DNA of 64,000 nucleotides from Hoyosella sp. YIM 151337 (lineage in GTDB: Bacteria > Actinomycetota > Actinomycetes > Mycobacteriales > Mycobacteriaceae): assembly GCF_026041215.1 (NCBI RefSeq), contig NZ_JAPEIQ010000006.1, positions 450,146 through 514,145 on the forward strand, written 5' to 3'. Numbering within the stretch: the first letter of the stretch is position 1; each line of letters opens with the position of its first letter. The position numbers were made by a program, and so were the translations under genes. Positions 1 through 64,000 of this stretch are shown one piece after another. A model generated the notes under the pieces. It was not told the DNA's origin. It saw only the letters and a program-made list of their open reading frames with translations, and did not search any database.

Positions 1-84
1 GCGCCGAGCCCGCCTTTCGCGTCAGAGGCTGCGGCGTGGCTTGACCTGGTCCGCGCGTTCGAGGGGCGTCTGCGAGTGCGCTAG
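1..84 (+). CDS. C-terminal fragment of an unidentified protein
   Basis: Reading frame 1 is open from the window edge for 27 codons to a TAG at 82-84 and ends in LVRAFEGRLRVR. It would run convergently towards the 3' end of add, 26 bases away. The piece is too short to assign a family, and an open stretch of this length can occur by chance in GC-rich DNA. It is reported only as a possible gene tail. Confidence 0.3.
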   Translation, partial: APSPPFASEAAAWLDLVRAFEGRLRVR

Positions 85-110
85 CTGGCCCGCATCCGCC
101 CGCGTGCCCA

Positions 111-1214
111 TCAGCCGACAAGCACGGCGTAACCGGGCTTGATGACGTCGTCGATGATGCCAAGACGCTTGTCGAACGGATAGAATGCCGACTTCATGGC
201 GTTGATTGTGAACCGTTCGAGGTCACTCCATCCGTAGCCGAAGACCTCAACGAGCTTCAGCATTTCTTCACTCATCGTGGTGTGGCTCATCAACCGGTTG
301 TCCGTGTTCACGGTGACGCGGAACTTCAGTTTGGCCAGATGATCGAACGGGTGCTCAGCAATACTTCGCGCCGCCCCGGTCTGCACGTTCGAACTCGGGC
401 ACAGCTCAAGGGGGATCCGTTTGTCGCGAATGTAATTGGCGAGGAGGCCGAGATTCGCGCCCGCCGTTGAAGTATCTGGACCCAACTCGATGTCGTCCAT
501 AATGCGCACGCCATGCCCAAGCCGGTCTGCTCCACAAAAAGCGACCGCTTCGTGGATGGAGGGCAGTCCAAACGCCTCTCCCGCGTGAATAGTGAAGTGT
601 GCGTTCGATTTCTGCAAGTATTCGAATGCGTCGAGGTGACGGGAGGGCGGGAATCCGGCCTCGGCGCCAGCGATGTCGAACCCGCACACGCCCTCATGCC
701 GATACCGAACCGCTAGTTCCGCGATCTCACGTGAGCGGGCTGCGTGCCGCATCGCGGTAACGAGACAGCGCACAACAATGTCGTACCCGGTGTCCGCGTT
801 GACGGCTCGAATACCTTCGTCAAATCCGCCAAGCGTCGCCTCCATAACCTCGTCCAGACTGAGTCCCGCATCGAGGTGCTGTTCGGGCGCAAAACGAACC
901 TCCGCATAGACAACACCGTCGGCCGCGAGGTCTTCCACACACTCGCGGGCGACGCGGCGCAGCCCCTCCCTGGTCTGCATCACGGCGACGGTATGCGCGA
1001 AGGTTTGCAGATAGAGTTCCAGCGATCCGCTATCAGCCGCGTCCCTGAACCAGGTTCGCAACTCATCGGCGTTCTGTGCCGGCAAGCCGTCGTAGCCGCA
1101 GTCCCGCGCCAGGTCGAGAATCGTTTGTGGGCGCAGCCCACCATCAAGGTGATCATGGAGCAGCACTTTTGGTGCTAGCCGAAGCGATGCCAGGGTTATC
1201 GGCGTGTGCGTCAT
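111..1214 (-). CDS. add: adenosine deaminase
   Basis: Hydrolytically deaminates adenosine or deoxyadenosine to inosine in purine salvage. The 367-aa product has the usual length. It shows the metal-binding HDHLDG at residues 20-25, an HAGE motif near residue 210 (catalytic Glu and zinc His), GHG near 230 and NTDN near 305 (zinc Asp); together these fix the family. In mycobacteria add lies directly beside deoA and cdd in the same orientation. Here those genes keep the orientation but lie 23.5 kb away, so the salvage cluster has been split. The ATG at 1214 is followed by a short tail before the metal motif, as is normal for the family. Confidence 0.95.
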
Positions 1215-1291
1215 ACAGCGACGGTAGCGGATCGGTGAGCACGCCAGTTGGCGGGTGCGGGGGTCCCGGCCGATATGGAAGGATCTCCGGT

Positions 1292-3313
1292 GTGGCTGAG
1301 TTGACTGACCCGTATTTGTGGCTGGAAGACATCACCGGCGAGGCTGCGCTGGAGTGGGCGCGCAAACACAACGACACCGCCGAAACGGCGCTCGCTGGTA
1401 GCGCTTTCGAGACCACCCGCGCGCGAATCCGGGATGCGCTCGACACCGACGAGCGCATTCCCTACGTACGCCGCCGCGGCGAGTTTCTCTACAACTTCTG
1501 GCGCGACGCGCAGAACCCGCGCGGCCTCTGGCGCCGCACCACGCTCCCGGAATACCGTCGCGAACAGCCACAATGGCAGATCCTTCTCGATGTCGACGAA
1601 CTCGCGAAAAGTGAGGACGAAAACTGGGTTTGGGGTGGTGCTACGGTGCTGAGGCCCAGCTATGACCGGGCGCTGATCAGCCTCTCCCGCGGTGGGGCGG
1701 ACGCTGCGGTTGTCCGCGAATTCGATCTGGAGGAACTCGCGTTTGTCGCCGATGGTTTTTCGCTTCCGGAGGCGAAAAGCGAAGTCCGCTGGGTGGATCG
1801 AGATGCCGTCTTCGTGGGGACTGACTTCGGTGATGACACGCTCACTGAGTCCGGTTATCCGCGAATCGCGAAGTTGTGGCGGCGCGGAGCCCCGCTCGCC
1901 GAAGCTGAGACTGTTTTCGAAGGGCAGCGCGAGGATGTCGCGGTGTCTGCCTGGCGCGATCTCACCCCAGGTTACGAGCGCAGCTTCGCGGAACGCGCGA
2001 TCGACTTCTACAGCTCTGAACGTTTCCTCCTCACTGACGACGGCCAGATCGCGGTTGACGTTCCTCTCGATGCGCGGGTATCGGTGCACCGTGAGTGGCT
2101 GTTGATTTACCTGCGCTCGGCCTGGACGATAGGCGGAGCTGAGTTTCCGGCAGGTGCGCTCCTCTCCGCTCCATTCGACGACTACCTCGCTGGTGAACGA
2201 GATGTGACCGCGGTCTTCCTGCCGGATGCGCACACGTCCCTGCAATCATTCTCGTGGACGGCGAACTGGCTGGTACTCGAACTGATGCGGGACGTGCGCA
2301 GCGAGTTGCGCATCCTCACTCCCGGGACATGGACGGGTGAAACCCTGCCCGGGCTGCCACCGCTGGACACCGCAGAAGTCGTTGATACCGACCCTGACAA
2401 CAGTGATGAGATCTTCATCAGTACAAGCGGTTACACGTCTCCCGCGACGCTCTGGCATGGGTCGATTGGCGCGCCTATTGAGGTCATCAAAGCGCTTCCA
2501 CCGTTGTTCGATGCGCGTGACATTGTCACCGAACAGCACTTCGCCATGTCGGAGGACGGCACAGCGGTGCCGTATTTCCTCGTGCGCCGGGCTGACGCAC
2601 CGTCCGGGCCGACAATGCTCTACGGCTACGGCGGCTTCCAGAATTCGCTGACGCCCGCCTACAGTGCCGCACTGGGCCGGGCCTGGCTCGAACGCGGCGG
2701 CGCATATGCCGTCGCGAATACCCGCGGCGGCGGCGAGTACGGACCCGATTGGCACACTCAGGCGCTGCGCGAAAACCGGCACCGCGTGTTCGAAGACTTC
2801 GCCGCAGTCGCCAAAGACCTCGTCGAACGCGGCGTTACCACGCCGCAGCAGCTTGGCATTCAAGGCGGGAGCAATGGCGGCCTGCTTATGGGGGTCATGC
2901 TCACCAAGTATCCGGAGCTTTTCGGCGCCATAGTCTGCCAGGTGCCGCTGCTTGATATGCGGCGCTACCATCTACTGCTTGCGGGGGCATCGTGGGTCGC
3001 GGAGTACGGCGACCCTGACGAGCCTGGCGACTGGGACTTTTTGTCGACGTATTCGCCGTATCAGGCCGTATCACCGAACGCTTCGTACCCGCCGACTCTC
3101 ATCATGACCTCGACGCGGGATGATCGCGTCCATCCCGGTCATGCCCGGAAGATGGTCGCTCGGCTCGAGGAGTACGGCCACCGCGTGTTGTACTTCGAGA
3201 ACATTGAGGGCGGGCACGGCGGTGCCGCTGACAATGCGCAACTCGCACATAAAGCGGCGCTCGCCTACGAATTTCTGTGGCGGACGCTGGACGGGCCCAA
3301 AAATTCGGTGTGA
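1292..3313 (+). CDS. prolyl oligopeptidase family serine peptidase (S9)
   Basis: A 673-aa cytoplasmic peptidase cleaving short peptides, typically after proline. The N-terminal propeller-type region starts with [10 protein letters not shown], a common beginning in S9A enzymes. The C-terminal alpha/beta-hydrolase domain has the nucleophile elbow GGSNGG near residue 527, the acidic residue in [10 protein letters not shown] near 607 and the catalytic His in GGHGG near 640, so the triad is complete. The start chosen is GTG 1292, preceded by GGAAGGA at 1277-1283; the frame stays open back to 1076, but that would run into add and adds 72 non-family residues. It is followed 12 nt later by an IclR gene, suggesting one transcript. 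Confidence 0.88.
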
Positions 3314-3325
3314 AAGGATTCGGGT

Positions 3326-4093
3326 GTGACCGATTCACCGCCCCGTTCTGGTGCCCAGGCTGTTGAACGTGCCATCACGATCCTCAGGTGTTTCGTGTCC
3401 ACGAGCGAAAGTCTCGGGATCACTGAGTTGGCGACAACGACGGGGCTGACGATCAGCACCGTGCACCGGATTGTCCGGGTGCTGACCCACGAGGGTCTCC
3501 TTGTGCAGGATGCGCGGGGTGAGCGCTATCTGCTCGGCCCTACGCTTGTCATGTTCGGACGGCACGCGCAGGAACAACTCGGGTACAGCAGGGCACAGCC
3601 GATCCTCGATGAACTCGCCGCGGAAACGGGCGAATCTGTGAACCTTGGGATCCGCACCGGCAACGAAGTGCAGATCGTGTTGCACGCCGCGTCACCACAG
3701 CCATTACGGTTCGATCAAGTGCCGGGAACCCGTGTGCCGCTCAATGTCTCCGCGATGGGTAAGTGTTTCCTCGCCTACAGCGGGTCGATAGATGACCAGC
3801 TAGCGGGCCTCGGACCGCTCTCTGGTGCGACGGAAAAAAGCATCACGAACCGCAAGAAACTCGCGGAGGAACTCCAGGCGGTGCGACGGCGCGGCTGGGC
3901 TCTTAACGATGAAGAGAGAAACCCCGGCGTGCGCGCTGTCGCGGTTCCGGTCCTGCACCACAGTGGCACCGCCGTCGCGGCGGTTGCAGTGCAGGGACCT
4001 ACCGTGCGAATGACTGACGACGAGGTCCCCCGACTTGCCCGTACGGCAGGGCAGAAGGTCGCGCGTATCGCTGCCCTGCTGGTAGGCGAATAG
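3326..4093 (+). CDS. IclR family transcriptional regulator
   Basis: A 255-aa one-component regulator. Residues about 13-70 form the winged helix-turn-helix (the stretch GITELATTTGLTISTVHRIV is typical); the rest is an IclR effector-binding domain with a LVGE tail. The GTG start has AAAGGA about 7 nt upstream. It lies just behind the S9 peptidase on the same strand, and its stop abuts the stop of the convergent ssuC gene (4093/4094). Its ligand is unknown. It could control the peptidase or the sulfonate transporter; nothing in the sequence decides between them. Confidence 0.88.
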   Translation: MTDSPPRSGAQAVERAITILRCFVSTSESLGITELATTTGLTISTVHRIVRVLTHEGLLVQDARGERYLLGPTLVMFGRHAQEQLGYSRAQPILDELAAETGESVNLGIRTGNEVQIVLHAASPQPLRFDQVPGTRVPLNVSAMGKCFLAYSGSIDDQLAGLGPLSGATEKSITNRKKLAEELQAVRRRGWALNDEERNPGVRAVAVPVLHHSGTAVAAVAVQGPTVRMTDDEVPRLARTAGQKVARIAALLVGE

Positions 4094-4963
4094 TCACTTG
4101 TTCTCAAGCAGACCGCGCCGCCGGAGCAGCGCCTGTTCAATCTGGCCGAATACAAGACTGTCGACGAGGATACCCACTGCCAAAATGATGATCATGGTGG
4201 CTAGCAAGCCGTGGGCATCACCGAGGTCACGAGAGATCTGCAGCGTATGTCCGAGTGAGGATTGCCCGGCAGCTGTCACGATGAGTTCACCGGCCATCAA
4301 GCTTCGCCAGGCAAACGCCCAGCCCTGCTTCAGCCCAGCCACAAAAGTGGGTAGCGCTGCGGGAAGGATGACGTGGCGATAAAGGGAAACCCCCCGGGCT
4401 CCTAGAACGTGACCGGCCCGCAGCCACAGCGGCGGTATCTGATCAACACCACTGATGAGCCCGTTCGCGATCGACGGCGCCGCACCGAGGACGACGACGA
4501 AAAAGATCGCCTGCTGCCCGCTGAACGGGAACAGCAGGATCGCGAGCGGCACCCACGCGACTGACGGCATCGTCTGAAGTCCGGTGATGAACGACCCGAA
4601 CGCCGCCCGTAGTACCCGTATTCGCGCCACGAGACTACCAACGACGACCCCGATGACAAGCGCGAGTGCGAACCCACTCGCGCCGCGCTGCAGAGTGACA
4701 AGCGTGGCCTCAACGAGGCTGCCGTCGAGCGTCCGGCGCCACAGCTCAGCGAACACATCGGCTGGGCCAGGCAGAAGGTACTCCGGTTTCCAGCCGCTCA
4801 GCACGACGAGTTGCCAAAGGCCGAGCGCAAGGGCGACGGCCCCTACCTTGGGCCACACGGCACTCCAGATCCGCACGGCTAGCGGCTTTTTCGCTTCCTG
4901 CGGAGTTTCCAGTCGATCGAGTCCCTGGATTTCCTGGTCTAGTTGCGCGACATCAGCGGCCAT
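4094..4963 (-). CDS. ssuC: sulfonate-type ABC transporter permease
   Basis: Membrane subunit (289 aa) of an SsuABC/TauABC-type importer. After a charged N-terminus it has about six hydrophobic segments and the EAA loop (RAGHVLGARGVSLYRHVILP) that docks onto the ATPase. The ATG at 4963 overlaps the end of ssuB by 11 nt and is preceded by a strong GGGGGAGG at the end of ssuB, showing translational coupling. Last gene of the minus-strand sulfur operon that begins at 10956. The substrate cannot be read from the permease; sulfonate is inferred from the whole operon. TauC is the closest alternative name. Confidence 0.85.
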   Translation of the reverse strand: MAADVAQLDQEIQGLDRLETPQEAKKPLAVRIWSAVWPKVGAVALALGLWQLVVLSGWKPEYLLPGPADVFAELWRRTLDGSLVEATLVTLQRGASGFALALVIGVVVGSLVARIRVLRAAFGSFITGLQTMPSVAWVPLAILLFPFSGQQAIFFVVVLGAAPSIANGLISGVDQIPPLWLRAGHVLGARGVSLYRHVILPAALPTFVAGLKQGWAFAWRSLMAGELIVTAAGQSSLGHTLQISRDLGDAHGLLATMIIILAVGILVDSLVFGQIEQALLRRRGLLENK

Positions 4964-5741
4964 GACGGCGCACCTCCCCCTTCAGCACATCAGTGATCGT
5001 GCTCGCCAGCTCGGACACCTCGGGGGATTCGATCCGTCGCGGACGCGGTATGCCGACATCGAATGTCTCGAGAATTCTGCCGGGACGGCTCGACAGCACA
5101 ACAACGCGGTCGGCGAGGCGTGCGGCTTCACGCACGTTATGGGTGACGAAAATGACGGTGAGGCCTCGTTCGCGCCACAGCCGCTCCAGCTCACCGTGCA
5201 GAACGTCGCGGGTCATCGCGTCGAGCGCCCCGAACGGTTCATCCATCAGCAGCACGTCCGCATCCTGAGCGAAGGCGCGAGCAATCGCGACACGCTGACG
5301 CATACCGCCAGAAAGTTCGTGCGGCCGCTTCCCCGCGAAGGCGTCCAAGTGAACCGCTGCGAGCAGTTCCTGTGCCCGCTGTTTACGCTCCCGCCGCCCG
5401 ACGCCGCGCAGCTTGAGCGCGAGCTCTACATTGGCAGCCACAGTGAGCCAGGGGAACAGTGCTGACTCCTGGAACATAAGTGCGGCGCGCCCCTGTACGC
5501 GCACCGAGCCGTCGGTTGGTTTGTCGAGCCCAGAAATGAGGTTCAGCAGGGTGCTCTTGCCGCAGCCAGACGCGCCAACCAGGCATAGGAACTCGCCTTT
5601 TGTGACACCGAGAGCGACCCGGTCGAGTGCTTGAACAGCTGTTTTTCCGTGACCGTACGTCTTGCTGACGTGGTCGAGTGTGACGGCTGTGCCAGCATGT
5701 TCGACCACCGCCGCGCGTGAGCCGGACGCGAGGATACTCAT
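4953..5741 (-). CDS. ssuB: sulfonate-type ABC transporter ATP-binding protein
   Basis: A 262-aa ATPase powering the importer. It has Walker A GASGCGKST, a Q-loop in MFQESALFPW, signature LSGGMRQR, Walker B VLLMDEPFGALD and the H-loop VTHN. The DEPFGALD and HNVREA wording is typical of the SsuB/TauB/nitrate-taurine class. The start at 5741 overlaps the stop of the binding-protein gene as ATGA (5738-5741), and its own 3' end overlaps ssuC, so A, B and C are made together. Confidence 0.88.
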   Translation of the reverse strand: MSILASGSRAAVVEHAGTAVTLDHVSKTYGHGKTAVQALDRVALGVTKGEFLCLVGASGCGKSTLLNLISGLDKPTDGSVRVQGRAALMFQESALFPWLTVAANVELALKLRGVGRRERKQRAQELLAAVHLDAFAGKRPHELSGGMRQRVAIARAFAQDADVLLMDEPFGALDAMTRDVLHGELERLWRERGLTVIFVTHNVREAARLADRVVVLSSRPGRILETFDVGIPRPRRIESPEVSELASTITDVLKGEVRRHGR

Positions 5742-6802
5742 GAGTCAGACACCTCCGGTGCACCGCGCTCCCGAAGGAGTTCATTGAGAATCGTGAGATC
5801 GTAAATCCCGGCTAGATCTACCGGCTCAAGCAGTCCCGCCGCGATCGCGTCGTCTGCGGATTCCTGCAGGGAAGAGGCAATCGGATCTGGCGTGAACTCG
5901 AGGTTCTGCCACGCGGCCGCGATCAGTTCGGCTGACAGCCGCGTACCGATCGCGTTCTCGATGCCGTCCAGCGTAATAGTCTGTGCCTCATCCGGGTTGG
6001 CGTTCACGAACTCCAGCGCGTCGAGGTGGGCTGAAAGGATGGCGCGTACGATCTCCGGGTTGCTGTCGAGGAACGACGTCGACGCGAGGATGTGCGTCGT
6101 GACGTACTGCCTGTTGGGCCAAAGGTCACGCTCATCAACAAGCACCTTGCCCCCCGCCTCATCTACCAGTCGTGTCGCCCAAGGCTCCGGAACCCAGGCA
6201 CCATCGAGGTCACCCTGCTGAAAGGCCTGGAGTACGTCCGCATTCGCCATCGATCTAATCGACACATCACCGCCACCCTGCGTATCGGTTTGGAGCCCCT
6301 GCTCCGCGAGCCACGCCCGCAGTGCGACATCCTGCGTGTTCCCTATCGGCTGCGGCGAGGCGAGCGTCGCACCTTCAAGGTCGTCAGGGCCGTCAATGCC
6401 CTCCCGCACAACGAAGAAGGCGCCGCCAGAAGTGGATCCGGAGATTAGGCGCACCGCTTCTCCGTTTGAGCGCTGGAAGGCGTTGATCGCTGGGTTGGGC
6501 CCAATGTAGGTGATGTCGATCGCACCTGCGAGCAGCGCCTGCGCGGCCTCGCCACCCGCATTGAAATAGTGCACTTCGAGTTCTACGTCATCGCCAAGCG
6601 CTTCCTGGAGAAGGCTATTCTCCACGCCTACGAGCGCGGGCGCGTGCGTGACGTTCGGGAACATTCCTACGCGGACGGTGGATGCTGCCCCTTCGTTCTG
6701 ATCCGCACTGGTACAGCCGGAAACGGCCAGCCCGAAACCGAGGATTACAGCGGCTAACCGTGCGGTGGCCGACCAGCGACCACTCTTCCGACTCATTTTC
6801 AT
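5738..6802 (-). CDS. ssuA: ABC transporter substrate-binding lipoprotein, sulfonate type
   Basis: A 354-aa extracellular receptor tethered by lipid. The N-terminus has basic residues, a hydrophobic core and the lipobox VSGC, so the mature protein starts at Cys30. The body (VRVGMFPNVTHAPALVG, then NAGGEAAQALLAGAIDITYIG) matches the NMT1/SsuA fold that binds aliphatic sulfonates, taurine or nitrate. It lies 138 nt after the StyA-like gene in the same direction, and that gap holds an inverted repeat (6821-6864), so an extra promoter or operator is possible. The exact ligand is inferred from the sulfur genes around it, not seen. Confidence 0.82.
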   Translation of the reverse strand: MKMSRKSGRWSATARLAAVILGFGLAVSGCTSADQNEGAASTVRVGMFPNVTHAPALVGVENSLLQEALGDDVELEVHYFNAGGEAAQALLAGAIDITYIGPNPAINAFQRSNGEAVRLISGSTSGGAFFVVREGIDGPDDLEGATLASPQPIGNTQDVALRAWLAEQGLQTDTQGGGDVSIRSMANADVLQAFQQGDLDGAWVPEPWATRLVDEAGGKVLVDERDLWPNRQYVTTHILASTSFLDSNPEIVRAILSAHLDALEFVNANPDEAQTITLDGIENAIGTRLSAELIAAAWQNLEFTPDPIASSLQESADDAIAAGLLEPVDLAGIYDLTILNELLRERGAPEVSDS

Positions 6803-6820
6803 GACTCAGAAGCATACGTT

Positions 6821-6864
6821 TGTGGGAAAGAATTCCACAAATCGCTGCGGGAACTTTTCCCACA
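6821..6864. promoter_or_regulatory. inverted repeat upstream of ssuA
   Basis: TGTGGGAAA at 6821-6829 is repeated in reverse complement as TTTCCCACA at 6856-6864, a perfect 9-bp pair around a 26-nt spacer. A further half-like TTCCACA sits at 6833-6839. The site lies 19-62 nt before the ssuA start codon, a good place for an operator or an mRNA hairpin. The binding protein is unknown. Confidence 0.4.
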
Positions 6865-6940
6865 GAATGGATGCAGACATCGACCATGGCGACGATGACT
6901 CTGTCTCCCGCTGCATCCCGGTGGTGGTGGGTACAGCGGC

Positions 6941-8305
6941 TCATACTCGCGCCGCAGCCGCCGGTGATGCGGTGAATCCGCTGCTCGGCGCGAACCGTGA
7001 GAGCACGTCGCCACTGGGTTCACCCGCTATCTCAGAGATGTAGCCCAGCACATCGTCTCGGTCCTTGAGGGCGGTGAGTCGGTCCGGCTCGGACAGGAAC
7101 CCAAACAGCGCCGCTGCCACGCGCTCGCTCACAGCTGCGGCTGGGAAGAGTAACTCCGCATGAGCGGCATACTTCGGATCACCCAGGAAAAGCCTGGTGA
7201 CTTCCGCCGCGGCATTGCCTCGCTCCTCCCAGTGTGTGTCGAATTGCTCCCCGAGCCAGTCGGCGCTGAACTCGCCTTTGTGTGAAGCTGCCGCAGCAAC
7301 CAAAGCGGCGACCTGCACGATAGCGTTTTGTGCCCCCTGCCCCGCCAGCGGATCGAACGCAATGGCCGCATCTCCAATAGCTGCCACCGCATGGCCGCTG
7401 CTCGTCGTGCCCACAGCCTTGCGGACCGTGGGAGTCACCGCGCCCCGCAGCCACGAATGCGGATCCGAGACGATCGCTTCAAGCTTCTCCACCTCGGGGG
7501 CGTCATTGGGAAAGTACTCGCGGTAGAAATCGACGACGACGTTGCGCGCGCTGTGGACATCGATTGCCCGTGTGAAGCGCTCCTCCCACGGACTGCCCGG
7601 CTTAGCAAAGCCGAGAAAACTCCACGACGGGCCAGCGTCCTTGTGCAGGAACGGCCCCAGCCACGCCTCCCCGAAGTCGGTGTGCAAATTGAACAGGTTG
7701 TGGACACGGCCATTCTGGGTTCGGTACCCGAAATCTGGACTGTCGCCTTTTGCCTGCAGCGTCACCAGAAGGAGGGAACGCTGCGGCGTGCGGTACACCG
7801 TCCGCTCCTCGTCCACAGGGAACAATGACACGAGACCGCCCTTGCCCGTCGCCACGAGTGTCAGGGCGTGCTTTCCGGCGATGGCGTCCAGCTCGTCAAC
7901 AGTCACTGTGCGTACTTCGAATACTCCACCGCGTTGAACGAATCGGTCGATCCGATCGGCAGCTCGCAGGCGGACGTCCACAGCCTGTGCGAAGTAGCCG
8001 AATTCGGGGTCGAACTCGAGAATTTCGCCGCGCTCGTCGCCGTAGCCCGTGTGCAGGCGAGTGCTGAGCCCGGTAGTCAGCGTTTCTTCTCCGTAGAGAT
8101 CTTCGATGATGCGCGCATCTGCTTCCCGGGACTTCCCGAAATATACAGCGCTGCCAGTCGGTGGCACGTCGTCACGCAGCCCCCGACGAGCCCTGTCGCT
8201 GTACAAGGTCACGTTGAACCCAGCGTTCAGAAACCCGAGTGCCGCAGATGATCCCGCGAGACCCGCGCCGATTACCGCTACAGACCGTTGTTGCTGTTCA
8301 GACAT
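6941..8305 (-). CDS. StyA-like FAD-dependent monooxygenase
   Basis: A 454-aa flavoprotein. It has the dinucleotide fold GAGLAGSSAALGF at the N-terminus, an ATGKGG segment near residue 150 and the FAD-ribityl motif IGDAAIAFDPLAGQGAQNA in the C-terminal third; it ends near RFAPSSGF, like styrene/indole monooxygenases (StyA). Such enzymes take FADH2 from a separate reductase and epoxidise alkenes or oxidise sulfides. I chose ATG 8305 because CTGGAG precedes it by 5 nt; the frame also allows GTG 8311. It starts 21 nt after the NtaA-like gene in the sulfur operon, so a sulfide or thioether substrate is a reasonable guess. No StyB partner adjoins it; the flavin reductase at 18747-19244 might serve. 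Confidence 0.72.
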   Translation of the reverse strand: MSEQQQRSVAVIGAGLAGSSAALGFLNAGFNVTLYSDRARRGLRDDVPPTGSAVYFGKSREADARIIEDLYGEETLTTGLSTRLHTGYGDERGEILEFDPEFGYFAQAVDVRLRAADRIDRFVQRGGVFEVRTVTVDELDAIAGKHALTLVATGKGGLVSLFPVDEERTVYRTPQRSLLLVTLQAKGDSPDFGYRTQNGRVHNLFNLHTDFGEAWLGPFLHKDAGPSWSFLGFAKPGSPWEERFTRAIDVHSARNVVVDFYREYFPNDAPEVEKLEAIVSDPHSWLRGAVTPTVRKAVGTTSSGHAVAAIGDAAIAFDPLAGQGAQNAIVQVAALVAAAASHKGEFSADWLGEQFDTHWEERGNAAAEVTRLFLGDPKYAAHAELLFPAAAVSERVAAALFGFLSEPDRLTALKDRDDVLGYISEIAGEPSGDVLSRFAPSSGFTASPAAAARV

Positions 8306-8326
8306 TTCCACTCCAGATTCTCGTTG

Positions 8327-9739
8327 TCAGCTGACATCGGCGCGATAGCGCGATGTGATGGTGGAGAGGTCACCGCCAGGGCGGTAGCGAACTCCTCGAT
8401 GGCCGTCTGGGAGCCGTGCTCCCAGGCCGAAAAGCTTCTCTCTCAAGGTCCCGTGCGAGTACGTCGCCGGGTACGCACCGCGTTCCTGCAACACAGGCAC
8501 TACATGGGTAATGACGTCTTCAAAGGACCCCGGGGTGATCGCGTAAGCGAGGTTGAAGCCGTCGACGCCGGTGTCTGAAACCCACTTCTGCAACTGGTCT
8601 GCCACAGTGTTGCCTGACCCAACGAATCGCGGGCCCAGCCCACCGATGCTGGCCCATTCAGCAATGTCACGAACCAGCCATTCGCGACCGTCATCTCCCG
8701 ACTCCTGGAACGCGGCGACAGCCGAACGGATCGCATTGCTTTCGACGTTTCCGATTGGCTCATCGAGGTCGTAGCGGGAAAGGTCGATGCCCATCCACCC
8801 GGATGTGAAGACAAGTCCGCCCTCGAGACTTGCGTACCGTTTGAATTCCTCATGCTTGGCAGCGGCCGCCGCGTCCGTTCTGTCCGTGATGATGGTCGCG
8901 AGCGCGTAAATCCGTGCAGCATCAGGTGCGCGGCCCGCTGCTACAAGGCCTTGTCGTATACGCCGCACCGTCTCCCTCAGCACACGTTTGGACGGTGCCG
9001 CCACGAAGATCGCCTCTGCGTGCTCCGAGGCAAAGCGGATTCCACGAGGTGAGGCGCCGGCCTGGTAGATCACTGGCGTGCGTTGTGGGGATGGTTCGGA
9101 CAGGTGAATGCCCGGAACCGAAAAATGCTCACCCCGGTGCCCAATGTGATGCACTTTGTCCGCGTCGACATACACGCCGCGTTCACGGTCTCGTACGACC
9201 GCGCCGTCTTCCCACGACCCCTCCCAGAGCTTGTACAGCACTTCCAGGTACTCGTCGGCATGGTCGTAGCGGGCGTCGTGGTCAAGCTGATCCGCGGCGC
9301 CGAAGTTCCGCGCCGCAGACGGCAGGTAGCCCGTGACGACGTTCCACCCAATACGTCCTTGAGTGAGGTGATCGAGAGTCGATAGCCGACGCGCAAATGG
9401 GTAAGGGTGCTCGAACCCTGTGCCCGTGGTGATGCCAAAGCCGAGGTGCTGTGTTGCGGCAGCCATCGCGGAGACGAGCAGAATGGGATCAGCGACCGGT
9501 ATCTGGGCACCCTCCCGCAACGCCGCTTCATCGGTGCCGCCGTACACGTCATATGTGCCCAGAACATCCGCGATGAACAGCCCGTCAAAGACACCCCGCT
9601 CCAGCAGCGTGGCAAGCCCAGTCCAGTATCCGATATCGGTATACCGCTGAGACTGGTCCGCTGGGTGCCGCCACAGGCCTGGCGACTGGTGGGCGACGCA
9701 GTTCATGTCGAACGCGTTGAAACGAATTCGCCTGGTCAT
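8327..9739 (-). CDS. LLM-class flavin monooxygenase, NtaA/DszA/DmoA type
   Basis: A 470-aa FMNH2-dependent monooxygenase of the bacterial luciferase fold. The start FNAFDMNC, then GLWRHP and YWTGLATLLERGVFDGLFIADVL, and GWNVVTGYLPSAARNFG, are hallmarks of the nitrilotriacetate / dibenzothiophene-sulfone / dimethylsulfide monooxygenase group. Members cleave C-S or C-N bonds using reduced FMN from a partner reductase. The start is ATG 9739, overlapping the stop of the DszC-like gene as ATGA (9736-9739); a longer frame to 9772 exists but lies inside that gene. The pairing with a DszC-like protein mirrors the DszA/DszC logic. The actual substrate is unknown. Confidence 0.85.
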   Translation of the reverse strand: MTRRIRFNAFDMNCVAHQSPGLWRHPADQSQRYTDIGYWTGLATLLERGVFDGLFIADVLGTYDVYGGTDEAALREGAQIPVADPILLVSAMAAATQHLGFGITTGTGFEHPYPFARRLSTLDHLTQGRIGWNVVTGYLPSAARNFGAADQLDHDARYDHADEYLEVLYKLWEGSWEDGAVVRDRERGVYVDADKVHHIGHRGEHFSVPGIHLSEPSPQRTPVIYQAGASPRGIRFASEHAEAIFVAAPSKRVLRETVRRIRQGLVAAGRAPDAARIYALATIITDRTDAAAAAKHEEFKRYASLEGGLVFTSGWMGIDLSRYDLDEPIGNVESNAIRSAVAAFQESGDDGREWLVRDIAEWASIGGLGPRFVGSGNTVADQLQKWVSDTGVDGFNLAYAITPGSFEDVITHVVPVLQERGAYPATYSHGTLREKLFGLGARLPDGHRGVRYRPGGDLSTITSRYRADVS

Positions 9740-10956
9740 GCTGACTGCTTTGAGAAGCGCCCAGCGCTCCACGCATACGGCAGCGCATCACCGTTCAGCA
9801 GGTATGCGCCCAGTGCTTGTTCCTTGAATATAAGTGGGTTATGCGCCGAGATCGTTCGCGCGTTGCGCCAGTGGCGATCCAGAGCGGGACCCGACGATGT
9901 GATCGAGGCGCCGCCCACTTCGAACAGCTGCGATGTCGCGTCGAGGACGAGGCCGATAACCACCGACTGGGCCTGCGCGGCCGCTGCTTCTGCCTGGTCC
10001 AGCAACTGGGGGTCGTCACCGCCAGCATCGAGCAAAACATCGAGGTCATCTGCGACTGCGAGCACCGCGGCACGCGCCCCGAAAGTCGCGGCCGCGAGCT
10101 TGCCGATGACCTGCTGAACCAGCGGATCATTGCGCGGCACATCAGCTGCGGCATGGGTGAACGTCCGGGTTCGCTGACGCACCCACTCCACAGTCTCCGC
10201 TTCCGCGCGCTGTGCGATTCCCGCAAGGACAGCGAGTTGGACCAGCTGAAGGTAAGCGGTGACGTAGGTGCGTCCGGGCGCCCCATATCCCGGGCCGAGT
10301 ATCCGGTCTTCCGGCACAACAACATCGGTGAATGTGGTGGTTCCGCTCACCGTGAGCTGCTGACCGAAACCGTCCCAGTCATCGGCCTGCTCAACTCCCG
10401 GTTGCTGGGCATCCACGAGGACGGACACACGCTCACCGTCGTAGTCCGCTGCGACAAGGATGTAGTCCGAATACAGACTTCCCGTGCTGTAATACTTCGT
10501 GCCGTTGAGAATCCTTTTGTCGCCGTCCCGCGTGAGCACCGTCTGATACCTGTCTGCCGCGCCGATCCCTGGCTCCGTGATCGCATTGCCCACGAATGCG
10601 CCCGCTGCGACAGCATCGAGCCAGACCCGCGCCTGGGCGTCACCCGACAACCGCTGGTCCTCGACGAACGACCAATGCACACGCAACGCCTGCGGCAGGT
10701 TCGATTCCGCCGCAGCCAAGTCGATAAGCAGCGTAAACAGTTGACGAACGGACACTCCGAAGCCGCCCAACTCCACAGGCACACGAAGCGCGCCGAAGCG
10801 AGCACTGCGCAACAGTTCGACCTCGTCGAAGAGCAGCCGGCGATCCTTTTCGCGCTGGATTGCGCCTTCCGCTATCTGGTCGAATATTGGCTGAAAACGT
10901 TCCTTCAGCTCCTGTTCGGTGGGCTGCGCGGCCGCGCCGAGTGTTGTGCTCCCCAC
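9736..10956 (-). CDS. DszC/SfnB-like acyl-CoA-dehydrogenase-fold flavoprotein
   Basis: A 406-aa protein with the acyl-CoA dehydrogenase fold in its sulfur-metabolism branch. The region ITEPGIGAADRYQT and the C-terminal RHWRNARTISAHNP are the signature seen in DszC and SfnB, which oxidise sulfur compounds with reduced flavin rather than dehydrogenating acyl-CoA. GTG start at 10956 with GAGGAG 5 nt before it. First gene of the minus-strand operon running to ssuC. A second, diverged copy of this family is at 20960-22117. DszC monooxygenase activity and SfnB-like function cannot be told apart by eye. Confidence 0.82.
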   Translation of the reverse strand: MGSTTLGAAAQPTEQELKERFQPIFDQIAEGAIQREKDRRLLFDEVELLRSARFGALRVPVELGGFGVSVRQLFTLLIDLAAAESNLPQALRVHWSFVEDQRLSGDAQARVWLDAVAAGAFVGNAITEPGIGAADRYQTVLTRDGDKRILNGTKYYSTGSLYSDYILVAADYDGERVSVLVDAQQPGVEQADDWDGFGQQLTVSGTTTFTDVVVPEDRILGPGYGAPGRTYVTAYLQLVQLAVLAGIAQRAEAETVEWVRQRTRTFTHAAADVPRNDPLVQQVIGKLAAATFGARAAVLAVADDLDVLLDAGGDDPQLLDQAEAAAAQAQSVVIGLVLDATSQLFEVGGASITSSGPALDRHWRNARTISAHNPLIFKEQALGAYLLNGDALPYAWSAGRFSKQSA

Positions 10957-11083
10957 TGTTACTCCTCAGGTAGGTAATGCGATCGGCACAACAATTGCCG
11001 GGCGGCGCGGAAAAGGCACGACTTCTGCTCGGCGCGAGCGAAATCCGGAGAAGACGGTGACAACCCGCGTGGCGTCGATCACC

Positions 11084-11119
11084 TGGTTTTCAACCCCTGC
11101 GAGTGCTACGTTCATCCAC
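11084..11119 (+). promoter_or_regulatory. promoter giving a leaderless transcript at the leader peptide
   Basis: TACGTT at 11107-11112 fits the actinobacterial -10 TANNNT, and the ATG of the leader peptide begins 8 nt later at 11120, where transcription would start. There is no Shine-Dalgarno sequence before this ATG, which agrees with a leaderless mRNA. A weak -35 (TGGTTT, 11084-11089) lies 17 nt upstream of the -10. The remainder of the 10957-11119 gap shows nothing else I can name. Confidence 0.5.
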
Positions 11120-11218
11120 ATGTCTCTTTCCACGTCACGCCCTGAGCACGCCTCGCTGGCTGCGGCAACGGCCCTGACGTCGGGAATGTGTCGAATGTGC
11201 TGTATGCACTGTTGCTGA
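11120..11218 (+). CDS. cysteine/methionine-rich leader peptide, candidate attenuator
   Basis: A 32-codon ORF whose last ten residues are MCRMCCMHCC, five Cys and three Met, followed at once by TGA. Tandem Cys codons at the end of a short leaderless ORF upstream of sulfur genes are known in mycobacteria as cysteine-responsive attenuators. Two hairpins follow directly (11220-11251 and 11250-11277), the second with a pyrimidine-rich tail. Leader bases 11191-11198 (TCGAATGT, inside the Cys codons) are the exact complement of 11226-11233, so alternative pairing is possible. The only gene downstream on this strand is the ROK regulator at 11327. Chance is the alternative, but the composition and position make that unlikely. 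Confidence 0.68.
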   Translation: MSLSTSRPEHASLAAATALTSGMCRMCCMHCC

Positions 11219-11219
11219 T

Positions 11220-11251
11220 CCCTCGACATTCGAACCCGGATGTCGTGAGGG
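11220..11251 (+). promoter_or_regulatory. hairpin after leader peptide, possible antiterminator
   Basis: CCCTCGACAT at 11220-11229 pairs with ATGTCG at 11240-11245 and AGGG at 11248-11251, a 10-bp stem with a 2-nt bulge. It starts one base after the leader stop codon, so a ribosome ending translation would cover its 5' arm, while one stalled on the Cys codons would leave it free. Its last two bases are also the first two of the next hairpin. Confidence 0.5.
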
Positions 11252-11290
11252 CGCGTGGTCAGATCTGATCTCGCGCCGCTTTCTCTTTCC
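11250..11290 (+). terminator. candidate intrinsic terminator of the leader transcript
   Basis: GGCGCG (11250-11255) pairs with CGCGCC (11272-11277), and inside it GGTCA pairs with TGATC around a GATC loop, giving an 11-bp stem with a single T-T mismatch and one G-T pair. The tail GCTTTCTCTTTCC (11278-11290) is pyrimidine-rich but not a pure T run, as often in actinobacteria. It lies between leader peptide and ROK gene, the place expected for an attenuator. Confidence 0.5.
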
Positions 11291-11326
11291 TGGATTCGCA
11301 TTTTCGGCACAAGAGAGTGACTTCCT

Positions 11327-12580
11327 GTGACTGTTACACCTATTTCTTCTCGCCACATCCAATCCGCGCCGGTACTGGTGACGCCACCCCGGTTCGAGCG
11401 GGCCGACAGTCCCGCTGCGGCGATACTGCGTGTCGCCGTGCAAGAGGGACCGATTGCGCGGGAGCGGGCTGCGCAACTCACCGGTTCGAGCATCGCCACC
11501 GTCAATCGCCACGTGTCTGCCCTCTTATCGGCCGGCCTGCTGCGGGAACGAGCCGACCTCTCCACTCCTGGCGCCGTAGGGCGACCACGGGTGCCCTTCG
11601 AAACGAATCACGAACCGTTTGCCACCCTCGGCATCCACATCGGGGCGGCGGTCACCACGCTGGTGGCGAGTGACATTCGCGGCAAGTTGCTTGGCGGCAT
11701 CCGGATACCGACCCCGCCCGGGCATCAACTGACCGCGCTCGCGTCCATTGCGCAGAGCGCAGCGTCATTCACCGCACGGTTCCGAAGGCAATTCCTCTGG
11801 GCCGGAGTAGCACTCGGCGGACGTGTGGATCCACAGTCCGGCACCGCGACGCATCCCCGGCTCGACTGGCTCGACGCACCCGTCGGTGAGGTGATCGGTG
11901 AAGCGCTGGCGGTTCCTGTATCGCTCTCCCCCCACGTTGAAGCGATGGCCGCCGCGGAGTTGCTGTTCACACCCACGCAGGGTGCGGCCTCCGCAAAGGA
12001 ACGAAGCAGCTTGTACTTCTACGCACGCGAAACCGTCGGTACCGCGCTGACCCTTGCTGGACGAGTGCACACGCCGAACAGCGGGCCGGGTTCCATCTCG
12101 CACTTCCCCACCGGGTCGAGTGTGGCGTGCCCGTGTGGCCGAAGCGGTTGCCTCGAGGCCACAGTGAGCGATCAGGCCATGATCGACCGGGGAATCGAGT
12201 GGGGTGTGCTCTCTCCCGATACGGCGTCGATCTCTGAACTGCATCACAAAGCGCGCGCGGGCGATTCGTCAGCAACAGCGATCCTGACTGAACGTGCCGA
12301 GGTTCTTGGCGGGATCGTCGCGATGCTGCGCGACCTATTCAATCCTGACGACGTGATACTCGGCGGCCAGGCGTTCACCCAATTTCCCGAGGCGATGCCT
12401 GCTTTCGCGCAATCCTTCGCCCGTACCAGCGCACTCCCCGGCAGGAACGTGCTGGTGACTGGATTCGGAAATCGGGTACAAGAGCATGCTGCCGCGGCGG
12501 TCGCACTCAGTGTGCTCCACGCCGATCCGCTCGCGGCGCTGCAAAAAGCACGCCTTGCCCACTCTGCCGGCGCTGTCTAG
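11327..12580 (+). CDS. ROK family transcriptional regulator
   Basis: A 417-aa protein with an N-terminal winged helix (RERAAQLTGSSIATVNRHVS, about residues 45-65) and a C-terminal ROK domain. The zinc-binding ROK signature is visible as CPCGRSGCLEA near residue 265. ROK regulators usually sense sugars, but this one is preceded by the Cys-rich leader and sits between a sulfonate operon and a TauE/SafE exporter, so a role in sulfur control is inferred. The GTG at 11327 has only a weak AAGAGAG upstream. Its 3' end overlaps the convergent tauE-like gene by 4 nt. Confidence 0.85.
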   Translation: MTVTPISSRHIQSAPVLVTPPRFERADSPAAAILRVAVQEGPIARERAAQLTGSSIATVNRHVSALLSAGLLRERADLSTPGAVGRPRVPFETNHEPFATLGIHIGAAVTTLVASDIRGKLLGGIRIPTPPGHQLTALASIAQSAASFTARFRRQFLWAGVALGGRVDPQSGTATHPRLDWLDAPVGEVIGEALAVPVSLSPHVEAMAAAELLFTPTQGAASAKERSSLYFYARETVGTALTLAGRVHTPNSGPGSISHFPTGSSVACPCGRSGCLEATVSDQAMIDRGIEWGVLSPDTASISELHHKARAGDSSATAILTERAEVLGGIVAMLRDLFNPDDVILGGQAFTQFPEAMPAFAQSFARTSALPGRNVLVTGFGNRVQEHAAAAVALSVLHADPLAALQKARLAHSAGAV

Positions 12581-13329
12581 CCGATCAATGCGAGCGCTCC
12601 CCTGATGATCGCCACCAACGCGCCTGCCGCGGCCAGTGACAGGGCGAGTGCACGCCCCAGACCCGGCGAGACGCGGCGGGCGACGAGCCCGCCGCCGAAG
12701 GTCGCGACCAATACCGTCGCTGTTACTGCGAGCAGTGTCCACCACGGCGGCAGACCTTCCGGCCCGGTCGCTCCGAAGGCAACTTTGACCAGGAAAGACA
12801 CAAGTCCCATTGTCATGAACACCGGGTTCATCGTGGCGGCGAAGGCCCGCTGGTCCCAGCGGGACACCAGGGCATACACGACCATGGCGGGTGCCGCAAT
12901 GCCCGCTGTCGTGTTGAAGAACCCCCCGGCTGTCCCCGCGAGCCCGGTGGCGGCCGGGCCTTCCAGGTGTGGCAAGGTCCGCACGAGATACGTGATCGCG
13001 AGGGTGAGCAGCACGAGCGCCCCGATACTGATCTGCAGCCAGGCGGCGGGCACAGCACGCACCACCAGAGCACCGGGGACTGCCCCGATCACGGCCGCTG
13101 GGGCGAGCATCGCGTACCGCCGCCAATCGACGTACTTCCAGACGTACAGCGTGATCAGCGCACCAGACATCGACGTAATGATGTTCGTGGCCAAGATCCC
13201 CTGCACCGGGCCCAGCAGAACCGCCAGCGTCGGTGCCACAACCAGCCCGACACCCGTTCCGGAAACACGCTGCAGCACAGTCCCTACCGCCACCGCGGCA
13301 AGGACCGCGGCGAGCATCTGCGCGGTCAC
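12577..13329 (-). CDS. sulfite exporter TauE/SafE family protein
   Basis: A 250-aa membrane protein with about eight hydrophobic segments. The segment SGTGVGLVVAPTLAVLLGP and the paired four-helix halves are typical of TauE/SafE (DUF81), which export sulfite, sulfoacetate or related anions. The start chosen is GTG 13329, which overlaps the HxlR stop as GTGA (13326-13329); the open frame to 13377 would lie within the regulator gene. In this setting it may export excess sulfite released by the desulfonating monooxygenases; that role is inferred from context. Confidence 0.83.
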   Translation of the reverse strand: MTAQMLAAVLAAVAVGTVLQRVSGTGVGLVVAPTLAVLLGPVQGILATNIITSMSGALITLYVWKYVDWRRYAMLAPAAVIGAVPGALVVRAVPAAWLQISIGALVLLTLAITYLVRTLPHLEGPAATGLAGTAGGFFNTTAGIAAPAMVVYALVSRWDQRAFAATMNPVFMTMGLVSFLVKVAFGATGPEGLPPWWTLLAVTATVLVATFGGGLVARRVSPGLGRALALSLAAAGALVAIIRGALALIG

Positions 13330-13733
13330 GCCGAAGCGGCTTCGGCGAGCAGATCTGCGCGCCGCTTCTCTCCCCAATCCTCTAGGGACTTCAGCGCGAC
13401 TTTCAGCTCCTCACCGAGTGCGGTAAGTGAATACTCAACGCGCGGGGGTATCTCCGGAAAAAACTCACGGTGCACAACACCGTCGGCCTCCATCTGACGC
13501 AGTTGCTCCGTCAGTACCTTCTCGCTGACGCCGTCGAGCATCCGCCGGATCTGCCCAAAACGCTGCGGGCCGTCACCGAGCACCCACATGATGTGCAGCT
13601 TCCATTTTCCGCCCACCACCTCAATGGCAACGCTCATGCCACACATGTCAGCAACGTCCTGCGACTCCACCAGCGTTCGCCTCCCAAACTGTCCCGGCGA
13701 TCCTCCAGGAAGAATACTCGCGTGCTGTGACAC
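13326..13733 (-). CDS. HxlR family transcriptional regulator
   Basis: A 135-aa winged-helix regulator. The family core GGKWKLHIMWVLGDGPQRFG, then VLTEQLRQMEADGVVHRE and the wing PRVEYSLTALGEEL, are clear. HxlR proteins often respond to reactive electrophiles, and many have an N-terminal Cys; here Cys31 (DMCGMS) precedes the first helix. It is translationally coupled to the TauE/SafE exporter, so it most likely controls that export function. Its stop overlaps the exporter start by 4 nt, and nine bases separate it from the end of the upstream DUF998 gene. Confidence 0.87.
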   Translation of the reverse strand: MSQHASILPGGSPGQFGRRTLVESQDVADMCGMSVAIEVVGGKWKLHIMWVLGDGPQRFGQIRRMLDGVSEKVLTEQLRQMEADGVVHREFFPEIPPRVEYSLTALGEELKVALKSLEDWGEKRRADLLAEAASA

Positions 13734-13742
13734 ATGCGCACC

Positions 13743-14348
13743 TCACAGAGAGCGAAAAGCTACCACCGTGCTGATGATCGCAAGCCATACCAGCACAGTG
13801 ATGAGGGCTGCACGTTGCCAGACGCCCGTTCGGTCATCGTCCTTCTCCCAGGCACTTCCAAAACGGCCGACCAGGACCACTGCCGCCGCCGCAGTGGCTG
13901 CGGAGTACCCGCGCACCTCCCAGCCAAAGGCGGTGCTGAACGCCGCAATCGCCGGCATCACAGGCATGCACGTGAACGCGACGGCACCAGCGCGGTCATG
14001 CCAACGGTGACGGCGTGACAGCACTGCCGGTGTCGTATCTGGAGTGCCGGGCGGATACCCCCGCATCGCATCCATCGGGAAGACGCCCGACGCGACCAGC
14101 GCCAGGCCGAAAACGGTGATCGCGGCGCCGAGAGGCCACGTGATACCGGCGACCGCGACTCCCCCGACCGCAATCGCCACTCCACAGACAAAGAAGTTCG
14201 AAGCCTGGATCCATCCGCGAGCACCGAGCGCCAGTGCGCTCACTGGGTGGCGGGCCGGGTTGTATCCAGGCCTCGTCCACCCGTCCCACAGGAAAACCAC
14301 GATGAAGGTGATTGCGGCGACTGCCGCAATCACCGCGCCTAATCCCAT
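13743..14348 (-). CDS. DUF998 family membrane protein
   Basis: About 201 aa with six hydrophobic segments. The features RHPVSALALGARGWIQ, then a helix, and GVFPMDAMRGYPPG are typical of DUF998 integral membrane proteins of unknown function. I prefer ATG 14348 (MGLGAV), because the longer frame to 14387 would overlap the ABC permease gene. The start codon lies inside the second copy of a 17-bp tandem duplication (14336-14369), whose other copy holds the stop codon of the permease gene. Probably cotranscribed with the ABC exporter upstream. Confidence 0.72.
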   Translation of the reverse strand: MGLGAVIAAVAAITFIVVFLWDGWTRPGYNPARHPVSALALGARGWIQASNFFVCGVAIAVGGVAVAGITWPLGAAITVFGLALVASGVFPMDAMRGYPPGTPDTTPAVLSRRHRWHDRAGAVAFTCMPVMPAIAAFSTAFGWEVRGYSAATAAAAVVLVGRFGSAWEKDDDRTGVWQRAALITVLVWLAIISTVVAFRSL

Positions 14349-14369
14349 CGGACGCCTAATCCCATCGGA
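14336..14369. repeat. 17-bp perfect tandem duplication at a gene junction
   Basis: The 17-mer CGCCTAATCCCATCGGA occurs twice head to tail (14336-14352 and 14353-14369). On the minus strand the upstream copy encodes the last residues and stop of the ABC permease, while the downstream copy supplies the ATG and first codons of the DUF998 gene. It looks like a recent slippage duplication that made a new gene junction. Confidence 0.9.
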
Positions 14370-15126
14370 ACAGCGCCGCCGCGACAATTCCGCCGACCAG
14401 CACCGCCGCGCCGAGGCTCACGAGGTGGGCGGGATCAATGCCGCTCCCGGCCCACGCTGCACCCAGCGCCTGCATCGTCGCACCAAACGGCAAATGCTCG
14501 CCGACTCTCGCTAGCCCGTCGGGCAGCGACCCAGGTCCGCCGAACAAGCCACCGAGCGCTCCAATGGCGAAAAAAGCAATCAGACCGATCGCCACCGCCG
14601 AGTTCGGTGTTGGCGCCACCGCAGCAACAATCATGCCCACGCCGTACATCGCGGCCAAACCCAGCAGAGCGACGCCAAGAGCTGCCACCGGTGCAGCCGG
14701 GAACTGCGCGCCGAACACCAGCACCGCGACCGCGAGGGCAGCGCTGATGCCAATTACCGCCTGGATCAGGCTCACCACCGCCTGCGCCACCAGCACCATT
14801 GCGGGTGAAGCGGGTGTCACAGAAAGCCGCCGCAGGATTCCGGTACGCCGGTAGTACGCAAGGAAGCTTGGCATGTTGATGATGCCAATCGCCGCTATCA
14901 CCATTGCGAACACCAGCGGCAGCACATACACTTCCAGACCCGTCAGTCCGGTATCACCGGCGGCCTCGGAGCCAGCTGCCGACGCGCTCATGATGAGAAT
15001 CAGCAAGGGCAAACCAATGGGCACTACTAGCCCGGCAGTATCGCGAATCACCATCTTTGCTTCGCACTTGGCGAGTGTGGCCCAGGCTCGCGGGCCCGGA
15101 CGGTGGGCCTCGATCGTTGTGGTCAT
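14356..15126 (-). CDS. ABC-2 type exporter permease
   Basis: A 256-aa membrane subunit with six hydrophobic segments. The stretch YRRTGILRRLSVTPASPAMVL is the conserved cytoplasmic loop of DrrB/ABC-2 permeases. The start is ATG 15126, overlapping the ATPase stop as ATGA (15123-15126); the 50 residues upstream in the frame are shadow sequence from the ATPase gene. With the ATPase it forms a two-gene exporter whose substrate is unknown. The final codons lie in the 17-bp tandem repeat. Confidence 0.87.
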   Translation of the reverse strand: MTTTIEAHRPGPRAWATLAKCEAKMVIRDTAGLVVPIGLPLLILIMSASAAGSEAAGDTGLTGLEVYVLPLVFAMVIAAIGIINMPSFLAYYRRTGILRRLSVTPASPAMVLVAQAVVSLIQAVIGISAALAVAVLVFGAQFPAAPVAALGVALLGLAAMYGVGMIVAAVAPTPNSAVAIGLIAFFAIGALGGLFGGPGSLPDGLARVGEHLPFGATMQALGAAWAGSGIDPAHLVSLGAAVLVGGIVAAALFRWD

Positions 15127-15872
15127 CGATCCGCCTCCATTTCGTCGTGGACCTCGTGTCCCGTCAGCCGAACAAAAGCTTCTTCGAGGTCCGCTGCCCC
15201 CGCTTCCGCGGTGACTTGCGCCGGTGCTCCCTGCGCGATAACCCGGCCTGCGTCTAACAGCGCGATCGTGTCGCACAAGCGGCTCACCTCGTCCATGGCA
15301 TGGCTTACGAGAACCACCGTGACGCCCTCGTCACGCAGTCTCTCGATCGCCGCCCACATCCGGCGGCGGGCGCGTGGATCAAGCCCGGTGGTGAGCTCAT
15401 CGAGGATCACCACACGCGGTCGTCCGATGAGAGCCAGCGCAACTGACAAGCGCTGTTGCTGACCACCCGAGAGTTTCTCGAACTGTGTGCCGCGGTGCGC
15501 CGACAACTCGACGAGATCCAGTGTCTCGTCCGCGCCACGCGGATTGGGATAGAAGCTGCGGTACAACTCGACGAGTTCCGCAGCCGTGAGCGCGTGATGA
15601 AGGTACGCGTTCTGCAGTTGCACACCGAGGACCTGGCGTAGTTTCGCCTGGTCACGACGCGGATCGAGACCGAGGACCCGCACTGTGCCGCGGTCGGGTT
15701 TGCGCAGGCCGGCGATCGTCTCGACAGTAGTTGTTTTCCCGGCACCGTTAGCCCCGAGGATGCCGATGACCTGCCCCTGTTCGACACGCAGCGATACATC
15801 GCCGACAGCGACCTTGGAACGGTAGCGCTTGTGAAGCTGGTCTACTTCGATAGCGAGTACTGACGAATTCAT
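15123..15872 (-). CDS. ABC transporter ATP-binding protein, DrrA type
   Basis: An exporter ATPase of about 249 aa. It shows Walker A GANGAGKTT, signature LSGGQQQRLSVALAL, Walker B VVILDELTTGLD and the H-loop VSHAMDEV. Note that the Walker B region reads DELTTGLD where DEPTxGLD is usual. I chose ATG 15872 (MNSSVLAIEV); the alternative ATG 15923 lies within a large inverted repeat that looks like an operator. It is divergent from a histidine kinase/response regulator pair, a layout common for drug- or stress-responsive exporters. Confidence 0.87.
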   Translation of the reverse strand: MNSSVLAIEVDQLHKRYRSKVAVGDVSLRVEQGQVIGILGANGAGKTTTVETIAGLRKPDRGTVRVLGLDPRRDQAKLRQVLGVQLQNAYLHHALTAAELVELYRSFYPNPRGADETLDLVELSAHRGTQFEKLSGGQQQRLSVALALIGRPRVVILDELTTGLDPRARRRMWAAIERLRDEGVTVVLVSHAMDEVSRLCDTIALLDAGRVIAQGAPAQVTAEAGAADLEEAFVRLTGHEVHDEMEADR

Positions 15873-15909
15873 GTGAACGACGGTAGGTTCGCGGTGCCGG
15901 CGCGCGCTT

Positions 15910-15948
15910 GTGCCGACAGTCATTATTCGTACCCATGACTATCGGCAC
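15910..15948. promoter_or_regulatory. long inverted repeat between ABC exporter and two-component genes
   Basis: GTGCCGACAGTCAT (15910-15923) is mirrored by ATGACTATCGGCAC (15935-15948), 13 of 14 positions complementary, around an 11-nt spacer. It lies between the start codons of the divergent ABC operon (15872) and the kinase gene (15984). Size, symmetry and location suggest the binding site of the neighbouring NarL-type response regulator, which would control both directions. Confidence 0.6.
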
Positions 15949-15983
15949 CTCCCCGGCACTCGCCTGGCCTCTAGGCTGAGTTA

Positions 15984-17099
15984 ATGCGCCGTGTGGATCC
16001 TGAGACGTGGGCTGGCATCGTTTTGCTGGCCGTCGTCGTCGGCCTTGGTGCCCCCGCACTGATCGGACTGGTCGACACCGCTATCCCGCGACTGTGGTGG
16101 GTCGTGGCGTTCGCCGCAATGCTCGGAGCCGCCCTCGCCGCGTTCGCGTTCGAACACCGCCCGGGCCCTCGGCATCTCGCTCTCGGAACCGCGGTCGCTG
16201 CCTCGTGGATCGTCGTCGCTGGTGCACCTAGCCTGGGCTTCTTGCCAATCCTGCTGATCGCTATGGCCGCACTCAGTGTGTACACGACGCGACTTGCGGG
16301 CACGGCGGTCATCGTGCTGCTGAACACGCTGGTGATTGGGGCAATCGCTGTCCGCTACAGCGACTCACTGCAGGAAGCTGCCATCGTTACTGGCCTCTAC
16401 CTGGCACTGCAAGCCATGTCAGTGCTGTCGTCGCTCGCCATCATCCGTGAGCAGCAGTTGCGGCGCCAGTTGACGGAAGCGCACGTCGAACTGAGGGCTG
16501 CAACCGTACTGCTGGCTGAGTCCGCGCGGACCTCAGAACGGTTACGCATCTCCAGGGATCTGCATGACACCATCGGCCATCAGCTCACCGTCCTCAGCCT
16601 GGAACTCGAAGCGGCGCGCCACCGTGAGGGCAGTCGGGCGCGCGAACACGTTGAGCGAGCGCAGTCCGTCGCACGCGATCTCCTCCGCGACGTCCGCAGC
16701 ACCGTAGGCGAGCTGCGAAACGGCTCCGCCGATCTCGCAGCGACCCTCAGCGAGATCGTGAAAGACCTGCCCGGATTGAGTATTTCGATGGAGGTCGAGC
16801 CTGACGTCGAAGTGAGCGAAGACGAGAGCACCGCGCTGATTCTTGCGGTGCAGGAAATCATCACCAACACGATACGGCACGCGAACGCGCGCGAGCTGTG
16901 GATTGAGATCGCCCGCGACCCCACCGGTGCAACCGTTCTTACCGCTGCCGATGACGGCCGCGGCGCAGACAGCCTCGTGCTGGGCAATGGTTTGCAGGGA
17001 ATGAAGGAAAGGTTCGAAGAGATTGGCGGCAACGTGCGGATCGGCGGACGCGGCGCGGGGCGCGGCCTCACCATCACGGCCCGGGTTCCCGCCTCATGA
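15984..17099 (+). CDS. NarL-class sensor histidine kinase
   Basis: A 371-aa membrane kinase. Residues about 1-150 hold several hydrophobic segments with no large outside domain, so it probably senses within or at the membrane. The HisKA_3 dimerisation region has the phospho-acceptor in SRDLHDTIGHQL near residue 193. The ATPase domain shows NTIRHANARE near 294 and GNGLQGMKERF near 334. The gene overlaps the response regulator as ATGA (17096-17099). It is divergent from an ABC exporter, which suggests sensing of a membrane-active compound, as in LiaSR/DesKR-like systems. Confidence 0.9.
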   Translation: MRRVDPETWAGIVLLAVVVGLGAPALIGLVDTAIPRLWWVVAFAAMLGAALAAFAFEHRPGPRHLALGTAVAASWIVVAGAPSLGFLPILLIAMAALSVYTTRLAGTAVIVLLNTLVIGAIAVRYSDSLQEAAIVTGLYLALQAMSVLSSLAIIREQQLRRQLTEAHVELRAATVLLAESARTSERLRISRDLHDTIGHQLTVLSLELEAARHREGSRAREHVERAQSVARDLLRDVRSTVGELRNGSADLAATLSEIVKDLPGLSISMEVEPDVEVSEDESTALILAVQEIITNTIRHANARELWIEIARDPTGATVLTAADDGRGADSLVLGNGLQGMKERFEEIGGNVRIGGRGAGRGLTITARVPAS

Positions 17100-17746
17100 C
17101 TAGCCCGCTGTCGGTCGTAATCGTCGACGACCAGAACCTGGTGCGCCACGGCATTCGCAGCCTTCTCGAACTGGCCGATATCAGAGTGGTTGGCGAGGCA
17201 AGCGATGGTGCCGCCGCGATTGATGTGATTGCGGCAACTAACCCCGACGTCGTTTTGCTCGACCTGCGAATGCCCAGGTATGACGGCCTCTGGACGCTCG
17301 AAAATCTGCGACTGCGCGAACTTGAGGTGCCGGTGCTGGTGCTCACCACCTTCAATGACGACACTCTCGTGCTCGAAGCTCTGCGCCAAGGCGCACAGGG
17401 TTACCTCCTCAAAGACGTCACACTGGAGCGACTCAAAACCGCGGTTCACACGCTGGCAGCCGGTGGCACGCTCATCGCTCCCTCGATCACTGACAGACTG
17501 CTGCGCGCAATTCGGTCCGGTCCCGCTCCTGCCGGCGACACCTTCCCTCCGGCGGACCTGACCGCGCGGGAGGTAGAAGTCCTGCGGCTCGTCGCAGAGG
17601 GTTTGAACAACCGTGAGATCGCAGGGGCGTTGCACCTCGCCGAAGGCACGGTAAAAAACCACGTTTCGACAATCCTGGTCAAGCTCGGGGCCCGCGACCG
17701 CACCAACGCCGTACTCCGCGCCCTGCACGAAGGATTACTGCGCTGA
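17096..17746 (+). CDS. NarL/FixJ family response regulator
   Basis: A 216-aa protein with a receiver domain (VDDQ near residue 11; phospho-acceptor Asp55 in VVLLDLRMP; the conserved Lys in LLKDV near 105) and a C-terminal LuxR-type helix-turn-helix (LTAREVEVLRLVAEGLNNRE to GTVKNHVSTILVKL). It is the cognate partner of the kinase just upstream, with which it overlaps. The likely target is the inverted repeat at 15910-15948. Confidence 0.92.
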   Translation: MTSPLSVVIVDDQNLVRHGIRSLLELADIRVVGEASDGAAAIDVIAATNPDVVLLDLRMPRYDGLWTLENLRLRELEVPVLVLTTFNDDTLVLEALRQGAQGYLLKDVTLERLKTAVHTLAAGGTLIAPSITDRLLRAIRSGPAPAGDTFPPADLTAREVEVLRLVAEGLNNREIAGALHLAEGTVKNHVSTILVKLGARDRTNAVLRALHEGLLR

Positions 17747-17876
17747 CCATAATTCGTACGTCTTGGTAAGTCCCGCACAATTAAGTGCGGTCTTGTGGGC
17801 CACACAATCTGGGCTGACGATGGATTCCGGCGCCGCGATCGAGTTCCTGAACCAGCCCACACGCATAAGGATTCAC

Positions 17877-18770
17877 ATGCCCAGTTCCGCTCCATCCGTT
17901 ACAGTGATCGGCCTCGGCCCCATGGGACAGGCGATCACGCGGGCCCTACTTAGGGCAGGCACCGCAGTCACCGTTTGGAATCGAACCCCCAGCAAAGCGG
18001 ACGCGATGGTCGCACTCGGTGCGAAACGCGCCGAGACGGTCGCCGAAGCGCTCGAAGCAAATGACGTGGCACTCCTCAGCCTCACCCACTACGAGGCGAT
18101 GTACGACGTTTTGAGCCAAGCACCGAACGTCCTCAACGGCAGGACCATCGTCAACCTCACCTCCGATTCACCACAGAACACCCGCGCGGGAGCCCAGTGG
18201 GTACGTGACCACGGCAGCTCCTACCTGACAGGTGCGTTCATGTCACAAGGCGACGACATCACCCACCCCCTCTCTTATGTGTTCTACAGCGGACCGGAAA
18301 AAATCTTCCGCGCGCTGCGAGATGTGCTGACGCCGCTGAGCCCGCCCGAATACCTGGGCCCAGACTATGGTCTCGCGCAGCTGTACTACCAGGGGCTTCT
18401 CACGATCTTTCACCCGTTCGTGCTGTCCTACGAGCAGGCGCTCGCGACGATCGAACAGTCCGGGGGCGAAATCGACCGCTTCACCCCGTACGCGCGGCGT
18501 TTCATGGATTCGATCAAAGACTTCATGGTCTACTTCACGGACGCGGCAAAACAGGGCGGCTGGGGTGACATCGCGAGCCTGCGGATGATGCACGCCGGCG
18601 CACAGCACGTCATCGATACCAGCAACGATGCTGGTATAGCAGCACCACTCACCCGCACCGTACAAGAGGTGTATGCCCGCGCCATAGAAGCGAGCACTGA
18701 AGCACGTCCGGTACGGACGTACGAACTGATACAGGAAAGGCGTCCTTCACCCCGCGAGGCGATGAAATGA
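17877..18770 (+). CDS. imine-reductase-like NAD(P)-dependent oxidoreductase
   Basis: A 297-aa protein of the beta-hydroxyacid dehydrogenase superfamily. The N-terminal Rossmann motif GLGPMGQAITRALL, followed by TVWNRTPSKADAMVALGA, indicates NADPH use. The segments NLTSDSPQNTRAGAQWV, GAFMSQGDDITHP and LYYQGLL resemble the imine reductase branch. ATG 17877 is preceded by AAGGA at 17867-17871; the frame is open to 17763 but those codons have no family match. Lies alone on the plus strand, with its 3' end overlapping the convergent flavin reductase gene by 24 nt. The natural substrate is unknown; a role with the sulfur genes is only positional. Confidence 0.78.
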   Translation: MPSSAPSVTVIGLGPMGQAITRALLRAGTAVTVWNRTPSKADAMVALGAKRAETVAEALEANDVALLSLTHYEAMYDVLSQAPNVLNGRTIVNLTSDSPQNTRAGAQWVRDHGSSYLTGAFMSQGDDITHPLSYVFYSGPEKIFRALRDVLTPLSPPEYLGPDYGLAQLYYQGLLTIFHPFVLSYEQALATIEQSGGEIDRFTPYARRFMDSIKDFMVYFTDAAKQGGWGDIASLRMMHAGAQHVIDTSNDAGIAAPLTRTVQEVYARAIEASTEARPVRTYELIQERRPSPREAMK

Positions 18771-19244
18771 ACTGCGGTGGAATACGAGTGGTGCGCCTTC
18801 ATCCCACACCGTGACGTCGCGGACCGCCAGCAAAACGAGCTGGTGGTCTCCCGCGGCGACGACGTCGTGCACAGTCACCTCCAGCGTCAGTGGGGAGCCC
18901 GCAAGGAACAGTGCACCGGAACGTCTAGATTCGGTGTGCACCCCCGCGAACCGGTCTCCCGACTTGCTCGCCAGCGCGCGCACCGCCGCAGTGTGCTCCG
19001 TCCCCAGAACGCTGATACCCAGCGCTTCGGCGCGAAGCAGCTTCGGCCACGTCGTCGAGGTGTTTTGGATGCAGACGGCCACGAGCGGGGGCTCTAGCGA
19101 GACGGGAACGAAACTGCTGAGAGCCATCCCCGTGCGCTCACCGTCCGTGGTGGCACATAGTGCGACAACTCCGCTTGGGTGCGCCGCGTAAGCCTGGCGC
19201 AACTCTCGTGAATCGAGTGCCAGCGCAGTGGCAGCGCCGTTCAT
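18747..19244 (-). CDS. flavin reductase family protein
   Basis: A 165-aa NAD(P)H:flavin oxidoreductase of the HpaC/DszD split-barrel type. The stretch HPSGVVALCATTDGERTGMALSSFVPVSLEPPL has the usual flavin-binding pattern, and GDHQLVLLAVRDV near the C-terminus is also typical. It would supply FMNH2 or FADH2 to SfnG, SsuD, the NtaA-like and possibly the StyA-like enzymes encoded nearby; it is the only recognisable reductase among them. The ATG at 19244 overlaps the stop of the upstream gene as ATGA, so the two are coupled. Confidence 0.87.
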   Translation of the reverse strand: MNGAATALALDSRELRQAYAAHPSGVVALCATTDGERTGMALSSFVPVSLEPPLVAVCIQNTSTTWPKLLRAEALGISVLGTEHTAAVRALASKSGDRFAGVHTESRRSGALFLAGSPLTLEVTVHDVVAAGDHQLVLLAVRDVTVWDEGAPLVFHRSSFHRLAG

Positions 19245-19744
19245 GAGGCCGCCACCAATGTCGCTTCGGGTGCGTAGGCGTGAGCCAGCCACGGTTCCAG
19301 CAAGCTCCGCTGGACGTCGTGCAACCACTCGTCCGGCCCCTGCACGGTGACACCGTTCGCGACGCCAGCAGCTTCGATGTCACTGATCAAACTCGTGAGC
19401 CCGCGGTGCGTCCCAACGTAGGTGACGGTATCGAGTACGCGGCCCGGCTGCCAGAACGAATTAAGCCGCTGGTACTCCGCGTGTGCGCGCTCCCATGTGT
19501 CCGCGGTGTAGGCATAGACGTCGAGCAGCACCAGTGCACGCGGATCACTTCTGCGGATTCCTTCGAATCGCCGTCTTGCCTCTCCGAGGTCCCGCGCGGT
19601 GAGGCGGATTAACTGCCCGTTCGCCGGCTGGGCCGTCAATGCACACCACTGTCCGGTCGGCGGTGGGACATCGCCAGACACGTCATGCCACGGTGGGCGA
19701 GGCGCTTTGGCGCCGAACTCGATTGCGACACTGGGTATGCTCAT
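19241..19744 (-). CDS. uncharacterised protein resembling the C-terminal part of LLM monooxygenases
   Basis: A 167-aa protein I cannot name with certainty. The run RALVLLDVYAYTADTWERAH, then VTYVGTHRGLTSLISDIEAA and the ending GVTVQGPDEWLHDVQRSLLE, resembles the end of luciferase-like monooxygenases of the NtaA type, where a late strand is followed by a G(T/S)P loop and a C-terminal helix. The N-terminal FMN-binding half is absent. It is coupled by ATGA to the flavin reductase and divergent from sfnG, so it may be a remnant or a purpose-made accessory chain. No frameshifted missing half is visible nearby. Confidence 0.55.
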   Translation of the reverse strand: MSIPSVAIEFGAKAPRPPWHDVSGDVPPPTGQWCALTAQPANGQLIRLTARDLGEARRRFEGIRRSDPRALVLLDVYAYTADTWERAHAEYQRLNSFWQPGRVLDTVTYVGTHRGLTSLISDIEAAGVANGVTVQGPDEWLHDVQRSLLEPWLAHAYAPEATLVAAS

Positions 19745-19794
19745 GTCATCCAGGACACCGGCAGTGCCTCATTCTTTCGAGGTTTGAATTCACC

Positions 19795-19848
19795 GTGGTT
19801 TTAAGTGTTCTCGCGTGCGGCCCGTGCCGTCACGCTTTGACCCCATGA
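19795..19848 (+). CDS. possible short leader ORF coupled to sfnG
   Basis: GTG 19795 opens a 17-codon frame ending HALTP-stop, whose TGA overlaps the ATG of sfnG (19845-19848, ATGA). It contains two Cys codons (ACGPC). sfnG itself has no Shine-Dalgarno sequence, so translation arriving through this short frame could drive it. There is no clear -10 for a leaderless start, so this remains a weak call. Confidence 0.3.
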   Translation: MVLSVLACGPCRHALTP

Positions 19849-20963
19849 CAACCGAGAATGTGTCCGATCACGTCAAATTCGCCTACTGGGTCCCCAATGT
19901 CAGCGGTGGCTTGGTAACCAGCGAGATCGAACAGCGCACCAGCTGGGACTATGAGTACAACGCGAAGCTCGCTCGCACCGCGGAGGACAACGGATTCGAA
20001 TACGCGCTAAGCCAGGTTCGCTACGAGGCCAGTTACGGAGCGGAATTTCAGCACGAGTCAACGTCATTCAGTCTCGCACTGCTTCTCGCGACGGAGCGGC
20101 TCAAGGTGATCGCCGCCGTCCACCCTGGGTTGTGGCAGCCGGCGGTGCTGGCGAAATTCGCGGCGACCGCGGACCACCTGTCCGGGGGACGATTCGCGGT
20201 CAACGTAGTGAGCGGCTGGTTCAAAGACGAGTTCACCCACCTGGGTGAGCCGTGGCTCGAACATGACGAGCGCTACCGCCGCAGCGCTGAGTTCTTGCAG
20301 GTGCTCCGCAAGATCTGGACGGAAGACAACGTTGATTTTCGGGGCGACTTCTACCGCATCCACGATTTCACGCTCAAGCCCAAACCGCTCAACTCCCCCG
20401 AGCGGCCAAACCCAGAACTGTTCCAGGGCGGCAACTCCAGTGCGGCACGATTCAACGGTGGCCACTACGCCGACTGGTACTTCTCCAACGGCAAAGACTT
20501 CGACGGAGTTACCGAGCAGCTCAGCGACATTCGCCACCACGCACGGAAAGCGAACCGCGAGGTGAAGTTCGGGCTGAACGGGTTCATCATCGCGAGGGAC
20601 ACCGAGAAGGAAGCGCACGACACTCTGCGCGAAATAATCGCGAAGGCAAATAAACCCGCCGTCGAAGGATTCCGCAACGCAGTCCAGCAGGCCGGTGCTT
20701 CCACGTCCGACAAACGCGGAATGTGGGCCGACTCTACCTTTGAGGACCTCGTGCAATACAACGACGGCTTCCGCACAAAGCTCATCGGTACTCCCGAGCA
20801 AATTGCCGAGCGCATCGCCGCATACCGCCGCCGTGGCGTCGACCTCATCTTGGGCGGATTCCTGCATTTCCAGGAAGAGATCGAGTACTTCGGCGCCCAC
20901 GTACTACCGCTTGTGCGGGAGATCGAGCACGCTGACCGGGAACGAGAGCTGTTGTCCGCATGA
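19845..20963 (+). CDS. sfnG: dimethyl sulfone monooxygenase SfnG
   Basis: A 372-aa FMNH2-dependent monooxygenase of the luciferase fold that converts dimethyl sulfone to methanesulfinate and formaldehyde. The start VKFAYWVPNVSGGLVTS, then GFEYALSQVRYEASYGAEFQ, NVVSGWFKDEF and STFEDLVQYNDGFRTKLIGT, is close to the SfnG of pseudomonads along the whole length. ATG 19845 is chosen because family members begin a few residues before this motif; an upstream GTG at 19815 is possible. Its 3' end overlaps the SfnB-like gene as ATGA. Methanesulfinate, once oxidised to methanesulfonate, would feed the SsuD encoded two genes on. Confidence 0.92.
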   Translation: MTTENVSDHVKFAYWVPNVSGGLVTSEIEQRTSWDYEYNAKLARTAEDNGFEYALSQVRYEASYGAEFQHESTSFSLALLLATERLKVIAAVHPGLWQPAVLAKFAATADHLSGGRFAVNVVSGWFKDEFTHLGEPWLEHDERYRRSAEFLQVLRKIWTEDNVDFRGDFYRIHDFTLKPKPLNSPERPNPELFQGGNSSAARFNGGHYADWYFSNGKDFDGVTEQLSDIRHHARKANREVKFGLNGFIIARDTEKEAHDTLREIIAKANKPAVEGFRNAVQQAGASTSDKRGMWADSTFEDLVQYNDGFRTKLIGTPEQIAERIAAYRRRGVDLILGGFLHFQEEIEYFGAHVLPLVREIEHADRERELLSA

Positions 20964-22117
20964 GCTGGGACAGCACACTCGGCCTCACGGCAAAGCTCGC
21001 GGATAGCTTTCGGGAAACTGCACGCGACCGGGACCGCGACCGCATCCTCCCCTACGCCGAGATCGAGCAGCTCGCCACCGCAGGGTTATTCGCTCTCACC
21101 GTACCTCGCGAGTTTGGCGGGGCGGATGCGCCTGCATCGGTGCTCACGGAGGTGATCCGGCTCCTGGCGAGTGCGGACCCCAACATCGCCCAGATACCGC
21201 ATAGCCACTTCGTTTACGTCAACTTTCTGAAAGCCGCAGCTACTGCGGACCAGCAGAAGTACTTCTTCGACCAGGTTCTCGACGGCGCCCGGTTCGCGAA
21301 CGCTCAGTCGGAACGCGGGGGGCAGACGATCGCCTCCGTCACCACCCGGCTCGAGCGTACGAGCACAGGGTTCGTCTTATCGGGCACGAAGTACTACTGC
21401 ACCGGAACGCTTTTCGCTGACTGGATTCCGGTGCTGGCAGCACTCGACGAAGACGAGTACCTCGCGTTCGTCCCAGCAGGCAGTCCCGGCCTGGCCATCG
21501 ACGACGACTGGAATGGGCTAGGCCAGCGCACCACAGCCAGCGGCACGGTGCACTTGCGCGCGGTGCCGGTGGACGAAGCATGGGTGGTGCCGCGTGCGGC
21601 CGCATTGCAGGCGCCCACCGGATATGGGGCGTTCGCTCAGCTTCTGCACGCTGCCATCGACACGGGGATTGCCAGGAACGCGCTCACCGATGCGGCAGAG
21701 TTCGTGCGGGACAGGTCCCGGCCCTGGTTTGAAGCTGGTGTGGATGAGGCCCGGGCAGACCCACTGACCGCGTATCGCTTCGGTGAAGTGGCGGTGGATG
21801 TCGCAGCAGCTGAAGCTTTACTGCTGACAGCGGGTGACGCCGTCGATAATGTGCTCGCCCACCCGTCCGCGAGAAACGCAGCGAAAGCCTCTCTCGCTGT
21901 CGCCACCGTGAAAGCCGCTGCCGACCGCGCATCCCTCGCTGCGGCAAACGCCGTGTTCGAACTCGGCGGCACACGATCCGCCGACGCGGCACTTGGTCTC
22001 GACCGACATTGGCGCAACGCTCGCACCCATACCCTTCACGACCCGGTGCGATGGAAATACCACCACATCGGGCGATCCGTACTCGGGTATGCCCCGCCAC
22101 ACCACGGCGTGTTCTAG
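20960..22117 (+). CDS. sfnB: SfnB/DszC-like acyl-CoA-dehydrogenase-fold sulfur oxidoreductase
   Basis: A 385-aa protein of the SfnB branch. The segments GLFALTVPREFGGADAP, NAQSERGG, LSGTKYYCTGTLFADWI and the C-terminal RHWRNARTHTLHDP are typical of the SfnB/DszC group. SfnB is required for growth on dimethyl sulfone in Pseudomonas although its reaction is unsettled. Coupled to sfnG by ATGA (20960-20963), followed 11 nt later by ssuD. It is a distant paralogue of the gene at 9736-10956; both end in the RHWRNAR motif. The symbol rests on similarity and linkage to sfnG. Confidence 0.84.
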   Translation: MSWDSTLGLTAKLADSFRETARDRDRDRILPYAEIEQLATAGLFALTVPREFGGADAPASVLTEVIRLLASADPNIAQIPHSHFVYVNFLKAAATADQQKYFFDQVLDGARFANAQSERGGQTIASVTTRLERTSTGFVLSGTKYYCTGTLFADWIPVLAALDEDEYLAFVPAGSPGLAIDDDWNGLGQRTTASGTVHLRAVPVDEAWVVPRAAALQAPTGYGAFAQLLHAAIDTGIARNALTDAAEFVRDRSRPWFEAGVDEARADPLTAYRFGEVAVDVAAAEALLLTAGDAVDNVLAHPSARNAAKASLAVATVKAAADRASLAAANAVFELGGTRSADAALGLDRHWRNARTHTLHDPVRWKYHHIGRSVLGYAPPHHGVF

Positions 22118-22128
22118 AAGGAGTCTCT

Positions 22129-23262
22129 GTGCTGCACTTCCACTGGTTTCTGCCCACCTACGGCGACTCTCGCTCACTCATCGCTGGCGGTCACGGAACC
22201 TCCATGCACGGCGACCGGCCAGCTTCCTTGCCGTACCTTCGCCAGATCGCCACCGCTGCTGAGACAAACGGGTTCGAGGCTGTCCTTACGCCCACGGGCG
22301 CATGGTGCGAGGACGCATGGCTCACCACCGCGATGCTCGTCGACGCGACCGAGTACCTGAAGTTCCTCGTCGCGTTCCGGCCCGGCTTGGTCAGCCCCAC
22401 GCTAGCCGCCCAGATGGCAGCAACCTTCCAGCGGCACTCGGGTGGACGGCTTTACCTCAATGTTGTCACCGGGGGTGAAGACCACGAGCAGCGCGCGTAT
22501 GGCGACTTCCTCGACAAAACGTCCCGTTATGAGCGATGCGGCGAATTTCTCGATGTCGTGCGGAAACTGTGGCAAGTAGCAGAGCCGTTCAGCTTCCGTG
22601 GACGGCACATCTCGGTGGCGGATGCTGCGCTGGCGCGACGGCCCTCCCCGGTGCCGCCGGTTTTCTTCGGCGGTTCATCCGAAGCTGCAGGCGAGGTCGC
22701 AGCGCGACATGCCGACGTCTACCTCACCTGGGGCGAGCCACCGGTAGCTGTGGACCAGAAACTGGAGTGGATACGAAACCTCGCCGCGAAGCAGGGCAGG
22801 GAAGTGGAATTCGGCATCCGTCTGCACGTCATCAGCCGGGATACCGCCGAGGAAGCCTGGGCCGTCGCGAACCGTCTCCTGCACTCTCTTGACCCGCTGG
22901 AGATCGGGCGAATCCAGCAGAGTCTCGCCCGCAGTCAATCGGAGGGGCAGCGCCGGATGCAGAAGCTCCATGGCGGGCGAACTGACGACCTCCTTGTCTC
23001 TCCGAACCTATGGGCAGGCGTCGGACTGGTACGGGGAGGTGCTGGCACCGCGCTCGTCGGGTCGCATGAGGAGGTGGCCGACCGTATCGAGGAGTATGCG
23101 GCCTTAGGGCTGGACCACTTCATTCTTTCCGGATATCCCCACCTCGAGGAGGCCTACTGGTTCGGTGAGGGCGTGCTCCCTCGTTTAGCGCAGCGCGGCC
23201 TGTGGCGGCATCCGCAACGGGCGGGCACGCTAGAGAAGGTCGCGGTGCCGTTCGGCGCTTAG
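22129..23262 (+). CDS. ssuD: FMNH2-dependent alkanesulfonate monooxygenase
   Basis: A 377-aa enzyme splitting alkanesulfonates into aldehyde and sulfite using FMNH2 and oxygen. FHWFLPTYGDSR at the start, LTPTGAWCEDAWL, LNVVTGGEDHEQR, DVYLTWGEPP, FGIRLHVISRDT, NLWAGVGLVRGGAGTALVG and LSGYPHLEEAYWFGE match SsuD over its length (E. coli SsuD is 381 aa). The active-site Cys (WCEDAW) is kept. GTG 22129 has AAGGAG at 22118-22123; the frame opening at 22009 is inside sfnB. In many bacteria ssuD lies beside ssuABC, but here the importer is 15 kb away. Confidence 0.93.
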   Translation: MLHFHWFLPTYGDSRSLIAGGHGTSMHGDRPASLPYLRQIATAAETNGFEAVLTPTGAWCEDAWLTTAMLVDATEYLKFLVAFRPGLVSPTLAAQMAATFQRHSGGRLYLNVVTGGEDHEQRAYGDFLDKTSRYERCGEFLDVVRKLWQVAEPFSFRGRHISVADAALARRPSPVPPVFFGGSSEAAGEVAARHADVYLTWGEPPVAVDQKLEWIRNLAAKQGREVEFGIRLHVISRDTAEEAWAVANRLLHSLDPLEIGRIQQSLARSQSEGQRRMQKLHGGRTDDLLVSPNLWAGVGLVRGGAGTALVGSHEEVADRIEEYAALGLDHFILSGYPHLEEAYWFGEGVLPRLAQRGLWRHPQRAGTLEKVAVPFGA

Positions 23263-23629
23263 CGACAGCGGCGACTCAGCCGTCAACTGGCGATGGAGAC
23301 GAAAGAAGAACTCCAAAAGAGGTCGATTGAACTGGTGAGATCGGCGCCGGGCGGCAAAGTGACTTGCTGTTGCGCCAGCCATCATCAATGCGGTTTCCCG
23401 ACACTGCAGCTCCTGCTGTCCCTGTGGCTGCAGCCAGAGCAAGCGCGTTCATCCCGACAACTGCGGCAAGCCTTGTGGGGCATCGGTGACTCGGGAATAG
23501 CGGAAAGCGATATCCACGAGCGCGAGCATTTGTGCTGATTGGCGGGGCGGGTGATAGCGCAAATGCTCGCGAGGTTATGCCCCCGGCCCGGCTGGGAACC
23601 GGAGCGCACGCGACTGCGTCCGATCTACC
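23263..23629. other. intergenic region with one large inverted repeat
   Basis: A 367-nt stretch between ssuD and the AbiEi-like gene. I see no convincing gene: a minus-strand frame through it lacks a ribosome site and family features. The only clear structure is the inverted repeat at 23521-23571. Confidence 0.6.
23521..23571. repeat. 16-bp inverted repeat with 19-nt loop
   Basis: CGCGAGCATTTGTGCT (23521-23536) pairs with AGCGCAAATGCTCGCG (23556-23571), 15 of 16 positions complementary. There is no T run on either side, so it is not a textbook terminator, and it lies 259 nt beyond ssuD. The outer ATGCTCGCG recurs at 24722-24730, on the other side of the AbiEi-like gene. It may be a terminator, a protein-binding site or an excision scar. 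Confidence 0.55.
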
Positions 23630-24676
23630 ATGCGAAGACGACTTCCCGGCGACATCCGGGCCGCGCTTGACCAGCACGCAGGATTGCTAACCGTAACGGC
23701 GGCAGCCGATTTCGGAATCACCCGCTCGCGGCTCGCTAACTGCGCCAGGAACGGCTCGTTGTACCGTGCGGCATCCGGAGTCTATGCGGTCCCGCGCGAA
23801 CTGACACCGTGGCAGCGCCACACCCTGCACTCCCGCGCCTTTTCCCTGGCTAACCCACATGTCTACCTCACCGGCTGGTCCGCGGCTGCCACACATGGGT
23901 TACCGACGCTTGGGAGGCCACCTGGGAAAGTGCTCGCGGTGAACCCGCGCAGCTTAGGCGGTTCCCAAACCACTCGCTTCGGCAAGGTACTCCATCACCG
24001 TTTGCCACCTGAGCATCAGGCGCACCTCGGGTACAACGCGGTGTCGATTGCATGGACCGTGTGCGACCTAGCGACGCGATCACCGCTCCATTACGCGCTG
24101 GCTGTCGCAGACGCCGCCGCCAGGCGCAGCCTTCACCCCCAGGGGGCGCAGCAACACTTTGTCAATTGGCGGGGCGCCGGACGCGTCGGATGGGTCTGCG
24201 AGAATGCCGACCCGCTTGCCGAATCGCCGATCGAAAGCCTGGGACGCTTCGCGGCGATTATGGGAGGGCTGCCCTTGCCCATCTCCAACGCGTGGGTGGG
24301 GCCCGGATTTCCGCTGTATCGAGTCGACGGACTGTGGCCGTATCATTGGGCCGCCTTCGAGGCAGATGGAGCGATCAAATACGACAACCGCGGCGACGCA
24401 TCACGGATCGTCCAGAAACAGACGGAGCGGGAATGGCAGCTCCGCAGAGATCTGGGCGTGGATGTGCTGCGGTTCGGGTATCGGCAAGCGCTCGACCCGA
24501 ACTCCCTGGCTGCACGGATGCACCGTTTTCTGGAGTGTAACCCGCGCCGCTCAGCGCCGATCCGCTGGTGGAAGCATAGTGAAGGCGTCGGGCCCGTTGA
24601 ACCCGAGCCAGCAGACTGGCCCTCGCCTGAACCCAGGGAATACGCACTCCCGCGGAACTGGGCTCAGCCTGCTTGA
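23630..24676 (+). CDS. AbiEi-antitoxin-like N-domain protein with possible nuclease-like C-domain
   Basis: A 348-aa protein of a kind common in actinobacteria. Residues about 10-60 look like the winged-helix found at the start of AbiEi antitoxins (LLTVTAAADFGITRSRLANC, then GVYAVP). The C-terminal third has SPIESLGRFAA and VDGLWPYHWAAFEADGAIKY, resembling a DUF559/Vsr-type PD-(D/E)xK arrangement with E...D...ExD spacing. No AbiEii toxin gene lies beside it, so it is not a complete toxin-antitoxin pair. It is flanked by copies of ATGCTCGCG. Its biochemical function is unknown. Confidence 0.65.
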   Translation: MRRRLPGDIRAALDQHAGLLTVTAAADFGITRSRLANCARNGSLYRAASGVYAVPRELTPWQRHTLHSRAFSLANPHVYLTGWSAAATHGLPTLGRPPGKVLAVNPRSLGGSQTTRFGKVLHHRLPPEHQAHLGYNAVSIAWTVCDLATRSPLHYALAVADAAARRSLHPQGAQQHFVNWRGAGRVGWVCENADPLAESPIESLGRFAAIMGGLPLPISNAWVGPGFPLYRVDGLWPYHWAAFEADGAIKYDNRGDASRIVQKQTEREWQLRRDLGVDVLRFGYRQALDPNSLAARMHRFLECNPRRSAPIRWWKHSEGVGPVEPEPADWPSPEPREYALPRNWAQPA

Positions 24677-24741
24677 GGGTCGCGAGCGGTTGTGCCAGTT
24701 CAATCTTAAAGCTCGATACGAATGCTCGCGGCCCCAACCCC

Positions 24742-26022
24742 TCAGCCGACGCGAGCCATCACAAGCGGCCGCCGCTCCCCTGACTCACCAATCTCCCAGC
24801 CGCCGTCGAGAGCCGCGAGTGCCGCCGGGATGCGCTCCGGAGTATCGGTGTGAAGAGTGAAAATCTTCTGCCCACGTTCGACGCGATCCCCCACCGACGC
24901 GTGCCACTCCACGCCTGCACCAGCCTGCACCGGCTCGCCCTGCCGCTGCCGGCCCGCGCCGAGCCGCCATGCGGCTAGTCCCACCGCCATGGCGTCCAGC
25001 TCAGAGAGCACGCCGGATCTCGGGGCGACGACGACCTCGGTGTCTTGTGCGACAGGGAGCTCTGCGCCAGGGTCGCCGCCCTGTGCTTCGATCATCCGGC
25101 GCCACACGTCCATCGCGCGACCGTCCGCCAGCACGTCCGCGGGGTCGATATCACTCATTCCCACCGCGGACAGCATTTCCCGCGCCAGCTCAAGCGTCAG
25201 CTCCACGACATCAGGCGGGCCACCGCCGGCGAGTACCTCCACAGACTCACGAACCTCCAGTGCGTTACCGGCCGTCAAGCCAAGGGGCGTGTCCATATCG
25301 GTGAGGAGCGCGACCGTGCGCACCCCAGCATCATTCCCGAGATCGACCATTGTGCGAGCAAGCTCACGCGCGTCTTCCGCGTCCTTCATGAACGCTCCCG
25401 AACCACATTTGACGTCGAGAACCAGCGCGGAGGTGCCTTCGGCAATCTTCTTCGACATGATCGAGCTCGCGATCAGGGCGATTGATTCGACGGTGCCAGT
25501 GACGTCTCGCAAGGCGTACAGCTTCTTGTCAGCGGGCGCGAGCCCAGCGCCGGCCGCGCAGATAGTCGCGCCGACCGAGTCGAGTTGAGACAGCAGTTCG
25601 CCGGTTGACAGCGCCGCGCGCCAGCCGGGTATCGCCTCCATTTTGTCCAGGGTGCCCCCGGTATGCCCCAGACCGCGGCCGGAAAGCTGTGGAACCGCTG
25701 CCCCACACGCCGCAACGAGCGGAGCCAGAGGCAACGTGATCTTGTCGCCCACGCCGCCTGTGGAGTGCTTGTCGACCGTAGGGCGTCTGAGTCCGCTAAA
25801 GTCCATGCGCTCACCGGACGCGATCATGGCGGCTGTCCATCGCGAGATCTCGTCACGGTTCATGCCGCGCAGCAGAATCGCCATCGCGAGCGCGGACATC
25901 TGCTCATCCGCGACGTGGCCGCGCGTGTATGCGTCGATAACCCAGTCGATTTGAGCACCAGAGAGGACGTGGCCGTCGCGTTTCGTGCGAATGACTGATA
26001 CGGCGTCGTGGTGGGTCATCAC
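24742..26022 (-). CDS. deoA: thymidine phosphorylase
   Basis: A 426-aa enzyme of pyrimidine salvage releasing thymine and 2-deoxyribose-1-phosphate. It carries the family signature SGRGLGHTGGTLDKMEAIPG near residue 113-132, the phosphate-binding KHSTGGVGDK near 85 and SALVLDVKCGSGAFM near 195. Length and domain order (all-alpha head, alpha/beta body, C-terminal PYNP domain) are normal. The start overlaps the cdd stop as ATGA (26019-26022), giving a cdd-deoA operon. add, normally next in line, is displaced to position 111-1214. Confidence 0.95.
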   Translation of the reverse strand: MMTHHDAVSVIRTKRDGHVLSGAQIDWVIDAYTRGHVADEQMSALAMAILLRGMNRDEISRWTAAMIASGERMDFSGLRRPTVDKHSTGGVGDKITLPLAPLVAACGAAVPQLSGRGLGHTGGTLDKMEAIPGWRAALSTGELLSQLDSVGATICAAGAGLAPADKKLYALRDVTGTVESIALIASSIMSKKIAEGTSALVLDVKCGSGAFMKDAEDARELARTMVDLGNDAGVRTVALLTDMDTPLGLTAGNALEVRESVEVLAGGGPPDVVELTLELAREMLSAVGMSDIDPADVLADGRAMDVWRRMIEAQGGDPGAELPVAQDTEVVVAPRSGVLSELDAMAVGLAAWRLGAGRQRQGEPVQAGAGVEWHASVGDRVERGQKIFTLHTDTPERIPAALAALDGGWEIGESGERRPLVMARVG

Positions 26023-26429
26023 TGTTGCCTTCCTGCGGCGTAGTCGTCGGGACCGAAGGCTGCGGGCAAAAGCGCGCTAAGCGGGACCGGGCCGTTTGCG
26101 GAAGAAATGAGCATTTCGGGCCCACCGTGTTCGTAGAGTACTTGTCGGCAGCGCCCGCAGGGCATGAGGATTTCGCCTCGACTGTCGACGCAGGCGAGCG
26201 CAGCAAGCCTGCCCCCGCCGGTTGAGTGGAGCACGGACACCACTGAACACTCTGCGCAAAGAGTCAGCCCGAATGAGAGATTTTCCACATTACAGCCGCT
26301 CACGTACCGCCCATCGGTGGTTAACGCGGCCGCCCCCACCGGGAATCTGGAGTAGGGGGCGTACGCCGTTCGCATGACATCGATTGCCCGTTTATGCAGG
26401 CTTTTCCAGTCGATTTCCACAGTTTTCAC
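26019..26429 (-). CDS. cdd: cytidine deaminase
   Basis: A 136-aa zinc enzyme deaminating cytidine and deoxycytidine. The zinc-site motifs CAEC (in LTLCAECSVV) and PCGRCRQVL are intact, with substrate-binding YAPYSRFPVGAA and the NVEN motif before them. I chose GTG 26429, giving the N-terminus expected for the tetrameric family; GTG 26420 is nearly as good, while the open frame to 26645 would overlap the sdhC promoter region. It shares a divergent upstream region with sdhC, which contains an iron-box-like sequence. Confidence 0.92.
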   Translation of the reverse strand: MKTVEIDWKSLHKRAIDVMRTAYAPYSRFPVGAAALTTDGRYVSGCNVENLSFGLTLCAECSVVSVLHSTGGGRLAALACVDSRGEILMPCGRCRQVLYEHGGPEMLISSANGPVPLSALLPAAFGPDDYAAGRQQ

Positions 26430-26466
26430 CGCCTTCGAGGCAGTGCGGTGAGCGCACTCACCGCCA

Positions 26467-26485
26467 TTTGGCAAGGCAAACCTAA
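26467..26485. promoter_or_regulatory. iron-box-like site between cdd and sdhC
   Basis: The 19 bases here contain AGGCAAACCTAA and match the IdeR/DmdR consensus TTAGGTTAGGCTAACCTAA at about 15 of 19 positions by eye. It lies 38 nt upstream of the cdd start on one side and 190 nt before sdhC on the other. On the minus strand it overlaps TAGGTT, a possible -10 for cdd. The same core AGGCAAACCT occurs in the site before the siderophore-interacting protein gene (55831). Confidence 0.42.
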
Positions 26486-26675
26486 CCCATATTCCCAGGT
26501 TGAAACGCAATATCCCGCTGTAAACCGCTTCTTCGGATGGGTTTAGAGTTTTAACTGTCAGCTTAGGTTCTCGCCGGGACCGTCGTTGTGCTGCGCCCCA
26601 GCGAACCCGTTTTGTATGGTGCTCCCAATTAAGCCCGGCGCGCACCCACCGATGACACTGGAGGCAGAGCTCTCA

Positions 26676-27077
26676 ATGACCAGCACAGCAGGCGCCACTG
26701 AAGAGGTGGTTCGCTCCCGATCGGTTTACCGGGGTGATCCCGGCATGTGGTCCTGGGTATTACACCGGATCACCGGCGTCACCTTGTTCTTCTTCTTGTT
26801 CGTCCACGTGCTTGACACAGCGCTCGTCCGGGTGAGTCCCGAGGCGTACGACGCAGTCATCGAGACGTACAAGAACCCCGTGGTTGGCCTACTCGAGCTC
26901 GGCTTGCTCGCCGCCGTCATCTACCACGCGTTCAACGGTATTCGCGTCATCCTCATCGACTTCTGGTCGAAGGGACCGAAGTACCAGCGACTGATGTTCT
27001 GGATCGTCCTGGCACTCTCTGTCGCCATCATGATCCCTGCATCTGGCCGCATCGCCTACCTGATGTTCGGGAGCTAA
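26676..27077 (+). CDS. sdhC: succinate dehydrogenase cytochrome b556 subunit
   Basis: A 133-aa membrane anchor of complex II. Three hydrophobic helices, with the motif HRITGVTLFFFLFVHVLDTA in helix I (haem and quinone region) and YHAFNGIRVILIDF in helix II carrying the haem-ligand-type His. Begins the sdhCDAB operon. ATG 26676 has AGAG and GGAGG upstream; ATG 26652 and a longer frame from 26586 are less likely. sdhD follows after 3 nt. Confidence 0.92.
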   Translation: MTSTAGATEEVVRSRSVYRGDPGMWSWVLHRITGVTLFFFLFVHVLDTALVRVSPEAYDAVIETYKNPVVGLLELGLLAAVIYHAFNGIRVILIDFWSKGPKYQRLMFWIVLALSVAIMIPASGRIAYLMFGS

Positions 27078-27080
27078 GAC

Positions 27081-27533
27081 ATGACGAGTTCAGAACAGCG
27101 CGCAGCACAGCCCATCGCGACGTCCTTCGACCGTCCCGCAGCTTTGTCCCTCCCCCGCACACCGCGCCGCCGCAACACGAACAACTTCGAGATGTGGGCC
27201 TGGCTCTTCATGCGGATTTCCGGCCTGTTGCTGGTCTTCCTGGTGATCGGCCATATCAGCATCATGCTTCTGCTTGATGATGGTGTGCACCGCATCAACT
27301 TCGCGTTCGTCGCCGGACGGTGGGCGAGCCCGTTCTGGCAAATCTGGGACCTTTCGATGCTGTGGCTCGCACAGTTGCACGGCGGCAACGGACTGCGCAC
27401 CGTCATCAACGACTATGCACGCAAGGATTCGACGCGGTTCTGGCTGAACACGTTGCTGGTGATCTCGGTTGTCCTGATCACCGCCCTGGGCAGCTATGTC
27501 ATCTTCACGTTCGATCCCAACATCACCGGCTGA
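27081..27533 (+). CDS. sdhD: succinate dehydrogenase membrane anchor subunit
   Basis: A 150-aa second anchor of complex II with three hydrophobic helices after a polar N-terminus of about 45 residues. The segment WLFMRISGLLLVFLVIGHIS and the later WLAQLHGGNGLRTVINDY pair with SdhC to hold haem b and the quinone site. It sits 3 nt behind sdhC and 11 nt ahead of sdhA. Confidence 0.92.
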   Translation: MTSSEQRAAQPIATSFDRPAALSLPRTPRRRNTNNFEMWAWLFMRISGLLLVFLVIGHISIMLLLDDGVHRINFAFVAGRWASPFWQIWDLSMLWLAQLHGGNGLRTVINDYARKDSTRFWLNTLLVISVVLITALGSYVIFTFDPNITG

Positions 27534-27544
27534 GCGAGGCGTAC

Positions 27545-29311
27545 ATGCAAGAACACCGTTACGACGTGATCATCGTCGGCGCTGGTGGCGCCGGGATGCG
27601 TGCCGCTATCGAAGCCGGCCCCCGCGTCCGCACCGCCGTGTTGACGAAGCTCTACCCCACCCGGTCTCACACCGGTGCAGCACAGGGCGGCATGTGCGCA
27701 GCACTTGCCAACGTGGAAGAGGACAACTGGGAGTGGCACACCTTTGACACTGTCAAAGGTGGCGATTACCTCGTCGACCAGGATGCTGCCGAAGTGATGG
27801 CGAAAGAAGCCATCGACGCGGTCCTCGATCTCGAGAAGATGGGGCTTCCGTTCAACCGGACACCGGAAGGCCGGATCGACCAGCGCCGGTTCGGCGGGCA
27901 CACCCGTGACCACGGCAAGGCTCCCGTCCGCCGCGCATGCTACGCAGCCGACCGTACCGGCCACATGATCCTCCAGACGCTATACCAAAACTGCGTGAAG
28001 CATGGTGTGGAGTTCTTCAACGAGTTCTACGTTCTGGATCTCTGCCTCACGGAAACACCAGACGGACTCGCGGCGACGGGCGTGATCGCGTACGAACTCG
28101 CGACGGGCGAAATCCACGTTTTCCACGCAAAGTCCATTGTCTTCGCCACGGGTGGCTCTGGCCGCATGTACAAGACGACGTCCAACGCGCACACCCTCAC
28201 CGGTGACGGCATGGCGATCGTCTTCCGCAAGGGCCTCCCCCTCGAGGACATGGAGTTCCACCAGTTCCACCCGACCGGCCTCGCGGGCCTGGGCATCCTC
28301 ATTTCGGAGGCCGTGCGCGGTGAGGGCGGCATCCTCCGCAATGCGGACGGTGAGCGCTTCATGGAACGGTACGCACCCACCATCAAGGACCTTGCGCCTC
28401 GCGACATCGTGGCCCGGTCGATGGTGCTCGAGGTCCTCGAAGGCCGCGGTGCTGGCCCGAACAAGGACTATGTCTACATCGACGTCACTCACCTCGGTGA
28501 GGACGTTCTCGAAGAGAAACTCCCCGATATCACCGAGTTCTCCCGCACCTATCTGGGCGTGGACCCAGTGAAGGAACTGGTACCAGTTTTCCCGACCTGC
28601 CACTACGTCATGGGCGGTATCCCCACTCGCATCAGTGGCGAGGTTCTGGCCAATAACGACGAGATCGTCAAAGGTCTGTACGCGGCCGGTGAATGTGCGT
28701 GTGTTTCTGTGCATGGCGCCAACCGGCTTGGCACGAACTCGCTGCTCGACATCAACGTGTTCGGCCGCCGCGCCGGCATCGCCGCTGCCGAGCATGCGCA
28801 GCGTGCGGATTTCGAGCCGCTGCCTGAAACTCCCGCAAAGATGGTGCAGGACTGGATGGCCAGCATGCTTTCCGGTGACGGCAACGAGCGTGTCGCGGAT
28901 ATCCGCATCGCCCTGCAGGAGACGATGGATCGCAATGCATCCGTGTTCCGCACCGAGGAAACGCTCAAGCAGGCGCTCAAAGACATTCATACGCTGAAGG
29001 AGCGCTACGGCCGAGTCCAGGTCCACGACAAGGGCAAGCGCTACAACAGTGACCTCCTCGAGGCAGTTGAACTCGGCTTCCTGCTTGAACTAGCGGAGGT
29101 GACGGTGGCGGGCGCCCTGAACCGCAAGGAGTCCCGCGGTGGTCACGCGCGTGAGGACTATCCCGATCGTGACGACGTGAACTACCTGCGCCACACCATG
29201 GCGTACAAGGACGTCCCGCAGGATGGCCAGCCACCGCTGATCGCTGACATCAAACTGGACTACAAGCCAGTGACCTTCACCCGCTACGAGCCGATGGAGC
29301 GTAAGTACTGA
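27545..29311 (+). CDS. sdhA: succinate dehydrogenase flavoprotein subunit
   Basis: A 588-aa subunit that oxidises succinate to fumarate and carries covalent FAD. The FAD fold VIIVGAGGAGMRAAIEA opens the protein, SHTGAAQGG holds the flavin-linked His, and FHPTG, HGANRLGTNSLLD and REDYPDRDD are all present. ATG 27545 has GAGG upstream; the frame is open back to 27320 but that part overlaps sdhD. sdhB begins one base inside the stop codon. Confidence 0.96.
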   Translation: MQEHRYDVIIVGAGGAGMRAAIEAGPRVRTAVLTKLYPTRSHTGAAQGGMCAALANVEEDNWEWHTFDTVKGGDYLVDQDAAEVMAKEAIDAVLDLEKMGLPFNRTPEGRIDQRRFGGHTRDHGKAPVRRACYAADRTGHMILQTLYQNCVKHGVEFFNEFYVLDLCLTETPDGLAATGVIAYELATGEIHVFHAKSIVFATGGSGRMYKTTSNAHTLTGDGMAIVFRKGLPLEDMEFHQFHPTGLAGLGILISEAVRGEGGILRNADGERFMERYAPTIKDLAPRDIVARSMVLEVLEGRGAGPNKDYVYIDVTHLGEDVLEEKLPDITEFSRTYLGVDPVKELVPVFPTCHYVMGGIPTRISGEVLANNDEIVKGLYAAGECACVSVHGANRLGTNSLLDINVFGRRAGIAAAEHAQRADFEPLPETPAKMVQDWMASMLSGDGNERVADIRIALQETMDRNASVFRTEETLKQALKDIHTLKERYGRVQVHDKGKRYNSDLLEAVELGFLLELAEVTVAGALNRKESRGGHAREDYPDRDDVNYLRHTMAYKDVPQDGQPPLIADIKLDYKPVTFTRYEPMERKY

Positions 29312-30087
29312 TGACCGCGACTGTTGCAGCTGAAAAAAGCGAGCGGGACCTGCCTCCCGTACCTGAGGGCGCGGTGATGGTGACCCTTCGGATCCGCCGG
29401 TTCAACCCTGATGACCCGGACGCACAAGGCTTCCAGGACTTTGACGTTCCTGCGCTGCCATCCGACCGGTTGCTGAACCTCCTGCACTACGTGAAGTGGT
29501 ACCTCGATGGCACGCTGTCGTTCCGCCGCTCCTGCGCGCACGGCATTTGTGGCTCCGATGCCATGCGCATTAATGGCGTCAACCGCCTCGCGTGCAAGAT
29601 CCTGATGAAGGACCTCCTGCCTAAGGACGGCAAGCAAGTCACGATCACCGTCGAGCCCATCCGTGGTTTGCCGGTCGAAAAGGACCTGATCGTCAACATG
29701 GAGCCCTTCTTCGACTCTTTCCGTGCGATCAGGCCATTCTTGATCACCTACGGTCAGGAGCCGACTCGCGAACGGATCCAATCACAGTCGGATCGCGCCC
29801 GTTTCGATGACACCACCAAGTGCATCCTCTGCGCATGCTGCACCACCTCGTGCCCAGTGTTCTGGCATGACGGCACGTACTACGGGCCAGCTACCATCGT
29901 CAACGCGCACCGGTTCATCTTTGACAGCCGTGACGAAGGGGCCGCTGAGCGTCTCGAAATCCTGAACGACATGGACGGAGTGTGGCGCTGCCGCACGACA
30001 TTCAACTGCACTGAGGCCTGCCCGCGCGGAATCCAGGTCACAAAAGCAATCCAAGAGGTCAAACGCGCGCTGCTCTTCGCGCGCTGA
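29311..30087 (+). CDS. sdhB: succinate dehydrogenase iron-sulfur subunit
   Basis: A 258-aa electron-transfer subunit. The [2Fe-2S] site is CAHGICGSDAMRINGVNRLAC near residues 75-95; the [4Fe-4S] and [3Fe-4S] sites are CILCACCTTSCPVF and CRTTFNCTEACPRGI in the C-terminal half. The ATG shares one base with the sdhA stop (TGATG). A perfect inverted repeat 15 nt past its stop ends the operon. Confidence 0.96.
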   Translation: MTATVAAEKSERDLPPVPEGAVMVTLRIRRFNPDDPDAQGFQDFDVPALPSDRLLNLLHYVKWYLDGTLSFRRSCAHGICGSDAMRINGVNRLACKILMKDLLPKDGKQVTITVEPIRGLPVEKDLIVNMEPFFDSFRAIRPFLITYGQEPTRERIQSQSDRARFDDTTKCILCACCTTSCPVFWHDGTYYGPATIVNAHRFIFDSRDEGAAERLEILNDMDGVWRCRTTFNCTEACPRGIQVTKAIQEVKRALLFAR

Positions 30088-30101
30088 CCTGCCATCACGT
30101 T

Positions 30102-30132
30102 TGTGGGCGTCCTTCCAGGAAGGACGCCCACA
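30102..30132. terminator. terminator hairpin after sdhCDAB
   Basis: TGTGGGCGTCCTTCC (30102-30116) and GGAAGGACGCCCACA (30118-30132) form a perfect 15-bp inverted repeat with a single central base. It starts 15 nt after the sdhB stop. There is no T run, as is usual for such strong actinobacterial hairpins, and the symmetry allows action in both directions. Confidence 0.85.
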
Positions 30133-30218
30133 GTGCGTTGGGCAACAAATCGACGGTGTGCAAAGTGTCACCGCGAACGGTGTCGGTCAATTCACGGACG
30201 CCGCGTAAAATAGTCCGA

Positions 30219-30404
30219 ATGCCGGACATGACATCGTCGCACGGACCTGGGCCCATCGACCCGGACATCTGGCGAAGGGCGCAACGGGCGGTAGCTACTC
30301 GCAGCACAAGCGCGGAAGACTGCCGCACACTGCTGGAGATGCTGGGGATTCAGGGTCCACCCGATTTTTCCGGGGCCCACTACCCTCCCGGTCTGCCCGG
30401 CTGA
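30219..30404 (+). CDS. small actinobacterial protein, leaderless
   Basis: A 61-aa polar protein of unknown function. TAAAAT at 30206-30211 is an ideal -10 and lies 7 nt before ATG 30219, so the mRNA probably starts at the ATG; there is no Shine-Dalgarno sequence. The body (PDIWRRAQRAVATRSTSAED, then LLEMLGI) has a helix-rich look and a Pro/Gly-rich tail. No transmembrane or signal segment. Convergent with the Nudix gene 10 nt away. Confidence 0.55.
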   Translation: MPDMTSSHGPGPIDPDIWRRAQRAVATRSTSAEDCRTLLEMLGIQGPPDFSGAHYPPGLPG

Positions 30405-30414
30405 GCGGTTGTGC

Positions 30415-30876
30415 TCACCCCACCTTGCGTGGCTGGATGCGCGTCAGCGCTGGCAGCACGTAGGTGGCTAACAACGGCGCGAGCGGCAAGTCCGTAGCGC
30501 GGTCCAGGCTTACCCAGCGCAGCTCCCCTATCTCGGCGCCGCGCTGCGGCTCTATTGCCCGCTCGCAGACGAATACCGTCGCGTCGATCAATCGACCGGC
30601 TTCGTTCGCGGCCGGGGCCATCCAGCGCGCGAAGAAACGAAGTGCGTCATCTCCAAGTGCCACATTGAGTTCTTCTTGGCACTCTCGTACGGCTGTCGCA
30701 TAAATCGATTCAGCGGGCTCCGGTTTGCCGCCGGGCAGCATAAAAAGAGCAGTGCCGCGTTTGCGGACGAGCAGGATGTGCTCCCGGCTAAGGAAGCACA
30801 CACCGGCCACAGTGATCGGTTTGGTCACTTTCAGGTACCTGCCGTGATGTTCGCACTTCGAGGGTCGCGGTGCCAT
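30415..30876 (-). CDS. Nudix hydrolase
   Basis: A 153-aa hydrolase of nucleoside-diphosphate-linked compounds. The Nudix box runs GGKPEPAESIYATAVRECQE followed by EL, with the catalytic REcqEE intact. The sequence before it, HILLVRKRGTALFMLPGGK, is usual. Specificity (house-cleaning of oxidised nucleotides, NADH or another) cannot be read. The ATG at 30876 may be too far upstream; a GTG about 17 codons later (VTKPITVAGV) would also give a full domain. Confidence 0.85.
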   Translation of the reverse strand: MAPRPSKCEHHGRYLKVTKPITVAGVCFLSREHILLVRKRGTALFMLPGGKPEPAESIYATAVRECQEELNVALGDDALRFFARWMAPAANEAGRLIDATVFVCERAIEPQRGAEIGELRWVSLDRATDLPLAPLLATYVLPALTRIQPRKVG

Positions 30877-31091
30877 GGTGTGGCACCGGATCGAGGCTAC
30901 CTACCTGATCAACAGCCCGAAACAGTGTGTCATCAAGTGCGATCAACGCAACAACAGACACGCGCGGGTTACAGCCGGCTAACTGGTTATCGAATCTGGG
31001 TGCACCGCTACGAGACGTGCTTGACGATCAATGCAGCAAACAACCGCGACACGTTCCCGGTTGCCAGGTGCTGTGCACAAAAGGAGCTTTC

Positions 31092-31280
31092 ATGCGTCCA
31101 AGGACCGCAACTCGCGTTCGGCGCGCCGCTATACTCGCCGCCGCGTCGAGCGTCACCCTTGCCGGAACGGTCGCGTTCGCGGCCAGTTCCGAAGCAGCAG
31201 CTTTCGAGAGCTGGCATGCGCAAAGCGAAACGTCGGTAGTCATGACAGTTGCGCCCCAGTCCGGCGCGACGGTGAACTAA
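31092..31280 (+). CDS. very small secreted peptide
   Basis: A 62-aa precursor. AAGGAG at 31081-31086 is ideally placed 5 nt before ATG 31092. The N-terminus MRPRTATRVRRAAILAAA continues into SSVTLAGTVAFA, a normal Sec signal peptide with likely cleavage after AFA, leaving a mature peptide of about 32 residues rich in Ser and Ala without Cys. No family recognised. It stands alone, and its stop lies 3 nt from that of the convergent LacI gene. Confidence 0.6.
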   Translation: MRPRTATRVRRAAILAAASSVTLAGTVAFAASSEAAAFESWHAQSETSVVMTVAPQSGATVN

Positions 31281-31283
31281 TAC

Positions 31284-32297
31284 TTATCGGGGAACGTTGT
31301 AGGGAGTGGCAATCTGAATCGGGCTCGTCCGTGCCGGAATGCCTTCTAGCGCACCGCGAGCCTTGAGCAAAAGGCGGCAAGCGTGGCGCACATCGTCGTG
31401 TAGATCGTGGTGAATGACGGCGGAGATCCTTCCCGCGCGGAGCAGTGCCACATTGTCATCGTCGAGGTCGTGTGCGACGAACGCATCGCAGTGTCGCCCG
31501 CATTCATCGAACGCATCGAGCAGCGCATGGTTACCTCCACCGATCGAATACGCAGCCACAATGGAAGGGTCGCTGCGCAGCGCTGCGACAGCACGGCGCC
31601 GGACTGTGTCGTCCAGGCCGTCCGTGTCGGGTATGTCGACGAGGTTGCGCTGTGGACTCAGTGCACGCATCGTCGCGCGGAATCCGCCCTCGCGTTCCTC
31701 CTCATTTCGAAAGTAGTCCTGGGTGAGGCTGATGAGTACGTTCCCGGGCGTGCGCCGCAGCCACTGCGCTAACAGGTACGCTGCCGTCGATCCCGCGGCC
31801 CTGTCGTCCATTCCTACATACCCAGTGCGGGCGCTGCGCGGCACGTCGGCGAACATCGTGACGACCGGGATCTTCGACGCGTGCAACTCGTCTATGGCGG
31901 CCACGATCTCCGGGACGTCTGGAGCCTTCAAAAGAACCCCATGCGATCCGCGCTGAGCGATCTTTTCGAGCGTGGGCGTCAGCGCCCCGGGCGGCCCAGT
32001 CTCGCGGTGATGGAAGCGGCACCGGACCACCGCCGGCTGCAGCGCGGGAATTTCGGATTCCAGCGCCTGCCGGACTTCAGAAACAAATCGGTCAGGTGCA
32101 TGCATCACCACGTCAAAGAAGAATTTTCTGCCTTCGAGGCGCAGCTGGGTGCGCTGACGATCCAGGTCGGCGATCGCCTGGTGCACCTCCATACGTGTCG
32201 TCTCGCGGACACCGGGCCGTTCATGAAGCACACGGTCGACAGTTGCTTCACTTAAGCCGCTTTGCTGGGCGATTTCCCGAATTTTGTGGCGGTGCAT
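31284..32297 (-). CDS. LacI family transcriptional regulator
   Basis: A 337-aa repressor. The headpiece is residues 1-50 (IREIAQQSGLSEATVDRVLH, then RPGVRETT), followed by a periplasmic-binding-protein-like sensor domain (VLLKAPDVPEIVAAIDELH, and GYVGMDDRAAGSTAAYLLA). It is divergent from an IolE-like gene, with an inverted repeat between them, so it most likely controls that gene in answer to a sugar or cyclitol. Confidence 0.9.
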   Translation of the reverse strand: MHRHKIREIAQQSGLSEATVDRVLHERPGVRETTRMEVHQAIADLDRQRTQLRLEGRKFFFDVVMHAPDRFVSEVRQALESEIPALQPAVVRCRFHHRETGPPGALTPTLEKIAQRGSHGVLLKAPDVPEIVAAIDELHASKIPVVTMFADVPRSARTGYVGMDDRAAGSTAAYLLAQWLRRTPGNVLISLTQDYFRNEEEREGGFRATMRALSPQRNLVDIPDTDGLDDTVRRRAVAALRSDPSIVAAYSIGGGNHALLDAFDECGRHCDAFVAHDLDDDNVALLRAGRISAVIHHDLHDDVRHACRLLLKARGALEGIPARTSPIQIATPYNVPR

Positions 32298-32348
32298 CGT
32301 CAGCCGTCCTGAGGTCTTTTTGATGGTTATTTGAGGTTGATTGCGATC

Positions 32349-32367
32349 CTAGTCACAGCAAGACTAG
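32349..32367. promoter_or_regulatory. palindrome between LacI and IolE-like genes
   Basis: CTAGTC (32349-32354) and GACTAG (32362-32367) form a 6-bp inverted repeat with a 7-nt centre. It lies about 50 nt from each divergent start codon, a usual place for a LacI-type operator. Confidence 0.45.
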
Positions 32368-32416
32368 ACCCAGGCGCGCACAGACCTCGCTCATTCCGAA
32401 GAAAGAAACGTTGAAC

Positions 32417-33343
32417 ATGGCCTTCTCACCCTCCACATCGCCGGTGGCCGCAGCACCACGCCGCCCCGCCGCCGACCGCGTCGCAGGTGCACCCATTTCC
32501 TGGGGTGTCTGCGAAGTGCCCGGATGGGGCTTTCAATTGACTCCCGCACGCGTTCTGGGCGAAATGAGTAGCCTTGGCATCGCGGCCACCGAATTTGGGC
32601 CTGCCGACTTCTTGCCAGAAGACCCCGCGGCGCGTGCCGAGATACTGCGCACGTACAAACTCGCCGCGGTGGGCGGTTTCGCGCCGCTCGTGTTGCACGA
32701 CCCCCACCATGACCCGCAGCCTGAGGTGACACGAATCCTCGACTGGTTCACCGCAGCGGGCGCGACCGTACTTGTGCTCGCGGCAGCAACCGGGACCGAC
32801 GGCTATGACTCGCGGCCCGAACTCGACACAGCCGGATGGACTGCGCTGCTGACAAACCTCGACCGGCTCGCCGAGTACGCCGCGGGCCGAGGTGTCCTGG
32901 CAGTGCTGCACCCACACGTTGGGACGATGGTTGAAACCGCTGCCGAGGTTGAACGCGTACTGTCTGGCTCATCCATCTCGTTGTGCCTGGATACTGGCCA
33001 TCTACTCATCGGCGGCTGCGACCCGGTGGCGCTTACCCACACAGCAACCGACCGCATCGCGCACGTGCACCTGAAAGACGTCGACCAGACTCTCGCTCGC
33101 CAGGTCCATGCCGGGGAGATTTCCTTCACCGACGGTGTGCGCAAAGGCATGTTCCGCCCACTCGGCGCAGGCGACATCGACATTGCCGGTGTGATTACGA
33201 CGCTCGAGAATCACGGCTTCAACGGCTGGTATGTCCTCGAACAGGACATGATTCTCGACCGCGAACCCGAGGACGCAGGGCCGCTCGCAGATGCGCGCGC
33301 TTCCGTAGAGTTCCTGCACGGCGTGTTCGCGGCGCTGCAGTAA
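32417..33343 (+). CDS. sugar phosphate isomerase/epimerase, IolE-like
   Basis: A 308-aa TIM-barrel protein of the xylose-isomerase-like family. VAGAPISWGVCEVPGWGFQL at the start, then ATEFGPADFLPED, CLDTGHLLIGG (metal-binding Asp/His) and HVHLKDV, are typical of inosose dehydratase-like members in actinobacteria. The start may be TTG 32411 or ATG 32417. The LacI repressor is next door, but no other inositol genes (iolG, iolD, iolB) are in the window, so the pathway is incomplete here and the function is given at family level. Confidence 0.8.
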   Translation: MAFSPSTSPVAAAPRRPAADRVAGAPISWGVCEVPGWGFQLTPARVLGEMSSLGIAATEFGPADFLPEDPAARAEILRTYKLAAVGGFAPLVLHDPHHDPQPEVTRILDWFTAAGATVLVLAAATGTDGYDSRPELDTAGWTALLTNLDRLAEYAAGRGVLAVLHPHVGTMVETAAEVERVLSGSSISLCLDTGHLLIGGCDPVALTHTATDRIAHVHLKDVDQTLARQVHAGEISFTDGVRKGMFRPLGAGDIDIAGVITTLENHGFNGWYVLEQDMILDREPEDAGPLADARASVEFLHGVFAALQ

Positions 33344-33387
33344 CGCTGTGGCCGCATACTCAGCTCGCCGCAGGGTAGGCCACCTCC

Positions 33388-34194
33388 ATGACGGACCAAC
33401 GACCTCTGGCACTTATCACAGGAGCGTCGAGCGGAATCGGGCTCGCGCTTGCGCGGCACTTCGGGCGACGCGGATACGACCTTGTCGTCACCGCTGACGA
33501 TCAGCAGATCAGCCATGCCGCGCAGGAACTGGCCGAGACGGGGGCAGACGTACAGAGCACGCAACTGGACCTGCGCCACCCCGACTCGGTCGACGAGTTG
33601 TACTCCGTGATTGCGGCGACCAACCGACCCCTTCACGCAGCGGCGCTGAACGCTGGCGTGGGACAGAGCGGGGCATTCCTCGACACCGATTTGCAGGACG
33701 ATCTCGGCATCATCGACCTGAATGTGCGTTCCACCGTGCACCTCGCGAAACTTGTTCTGCGTGACATGGCGGCGACGGGCCACGGCAAGGTGCTCGTGAC
33801 ATCGTCGGTGGCGGCCCATATGCCCGGGCCTTACCAGCCGATTTACAACGCTTCCAAGGCCTTCCTGCAGTCGTTTTGCGAGGCAGTCGCCACCGAGATG
33901 GAAGACCTCGCCCAGGCAAGCATCACGGTGACAGCTCTGCTGCCGGGACCCACAGACACCGAGTTCTTCGAACGAGCTGATCTCACCGACACTCGGCTCG
34001 GGCAAATGAACAAGGACGACCCGGCATTGGTCGCTGAACAAGCTTTCGACGCCCTGATGAGTGGGAAACGCAACGCCTTCGCCGGCTCGCTCAAATCACG
34101 AGCCATGGGCGCGGCCGCTCGGGCAACTCCCGACCGTGCCGCGTCTCAATTCCACCGGAAGCTCGCGGAACCAGGGTCCGGCACCAGCGACTAG
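33388..34194 (+). CDS. short-chain dehydrogenase/reductase
   Basis: A 268-aa Rossmann oxidoreductase. Cofactor motif TGASSGIG near residue 12, NAGVG near 86, and the catalytic Ser with YNASK near 152. The C-terminal 70 residues are longer than in minimal SDRs (QAFDALMSGKRNAFAGSLK). It lies 45 nt after the IolE-like gene and may share its transcript. Substrate unknown. Confidence 0.87.
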   Translation: MTDQRPLALITGASSGIGLALARHFGRRGYDLVVTADDQQISHAAQELAETGADVQSTQLDLRHPDSVDELYSVIAATNRPLHAAALNAGVGQSGAFLDTDLQDDLGIIDLNVRSTVHLAKLVLRDMAATGHGKVLVTSSVAAHMPGPYQPIYNASKAFLQSFCEAVATEMEDLAQASITVTALLPGPTDTEFFERADLTDTRLGQMNKDDPALVAEQAFDALMSGKRNAFAGSLKSRAMGAAARATPDRAASQFHRKLAEPGSGTSD

Positions 34195-34220
34195 CAGACC
34201 GCATTGCGGGCAGGCACTCC

Positions 34221-35717
34221 TCACCAGGGCCAAGTGTGAACGGGCGTGCCCTCGCGCATGTGCTCAGTGTATTCAGCGAGCATCTGCGCCAGCGCTTCTT
34301 TGCGGGTTTTCCCCTCCACCTCAAGCCGCGCGACGGTGGCTCGCTGCCAGCCGGCACCGTTCCGGCGGGACAGGCAGCGCTCCTCGATGATGCCGAGGTA
34401 CCGATCGCGCACCTCAGATGAGGCGCCGTAATCCGCCAAACCCTGGTCGGCGAGGGGAAGCAACCAGCGCAGCGCGAGTTCATCGGGTCCGACATCACCG
34501 AATGCCGGCCAGTAAAACCGGGCATCCATACCGTGCTGGGCAGCAGCTTTCAGGTTCGACGCCGCCGCTCCGAACGACATCTGGCTCCACAACGGACGAT
34601 CGGCGTTGGCGAGGGCATGGACCGTACCGTAATAAAACGCCGCATTCGCCATGGTGTCGACAACGGTTGGCCCGCCCGGTAGCACGCGGTTCTCGACGCG
34701 CATTTGCGGATCGCCATCGACGACCGCATACACCGGCCGATTCCAGCGGTAGATCGTGCCGTTATGCATTGACAGTTCCGCGAGCTTTGGCGTCCCGCCA
34801 CGGTCAAGGACCGCGAGCGGGTCCTCATCGTCGACTTCCGGAAGGAGCGCCGGAAAGTACCTGGCGTTCTCATCGAATAGATCGAAAATCGACGTGATCC
34901 AACGCTCACCAAACCACACTCGTGGCCGGACGCCCTGGTTCTTCAGCTCCAGCGATCTCGTATCGATCGCCTGCTCGAAGACCGGGATGCGGCTCTCATG
35001 CCACAGCGCCGTCTGGGCGAGAAATGGTGAGTTAGCACCAAGCGCGACCTGCACCCCCGCGATGCACTGGGCCGCATTCCAGTAGCTGGCGAACATGTCC
35101 GGGTCCACGGCGAGGTGTAGCTGCACCGATGTGCATGCGGCTTCCGGCAGCACGGATGTGCAGTCGATACGCAGGCGTTCCGGCCGTCCATCGAGACCAG
35201 TCCCACTGATATCGATCTCAATGTCTTCCCCGCGGGCGGCGAAAATCTGATCGTTGAGCAATGCATATCGCGGGTTGTCGGTAATCCACGCGGCGTCGAA
35301 ATGTTCCGTTTGCAGGGTGGGAAGCATGCCGATGAGCACGAGGCGTGCGTCATGTTTCGCAGCCACCTCATCCGCGTGCTCGAGCGAGTCGCGAAGCCGG
35401 GATTCGACCTGCGCGATCGAGTCACCGGAAAGGGCGGCGGGCGCAACATTCAGTTCGATGTTGAACCTGCCCAACTCGGTTTGGTAGTCGGTGTCGGCGA
35501 TGGCTTCGAGCACGGTGTCGTTCGCTTTCGCGGGCTCCATCATGTCACCGACAAGATTGAGTTCAACTTCCATGCCGAGCAGCGGAACGGCGCGCATCCG
35601 GTTGAAAGCTCCGTCATGCAGCATCCGTTCGAGCGCTTCGGTGCAGGCGTGTACCTTGCGCCGGAAAAGGCGCCGGTCTTCATGAGTGAACCTGATCGAT
35701 GAGACCTCAGCTCCCAT
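34221..35717 (-). CDS. glutamate-cysteine ligase family protein
   Basis: A 498-aa protein of the GCS2-type carboxylate-amine ligase family. GMEVELNLVG near residue 50 gives the metal/ATP-binding Glu pair; QTELGRFNIELN, TSVQLHLAVDP and RVENRVLPGGPT are further family motifs. The usual product would be gamma-glutamylcysteine or another gamma-glutamyl amide. It is not linked to egtB-E, so a role in ergothioneine synthesis is not supported here. ATG 35717 has GGAG 5 nt before it; GTG 35732 is the alternative. Confidence 0.8.
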   Translation of the reverse strand: MGAEVSSIRFTHEDRRLFRRKVHACTEALERMLHDGAFNRMRAVPLLGMEVELNLVGDMMEPAKANDTVLEAIADTDYQTELGRFNIELNVAPAALSGDSIAQVESRLRDSLEHADEVAAKHDARLVLIGMLPTLQTEHFDAAWITDNPRYALLNDQIFAARGEDIEIDISGTGLDGRPERLRIDCTSVLPEAACTSVQLHLAVDPDMFASYWNAAQCIAGVQVALGANSPFLAQTALWHESRIPVFEQAIDTRSLELKNQGVRPRVWFGERWITSIFDLFDENARYFPALLPEVDDEDPLAVLDRGGTPKLAELSMHNGTIYRWNRPVYAVVDGDPQMRVENRVLPGGPTVVDTMANAAFYYGTVHALANADRPLWSQMSFGAAASNLKAAAQHGMDARFYWPAFGDVGPDELALRWLLPLADQGLADYGASSEVRDRYLGIIEERCLSRRNGAGWQRATVARLEVEGKTRKEALAQMLAEYTEHMREGTPVHTWPW

Positions 35718-35866
35718 AGCCACTCCACTCACTAGCGTCAGCGTTCGAGTTCATACCAGTGCTTTCCCCGACCATAGCGGGACACACCTTATGGTGGCAG
35801 GTAATCCCGCATGGTCCGGGACCTCAGCGCGCAGCTGACGGATAACGAGTATGAGGAGGCAGGACA

Positions 35867-36247
35867 ATCCGAGTTCGCACCGCCACAGGAGCACTGCTGG
35901 CTACAGCCCTCGCCGGAGGCACCCTTGCGGGATGCGGGGCCGACAATGCCGCAGAGCCGCCGCACGTGCATGAGGGTGACGGCCCCGCTGTTGTGCACGT
36001 CAGCAACATGCACTACACACCCGAAACGTTGGTCATCGACGCCGGAACAACAGTCGAGTGGGTCTTCGACGACGGGCCGATCGCACACAACGTCGTCGGT
36101 GTGAGCGAAAACTCCCCGCCCGATTTCGCGAGCCCGATGATCGCCCAAGACACCTGGTCGTATACGTTCGAATCCCCCGGTGAGTACGAGTACATCTGCT
36201 CTGAGCATCCGCAGAAGACCGGCGTCATCGTCGTCGAAGAACCGTGA
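35867..36247 (+). CDS. cupredoxin lipoprotein with anomalous start
   Basis: A plastocyanin-like protein of about 126 aa, probably anchored outside the membrane. The frame reads VRTATGALLATALAGGTLAGC, a lipoprotein signal with lipobox LAGC, then a cupredoxin domain with ligands His in GPIAHNV and Cys/His in YICSEHPQ. No ATG, GTG or TTG precedes the signal in frame; an in-frame TGA lies at 35852. GAGGAGG (35853-35859) points at ATC 35867, so either ATC is the start or a base is extra after the ATG at 35851. The usual axial Met two residues after the His-Pro pair is replaced by Lys (HPQKTG). Confidence 0.65.
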   Translation: MRVRTATGALLATALAGGTLAGCGADNAAEPPHVHEGDGPAVVHVSNMHYTPETLVIDAGTTVEWVFDDGPIAHNVVGVSENSPPDFASPMIAQDTWSYTFESPGEYEYICSEHPQKTGVIVVEEP

Positions 36248-36266
36248 CTGCGTAAAATGGCGAATT

Positions 36267-36722
36267 GTGGATAAAGGCGACATTGCACCCGACTTCAAGC
36301 TGGCCGATCAGAACGGCGAGTATCGGTCGCTGACTGACCTACTCGCAGACGGCCCAGTCGTGCTGTTCTTCTATCCGGCCGCCAACACACCAGTATGCAC
36401 GGCAGAGGCATGCCACTTCCGCGACCTCGGTGCCGAGTTCGCGGCGCTGGGAGCGACCCGTATCGGCATCAGCACCGACTCCGTGGAGACACAGGCCGGG
36501 TTCGCGTCGGCCCGCAGCTTGGACTACCCGCTGCTCTCGGACCCGGATGGCGCGGTGGCCAGTACCTTCGGTGTGAAGCGAGGACTGCTGGGGCGACTCG
36601 CACCGGTGAAGCGGAAAACATTCGTGATCGACACCAGCCGCACGATTCTTGATGTGATCTCGGGCGAACTCAGCGCGAACGTCCACGCCGACAAAGCTCT
36701 CGAGGTGTTGCGTTCGCGCTGA
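36267..36722 (+). CDS. peroxiredoxin, Bcp/AhpE type
   Basis: A 151-aa thiol peroxidase reducing hydroperoxides. The active site reads NTPVCTAEACHFRD, with the peroxidatic Cys and a second Cys five residues later as in atypical 2-Cys Bcp proteins. GTG 36267 lies 8 nt after TAAAAT (36253-36258), so it is probably leaderless. It follows the cupredoxin gene by 19 nt and its stop is 7 nt from that of the convergent acyl-CoA ligase. Confidence 0.88.
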   Translation: MDKGDIAPDFKLADQNGEYRSLTDLLADGPVVLFFYPAANTPVCTAEACHFRDLGAEFAALGATRIGISTDSVETQAGFASARSLDYPLLSDPDGAVASTFGVKRGLLGRLAPVKRKTFVIDTSRTILDVISGELSANVHADKALEVLRSR

Positions 36723-36729
36723 GCAGCGT

Positions 36730-38541
36730 CTACCTGCGCCCGTACAGCGCTTCGATATCGTGCTCGTGTTCTTTCGTGACCACGGAACGCTTGAGTTTCA
36801 TTGACGGGGTGAGCTGACCGTCTTCCACCGTCCAATCGACGGGCAGGATGCGGAACTTGCGGACCGATTCGGCCTTCGACACTGCCAGGTTGCCCTCGTC
36901 AACGGCACTCTGTACAGCAGCTACCAGGTCCGGATCAGCGATTATCTCCGTCAGGGTGCCGGGCTTGGCATGCTTCTCCTGCCACGGAATCAGCGCCTCC
37001 ACATCGAGAGTGACGAGCGCACCGACAAACGGCTCGTTGTCACCGACGACCATCACCTGACTCACCAGTGGGTGCGCACGAATGCGGTCCTCGATGACAG
37101 CGGGCGCCACGTTCTTTCCACCCGCGGTCACGATGATCTCTTTCTTGCGCCCAGTGATCGACAGGTAACCGTGCGCGTCGATGTGGCCGATGTCGCCGGT
37201 ATGGAACCAGCCTTCGCTGTCAATCGCGTCGGAAGTCGCATCTTCGTTGCGCCAGTATCCGCCGAACACCATCGGTCCCTGCGCGAGCACCTCGCCGTCG
37301 TCGGCGATGCGCAGCGAGACGCCCGGAACCGGCAGCCCCACCGTGCCCATCCGGGTCTGGTGCGGCAGATTGACGGTGATCGCAGCTGTCGTCTCAGTGA
37401 GCCCATACCCTTCGAGGACGGTGAGGCCGATACCGCGGTAGAAGTGGCCGAGCCTGCTGCCCAGTGCGGAGCCTCCGGAAATCGCATGGGTTGCTCTGCC
37501 GCCGAGCGTCTTCCGCAGCTTGCGGTAGACGAGCGCGTTGTACAGCGCGCGCCTGCTGCGCAGCCGCAGCGGGATCTGGCCGCGGTCTATGGCCTCGCTG
37601 TACGCGATTGCGGTGTCGACAGCCCGCATGAAGATAGCGCCCTTACCGGCGGCATCCGCCTTCTGGACAGCCCCGTTATACACCTTCTCGAAAACCCGCG
37701 GCACCGCCAGAATGAAACTCGGCCGGAAGCTTGCGAGATCGTCAAGCAGTGTGCGGATATCGGCGCTGTGTCCCATGGTGACGCGCTGGTACACACACCC
37801 GAGCTGAATGACACGCGCAAATACGTGCGCGAGAGGCAGGAACAGTAGTGTCGAACACCCCTGTCGCGCGAAGATCCCGTCGAGTTGCCGAGTGACGTTC
37901 GCTACCTCTGCCAGGAAGTTCGCATGTGTGAGGGTACAGCCCTTGGGCCGGCCTGTCGTTCCAGACGTATAAATAAGCGTGGCAAGCGATTCCGCGCTGA
38001 GTGATGCGCGGCGCGCCTCGACAGCGGTATCTGGAACGGACGAGCCTCGGCTGTCCAGTACGACCATCCCTTCAGCCGCTGCAACAGTCTCACCCTCGAT
38101 CTGGAACACGTGCTGAAGGCTCGGCAGCTGCCCAGCCAGCTCCACTACGGCCGCTGCGTGATCCGGAGTCTCGGTGACGATTGCAGCCGCGCGGGAGTCG
38201 GACAGAATCCAGTGGATCTGTTCCGGGGAGGATGTCTCGTAGATCGGGACGGTGATCGCTCCCGCGCTCCAGATAGCGAAGTCGAGTAGCGTCCACTCGT
38301 AGCGCGTGCGGGAGAGGATCGCGACCCGATCACCCGGACTGATTCCACTCGCGATCAGCCCTCTCGCGAGCGAGTTCACTTCGCTGAGGAACCGCGCCGC
38401 CGTCACGTCGTGCCAGGCCGTGTCGACTTTGCGCCGGAACACAACCGCGTTCGGGTCCTCCGAGGCGTTACGCACGATCATGTCGGTCAGGTTTTCACTG
38501 TCGTTGACGTGTACGCGCGCCGGTGCTGTCAGCTCACGCAT
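36730..38541 (-). CDS. long-chain acyl-CoA synthetase
   Basis: A 603-aa adenylate-forming ligase activating fatty acids. The P-loop TLIYTSGTTGRPKGCTLTHA is near residue 185, YGLTET near 370, and WFHTGDIG plus GRKKEIIVTAGGKNVAP near 440-470. It resembles the FadD15 group, which includes a large N-domain and an ER-loop. Last gene of a four-gene minus-strand operon (SDR, SDR, PhaC-like hydrolase, ligase); its start overlaps the hydrolase end by 13 nt. Confidence 0.92.
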   Translation of the reverse strand: MRELTAPARVHVNDSENLTDMIVRNASEDPNAVVFRRKVDTAWHDVTAARFLSEVNSLARGLIASGISPGDRVAILSRTRYEWTLLDFAIWSAGAITVPIYETSSPEQIHWILSDSRAAAIVTETPDHAAAVVELAGQLPSLQHVFQIEGETVAAAEGMVVLDSRGSSVPDTAVEARRASLSAESLATLIYTSGTTGRPKGCTLTHANFLAEVANVTRQLDGIFARQGCSTLLFLPLAHVFARVIQLGCVYQRVTMGHSADIRTLLDDLASFRPSFILAVPRVFEKVYNGAVQKADAAGKGAIFMRAVDTAIAYSEAIDRGQIPLRLRSRRALYNALVYRKLRKTLGGRATHAISGGSALGSRLGHFYRGIGLTVLEGYGLTETTAAITVNLPHQTRMGTVGLPVPGVSLRIADDGEVLAQGPMVFGGYWRNEDATSDAIDSEGWFHTGDIGHIDAHGYLSITGRKKEIIVTAGGKNVAPAVIEDRIRAHPLVSQVMVVGDNEPFVGALVTLDVEALIPWQEKHAKPGTLTEIIADPDLVAAVQSAVDEGNLAVSKAESVRKFRILPVDWTVEDGQLTPSMKLKRSVVTKEHEHDIEALYGRR

Positions 38542-39716
38542 GCGGGCTCCTTGTGGGATGAAGTGATCAATTCGATTGCCGCCTTGAGTTCGGCGAGTGT
38601 CGGGTTGGTGTGGAAGCGCAACGCACCGATTTCGTCGGCCTGGCGCAGAAAATCAGTGAGTGCCGCCCACGTGGTCGTGCGCGCGTTGCGGCCGGTGAGG
38701 ACTCCCAGGTGACCACCTGGAGCAACCTCGAATCGAACGTATCGAGATGCGGGCAGGAGGGTGGTGAGCCGTTCGACGGCGCGCCGGGGCGCGATCGCGT
38801 CCCCGCTGCCTGCGACAACCATGACGGGCACGCGGATGCGGGCGAAATCAATGCAGCGGCCAGCCACGTCGAGATGCCCGTGGATCAGGCTGTTCTTGCG
38901 GAATAGCAGGTGATAGAGCTGCGCGAAGGTCCGGCCCGGATACGCGGTCATATGGTCGGTGAAGGCATCAACAGCTTCAAGCTGGGCCAGGAAGTCCCGG
39001 TCGTCAAGTTTGCACAGCATCGCGAACGGTTTGGTGACGTTCTTCGAGAGACTGCTGAGCTGGAAAGCTCTCTTGACCAGTGGCTTTGGAGCACCACCGA
39101 GGGTTCGGGCTACCTGGGTCAGGATTCGGCCGCGAGTGGCGGCGACGACCGGTCGCATCGGCCTGACCAGCGGGACGGCGGCGAAGTCCACCGGGCTGGC
39201 GATCGGCGTTATCGAGGCGATCGGAAGGCTCGGCACATCCGCAGCCGTGAGCAGGCAGAACACACCACCTAAGCTCCAGCTGACGAGGTGGACTGGGGCG
39301 CCGCCCGCGTCTTTGCTCACCGCCCGTATCGCCTGCGGGAGGACGTTATGGATCCAGTGCTCGATCCCGAGCTTGCGTTCGCTGAACCCGATCTGGCCGT
39401 AGTCGACGATGTAGGTGCGTCGGCCTGACTGAACGAGGTGCTCTGCGAGGCTGCAGCCGCGGCGCAGATCGAAACACGTGTCCGGCACGGCGAGCGGTGG
39501 AATGAGCAGCACGGGCCCGTGATCGGTTTCCGGCTCCTGGGTGAGACCCATTGCAGGCAGGTAGCGATACACGCTGCGCTGTGGTCCAGCATCGATGAGC
39601 ACCCGGGGCAGCGGGCGAAGGTCGGCGAGCCCGTGGTAGAGGAGCTTCGCGCTGAGGTTTGCTGCCGCGACGGGTAACCGGGCCGGTGTGACGGGCAGTG
39701 GCATCTGAAGTGTCAT
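38529..39716 (-). CDS. PhaC-like alpha/beta hydrolase with serine nucleophile
   Basis: A 395-aa alpha/beta-hydrolase. The front half (VLLIPPLAVPDTCFDLRRGC, then YIVDYGQIGFSERKLGIEHW) and the ending GGHLGVLTGRNA resemble polyhydroxyalkanoate synthases. The nucleophile elbow, however, reads SWSLGG with Ser where synthases have Cys, so ester hydrolysis or acyl transfer is more likely than polymerisation. Asp in GSGDAIAP and His in GGHLG complete the triad. Position between SDRs and an acyl-CoA ligase suggests lipid work. Confidence 0.78.
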   Translation of the reverse strand: MTLQMPLPVTPARLPVAAANLSAKLLYHGLADLRPLPRVLIDAGPQRSVYRYLPAMGLTQEPETDHGPVLLIPPLAVPDTCFDLRRGCSLAEHLVQSGRRTYIVDYGQIGFSERKLGIEHWIHNVLPQAIRAVSKDAGGAPVHLVSWSLGGVFCLLTAADVPSLPIASITPIASPVDFAAVPLVRPMRPVVAATRGRILTQVARTLGGAPKPLVKRAFQLSSLSKNVTKPFAMLCKLDDRDFLAQLEAVDAFTDHMTAYPGRTFAQLYHLLFRKNSLIHGHLDVAGRCIDFARIRVPVMVVAGSGDAIAPRRAVERLTTLLPASRYVRFEVAPGGHLGVLTGRNARTTTWAALTDFLRQADEIGALRFHTNPTLAELKAAIELITSSHKEPACVS

Positions 39717-39746
39717 GAGTTTTCCTGTTTTACGCGCAGCGCCCAG

Positions 39747-40595
39747 TCAGCGTGTGGGCTGGGATTCGCGGCCAGTGAAGTGCTCCATCGTCTTGTAGAC
39801 ACCGAGCACGCGACCCGCAACAAAGTCGCGGACGGAGGTGGGCAGGATGCCCTTGAAAACCTCGCTGAGCAGCACCGTCTTAGGCAGGATGACGAACGGC
39901 GCACCCTTCTTCATCTGCTTCCAGACCTCATCGACCACGGTCTCCGGAGCGAGGATCGGCAGCAGCGGCGCAGCTTTAGCCCCGTCGAACATGCCGGTGC
40001 TGATGTAGTACGGGCACACGGTGGTGACCTTCACATGGCTGTGGCCAGCCTGTTCGAGTTCGAGCCGCACGGAGTCCGACCAGCCGACAGCGGCCCATTT
40101 GGACCCACAATAGGACGCCATGCGCGGATTAGCGGTGAGCCCGGCGGCCGATGCAACGTTGATGACACGGCATTCACCACCGGCGGCGATCATGCCGGGC
40201 AGGAACTCACGCGCGACGAGCATGGGCGCGACGGCGTTGATTTTCATTGTGAAGACGGTGTCCTTGGTGTTGTCCGTCTCCCAGAAATACGAGTTGCCCC
40301 TTACCACACCGGCGTTGTTGAACAGGATCTCGATATCGCCCACTTCGGTGCGGACACGCTCGGCAGCTTCTTCGATCGCGTCTTGGCGTGACACGTCGAC
40401 AACGTACGTGTGCACCCTTACCGCACTGGCACTGCCCTTGCGCAGTTCACGGGCGGTCTCTTCGAGGGCGGCTTCGTTGATGTCCCAAAGCACGATGTCA
40501 GCTGCCTGTTCAGCGGCGGCGAGCTGCGCGTACAGCTTGCCCATGCCCATGGCTGCACCCGTGATCAGCACCTTCTTGTTTTCAACCGTTTTCAT
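39747..40595 (-). CDS. short-chain dehydrogenase/reductase, membrane-lipid type
   Basis: A 282-aa SDR. TGAAMGMGKLYAQLAAAE is the cofactor site, NNAGVVRG follows, and SYCGSKWAAVGWSDS carries the catalytic Tyr and Lys. The C-terminal extension (FVILPKTVLLSEVF, then GILPTSVRDFVAG) is hydrophobic and resembles retinol-dehydrogenase-like SDRs that act on lipid alcohols at the membrane. Second gene of the TetR-controlled operon, 40 nt after the first. Confidence 0.87.
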   Translation of the reverse strand: MKTVENKKVLITGAAMGMGKLYAQLAAAEQAADIVLWDINEAALEETARELRKGSASAVRVHTYVVDVSRQDAIEEAAERVRTEVGDIEILFNNAGVVRGNSYFWETDNTKDTVFTMKINAVAPMLVAREFLPGMIAAGGECRVINVASAAGLTANPRMASYCGSKWAAVGWSDSVRLELEQAGHSHVKVTTVCPYYISTGMFDGAKAAPLLPILAPETVVDEVWKQMKKGAPFVILPKTVLLSEVFKGILPTSVRDFVAGRVLGVYKTMEHFTGRESQPTR

Positions 40596-40635
40596 TGTTC
40601 TGTGTCCTTGGTAGTTGGTATGACGGGGAGCGTGA

Positions 40636-41739
40636 TCACCAGTGGATTCCGGGAAGCAGGCGCATCATGGTTTTCGCCGCGCGGGAGAGCGGCTGATCCT
40701 GGACCAGGATCGAAGCTTTGGCGAGCATCTGCCCGCTGCGGCTGAGCCCTGGATCGCGCTGCGCGGCTGCGCCGTTCGCCTCCGCAGCTGCGGATTCGCC
40801 CTTCGCGGCGAGTGAGTCAGGGAAAACCTTGTATGCCTGGTGCAGAATTTTGTCGACGAGCCCGGGGGCGAGAGTGTAGGCGAGTTCACCGAATGTCCCG
40901 ATCGGGGTACCGATCTCCTTGGGGCGCTTCACCAGCGCACGCAACACCATATCCGCGGCCTCCTCTGGGGAGAGCGTGGGGAACGCGTCGTACATGGAGG
41001 TTGGCGCGATCATGGGGGTGCGAACGAGTGGCATATGCACGGTGGTGAAGCTGACGCCGTCACCGACGACCTCGCTGGCGACAACGCGGCTGAACGCGTC
41101 CAGCGCGGCCTTCGATGCCACATATGCGGAGAACCGCGGCGGGTTTGTCTGCACTCCGATCGACGAAATGTTGACGATGTGACCAAACCCGTTTTCGGCC
41201 ATATGCGGCATCAGCCGAAGCACAAGGCGAACCGCGGCGAAGTAATTGAGCGACATCGTGCGCTCGAAGTCGTGGAAACGGTCGTAGGAGAGGGCGATGG
41301 AGCGCCTGATCGAGCGGCCGGCATTGTTGACGAGCATGTCGACGTGCCCGTGGTTCGCAACGAGGAGGTCAACGAGCGCATCAACGGAGTCATTGTCTGT
41401 GACGTCGCAGGAGTACGTGAAGACGCGCCCAGCACTGGCTTCGTTCAGCGCCTCGATATCAGCCTTGACCGCGTCGAGTTTGTCGAGGCTGCGAGCCACG
41501 AGAATGACCGTGCCGCCGGCCTCAGCAACCTTAACCGCGGTAGCCGCACCGATCCCCGACGAACCTCCAGTGATCACGACGTTTCGGCCAGCGAGCGGCC
41601 GGGGCGCGGTGCCGATGGCGGCGACGGCGCCGCGTGCCACGGATGTGACTGCCGCAAGCTGGCCAGGCTGTGGGAGTGCGGCTTTGTCGACGAGTGCGGT
41701 GATTGCAGCCAGAGGGGCGGCGAGGGCAAGGGGTGCCAT
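40636..41739 (-). CDS. short-chain dehydrogenase with N-terminal extension, acyl-reductase-like
   Basis: A 367-aa SDR. A hydrophobic N-terminal leader of about 45 residues precedes TGGSSGIGAATA; NNAGRSIRRSI and SAYVASKAALDAFS give the active site. Proteins of this shape include fatty-acyl-CoA reductases of the Acr1 kind, but substrate cannot be fixed from sequence. ATG 41739 has GGGAGA about 7 nt upstream; the longer frame to 41814 runs into the operators. First gene of the lipid operon. Confidence 0.82.
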   Translation of the reverse strand: MAPLALAAPLAAITALVDKAALPQPGQLAAVTSVARGAVAAIGTAPRPLAGRNVVITGGSSGIGAATAVKVAEAGGTVILVARSLDKLDAVKADIEALNEASAGRVFTYSCDVTDNDSVDALVDLLVANHGHVDMLVNNAGRSIRRSIALSYDRFHDFERTMSLNYFAAVRLVLRLMPHMAENGFGHIVNISSIGVQTNPPRFSAYVASKAALDAFSRVVASEVVGDGVSFTTVHMPLVRTPMIAPTSMYDAFPTLSPEEAADMVLRALVKRPKEIGTPIGTFGELAYTLAPGLVDKILHQAYKVFPDSLAAKGESAAAEANGAAAQRDPGLSRSGQMLAKASILVQDQPLSRAAKTMMRLLPGIHW

Positions 41740-41814
41740 GGAAATTCTCCCGTGAGATGCAGAGCAGGACATGAGACTGGGGCCACAGTGCCCCGTGCAG
41801 AAGATCAGCTTCAC

Positions 41815-41832
41815 TGGTACTGCTTCGTACCA
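41815..41832. promoter_or_regulatory. TetR operator candidate, copy 1
   Basis: TGGTAC, six bases, GTACCA: a perfect 6-bp inverted repeat. Its centre is exactly 33 nt from that of copy 2, about three helical turns. It lies 76 nt upstream of the SDR start codon. Confidence 0.65.
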
Positions 41833-41848
41833 TTACGCATCACAGTAT

Positions 41849-41864
41849 GGTACGCGACAGTACC
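41849..41864. promoter_or_regulatory. TetR operator candidate, copy 2
   Basis: GGTAC, six bases, GTACC: the same half-sites and spacing as copy 1. It lies between the divergent lipid operon and the tetR gene. Confidence 0.65.
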
Positions 41865-41958
41865 GAAGCGCAAGTGATGGTGGACACAATCTGCAGATCA
41901 GTAAAGAACGCCCAGTTGGGAGCGGGCAGGCAGCCTCAAACACGCACTGCTGAGCATT

Positions 41959-41974
41959 GGTACGATCGAATACC
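41959..41974. promoter_or_regulatory. TetR operator candidate, copy 3 (one mismatch)
   Basis: GGTAC, six bases, ATACC: one base away from copies 1 and 2. It lies 26 nt before the tetR start codon, a position fit for autoregulation. Confidence 0.55.
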
Positions 41975-41999
41975 GGAAGGTCGCAGAGGAGGCCCACCA

Positions 42000-42608
42000 G
42001 TGTCTGCCGATAGCCACGAAAGCGCCCCCAGCGCCGCACCACGAGCCCGGCTTCTCCGCGCGTTCACCGAGTCCGTCGCCACCAAAGGGTATGCGGGCAC
42101 GACCATCGCCGACGTCGTCGCGCTTGCCCACGTCTCGCGCCGCACCTTCTATGAGCATTTCGGCGACAAAGAGGCTGCGTTGCTCGCGAGCCACAAAGAG
42201 TTCAGTGAGAATGTCATCACCACGGTTCGCGACGCCTCCGAGATCGGCGAGACGACACAGGAGCGCATCGCCTCGACGATCGCCGCGCTGCTGAAGATCC
42301 TTAGCGACCAGCCCGCCGTTACGAAGACCCATTTCGTCGAGACACTCGGCGCCGGCCCGGAGGCGCGCGAGGCGCGCAGGTCGATGCAGCGCAGTTTCGT
42401 CGCCCTTCTGATCAGCCTCGCCGAGCGGGCAAAAAGACGTAATGCCGCGGTTCGCGACCTGACCCCGGAAATGGCCACGGCTATCACCGGAGGGCTCACC
42501 GAACTAATTGTGCAAGCCGCTGAAGAGGAACGACTCGCCGATTTACATCGCCTCGAGACCACAATGGTCGAACTCGTGTCAGGCGCCTTTTTTAGGCAAC
42601 CGGAGTGA
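42000..42608 (+). CDS. TetR family transcriptional regulator
   Basis: A 202-aa repressor. The helix-turn-helix is residues about 15-60 (FTESVATKGYAGTTIADVVA, then VSRRTFYEHFGDKEA); the remainder is an all-helical ligand domain. GTG 42000 is preceded by GAGGAGG (41986-41992) at 7 nt, which decides the start against the longer frame from 41847. It is divergent from the lipid operon, and three matching palindromes lie between, so it probably represses that operon and itself, with an acyl-CoA or lipid ligand as a guess. Confidence 0.9.
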   Translation: MSADSHESAPSAAPRARLLRAFTESVATKGYAGTTIADVVALAHVSRRTFYEHFGDKEAALLASHKEFSENVITTVRDASEIGETTQERIASTIAALLKILSDQPAVTKTHFVETLGAGPEAREARRSMQRSFVALLISLAERAKRRNAAVRDLTPEMATAITGGLTELIVQAAEEERLADLHRLETTMVELVSGAFFRQPE

Positions 42609-42689
42609 TCGAGAAGGGCGCGCCGGGCACGGTCCGCGCGGTAGGGTCATAGAGGCTGGCACAGGTCCATTGCGGACGGAGGTCCCGCC

Positions 42690-43919
42690 ATGACTGAACA
42701 TCCACCGATCGTCATCGTTGGCGCCGGCCTTGCGGGCGCCAAGACCGCTGAAGCCCTTCGTGACCTGGACTATCCAGGCCGCGTTGTGCTCATCGGCGCT
42801 GAAGAACACCTTCCGTACGACCGCCCGCCTTTGTCTAAGGGCTATGTGATGGGCAAGAAGACGCGCACGGACATTACGCTGTTGCCGCCCCAGTGGTACC
42901 GGGACCACCACGTCGATGTACTTCTGGGCACCGAGATCAGCGCGATTGATAGGGACGCAAAACAGGTCCTGCTTCCTGACACATCAGCCATCGAGTATTC
43001 GCGCCTCGTTCTCGCCACCGGGTCGGCACCACGGCGGTTGACCGTGCCAGGCGCGGATGCTGATGGCGTGTTCTACCTCCGGACCGTCGATCAGTCCGAT
43101 GCGCTGATCGACCTGCTGCGCGGCGGCGGCCGTCTCGCCATCATTGGCGCAGGCTGGATTGGTCTGGAGATCGCCGCCGCAGCGCGCAGCCAGGACCTTA
43201 CCGTAAGCGTCGTGGAAACAGCACCGGTGCCGCTGTTAGGCGCTCTCGGTCCCGAAATGGGTTCAGTCTTCGCCGAAATCCACCGTGAGCACGGCGTTGA
43301 CCTGCACCTAGGCTCCGGCGTCGAAGAGATCACGACGACTGCCGGCACAGCAAACGGTGTACGACTGTCCAGCGGTGACAGCTTGCCGGCCGACGCGGTA
43401 CTCGTCGCGGTGGGCGCACAGCCCAATGTTGCGCTTGCCCGAGAGGCGGGATTGGCGGTTAACGCGGGCGTCCTCGTCGATGAAACACTTGTGACGTCGG
43501 ACCCAGACATCGTCGCGGTCGGTGACATCGCTGATCACCAGCATCCGCTACTGCAACGCCGCATCCGCGTCGAACACTGGGCCAATGCGCTCAACCAGCC
43601 CAGAGCGGCGGCCAGCACCTTGATGGGCAAGCCGGCCCCCTACGACAACCTGCCGTACTTCTTCACCGACCAGTACGACCTCGGCATGGAATACGTTGGG
43701 TTCGCTCCCCAGAAGGAGTACGCACGTGTGGTGGTCCGGGGCGACGTCGCGCGTCATGAGTTCGTGGCCTTCTGGCTCGACAGTGCGGACCGGGTGCTCG
43801 CGGGCATGAACGTCAACGTGTGGGATGTCACCGACGCGGTAAAGACGCTGATCAGGTCAGGCCGATCTGTTGACGCACAGCGCCTCGCAGATCAGGATGT
43901 GCCGATCGACCAGGCGTGA
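42690..43919 (+). CDS. FAD-dependent ferredoxin/rubredoxin reductase-like oxidoreductase
   Basis: A 409-aa NAD(P)H-dependent flavoprotein. First FAD fold VGAGLAGAKTAEALR near residue 10, PYDRPPLSK near 48, the NAD fold IGAGWIGLEIAAAAR near 155, and VAVGDIADH near 275, with a C-terminal reductase domain. This is the pattern of ThcD/RubB/PdR reductases that feed P450s or alkane hydroxylases. No ferredoxin or P450 gene lies beside it, so its electron acceptor is unknown. ATG 42690 follows the tetR gene by 81 nt. Confidence 0.88.
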   Translation: MTEHPPIVIVGAGLAGAKTAEALRDLDYPGRVVLIGAEEHLPYDRPPLSKGYVMGKKTRTDITLLPPQWYRDHHVDVLLGTEISAIDRDAKQVLLPDTSAIEYSRLVLATGSAPRRLTVPGADADGVFYLRTVDQSDALIDLLRGGGRLAIIGAGWIGLEIAAAARSQDLTVSVVETAPVPLLGALGPEMGSVFAEIHREHGVDLHLGSGVEEITTTAGTANGVRLSSGDSLPADAVLVAVGAQPNVALAREAGLAVNAGVLVDETLVTSDPDIVAVGDIADHQHPLLQRRIRVEHWANALNQPRAAASTLMGKPAPYDNLPYFFTDQYDLGMEYVGFAPQKEYARVVVRGDVARHEFVAFWLDSADRVLAGMNVNVWDVTDAVKTLIRSGRSVDAQRLADQDVPIDQA

Positions 43920-43952
43920 TCCACGGAGCTCACACCGCCGGAGGGAAGACGA

Positions 43953-43980
43953 ACGCCCGGCCGTGGTGCTGGCCGGGCGT
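43953..43980. terminator. bidirectional terminator hairpin
   Basis: ACGCCCGGCC (43953-43962) and GGCCGGGCGT (43971-43980) make a perfect 10-bp GC-rich stem with an 8-nt loop. It lies between the convergent reductase gene (ends 43919) and secreted-protein gene (ends 44005). Confidence 0.8.
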
Positions 43981-44004
43981 CGTGGCATGGAGTCTGAAGC
44001 CGTC

Positions 44005-44454
44005 TTACGCGGCGTCCTCGACGGGAAGGATCGCGACTGTGCTCAGCTCGACGGTGCGGGTTCCATCAACGCCAGAGATCCGCGCCTCCGTGAAGTGAAC
44101 GTCATCGCTGTCGTCCAGCGGTTCCGCATTGTCGAGCACGATCACAACCGGCTTGCTGATCGTGACACCCTCGGCGCAGGTCGGCTCGCAGGTGTTGACC
44201 TGCTCGACTCCCGTACCAACAGCGATGCCATCGTTCCACACGAGCCAGGTGATGAAGTTGACCGCGTCGTTCCCGTCAGCCGGGCTGAGCAGGATCGCCT
44301 CAGGCTCGATCTGGGTGTCACCCTGCGCGTCGAGGACGACGGCGGGGACCACCTCGGGTGCGTTCTTGATAACGGCCGCACCGGCCACTCCTGTCACCCC
44401 AAGTGCCAGCGCCGCAGCAGCTGGTACCACCATGGCAAGGTTACGTGTCTTCAA
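44005..44454 (-). CDS. small secreted protein of unknown function
   Basis: A 149-aa exported protein. TTG 44454 (MKTRNLAMVVPAAAA) is the likely start: GGGAG lies 4 nt before it and a signal peptide (to about GVAGAA) follows at once; the frame open to 44568 would bury that signal. The mature part is acidic and beta-rich, with one Cys pair (NTCEPTCAEG) that may form a disulfide. No family recognised. Nothing is seen in the 223 nt upstream apart from its own promoter region. Confidence 0.65.
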   Translation of the reverse strand: MKTRNLAMVVPAAAALALGVTGVAGAAVIKNAPEVVPAVVLDAQGDTQIEPEAILLSPADGNDAVNFITWLVWNDGIAVGTGVEQVNTCEPTCAEGVTISKPVVIVLDNAEPLDDSDDVHFTEARISGVDGTRTVELSTVAILPVEDAA

Positions 44455-44677
44455 CTGTCTCCCTTTCCTTCCGCCCCCGATTCTGTTCGAATCGCTAAGC
44501 CCTGTTCGGCCGCCAGCGCCCAGCCGGGCACAGCATGAGAATCGGGGGATGTGACACCAGTGTTTCACTGCGACAGCTGTTAATTAATGTGATTACGCGC
44601 ACGGAAAACCGCAAAACATGCTCTGATCAGCGCTTTTACATAGGGACCGGGAGGGGAACTGTTACGGGTTCTTTATC

Positions 44678-45973
44678 TCACGGCAGCACTTGATCGGTGT
44701 AGATATTGCGGAACACCCGGCTCGGGTCGAGCTCGTCGCGCAACCGGACGAAATCATCGAACCGCGGATATAGGGCTCCCAGCTCCGGCGACGCGAGCGT
44801 GTGCAACTTGCCCCAGTGCGGCCGGCCTCCTGCCGCACGCGCTATCGCTTCGAATTCGCGAAAGTATTCCAGGTATGGCATGCCCTCGAATTGATGGACC
44901 GCGACGTAGGCCGTCTCGCGGTCGTACGACGGCGAAAGCCAGATCTCATCCGACGCGGAGAAGCGCACCTCCACCGGAAACGCAACCGGCGTCGCGAGCC
45001 GCCCATACAGCGACCGGAGAGCAGTGAGGACCTCCGCTAGGGCACCTCGCGGGATCGCGTATTCCGATTCCACCATCCGCACTTTGCGCGGCGTCGCGAA
45101 TACCCGGTATGACCAGTCTCTATACGCGCGCGCAGACAGCACCGCGTCGGCAATTCGCCCGGCGGGCTTTACCGAGGCTGGCACCGTGCGGCCAAGCCGG
45201 CACAAAGCGGCGAACGCCCGGTTTTCAATGAGTTCATAGCTCAGGAACTCAGCGGCCCAGGACAGCGGCGCGGGCTCATCGGCGGTTCGGTTATTCCGTT
45301 TCACCAGTGCCTTGCAGCCGTAAGGGAACATGAAGAACTCGAAGTGATCGTTGGCATCCGCAGCCTGCTGCATCGTATCCAGCACCTGCTCGATGGGTTC
45401 CGGCTGTTCATTCGCAGCGAGTACGAAGCGCGGAACGCAGCGCAGCGTGACTGTACTGATCACACCGAGCGCGCCCAGACTCACGCGCGCGGCAGCAAAC
45501 AGATCCGGCTTCTCCTCCGCGCTGCACCGCACCACACTGCCGTCCGGTTGCACCAGTTCCAGCGCCAGGACCTGTGTCGCCAAATTTCCCAGCCGGGCCC
45601 CGGTGCCGTGTGTGCCAGTCGAGATCGCGCCCGCCACCGTTTGCGTGTCAATATCGCCAAGGTTCTCGAGCGCGAGGCCCAGTGTGTGCAGTGCCGCGTT
45701 CAGGTCGCGCAGGAGGGTCCCTGCTTTTACCGTGACAGCGCGCCGCGTGAGGTCGATGTCGCTGAAGCCGCTCAGCGCAGAGAGGTCGAGAGCCCAGCCG
45801 TTCGTCGCGGCTGCGGGCGTGAAGGAATGCCCGCTGCCCCACGCGCGGATCGTCTGTTCTGCCTCCGCCGCCTTGCGGACCATCCCGCACAGCTCGTCAG
45901 TCGAGCGCGGTCGCAGTACCCGAGCCGGATATGCGGTGACCGTGCGGGACCAGTTCTGCCATTGCGTTGTCAC
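44678..45973 (-). CDS. sugar-1,4-lactone oxidase (gulono/arabinono-lactone type)
   Basis: A 431-aa FAD-linked oxidoreductase. The PP-loop segment RAWGSGHSFTPAAATNGWAL, GDIDTQTVAGAISTGTHGTG and the C-terminal PHWGKLH (HWGK, catalytic) are those of D-arabinono-/L-gulono-1,4-lactone oxidases, e.g. mycobacterial Rv1771 (about 428 aa). TACCGT on the minus strand (45985-45980) lies 6 nt before GTG 45973, so a leaderless mRNA starting there fits best; a longer frame to 46018 is possible. Divergent from the racemase-fold gene. Confidence 0.88.
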   Translation of the reverse strand: MTTQWQNWSRTVTAYPARVLRPRSTDELCGMVRKAAEAEQTIRAWGSGHSFTPAAATNGWALDLSALSGFSDIDLTRRAVTVKAGTLLRDLNAALHTLGLALENLGDIDTQTVAGAISTGTHGTGARLGNLATQVLALELVQPDGSVVRCSAEEKPDLFAAARVSLGALGVISTVTLRCVPRFVLAANEQPEPIEQVLDTMQQAADANDHFEFFMFPYGCKALVKRNNRTADEPAPLSWAAEFLSYELIENRAFAALCRLGRTVPASVKPAGRIADAVLSARAYRDWSYRVFATPRKVRMVESEYAIPRGALAEVLTALRSLYGRLATPVAFPVEVRFSASDEIWLSPSYDRETAYVAVHQFEGMPYLEYFREFEAIARAAGGRPHWGKLHTLASPELGALYPRFDDFVRLRDELDPSRVFRNIYTDQVLP

Positions 45974-46060
45974 GTGTGTACGGTAACGAATTGTGAGCCC
46001 TCGCTTCCTACGATCCATCTGCGGGTGTCAACGAAAATGGCCTCAATCGGGGTGTTTTCG

Positions 46061-47260
46061 ATGACCTCCGCAGATGAATTCGGGCTCCGGCAGGCGTACG
46101 AAACCGCTACCCGCAACCTCGATCCCCCGTTCGCCATCGTTGACATCGACGCATTTGACGCGAACCTCGAGGACCTGACCCGGCGGGCCGACAGCATGCC
46201 GATCCGGGTCGCCAGCAAGTCGGTACGGTGCCGTACCCTCCTCACACGCGCGCTCGCGCATCGAGGACTGCGCGGCATCCTCGCGTACTCACTGCGCGAG
46301 GCGCTGTGGCTGCACGGACACAGCATGAGCGAGGACATCGTCGTCGCTTACCCCACTGTGGACCGCGCCGCTCTCGAACGGCTCGCCGCCGATGACGCAG
46401 CGCGTGCCCATATCACCCTCATGGCCGATTCCTCGGAACACCTCGATTTCATAGCCAGCGTGCTGCGTCCCGGTCATCCCGCGATCCGGCTATGCCTGGA
46501 GATCGACGTTTCCTACCGGCCCGTCGCCGGGGTTCACCTCGGCGCGCGGCGTTCACCGGTCTTCAGCCCTGGCAGCGCGGCTCGGCTCGCAGCCGAGATC
46601 AGCTCACGCAACGGTTTCACGCTGGTCGGGGTCATGGGCTATGAGGGCCACATTGCGGGCGTCGGTGACAAAGACGGAGGTCTCGCTTCCCTCGCTGTGC
46701 GCACGATGCAGAAGTTGTCCGCCCAGGAACTGGCAGCGCGCCGCGCTGAAGCTGTTGAACGTATTCGCGCGTTTGCTGACCTCGAGTTTGTCAACGGCGG
46801 CGGCACCGGGAGCATCGAGACCACTCGGCGAGATCCCTCAGTCACCGAAATCGCAGCAGGCTCGGGACTCATGGGGCCCACGCTATTCGATCACTACACG
46901 CGCTTCAGTCCACAACCCGCGCTCTTCTTCGCACTGCCCGTCGTCCGCAAACCGCGTGCGGATATCGCAACGCTCTTCGCGGGCGGGTACGTCGCATCTG
47001 GCCCGGCGGAGAAGTCGCGCCTTCCCACACCCTGGCTGCCAGAGGGCCTGAAACTCAGCAGTCTGGAAGGCGCAGGTGAGGTCCAGACGCCGGTGTTCGG
47101 CTCCGATTCGCTGCGCCTCGGGGATCGTGTGTGGATGCGCCATGCCAAAGCCGGTGAGCTTGCAGAACGGTTCAGCGAATACCACCTGGTGCACAGCACA
47201 ACGGCTGCGCTGCGGCGCACGGTCCCCACGTATCGTGGCGAGGGTGTCTGCTGGGGCTGA
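46061..47260 (+). CDS. alanine-racemase-fold amino acid deaminase/aldolase
   Basis: A 399-aa PLP enzyme of the D-threonine aldolase/D-serine deaminase group. The PLP Lys lies in MPIRVASKSVRCR near residue 50, the barrel continues with CLEIDVSYRP and GVMGYEGHIAG, and the metal-site region near the C-terminus has SEYHLVH. ATG 46061 gives the N-terminus usual for this family; ATG 46037 and GTG 46025 are in frame. In related actinobacteria such a gene also sits beside the lactone oxidase gene. Natural substrate unknown. Confidence 0.82.
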   Translation: MTSADEFGLRQAYETATRNLDPPFAIVDIDAFDANLEDLTRRADSMPIRVASKSVRCRTLLTRALAHRGLRGILAYSLREALWLHGHSMSEDIVVAYPTVDRAALERLAADDAARAHITLMADSSEHLDFIASVLRPGHPAIRLCLEIDVSYRPVAGVHLGARRSPVFSPGSAARLAAEISSRNGFTLVGVMGYEGHIAGVGDKDGGLASLAVRTMQKLSAQELAARRAEAVERIRAFADLEFVNGGGTGSIETTRRDPSVTEIAAGSGLMGPTLFDHYTRFSPQPALFFALPVVRKPRADIATLFAGGYVASGPAEKSRLPTPWLPEGLKLSSLEGAGEVQTPVFGSDSLRLGDRVWMRHAKAGELAERFSEYHLVHSTTAALRRTVPTYRGEGVCWG

Positions 47261-47283
47261 TCGGCCCGTGATCGAATAGCGTC

Positions 47284-47946
47284 GTGAACAGTGTGCCGAA
47301 TATGACTGCGCCGTCGAGTGCCCATCCCATCAGCGTGTACGAGGCGATCCGTCGCCGTCGCGACGTCCGCGCGGAGTTCACCGGCGACCCCGTGCCCGAT
47401 CCGGTGTTACACCGGATCCTTACCGCCGCCCATCAGGCGCCGAGCGTGGGCAATACGCAACCGTGGGACTTCGTCATCATCCAGGCCCCCGACCGATTGG
47501 CGGAGTTCGCGCAGCACGTAGCAGAACGGCGCGCGAGGTTCGCAGCCTCGCTGCCACCGCAGCGGCGCGAGACCTTCACCCCCATCAAGATCGAGGGCAT
47601 CCGCGAAAGCGGCACCGGCATTGTGGTGACGTACAACCCGAAACGCGGTGGCCCGAATGTCTTGGGCCGGCACACCGTTGAGGACACTGGGCTGTTCTCG
47701 GCTGTCCTGGCTATCCAGAACCTGTGGCTCGCAGCGGTCGCGGAAGGAATCGGCATCGGCTGGGTCTCGTTCTACGACGAGGGGTTCTTGGCACGTTTCA
47801 TCGGTGCTGAAGCGCCTGTCCGTCCGATCGCATGGCTATGCGCCGGGCCCGTGACCCAATTACAGGAGACTCCCGACCTCGAACGCTTCGGCTGGCGGGC
47901 CCGGCGCCCAGTCTCAGACGCGATCCACCGCGAATACTTGCGTTGA
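47284..47946 (+). CDS. bluB: 5,6-dimethylbenzimidazole synthase
   Basis: A 220-aa nitroreductase-fold enzyme that breaks down FMNH2 to make the lower ligand of vitamin B12. VYEAIRRRRDVRAEF at the front, APSVGNTQPWDFVII (FMN site), and GIGIGWVSFYDE are the BluB signatures. No other cobalamin genes are in view, as is common for stand-alone bluB in actinobacteria. GTG 47284 starts the frame; GTG 47293 or ATG 47302 is possible. Confidence 0.9.
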   Translation: MNSVPNMTAPSSAHPISVYEAIRRRRDVRAEFTGDPVPDPVLHRILTAAHQAPSVGNTQPWDFVIIQAPDRLAEFAQHVAERRARFAASLPPQRRETFTPIKIEGIRESGTGIVVTYNPKRGGPNVLGRHTVEDTGLFSAVLAIQNLWLAAVAEGIGIGWVSFYDEGFLARFIGAEAPVRPIAWLCAGPVTQLQETPDLERFGWRARRPVSDAIHREYLR

Positions 47947-48053
47947 CGTTGTGCGGCGAAACGGAAAGATTTGTGACTCATGTCACGCCATCGACCATGC
48001 GGCGGCATACTGTGGGAATCCGGCATTCGGGACCCTGAAAGTAAGAGGCCGCC

Positions 48054-50057
48054 ATGTCACCGCGCATATCAGCTTTTTCACTCGCACAAGAGTCTTTGCC
48101 GGGCGCTGGCGGCGCCGCGCTTGATCAGATCCTCATTGTGCTCGTCGCCAACGCGGTCATCTTCACGCCACTTGTCTGGTTCGTCATTCGCGAACGCAGC
48201 GGCCATCGCACCACAATTGGACGGGCAGCAGACTGGGTCGCGAAGAAGGAGAGCATGCCGCGGTGGTTCAGTCTGCCGATCTACCTCATGATCGCCTCGC
48301 TGCTCTCGGCAGGATTCGGCGTGGCATGGGATATCCCAATCCATATGCAGGACGGACGCGACGAGGGTCCCCTCGCGAACCCAGCCCACTACTTCATCTA
48401 TTTCGGGATCGTCGGGTTCTTCGTGGCAGGCGTGATCAGCATGACCCTCGTGTCGCGGCGTTTACCCGCACGCACGTTCCGCATCCGTGACGACTGGCGC
48501 GCCCCGATGGGCAGCATGGTCATCGTCGCAGCGGGCCTCATCGCGCTCGCAGGTTTTCCGCTCGATGACGTCTGGCACCGCATGTTCGGCCAGGACGTGA
48601 CCCAGTGGGGACCCACCCACACAATGATGATCGGCGGAGCAGTGACGTGTGTGCTTGGGGGTGTGCTTCTGCATTCGGAGGCCCGTCAGGTCGGGGCGCC
48701 AGGAACCCTCGGGCTCGGCGGCCGCATCCGTGGAGTTTTCCTGCTATCCACGTGCATCATCCCGTTCTATTTCCTGGCGGAATTCGAGCTGGGCCTGCCG
48801 CAATTCCCCGCCGCGACGCAGTTCATCATCGCCGGGCTGCTCACCACCTGGATCTTCACCGCGTGCCGCCGCTACTTCGGCCCTGGCGGAGCGCTGTTCG
48901 CGTGGGGTTTTTACGCAATTGCGCAACTGTTCCTCATCGCCACCATCAGCGCGTTACCAGGAGTGCTGGTATCGCAGATGTTGCTGTTCTTGCCGGCCGC
49001 CCTCATCGTCGAACTTGTCGCGCTCGTCCTTGCCCCGGCACGGGGAGTCGTATTCGGTCTCGTCTGTGCCGTGCTCATCGGGACGGTCGGCATGTACGCC
49101 GAGTGGCTTTGGAGTCACGCCTTCATGCCACTGCCGCAGCCCCTGCCGTCGCATGCGCTCCCACTGATGCTGTCAGTGGGCACCGCGGCGGCGATAGCGG
49201 GCGCTCTCATTGGGCACTGGCATGCACAGCAGCTTCAGCGGGTCGAGGCCCGCAGCACAGTGTCATCACGCCTAGACCAGATCACGTTCCGGTCGCCGCT
49301 ACTGCAGACGTGCTACTCATACTGGCTGCGCCAGCAAACCCCCGCGCCCGCAACCCGCACCGCGCCTGGTTACTGGCAGCGCAATGGGTACGTGGCTGTA
49401 GGCGGTGTCGTGTTCCTGGCGTTGATGGCCGCGTTCGCGCCACCATCGATGAAAGACGGCGTGTTCGCAGACGTCGAACTCAGCGAAAACTGCGATGGAA
49501 CCTCGATTTGCCGCGCGTTCGTCACGATCACGATGGACCCGGCCGAGACAGACCGGGCGATCTGGCTGCATGCGTACTACTGGCAGGGAAAGGCCGGCAC
49601 GGAAGGCGAGATACCCACTGATCCTTCGGGTGGAGCACCTGGAGTGATGCGGGTGCGGATGCTTCCGACTGGAATAGCTGGCCAGTTTCGGTCCGAGCAC
49701 GAGCTCCCTATGTATGGTGGCGGAAAAACCCAGATACGCCTGCACCAGGCGCCGACGGTGATGCTGAACCTCCCTCTGTACGCCCCGGATGATCCGGAGA
49801 TCAGTGCCGACATCGGGCGCCGAATCCTGGCAGAATCCGGCCAGCGATACGAGTTCATCTATGAGCCGACCTTCCTGCAGCGCGAGACGAAGGACTACGT
49901 GCCAGGCTGGCTGTGGGCTACGGGGTACACGGTGGTTCTCCTGCTGTGGCTCGTGACCCTCGTCTTCTACGTGTGGCTCTACAGCCAGGCCGCATTCGGC
50001 TCCGACCACACCGCCCGCTCGCACACCCAGCCACGCGGAAAGCCCATCGACGCGTAA
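48054..50057 (+). CDS. large polytopic membrane protein, unknown, with His motifs
   Basis: A 667-aa protein with about ten to twelve hydrophobic segments in residues 20-450, then an outside domain of roughly 160 residues (about 470-635, with CDGTSIC and the beta-rich TQIRLHQAPTVMLNLPLY) and a last helix. Within the membrane part are WDIPIHMQDG, NPAHYFIYFG and DDVWHRMFGQDVTQWGPTHT, whose His/Asp/Trp pattern suggests a metal or haem site. I do not recognise a characterised family. Its start codon follows AAGTAAGAGG. It lies between bluB and a convergent ABC exporter. Confidence 0.7.
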   Translation: MSPRISAFSLAQESLPGAGGAALDQILIVLVANAVIFTPLVWFVIRERSGHRTTIGRAADWVAKKESMPRWFSLPIYLMIASLLSAGFGVAWDIPIHMQDGRDEGPLANPAHYFIYFGIVGFFVAGVISMTLVSRRLPARTFRIRDDWRAPMGSMVIVAAGLIALAGFPLDDVWHRMFGQDVTQWGPTHTMMIGGAVTCVLGGVLLHSEARQVGAPGTLGLGGRIRGVFLLSTCIIPFYFLAEFELGLPQFPAATQFIIAGLLTTWIFTACRRYFGPGGALFAWGFYAIAQLFLIATISALPGVLVSQMLLFLPAALIVELVALVLAPARGVVFGLVCAVLIGTVGMYAEWLWSHAFMPLPQPLPSHALPLMLSVGTAAAIAGALIGHWHAQQLQRVEARSTVSSRLDQITFRSPLLQTCYSYWLRQQTPAPATRTAPGYWQRNGYVAVGGVVFLALMAAFAPPSMKDGVFADVELSENCDGTSICRAFVTITMDPAETDRAIWLHAYYWQGKAGTEGEIPTDPSGGAPGVMRVRMLPTGIAGQFRSEHELPMYGGGKTQIRLHQAPTVMLNLPLYAPDDPEISADIGRRILAESGQRYEFIYEPTFLQRETKDYVPGWLWATGYTVVLLLWLVTLVFYVWLYSQAAFGSDHTARSHTQPRGKPIDA

Positions 50058-50059
50058 TT

Positions 50060-51700
50060 CTAGGTAGCGCCGCTGTAGTCACGGCGGCGCCACGCGAGGC
50101 CCCCGATCACGATCAGCGCACCGGCGATGGCGGGCATTGCGAGCAGCGGAAACACGTCGACAGTCGGGCCAGGAAGATTGGGCACATGGGTGAAAGGGGA
50201 CAGGTTGAGTAGCCACTGATCGAGTTCAAGCACCGCCCCCACCTGACCGATCAAAAACACAGCGCCGAGCACGGACCAGCTCAGGTGCGCCGCGAACCGA
50301 GGCGCCAGCCCGAAGGCCATGAAGGCCATTCCGGCGAGCACAATGACCGCGCTGATGTGCGCCAGCGCTGCCCCAGCCAGCCGAAATACCTGGACCAGGT
50401 CATCGGTGGCAATGCTGTGGGCGAGTCCCATCGCCGCACCGGCGGCGAGAAGCACGAGGACTGCCCCCATTCCCGCGAAGCTGAGGTGGATAAGCGCCCA
50501 CCGTGTGCGACTCACCGGCAGATAGAGCAGGAACTCGGCGCGCAACGAGCTTTCCTCGCTGCGCAAGCGCAGCACGGAGCCGATTGCGTATCCCGCGGCG
50601 AGCAAGCCGATCAGCCCCATCACCCCGGCGAAATACGCATCGGTGATCGACTGCCTCCCACCGATCCGCTCCAGCATTTGCTGCAGCATCGGGTTGTCCG
50701 CGAACAGTTGCTCAATCCCCCGCCCGGCTGAGCCAAGCACCAGACCCAGCAGCGCCATTCCGGCTGCCCAGCCGTAGAAGCCAGCCCGGTGCTGGCGCCA
50801 GGCTAAACCACCCAGCCCAGAGAGGAGCTTTCCCGCCGATGCAGGGCCGGACGGGGGCGCGAATACGCCAGCCCCGACGTCCCTATGGTCGGCGGTCCAC
50901 ACTGCTGTGGCCACGGTTGCACAGGTGAGGACCGCGATTGGCGCGAGCACCCACCACTGATCGCCACCGAAAGGCCGTGCCTGGTGCACCCACCCAATTG
51001 GTGACAGGTACGAGAGCCATCCCAGCGTCCCGCCCGTCGCGGCGCTCACATCCCCGGCGAGCCGTACCGCGAACGCGACCCCCAGCGCAGCGCACGCGAG
51101 CGCGCGAGCCCCGCCCGCGCTCACGGTCAACTGCGCAGCGATCGCGCCCACTCCAGCAAACATGAATCCAGCGCCCGCGTACGATGCGCCGACAAGCACA
51201 GATCCGGGGAATGGCATACCGACCAGCACCATGCCCGCCGTAAGGGCTGTCCCCAGCAGCACAAGTGCGACGGAAGCGGTAATGAGTGCCGCCGCCAGAC
51301 CAGCAAACCGTCCCACCACACTGGTAGCGAGCAACTCTGTACGGCCACTCTCCTCTTCGGTGCGCGTATGCCTGATCACGATGAACGCGGCGACAAGCGC
51401 GACGATGACGGGAGCTATCCCCGAACGAGTCAGCGCAAGTGAACCGGCGTTCGCTTCGAAGACCGGGCCATACAGCGCGACAAACGCCGGGGTTTCGAGC
51501 GTCAGGGCATACGACTGCAACTGACCCGGAGTTGTGAACAAACTCGGGGTGCCGTACGCCTGCAGCACGGGCAGCGCGGTCAGTGCAAGAATCCACCACG
51601 GCATGATGAGGCGATCCCGGCGCAAGGCGAGCCGGACGAGTGTCGTGGTGCCCGCGAAGTCCTGCGACCTAGCGCGCGGCATCGTCTGCTGGTGAATCAT
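50060..51700 (-). CDS. ABC exporter permease, 12-helix type
   Basis: A 546-aa membrane protein with two similar halves of about six helices. The first half has [15 protein letters not shown], the second [20 protein letters not shown], the repeated cytoplasmic E-E-x-x-R element of these antibiotic-type exporters. ATG 51700 has GAGGAG 6 nt upstream and overlaps the ATPase gene by 32 nt; the frame extends to 51790 only as shadow. Pairs with the ATPase just upstream. Substrate unknown. Confidence 0.85.
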
Positions 51701-52604
51701 CACCGGCTCCTCTGCCCGATGCGGAGTCGCCGTAATGGCGCAAAAGCAGTTGTTCCAGTGTGGGTGGCCGGGCCGTGAGGGTCTCCACACCTAGTCGCGC
51801 AAGCTGGCTGACCAGGGCACCGAGTTCATCGGCATCAACTTCGAGGGTGACTTCTTGTCCACGCACCTCACACGCGTGGACTCCGTCCATTTCACCGAGC
51901 AAAGCCGGATTGTCACGCGTGCGTGCGGTGACAGTCGTCCTAGTGAGGTGCCGCAGCTCCGAGAGCGTGCCGGTTTCGACAATCGTCCCCTGCCGAACGA
52001 TGGAAACCCTGTCGGCGAGCACTTCCACTTGTGCAAGAATGTGGCTCGAAAGCAGCACGGTGCGCCCCTCAGCACGCACCTCGCGAATGCACTCTTGAAA
52101 GACCGCTTCCATCAGCGGGTCGAGACCGGCCGTCGGTTCGTCGAGAAGCAGCAGCTCCGCGTCACTCGCAAGCGCCGTGATGAGGGCCACCTTCTGGCGG
52201 TTCCCTCGCGAGTAGTTGCGGGCTTTCTTCGTCGTGTCGAGCGCGAACCGTTCGATCAGTTCGGCACGCCGGCCAGGACGGATCCCGCCACGCAGCCGCG
52301 CGAGCAAGTCGATCGTTTCGCCGCCGGAGAGATTCGGCCACAACGCCACGTCACCCGGCACACCGGCCAGGTCCCGGTGCAGCGGAACTGCCTGGCGCCA
52401 CGGGTCCTTCCCGAGCACCCGAACGGCACCTGCGCCGGACCGAAGGAGGCCCATCAGAATGCGCAGAGTCGTCGTCTTACCAGCGCCGTTCGGTCCGAGA
52501 AATCCGTGGACTTCCCCGCGCGCGACCGTCATGTTCAAGTCGTCGAGCGCGCGTGTGTGACCGAAGGACTTACTGAGCCCAGAGATTTCGACGGCGCTGG
52601 TCAC
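51669..52604 (-). CDS. ABC exporter ATP-binding protein
   Basis: A 311-aa ATPase with Walker [15 protein letters not shown], signature in [15 protein letters not shown], Walker [13 protein letters not shown] and the H-loop SSHILAQVE. The signature reads YSRGNRQK in place of LSGGQ, a variant known in two-half exporter ATPases. The C-terminal 80 residues ([20 protein letters not shown]) form the usual accessory domain. Operon partner of the 12-helix permease. Confidence 0.87.
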
Positions 52605-52629
52605 GCCTTTGACGGTACGCCCAACCCGG

Positions 52630-54198
52630 CTACACCACGCTGAAGTTTGCCATCATCGCCATATCTTCGTGCTCGAGGTTGTGGCAGTGCATCACGTACC
52701 GCCCGCGGAAACCATCGAATCGGGCAATCACTTCGCATGATTCCATTGGCCCCAGATCGACGGTGTCTTTCCACCCTGCATCTGAGATCCGAAGCGCGCC
52801 GCTGGTGCGTGACAACACCTGCATATGCACGAGGTGCAGGTGCACTGGGTGTGCTGCGACCGACGAGAACCGCCATATTTCGGTGTCACCGTATTGTGGT
52901 GTTGCCCAGTCAGTTTCGGTATCGAACGAACGGCCATTGATCGTCCATCGATGCGGGATGAAGGAGTCGCCACGGGCACGGCCCGCTCCGCCATGAGCGT
53001 GCCCGCCGCCGAACTGCAAGGCAAAGAAGAAGTCCCGCGTGCGCACCGCGTCTTCGCGGCGCAGCCACTCGATGTGCGACAGCGTTTCAGGGACGCGTGC
53101 GTCGTCCGCCTCGTCCCGCACGACGCGAAACTGCATCACCGCATCCATCGGCCCGCCGCCCAAGACGTTCCGCACGGTGACGACCGTGCCCACCGGGTAC
53201 TGACTGAAGTCAACCACGGTGTCGAGACGTTCCCCCGGGCTGATCGTGAAGGCCGGCGTGCGCACCGGCTTCTCGAGCAGACCGCCGTCGCTTCCGATCT
53301 GGATGAACTCACCGCCCGGCTCGAGTTCGAGCCGATAGTTCCGGGCGTTGGATCCGTTGAGCCAGCGGAGGCGGTGCAACGTTCGAGAGACTTCGTGCAC
53401 CGGCCACGGCGCCCCGTTAACCAGCATGACGTCCCCAAGGACACCGGCAAGATAAAGCGGCTCGACTCCGGGCGCAGTTTGTGTGGGGTCAAGTGCGGGA
53501 TACTTGAATTCTGCGTCGGCGCCGAATGACCGGTCCGCCAGCATCAGTTCGATATCGCGCTCGCCGCCCGGCAGCCCCAATGCGTCTTCCTCCGCATCGC
53601 TGATGATGCAGAACCCAGCGAGTCCCGCGTACACATTAGGGCCGGTGAAGTCCATCGTGTGGTCGTGATACCACAGTGTCGCAGCGCGCTGGTCCATCGG
53701 ATACAGGTAGGAGCGCTGACCCACCATCGTGTTGCCCGGCATTAAAGGTGCACGGACCTGGCCGGAGTGCGGAAGCAGCAGATCTGTGGGATAGCCATCG
53801 TGTTCCGGGGCCATCCGGCCGCCGTGCAGGTGCATCACAGTGCCGATGTCCAGGTCATTGCGCACAGTCACGCGTGTCTGCGAGCCTCGGCGGGCACGGA
53901 TCGTTGGGCCGGGGAATACCCCGTCGTACCCCGTGACGCGCGTACGGCGGCCCGGCAGAATCTCTTGGTCAGCGTATCGCTGAACGAAGGCGATATCGTT
54001 GCCGGTGCGCTGCACTGGACGCGGCAGCGGCGTCGCGAAGCGTGGCGGTAACGGCACTTCGCTCGGCACGAGCGCCGCGAGCTGATTCGCAGCCTGCGAA
54101 CCCCGGGTGGTGAGCAGTCCCATCCCAGCCGCAGCACCAAGCACGACAACGCCGCCACCAATGCGCAACAATTGGCGCCGGTTCACCGCTGCTGCCAT
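52630..54198 (-). CDS. multicopper oxidase, Tat-exported
   Basis: A 522-aa enzyme that oxidises Cu(I) or organic substrates with oxygen. The N-terminus [16 protein letters not shown] is a Tat signal. The copper sites are complete: HLHGG near residue 130, WYHDHT near 175, [11 protein letters not shown] near 450 and [10 protein letters not shown] at the end, the last with Cys for type-1 copper and axial Met. The stretch [14 protein letters not shown] resembles the Met/His-rich loop of CueO-like proteins but has no Met run. ATG 54198 has GGGAGAGG before it. No copper chaperone gene adjoins. Confidence 0.9.
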
Positions 54199-54288
54199 CA
54201 GCCTCTCCCATCCCCCAGCCACAGTGATGCCATTCTTACAGGCTGTCACCGCTGGTTGTTGGAAGCGGATGCCGATCGGCAGCGTCGG

Positions 54289-55149
54289 CTAACGCCCTGG
54301 CCGCGGAAACTGCGTACGCATCGCCAAGTCCCACAGCCTGTCTGGGGTGAATTTTCGCTGCATGATCAACAGTTTCGCCGAAGGCGTCACGGTGTAGCGC
54401 GGGCGAGGACGGCGCGCGGTGAGCGCCTTTTCAATCACCGCCGCAACTGTCTCAGGGCCACCGCCGAGCTTCGACACCGGCCCCTCGTACGCTTCGCCCG
54501 TCGCTGTGGCCACAGCCTCGTTGAAATTCGCATAAGCACCAAACGCAGGCGCGGTCTCGGCTACCGAATCCAGACTTCTCCGTGCGGTGTCAGCGAAATG
54601 CGTTTTGATGAAGCCGGGCTCGATCAGCACCACCTTTATGCCGAACCCGCTCGCCTCGAACCGCAACGCGTCAGAGAATGCTTCCACCGCGTATTTCGTA
54701 GCGTGATAGGTTCCCCCACCGGGAAAGGTCAGTTTGCCACCCATCGAACCGATATTGACAATGCGGCCCTCCCCGCGCGCACGCATGGCGGGCAGCACCA
54801 ACTGACACATTCGGACTAGCCCGAACACATTTGTCTCGAATTGCTTCCGGATGGATTCAATGGGGATGGTTTCGACGGCACCGGACTGGCTATAGCCTGC
54901 GTTGTTCACCAATCCCCAAATAGCGCCCTCCGCTTCTTCAACGGACTTCACCGCAGCAGCCATCGAGTCTTCGTCGGTGACATCGAGCGCGAGGGTTTTG
55001 CATCCTTCAGCCTTCAGGTCCTCCAAGGTGTCGGACTTTCGCGCGGTCGCGTACACGGTGAAGCCGGCGCGCGCGAGATGCCTGGCCGTTTCATGCCCGA
55101 TACCGGTGGAACAGCCGGTGACGAGTACTGCCTTCGACTGTGTGTTCAC
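54289..55149 (-). CDS. short-chain dehydrogenase/reductase
   Basis: A 286-aa SDR. Cofactor motif TGCSTGIGHETARHLA near residue 12, NNAGYSQSGA near 85, catalytic YHATKYAVEAFSDALRF near 155. GTG 55149 has GGGAGG 8 nt before it; the frame to 55260 has no such site. The protein type is common in actinobacteria; substrate unknown. Confidence 0.87.
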   Translation of the reverse strand: MNTQSKAVLVTGCSTGIGHETARHLARAGFTVYATARKSDTLEDLKAEGCKTLALDVTDEDSMAAAVKSVEEAEGAIWGLVNNAGYSQSGAVETIPIESIRKQFETNVFGLVRMCQLVLPAMRARGEGRIVNIGSMGGKLTFPGGGTYHATKYAVEAFSDALRFEASGFGIKVVLIEPGFIKTHFADTARRSLDSVAETAPAFGAYANFNEAVATATGEAYEGPVSKLGGGPETVAAVIEKALTARRPRPRYTVTPSAKLLIMQRKFTPDRLWDLAMRTQFPRPGR

Positions 55150-55407
55150 GTCACTCACCTCCCTACGGGAGCCTACGGGTCCAACGGTCACCGCGGCGAC
55201 TGGTTTGGGCGGGTTGACGTGAGGCCAACTGCCCGCCCAACGGGAATTTGCCCCGTCCACGGACAGGGCAAACTCTCAACGTCTGGGCGGATCCGCCTCC
55301 GCGCATCCGCGGTCCGTCGTGTCGGCAATGCGCAGGATTGCTCTTGTTGCCAAGATCGGGCCCCGTCTACGCTCCACATAAGCATCCGAATAACAAGGAG
55401 ATATGTG

Positions 55408-55779
55408 ATGAAGCTTGCCAAGCGTGCAGCCGCAATATGCGCTGCCACTGCGACTTTCGCCGTCGCGGGCGCTGGAGCCGCAGCTGCGGAGCCGGACGAG
55501 TGGGAACTGTTGGATGTGCTCGATGTGTACGCGGTTACCGCTGGACCATTCACAGCGGTCGCTGTCACCAATGCAGAACCTGGCTACGTCTGTATCAGCG
55601 ATCCCGCAGGCACCCCTATTGGGCCCGCTGACGAATACGGCCAGGCCATCGTCGATGGGTTTGGCATCGCCGCACTGACGGTCCCCGAGTCGGGCGGTGC
55701 ACCCATCACCATAATCTGCGGCCCGCGCTACTCAGAGTGGGTGCTCACCGGTACGGCAATCCCCATGGTGCTCAGCTAA
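55408..55779 (+). CDS. small secreted protein of unknown function
   Basis: A 123-aa exported protein. AAGGAG (55395-55400) lies 7 nt before ATG 55408. The signal peptide MKLAKRAAAICAATATFAVA ends near AAAA with cleavage before EPDEWE. The mature 94 or so residues are acidic with two Cys (GYVCIS and TIICGP), probably a disulfide. Similar in style to the secreted protein at 44005-44454, though I see no clear sequence match. The open frame continues upstream to 54841, but that is antisense to the SDR gene. Confidence 0.72.
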   Translation: MKLAKRAAAICAATATFAVAGAGAAAAEPDEWELLDVLDVYAVTAGPFTAVAVTNAEPGYVCISDPAGTPIGPADEYGQAIVDGFGIAALTVPESGGAPITIICGPRYSEWVLTGTAIPMVLS

Positions 55780-55830
55780 GCCGCTACGAGTAACACCGTC
55801 GGCGCGAGGCGTCTGCCATACTACACATGG

Positions 55831-55849
55831 TAAGGTTTGCCTAGCCTTC
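55831..55849. promoter_or_regulatory. iron box (IdeR/DmdR-type) before the siderophore-interacting protein gene
   Basis: TAAGGTTTGCCTAGCCTTC; its complement carries AGGCAAACCT and fits the consensus TTAGGTTAGGCTAACCTAA at about 14 of 19 positions by eye. It ends 12 nt before the start codon, the usual place for repression by iron-loaded IdeR/DmdR. Confidence 0.72.
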
Positions 55850-55861
55850 TTGGGAGTAAAG

Positions 55862-56752
55862 ATGCCTCGCACTGACGATTTCTATCTCGCGGAAGTCCTC
55901 ACCACGAGCCGTATCACGCCGAACATGGTTCGCGTTCGCCTTGGTGGCGCGGAGCTTTCGCGCTTCGAGTCGAGCGGATACCCCGACGAGCGGCTCGGTG
56001 TGTACTTCCCGAATCCAGGGATGCGAGTGCCGCAACGGCCCCGCGCTGTCGACGGGGCTTGGGTCTTTGAGGACCCCAGCGACGAGCCGCAAGGACGCAG
56101 TTACACGGTCCGCAATTTCGACCCGCACCGCGGTGAAATGGATATCGACTTCGTCGTCCACGACGGCGGGGTGGCGTCCGCCTGGGCGCTCAATGCGAAG
56201 CCAGGCGACCAAGTCGGCCTCTCCGCAGCTGACGGGTGGTTCAAGCCGCCCGCGACCACGCGGCACTACGTCATCGCCGCAGATGCGACCGGACTGCCTG
56301 CGGCGGGACGAATCCTGGAGAACCTCCCCGCGGGAACCACCGCCACTGTCGTCACGGAGATTGTCAATTCGGCTGATGCCCAAGAACTCTCGTCCGCAGC
56401 GGCCGTGACGTACATGTGGCTGGCGGGCAGCGGCATGGGGCACGGCCCCTCACGCCTCGACGGCGCGGTCCGCGAACTGCCAGCACCTGAACCCGACACC
56501 TACTTCTGGGTCGCCGCCGAAGCGAGCGTCACCCGCAGCATCCGCAAGTACCTGCGCAAAGAACTCAGCCTGACAGCTCGGGACATGTGCGTCCTCGGTT
56601 ACTGGCGCCGCGACAAAGAAGACTTCATGCGGCGCTACGAGCCTGTCCAGGAAACCATGGTGCAGCGCTACGGCAGGCTCGTCGAATCCGGGATGCACGG
56701 CCAGGAACTCATCGACGCATGGGACGCCGAACTCGAGCGTGCAGGTTTCTAA
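55862..56752 (+). CDS. siderophore-interacting FAD-dependent ferric reductase
   Basis: A 296-aa reductase of the SIP/ViuB family that frees iron from ferric siderophores. The FAD site is RSYTVRNFDP near residue 82, followed by DIDFVVHDGGVASAWA and ADATGLPAAGRILENLP; the C-terminal part YFWVAAEASVTRSIRKYLR, then GYWRRDKEDF, is typical. ATG 55862 has GGGAG 6 nt before it. The iron box in front indicates expression when iron is scarce. No siderophore synthesis or uptake genes adjoin. Its end overlaps the convergent lipase gene by 4 nt. Confidence 0.9.
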   Translation: MPRTDDFYLAEVLTTSRITPNMVRVRLGGAELSRFESSGYPDERLGVYFPNPGMRVPQRPRAVDGAWVFEDPSDEPQGRSYTVRNFDPHRGEMDIDFVVHDGGVASAWALNAKPGDQVGLSAADGWFKPPATTRHYVIAADATGLPAAGRILENLPAGTTATVVTEIVNSADAQELSSAAAVTYMWLAGSGMGHGPSRLDGAVRELPAPEPDTYFWVAAEASVTRSIRKYLRKELSLTARDMCVLGYWRRDKEDFMRRYEPVQETMVQRYGRLVESGMHGQELIDAWDAELERAGF

Positions 56753-58008
56753 TTCGCCCACAGATCAGCCACGAACTCCGCCACCTCTCGCCGCGTTTCC
56801 CGCAGCACCGTCAGGTGATCGGCAGCCGGGTGCACGACCAGATCGAACTGTTCGCCGTTGCTCGCAAGTTCTGCGGCGAAGCCAAGGGTGAGTGGCGCAG
56901 GGACAGCCAGGTCGGGCAGCCCCTGAACGATCAGGAGCGGGCCGCGATAACCCGTTGCGGGGACCGCGAGATACTCGGATACAAGGTCTTGGATCCCCGG
57001 GATCTCCGCCGGTGCGCGGGCCAGGATGTCTCTTGGCTGCAGACCTGTCACCGCATCCCGCACCGCTCGAGTGCACTGGAACAGCGCGTAATCGACAAGT
57101 TGCTGCCCGCGTGGCGTGAGAATCTCTTCGATCGGCAATTCCGGGTACGTCTCCCGCATACCTGCCGCGATCAGCAGCGCGTAGACGACTATTCCTGGCG
57201 GGGCGACTGCCGGCAATTCCGGGCGGACGAGCGGCAGCAGCCGCTCTACGTGAACACCGGGCGCAATGGCGACAGTCCCCAGCAGCCGCGCAGCCACACC
57301 GGCATCGATATCGCTGGCAAAGCGAGCGGTATGCAAAGCGGCATGGCCGCCCTGTGAATGGCCGACAAGTGCCCAGTCACGGGAAATGGGAAGGGCCATC
57401 TGATCAAGCGCGCGGACTGCATGAACGATGCTGTTCGCTTCGGTCATTCCGTGCAGATATGGGTGGACGCCTGGGGTACCTAACCCCTGGTAGTCGGTGA
57501 TGACGAGGGCGTAGCCAGCTGCAAGCCAGGACGCCAGGTAGGCGCCGGTATCCGGGTCAGGAGTGCGTGCTGACGGCGTGCACTGGTCACCCAGCCCCAC
57601 GGTGCCGTGACCATACGCGATCAGTCTGAACCCGCCGTCTAGTGGCGAACCGTGGGGAAGGTGCACCGCACCGGTGCTGAGCGCCGGGCGGCCATGCTGG
57701 TCCGGAGTCGCGTAGAGGATCCGGTATGCCGCCCCGGCGCCCGGAAGCCAGCGCCGCTCATCGAGAGGATTGGCGGCGAGCAGGGTTCCCATGTCAGCGG
57801 GAACAGCCCCGGCATAATCGCGAACATCGAGCCCGGACCACAACGGACGTTCGTGCGGAGGCAAAAGTGCGATCGCCTCATCCACCGGATCAGCGAGCGC
57901 CAGCTGACAACTCGAGACAACCAGGGTTATTACCGCGCACAACACCGCGGACCAGCGCTTGAACGGTGTCACTCCGGCCAGCCCCACATAGTCCTCCGAG
58001 TGCCTCAC
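56749..58008 (-). CDS. secreted lipase (LIP family)
   Basis: A 419-aa precursor. A signal peptide (VLCAVITLVVSSCQLALA, likely cut before DPVDEA near residue 40) precedes an alpha/beta-hydrolase of the secretory lipase family. The nucleophile elbow is GHSQGG near residue 218, the acid lies in GLPDLAVP near 370 and the His in PAADHLTVL near 400. YGHGTVGLGDQCTPS is the conserved oxyanion-side motif. Acts on extracellular triacylglycerols or esters. Confidence 0.87.
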   Translation of the reverse strand: MRHSEDYVGLAGVTPFKRWSAVLCAVITLVVSSCQLALADPVDEAIALLPPHERPLWSGLDVRDYAGAVPADMGTLLAANPLDERRWLPGAGAAYRILYATPDQHGRPALSTGAVHLPHGSPLDGGFRLIAYGHGTVGLGDQCTPSARTPDPDTGAYLASWLAAGYALVITDYQGLGTPGVHPYLHGMTEANSIVHAVRALDQMALPISRDWALVGHSQGGHAALHTARFASDIDAGVAARLLGTVAIAPGVHVERLLPLVRPELPAVAPPGIVVYALLIAAGMRETYPELPIEEILTPRGQQLVDYALFQCTRAVRDAVTGLQPRDILARAPAEIPGIQDLVSEYLAVPATGYRGPLLIVQGLPDLAVPAPLTLGFAAELASNGEQFDLVVHPAADHLTVLRETRREVAEFVADLWAN

Positions 58009-58131
58009 ATTGCGTCAACGGTAGAAGATGGGCGCTCCCCTATGTCTGGTTCTGTGTCGAGTCAGTCACGTTCGCGCCACAATTGTCTCAACCGCTGGGA
58101 AAATGTCAGGTACAGAGTTCAAGGAGGAACG

Positions 58132-59394
58132 ATGCCCGAACGCGCCGGAACACCCGGCAGCCAGCCCGATGATGCAGGCCCCGGTGGTTCTGCGGTCACG
58201 CCCCGCCCCACTGCGGCCGTGGGGGGCGTGGAGACCGTTGTCGAACGGCGCGAGCGCATCACCGCCCAGGTGCGTGAGTGGAGCGAGCACGCGTACATCG
58301 GCGAGGAACAGATTGATGGCGCCCACCCGGATCTCTCCGACGAGGCAGCGCTGCTGATCGCAGTGGGATACCTCGACGAGGATATTCGCGAAATACTCAC
58401 TACGCGGCGCCGTGCGGGCCGGGGTCTTCCGAGGATTGGCGGATACGCCGAACTGCGGGCGCTTTCCGATGAGCACGCTCGAACGCTGGCCCGCGCCCGG
58501 GCCGCGAAGACGCCGATATCTCGCGGCATGCTGCGCCTGCGCGCCGCAGATTTGCTGCACCAGTTACATGCCAAGCGCCAGGCCTTCATCAATTCCGATG
58601 AACACTTCGCCAAGTCTGCGCGTGCCGCCCGCCGGGACAAACGCGATGGCGTTCACCTCGATCCCGAGCAGCGCCTGGCAATATTCGATGCGCTCCGGCG
58701 CACGCCAGCGCCGATGCCTTCAGACTCAGAGCACGCGCTGCACTTCATGGGGCCGTTCAGCTTCACCGCAGAGCAAGTCGCAAAGTTCTCGGAAGGCACC
58801 CGCCGCTTCATGCTAGGCCGGACAGCGGGGCCGCGGGTGCCGGATTTCATGGCTGATCCGGGACAGTTCGCCGACCGGTACGACACTTTGCTTTACCTGG
58901 CGGGCACCCTCTACGACCGGATCAGCAACTCCAGCGCGTGGCATTCTGATCATTTCGTCCTGCAGCGCGGGCAACTCGATCTCGCCGAGGAGCTTCGGCA
59001 GATCGCCGTCGATACGGCGGCGCTGCGCGTCATCGTCACCGAACTGAACGGTTTGGATGCGGCGAGCAACGAGGTCGCGCGCCAGCATATTCAGGATCGA
59101 TTCGCCGCACTCGTGCCGGTGTGGGATCAGCTCGTGGACCGGGTTGCAGCGCTTGCCCGCATCGGCGATCTCCTCACTCAGGCGGAATACAAACTGCGCA
59201 CGATCAATACTGTCCGTCGTGCGAAGAGCCTGGACAACAAGATCGACGACCTCATCTCTCGTTCAGGACTGCGGGAGATCTCTGCGAAGAACACACACGA
59301 GGTTGGTGACCAGTTCGGCGATGTCGAGACGGCGCTAGACGCGTACCAGGACTTCATCGGCGGTGATATCGCGGCGCTGACCATGCGGCACTGA
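58132..59394 (+). CDS. conserved hypothetical helical protein
   Basis: A 420-aa soluble, mostly helical protein that I do not recognise. AAGGAGG (58121-58127) fixes ATG 58132. After a Pro/Gly-rich N-terminus of about 40 residues come long charged helices (TVVERRERITAQVREWSEHA; ARTLARARAAKTPISR; QLHAKRQAFINSDEHFAKSA). No membrane, signal or metal motif is visible. It is divergent from the lipase gene and followed at 2 nt by a convergent gene. The frame runs open back to 57652, antisense to the lipase gene, and that part is not counted. Confidence 0.7.
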   Translation: MPERAGTPGSQPDDAGPGGSAVTPRPTAAVGGVETVVERRERITAQVREWSEHAYIGEEQIDGAHPDLSDEAALLIAVGYLDEDIREILTTRRRAGRGLPRIGGYAELRALSDEHARTLARARAAKTPISRGMLRLRAADLLHQLHAKRQAFINSDEHFAKSARAARRDKRDGVHLDPEQRLAIFDALRRTPAPMPSDSEHALHFMGPFSFTAEQVAKFSEGTRRFMLGRTAGPRVPDFMADPGQFADRYDTLLYLAGTLYDRISNSSAWHSDHFVLQRGQLDLAEELRQIAVDTAALRVIVTELNGLDAASNEVARQHIQDRFAALVPVWDQLVDRVAALARIGDLLTQAEYKLRTINTVRRAKSLDNKIDDLISRSGLREISAKNTHEVGDQFGDVETALDAYQDFIGGDIAALTMRH

Positions 59395-59396
59395 CC

Positions 59397-59792
59397 TCAC
59401 GCGGAAAGCTCGCGGCCGCTTATCTGCGCTACCCGTATACGCAGGAACTGCCCTTTTTCGCCAGGCGCCCACGGGCGATAACGCGGATCCGCTGCCACCA
59501 CCAGTTCGTCGATATCGGTGATCGGTTCGGCAGTACCGGTGACGACCACACTCCAGCCGCTCCCCTGCGCGTTATCAACCTTGTCGATCTCGAACGAGAC
59601 GGGGGCACCTTTGAGACCGCTGAAGCTGCTGCCGTAGTGGGTTCGGATAATGATCGAATGTTCGTCGGCCAGGTAGTAATTCACGGGACGGATGACGGGT
59701 GCGCTGCCGTCAACGTATGCGAGTCGCCCCACGTGTTCGCTGCCGAGCAGTGATAAGCAAGCCGCTGAGCCAATTTCTTGCAGGGCAGTCAT
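59397..59792 (-). CDS. pyridoxamine-5'-phosphate oxidase-like split-barrel protein
   Basis: A 131-aa flavin- or F420-binding type protein. Short motifs LLGSEHVGRLAYVDGSAPVI, PVNYYLADEHSIII, then KGAPVSFEIDKVD and WSVVVTGTAEPI are those of the small split-barrel family (Rv-type PPOX proteins). Such proteins bind FMN or F420 and often have no known reaction. About 230 nt between it and the next gene show no further gene that I can support. Confidence 0.85.
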   Translation of the reverse strand: MTALQEIGSAACLSLLGSEHVGRLAYVDGSAPVIRPVNYYLADEHSIIIRTHYGSSFSGLKGAPVSFEIDKVDNAQGSGWSVVVTGTAEPITDIDELVVAADPRYRPWAPGEKGQFLRIRVAQISGRELSA

Positions 59793-60021
59793 GTCAGCCT
59801 CCTAAACCGAAAGAAAGTGCGTACCTGCAATGCTGCCGCCGCGCACGATTCAGCGGCAGGGACTTTCGTACCTAGTTGCCCCGCGAACGTCCCAACACGC
59901 GGAAATGGCCGAATCGGACGTTTTTGCCGAGCTCTCCGTATACAGTTTTCACAACGAACGAGAAGTGAAGTGGCTCACAGGGGGTCCACTTCGCTTGGGC
60001 TGCGGGGGAAGTCACGCATAG

Positions 60022-60810
60022 ATGCTGTCGATTCAGAACCTGGAGATCGTATACGAGGATGTCATCCTCGTCAGCAAGGGTGTCAGCATCGAGGTACCGG
60101 ACGGGCGGATTGTGGCGCTCCTCGGCGGCAACGGTGCTGGCAAGACGAGCACGCTGCGCGCTGTCACCGGCCTTCTCGGCATTCACCGGGGACGGATTTC
60201 TGGCGGCCGGGTCGAACTTGACGGGACAGACATCACGACGCACAGTCCCGAGGCGGTGGTTGGTGCAGGGGTGTCGCAGGTGATGGAGGGCCGCCGGATC
60301 TTCGTCGACTTCACCGTCGAAGAGAACCTTCGAGTCGGTGCGCACACGCAGCCCCGAGGAAGCATTCCGGACAGTCTCGACCGCGTGTACACAATGTTTC
60401 CGATTCTCGCTGAGCGGCGAAGAACCGGTGCTGGTTACCTCTCTGGCGGGGAGCAGCAGATGCTCGCGATTGGGCGGGCTTTGATGGCACAGCCGCGGTA
60501 TTTACTGCTCGACGAACCAAGCCTTGGATTGGCTCCACGCATCGTCAGCCAGATCCGTGACCTCATCGTCCAGATCAATGAGTCCGGTACCGGCGTGCTG
60601 CTCGTTGAGCAGAATGCCGCGATGGCACTCTCCATCGCGCATCACGGCTATGTGATGGAGAACGGGCGCATCGTCATGGACGCCCCTGCTGAAACGCTGC
60701 GGAACGACTCCGACATCCGTGAGTTCTACCTGGGGCTCAGCAAGGAGGGCGCTGGAGTTTCCTACCGCGACATCAAACATTACAAGCGGCGGAAGCGGTG
60801 GCTGTCATGA
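60022..60810 (+). CDS. livF: branched-chain-type ABC transporter ATP-binding protein (LivF-like)
   Basis: A 262-aa ATPase of the HAAT/Liv importer family. Walker A GGNGAGKTST, Q-loop in VSQVMEGRRIF (the EGRRIF wording marks LivF), signature LSGGEQQMLAIGRAL, Walker B YLLLDEPSLGLAP. First gene of a tightly overlapping operon livF-livG-ligase-livH. The charged C-terminus (YRDIKHYKRRKRW) extends beyond usual LivF length. Given the ligase inside the operon, the cargo may be a carboxylic acid and not an amino acid. Confidence 0.88.
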   Translation: MLSIQNLEIVYEDVILVSKGVSIEVPDGRIVALLGGNGAGKTSTLRAVTGLLGIHRGRISGGRVELDGTDITTHSPEAVVGAGVSQVMEGRRIFVDFTVEENLRVGAHTQPRGSIPDSLDRVYTMFPILAERRRTGAGYLSGGEQQMLAIGRALMAQPRYLLLDEPSLGLAPRIVSQIRDLIVQINESGTGVLLVEQNAAMALSIAHHGYVMENGRIVMDAPAETLRNDSDIREFYLGLSKEGAGVSYRDIKHYKRRKRWLS

Positions 60811-61580
60811 TGCTCGATGTCGACGGCGTGAGCCTGCGTTTTGGTGGTGCGAAAGCGCTCTCTGGAGTGAGCTTCTCGGTTGCGGAGAGTGAACTGTTCG
60901 CGATCATCGGCCCGAATGGCGCCGGAAAGACGTCGATGTTCAATTGTCTCTCCGGCGTGTACCGGCCGCAGGAAGGAGCGATCGCATTCGCCGGTCAGTC
61001 CCTCCTCGGCCGCCGACCCGACGCCGTCGCGCAGCTTGGTATCGCACGGATGTTCCAGAACATCGAGCTTTTCGACAATCTTTCGGTCCTCGACAACATC
61101 AAGCTGGGCCGCCACATTCACCTTCGCTACAGCACCTTAGAAGCAGCCTTGCGGATCGGACGGGCGCGGCGCCAGGAACTACTTGCCCGCCGGTTCGCCG
61201 AAGACCTCATCGAATTCCTCAACCTCCAGGCCGTCCGAAGCTACCCCGTCGGCATGCTGCCATACGGCGTCAAGAAACGTGTCGAACTGGGCCGGGCACT
61301 CGCGATGGAACCTCGGCTGCTGCTGCTCGACGAGCCTGTCGCGGGGATGAACGTCGAGGAAACCGAAGACATGGCGCGTTTCATTCTCGACATCCGTGCC
61401 GAGCTGGGAGTCACGATGATCATGGTCGAGCACGATATGAAGCTCGTCATGGATCTTGCTGACCGCGTGCTCGTGCTCGATTTCGGCCGCAGAATCGCGC
61501 TAGGTACTCCCGCCGAAGTTCAGAACGATCCCGCGGTGCTCGCCGCGTACCTCGGTGAAGCGGGAGGTGCGTCCGCATGA
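60807..61580 (+). CDS. livG: branched-chain-type ABC transporter ATP-binding protein (LivG-like)
   Basis: A 257-aa ATPase. Walker [18 protein letters not shown]-loop and IARMFQNIELFDNLSV typical of LivG, signature region LPYGVKKRVELGRAL (LPYGxxxR replaces LSGGQ, normal for LivG), Walker B LLLLDEPVAGMN. ATG 60807 overlaps the livF stop as ATGA; GTG 60798 is an alternative. Its own stop overlaps the acyl-CoA ligase start as ATGA (61577-61580). Confidence 0.88.
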   Translation: MMLDVDGVSLRFGGAKALSGVSFSVAESELFAIIGPNGAGKTSMFNCLSGVYRPQEGAIAFAGQSLLGRRPDAVAQLGIARMFQNIELFDNLSVLDNIKLGRHIHLRYSTLEAALRIGRARRQELLARRFAEDLIEFLNLQAVRSYPVGMLPYGVKKRVELGRALAMEPRLLLLDEPVAGMNVEETEDMARFILDIRAELGVTMIMVEHDMKLVMDLADRVLVLDFGRRIALGTPAEVQNDPAVLAAYLGEAGGASA

Positions 61581-63514
61581 GCGCGATGGCCACACAGATA
61601 TCCGCCGCCCAAACCTTGCCCGCGCGAATCGCACAGCGCGCTCGAGACACCCCCCAACTTGTGGCGCTTCGGGAAAAGAATCTTGGCGTCTGGCGGGGCA
61701 TCACCTGGGCGCGCTACCACGAGCACGTCCAGCTAGTGGCTCATGGACTCGCCGACCTGGGTATCACCGTGGGTGAGCGGGTAGGCATCCTTTCGGAAAA
61801 CCGGCCCGAGTGGCTCTTCTGCGACCTCGGCACCCTATCGCTGCGTGCGATCACCGTGGGGTTCTACTCAACCAATCCCCCGGCGGAGGTTGAATACCAG
61901 CTCAATGACGCCGGCATTCGTATCCTCATCGCCGAAGACCAGGAACAAGTCGACAAAGTGCTCGAGGTGTGGGAGCGCTGCCCGGCGCTCGAGCACGTCG
62001 TATACCTCGAACCGCGCGGGGTGGCGAACTACGCCGAGCCGCGGCTGATGTCCTTCACCGAACTTCTCGACCGTGGCGCCGAGCATCAGCGCGCACACCC
62101 GGCCCTGCTGGATGACATCGCTGCGCACGCTCAGCCCGACGATATCGCCACGCTGATCTACACTTCCGGAACCACCGGGCCACCGAAAGGCGCGATGCTC
62201 ACGGCGGCGAACATCGACTACGCGATCGGTGCCCTGCTCAGTGATTCCGGCCTTGTCGACCCGCCCGCCTCGGAACGGGATGTCTCCCTCTCGTTCCTGC
62301 CCCTATGCCACGTCGCTGAGCGCATGTTCACGACATGGAATAACGCGGCCAACGGCCTCGTCGTTCACTTCGCCGAATCGATCGACACCGTCGCCGCCGA
62401 CCTTGCTGAAGTGCAGCCGACGCTGCTCTTCGCGGTACCGCGAATCTGGGAAAAGCTCCAGTCTGGTGTGGCCATCCGGATGATGGCTGCCTCACCTGTG
62501 AAGAAAGCAGCATTCCGCGCTGGTATGGGGCTCGGTAACAAGATCGCGGCCGCCCGCATCGACAACGGCGGTGAACACACCGCGACGTCGCGCCTGCTCT
62601 ACGGTCTCGGGTACCCACTGCTGTTCCGGGCGCTGCGCGACAAGCTCGGACTCCGCAAAGTCCGTGCCGCAATCTCCGGCGCAGCACCGATCTCTCCCGA
62701 TGTACTCCGATTCTTCACCGCACTTGGTGTCCCAATGTTCGAGGCATACGGAATGACCGAGAATTGCGCCATCGCGACTGCGAACCGGCGCGGCCGCGTA
62801 AAACTCGGGACCGTCGGTGAACCCATCCCAGGCATTGAACTCACCCTCGATGAACGCACCGGCGAAATTCTCACCCGCCATCCGGGCACGTTCGCCGGTT
62901 ACTGGCAGCGGCCTGAGGCGACTGAGTCAACCATTGACACCGACGGCTGGCTGCACACCGGTGACGTCGGCGAATGGGTGGAAGGCACATATGTGCGGAT
63001 CGTCGATCGCCTGAAAGACATCATCATCACCGCGGGCGGGAAGAACATCTCCCCATCCGAGATCGAAAACCAGCTAAAGACCTCACCCTTCATCAAGGAA
63101 GCAGTGGTGATCGGCGACAAGCGGCCGTACCTCACGGCACTGATCGGCATCGATTTCGACTCCGCCGCTGACTGGGCCAGCCGCAACGGCATCCAGTACA
63201 CGACGTACCGCGATCTCTCCCGAAAGCCCCAAATCATCTCACTGGTGCAACAAGCGATCCTGGCCACCAACGAGCGTTTCGCGCGCGTCGAGAACGTCCG
63301 GAAGTTCCGGCTGCTGCTCAAGGAACTCGACCATGACGACGGCGAACTCACTGCCACCCAGAAGGTACGGCGGGCTGCACTCGCGGATCGTTTCAGCGAT
63401 CTCATCGAGGACATGTACTTCGACAACACGCATCATCCTGGCGGGGACCTCAGTCAGATTCACACGGGCGACACCGAGCCAGATTCGGCTGGGACCCAAG
63501 GAGATTCCCCATGA
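61577..63514 (+). CDS. AMP-binding acyl-CoA ligase within a Liv operon
   Basis: A 645-aa adenylate-forming enzyme that activates a carboxylic acid to its CoA thioester. P-loop TLIYTSGTTGPPKGA near residue 192, FEAYGMTEN near 390, WLHTGDVGEW near 458, and RLKDIIITAGGKNISPSEIE near 475-495. Length and the ISPSEIEN wording fit long-chain FadD-type ligases. Overlaps livG upstream and livH downstream by 4 nt each, so it is an integral part of the transport operon and probably traps the imported acid as its CoA ester. Confidence 0.92.
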   Translation: MSAMATQISAAQTLPARIAQRARDTPQLVALREKNLGVWRGITWARYHEHVQLVAHGLADLGITVGERVGILSENRPEWLFCDLGTLSLRAITVGFYSTNPPAEVEYQLNDAGIRILIAEDQEQVDKVLEVWERCPALEHVVYLEPRGVANYAEPRLMSFTELLDRGAEHQRAHPALLDDIAAHAQPDDIATLIYTSGTTGPPKGAMLTAANIDYAIGALLSDSGLVDPPASERDVSLSFLPLCHVAERMFTTWNNAANGLVVHFAESIDTVAADLAEVQPTLLFAVPRIWEKLQSGVAIRMMAASPVKKAAFRAGMGLGNKIAAARIDNGGEHTATSRLLYGLGYPLLFRALRDKLGLRKVRAAISGAAPISPDVLRFFTALGVPMFEAYGMTENCAIATANRRGRVKLGTVGEPIPGIELTLDERTGEILTRHPGTFAGYWQRPEATESTIDTDGWLHTGDVGEWVEGTYVRIVDRLKDIIITAGGKNISPSEIENQLKTSPFIKEAVVIGDKRPYLTALIGIDFDSAADWASRNGIQYTTYRDLSRKPQIISLVQQAILATNERFARVENVRKFRLLLKELDHDDGELTATQKVRRAALADRFSDLIEDMYFDNTHHPGGDLSQIHTGDTEPDSAGTQGDSP

Positions 63515-64000
63515 TCGAACTACTCGACACCCTTGTTCGCGGAGCCGGTCTGGGCGCATTGTATGCCCTTATCGCGATCGGTTTCGTCATCATCTTCCGC
63601 GCCACGGGAGTGCTGAACTTCGCCCAGCCGATCTTCATGATCTTCGGAACCTACGTCAGCTACCTGGTCGCCGTGCGCTGGGGGCTGCCGTTTGCGCTGG
63701 CTGTTGTGCTCGCTGTCGGCGCGGGTGCGCTCGTGGCGATGGCGTGTGAACGCGTCGCGCTGCGCCCTATGGTCGGCAGGCCACCGTTCTCGGCAGCGCT
63801 CGTCACCGTCGGTCTTTTCGCGGCAGGACTTGTCGTCACCACCAAGCTCATCGGCCACGGCGTGATCACCTCCGGTGATCCGTGGGGTCTCAGCAACTTT
63901 TGTGTCGGCGGTGAACGGCGAGCGACCGCCGTTGCGATCCCCGGGGTACCAGCGCCATGCGACGGCGGGGTGACCGTCGCCTACACAGATCTGGCCAAGC
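63511..64000 (+). CDS. livH: branched-chain-type ABC transporter permease (LivH-like), cut by window end
   Basis: The first 163 residues of a permease. AAGGAG (63498-63503) lies 7 nt before ATG 63511, which also overlaps the ligase stop as ATGA. LGALYALIAIGFVIIFRATGVLNFAQ is the LivH-type first helix and conserved NFAQ loop; three to four helices and an outside loop with two Cys (SNFCVGGERR and VPAPCDGG) follow. A LivM permease and a binding protein would be expected beyond the window. Confidence 0.88.
   Translation, partial: MIELLDTLVRGAGLGALYALIAIGFVIIFRATGVLNFAQPIFMIFGTYVSYLVAVRWGLPFALAVVLAVGAGALVAMACERVALRPMVGRPPFSAALVTVGLFAAGLVVTTKLIGHGVITSGDPWGLSNFCVGGERRATAVAIPGVPAPCDGGVTVAYTDLAK

Follow-up and report, generated by a model that had tools for sequence, protein, structure and literature searches.

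A conserved Cys-rich leader ORF upstream of a ROK-family regulator gene in Hoyosella and its relatives

The gene for a ROK-family regulator in the window (the whole 64-kb stretch of Hoyosella DNA analyzed here) is preceded by a short Cys-rich leader ORF, which comparison of orthologous loci marks as real and conserved. We consider it highly probable that the leader senses cysteine, and it very probably lets the cell make the ROK regulator only on cysteine shortage. The fuller statement, in which the leader attenuates the ROK gene in response to cysteine, most likely at translation, has in our judgment a somewhat better than even chance of holding. The Cys leader is conserved and belongs to a type of control device described before in mycobacteria; what is new is the family-wide conservation of the leader and the link of the ROK gene to organosulfur genes. 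The leader region contains:

11107-11112, + strand: -10 box TACGTT, separated from the leader ATG by 7 nt; predicted leaderless start
11120-11218, + strand: leader ORF of 32 codons (product MSLSTSRPEHASLAAATALTSGMCRMCCMHCC), C-terminal MCRMCCMHCC, stop codon TGA at 11216-11218
11327-12580, + strand: gene for the ROK-family regulator, 417 aa, GTG start (PF00480, 91 bits)

The 32-codon ORF with its MCRMCCMHCC end and the TACGTT upstream of its ATG had been proposed in an initial annotation of this DNA, and both were confirmed at these positions. We infer that the ROK-gene transcript begins at the leader ATG (11120) and is leaderless. A scan of both strands for leaderless-type short ORFs with at least three Cys, including a CC pair, in the last 15 codons returned this ORF as the sole match in the 64-kb window. 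Under a strict leaderless test, no other Cys leader was found at the sulfur loci of the same genome (12 partly overlapping loci covering the sulfate transport/APS reductase region, the mshA region and cysK-like loci), and no NCBIfam family was found for the window leader or six leader peptides.

Conservation of the leader across orthologous loci

ROK matches at E <= 1e-40 were present in 101 of 397 genomes of the order. Sixty-six same-family genomes matched, own genome included; G193 was left out (contig edge), and L046, with just 47 nt of upstream sequence, was excluded from the count. The 88 assessable upstream regions comprised the window, one same-genus genome, 64 same-family genomes and 22 named records, and some of these regions may come from the same species. 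A leader was scored where TANNNT lay 5-9 nt before an ATG or GTG opening an ORF of 8-60 codons with at least two Cys among the last 15, within 450 nt. Controls were 41 other homologues or paralogues, with second matches in same-family genomes counted among them and five weak same-order homologues (G071, G092, G099, G120 and G170) excluded.

A leader with at least two Cys was found in 88/88 orthologous upstream regions, as compared to 0/41 controls and 12/1760 shuffles. Raising the threshold to at least three Cys gave 75/88, 0/41 and 1/1760, respectively. TANNNT lay 6-8 nt upstream of the start codon in all 88 leaders, a box at 5-9 nt being itself a search criterion. The proposal of a leaderless-type, Cys-rich leader preceding the ROK regulator is supported by this retention in every assessable orthologous region. 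Short ORFs are easily found in a 370-nt spacer, and a chance ORF without function is one rival explanation; the counts in orthologues, controls and shuffles contradict it and leave it a negligible probability, and on these grounds we conclude that the leader is not due to chance. In 15 genomes that lack a close match, 23 weaker homologues showed no Cys leader; only 8 of these homologues match the N-terminal part of the protein, so that the upstream region was truly seen in just 8/23. In a quick FastTree tree of 60 rows, 33 leader-bearing ROK proteins (33 of the 88) group together with a support of 92. Homologues of g7, a small-genome genus that is probably Corynebacterium, lie near the leader-bearing clade on long branches, which makes their placement unsure.

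All groups share the leaderless layout and Cys codons close to the end of the leader, and the peptide is otherwise group-specific. Hoyosella leaders end in MCRM(C/Y)C(M/L)(H/R)CC, Rhodococcus-type leaders mostly read VTYVTAALGSRLPxxRELCC, Williamsia-type leaders are ALGCRLPFARVLCC-like and mycobacterial-type leaders are RACCCC-like. The longer conserved stretch VTYVTxALGxRLP, with close variants, in Rhodococcus- and Williamsia-type leaders would suit a leader that acts mainly via its peptide or via translational coupling and not via Cys supply, the Cys codons serving the peptide or a redox signal. We regard this as very improbable: the peptide is not conserved between groups, the terminal Cys and leaderless layout are what the groups share, and part of the conserved stretch is a palindrome, GGTCACnTAnGTGACC, that may be a DNA site. 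Met had been put forward as a second signal alongside Cys. This co-signal was rejected, as Met occurs in the last 15 residues of just 21/88 leaders; the third Met of the window leader is Leu in the closest relative, G002.

Exact copies of GGTCACnTAnGTGACC occur at Rhodococcus-/Williamsia-type leader ORFs (codons VTYVT) in 24/134 loci, one copy each (e.g., L042:4751-4766), and both half-sites are present in 25/88 leaders. It is a candidate operator. The window holds no exact copy; 13 matches with one or two mismatches were found there as compared to 4.3 expected, none of them near the leader.

Pairing partners of the Cys codons and the terminator question

The leader and the spacer between it and the ROK gene hold the following elements:

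11187-11200, + strand: arm 1 of a long-range helix, TGTGTCGAATGTGC, within Cys/Arg/Met codons
11220-11251, + strand: hairpin A, after the leader stop, CCCTC-GACATTCG...CGGATGTC-GAGGG; its 5' arm 11226-11233 can pair with leader 11191-11198
11250-11277, + strand: hairpin B, 11 pairs and one mismatch, from folding and comparison with G002
11278-11290, + strand: pyrimidine tail 3' of hairpin B, T-rich in the window (7 T of 9), not in G002
11298-11311, + strand: arm 2 of the long-range helix, GCATTTTCGGCACA, at the Shine-Dalgarno (SD)
11311-11317, + strand: SD of the ROK gene, AAGAGAG; its duplex with the anti-SD has an energy of -6.3 kcal/mol

The best-kept partner of the Cys codons in two relatives is 11298-11311, an element absent from the initial annotation. 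With G-U pairs allowed, 13/14 positions of 11187-11200 and 11298-11311 pair in the window. The same pairing reaches 12/14 in G002 (L003), where one U-G has become C-G and one pair is lost, and 13/14 in H. rhizosphaerae (L036). The perfect runs are 9 nt in G002 and 11 nt at the same place in H. rhizosphaerae, ending 15 and 18 nt upstream of the ROK start, each with p 0.005, the minimum possible with 200 shuffles. The block 11292-11317 is identical in G002 (26/26), as compared to just 20/32 and 22/28 for the two hairpins. In the window itself the duplex of leader tail and ribosome-binding site (RBS) zone has p 0.048; its longest Watson-Crick run to this zone is 5 nt, not above chance, and the helix depends on G-U pairs.

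Mean leader/pre-SD runs, set against those with the zones of other groups, were 8.3 vs 4.6 for Hoyosella and 6.6 vs 4.9 for Williamsia-type loci. Runs at p <= 0.05 were found in 2/3 Hoyosella, 1/2 g6 and 2/14 Williamsia-type sequences, and complementarity was not above chance in the Rhodococcus-type (2/26) and the two mostly mycobacterial groups (0/29 and 0/13). Duplex energies reached p <= 0.05 in 2/19 sequences. Seven Williamsia-type loci carry the run (T)GTTGTCG/CGACAAC before the SD, individually at p 0.065-0.49. RNAalifold, applied to four groups, recovered a leader/RBS helix in the Williamsia-type group only, where it joins these two elements, though with the register shifted; for this grouping, L018 and L021 (Rhodococcus-type leaders) were kept in the long-spacer, mostly mycobacterial group, and L048 was in no group. 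Covarying runs were seen as GTGTCCT/AGGACAC in L085 and L090 and as GGATCCT/AGGATCC in L088. Judged by sequence, leader/RBS pairing is supported in the Hoyosella relatives and suggestive in the Williamsia-type loci. All sampled orthologues carry the Cys-leader device, and for some genera its pairing partner is apparent from the sequence.

These pairings would fit the following course of events. On a transcript that starts at the leader ATG, ribosomes would clear the Cys codons when charged Cys-tRNA is plentiful, leaving 11187-11200 free to pair with 11298-11311; together with hairpins A and B this helix would close the spacer and crowd the SD at 11311-11317, and little ROK protein would be made. 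When Cys is short, a ribosome would stall on the Cys codons and cover 11187-11200, the ribosome-binding site would be free, and ROK protein would be made and probably switch the SfnB/NtaA/StyA/SsuABC genes.

Simulated stalling does not open the RBS zone of the window (unpaired 0.43 free vs 0.28 stalled), and its SD is predicted to be mostly paired in all five simulated states. Averaged over 88 sequences, the RBS zone is unpaired at 0.38 free vs 0.40 stalled (57/88 higher, p 0.03), and a stalled ribosome as compared to one at the stop codon gives no clear RBS difference (45/88 higher, p 0.58). For eight loci, a ROK start farther upstream, picked by eye for relative-like spacing, was used in place of the automatic one. 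Because the simulations, the window's own run and the Rhodococcus-type and mostly mycobacterial groups give no support, the translation model draws mainly on the three available Hoyosella-type sequences, with weaker help from the Williamsia-type loci and from the reported mycobacterial precedent.

The initial annotation had instead read the region as a trp-type transcription attenuator, in which hairpin B is an intrinsic terminator and a stall in the Cys codons refolds the RNA so that the terminator fails. The two hairpins do fold as it described, overlapping by one or two bases. The segment TCGAATGT (11191-11198) is, as claimed, exactly complementary to ACATTCGA (11226-11233), with p 0.03 against 200 shuffled spacers; its conservation did not hold up, since two of eight aligned pairs are broken in G002 while the pairing with 11298-11311 keeps its 9-nt perfect run. 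Against shuffles, the structure gave z values of -2.64 for 11120-11300, -3.25 for 11186-11300 and -3.28 for 11216-11300, and of -1.6 to -2.4 for three shorter pieces. In a structure-guided comparison with G002, the 8-bp core of hairpin A is kept with two one-sided changes (a plain alignment does not show it), and 11/11 pairs of hairpin B are kept, two of them changed on both sides.

This conservation of hairpin B favors a terminator, as does its 11-pair stem followed by TTTCTCTTT, by which the window is the lone match among 88 spacers at >=6 T of 9 (0.0 expected, from 5 shuffles of each). Such a T-rich tail is unusual, yet the closest relative lacks it and has GCTCCCCTTCC in its place. Family-wide counts are near chance, with a hairpin and >=4 T of 9 in 10/88 spacers vs 7.6 expected, and >=5 T of 9 in 1/88 (again the window alone) vs 2.6 expected; uninterrupted stems at the three T thresholds numbered 4, 1 and 0 of 88 vs 4.9, 0.7 and 0.3 expected. 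Of the pattern anticipated in relatives, Cys codons near the leader end are borne out (88/88), while the terminator-like hairpins, and with them a conserved intrinsic terminator downstream of the leader, are not. In a separate scan, 10900-11400 was free of terminator-like sites, and thirteen mycobacterial-type spacers measure just 51-67 nt. No antiterminator that excludes hairpin B emerged: the minimum-energy fold contains both hairpins, and hairpin B forms in 5/5 simulated ribosome positions, so nothing excludes it. We therefore consider the trp-type switch unlikely and find little support for it; attenuation at translation is the more likely of the two. Nonetheless, the window stands out by its T-rich tail and not by its Watson-Crick run to the RBS, and for this reason we weigh the translation reading lower, and the terminator higher, than we otherwise would.

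A 2005 report (PMC1262725) describes mycobacterial cys operons preceded by Cys leader peptides that have no terminator and suggests Rho for them. Rho-dependent termination in the spacer once the ribosome leaves at the leader stop, blocked by a stall or by coupled translation, would also account for the groups without leader/RBS pairing. The Hoyosella spacer is strongly folded and ill-suited to Rho loading, and the conserved pre-SD block would be left unexplained, and we rate Rho-dependent termination as quite unlikely.

The ROK gene and its organosulfur neighborhood

The ROK protein combines a ROK domain (PF00480) with an N-terminal DNA-binding part, its match to NagC/Mlc starting at about residue 30. 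It is NagC/Mlc-like over residues 28-384 and does not reach the NagC and Mlc cut-offs of NCBIfam. Its neighbors in the window are:

4094-5741, - strand: ABC transporter permease (4094-4963) and ATPase (4953-5741), by Pfam
5738-6802, - strand: aliphatic sulfonate ABC transporter substrate-binding protein, SsuA family (TIGR01728, 169 bits, above cut-off)
6941-8311, - strand: StyA-like flavin monooxygenase (110 bits, below the cut-off of 550)
8327-9772, - strand: NtaA/DmoA-family FMN monooxygenase (TIGR03860, 543 bits, above cut-off)
9736-10956, - strand: SfnB-like sulfur acquisition oxidoreductase (TIGR04022, 260 bits, below the cut-off of 431); nearest gene of the divergent row
12577-13377, - strand: TauE/SafE family permease, convergent, 3' of the ROK gene (PF01925, 84 bits)

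Around the H. rhizosphaerae orthologue (L036), SfnG and SfnB genes score above cut-off, and SfnB-like and StyA-like genes score below it. SfnG and SfnB homologues were also found within 5 kb of the ROK orthologue at six Williamsia loci and in one record titled Kitasatospora. The position of the ROK gene beside the SfnB/NtaA/StyA/SsuABC row suggests that its product probably controls these organosulfur genes. As to individual records, L049, titled Kitasatospora arboriphila, matches Williamsia muralis (L050 and L052) exactly in its ROK locus and leader peptide and is probably mislabeled or contaminated. The g7 ROK homologue L159, in which the leader test found no Cys leader, adjoins a luciferase-like monooxygenase gene, in keeping with an SsuR-like role.

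The mycobacterial-type loci (L024-L035, and L046-L048 from records titled Mycobacterium) have a different setting. There, mshA lies 3' of the ROK gene in 14/15 (one mshA copy was confirmed by NCBIfam), an SDR gene precedes the ROK gene in 13/15 (L046 being almost without upstream sequence), and identity in ROK is 50-53%, where listed. In the genome of the window, the SDR gene and mshA are adjacent and divergent without a ROK gene between them (L154:5699-7993), and the ROK gene and leader therefore appear to occupy another position in the Hoyosella lineage. Rv0485 encodes a ROK protein, and Rv0485 and MSMEG_0932 precede Rv0486 and MSMEG_0933, which are mshA. By this synteny of the mycobacterial-type orthologues with mshA, Rv0485/MSMEG_0932 is very probably the orthologue of the window ROK gene.

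Combined, these observations allow a broader proposal, which we hold tentatively as a possibility short of an even chance. The leader could be a family-wide, ribosome-based Cys sensor placed atop a transcription-factor cascade, in which charged Cys-tRNA sets the level of ROK protein and thereby organosulfur scavenging or, in mycobacteria, mycothiol synthesis. Such a cascade would fill the role that falls to McbR in Corynebacterium, and the Rhodococcus-/Williamsia-type leader may also carry the ROK operator GGTCACnTAnGTGACC. For Rv0485 of M. tuberculosis, a cysteine-sensing leader would point to cysteine shortage as the likely input and to sulfur supply as the likely function.

Comparison with known leader and ROK systems

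Like trp-type attenuators, the leader peptide is rich in the putatively regulated amino acid and alternative pairings can be drawn; unlike them, it is followed by no conserved terminator. Canestrari et al. in 2020 reportedly described polycysteine leaderless attenuators in M. smegmatis and are said to have proposed Cys-dependent control via the downstream ribosome-binding site. The window leader resembles these in its predicted leaderless start, its Cys codons before the stop and the proposed control at the RBS. It differs in that its Cys codons are mixed with Met, Arg and His and its target is a regulator.

Ruckert et al. 2008 (PMC2580772) present CysR and SsuR of Corynebacterium glutamicum as ROK activators for sulfate and sulfonate use whose genes are themselves leaderless and under McbR control. 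The window ROK regulator is likewise tied to sulfur genes, here by neighborhood alone (Hoyosella and Williamsia loci). Leaderless, McbR-controlled cysR and ssuR are unlike the window ROK gene, and the weaker homologues likewise have no Cys leader (23, of which 8 have the upstream region truly seen).

The closest precedent removes the novelty first claimed for a ROK regulator as the target: a Cys-rich leaderless ORF before Rv0485/Msmeg_0932, the very probable orthologue, is already described by Shell et al. 2015 (PMC4633059). A literature search of titles and the starts of abstracts found no link of Rv0485/MSMEG_0932 to sulfur control, nor of a Cys leader with a ROK gene to it. Like the leader of Rv0485/MSMEG_0932, the window leader is a Cys-rich short ORF of leaderless type, and the genes that the two precede are very probably orthologous. 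Unlike it, the window has a different peptide and a 108-nt spacer with hairpins, and its ROK gene, instead of lying upstream of mshA, adjoins organosulfur genes.
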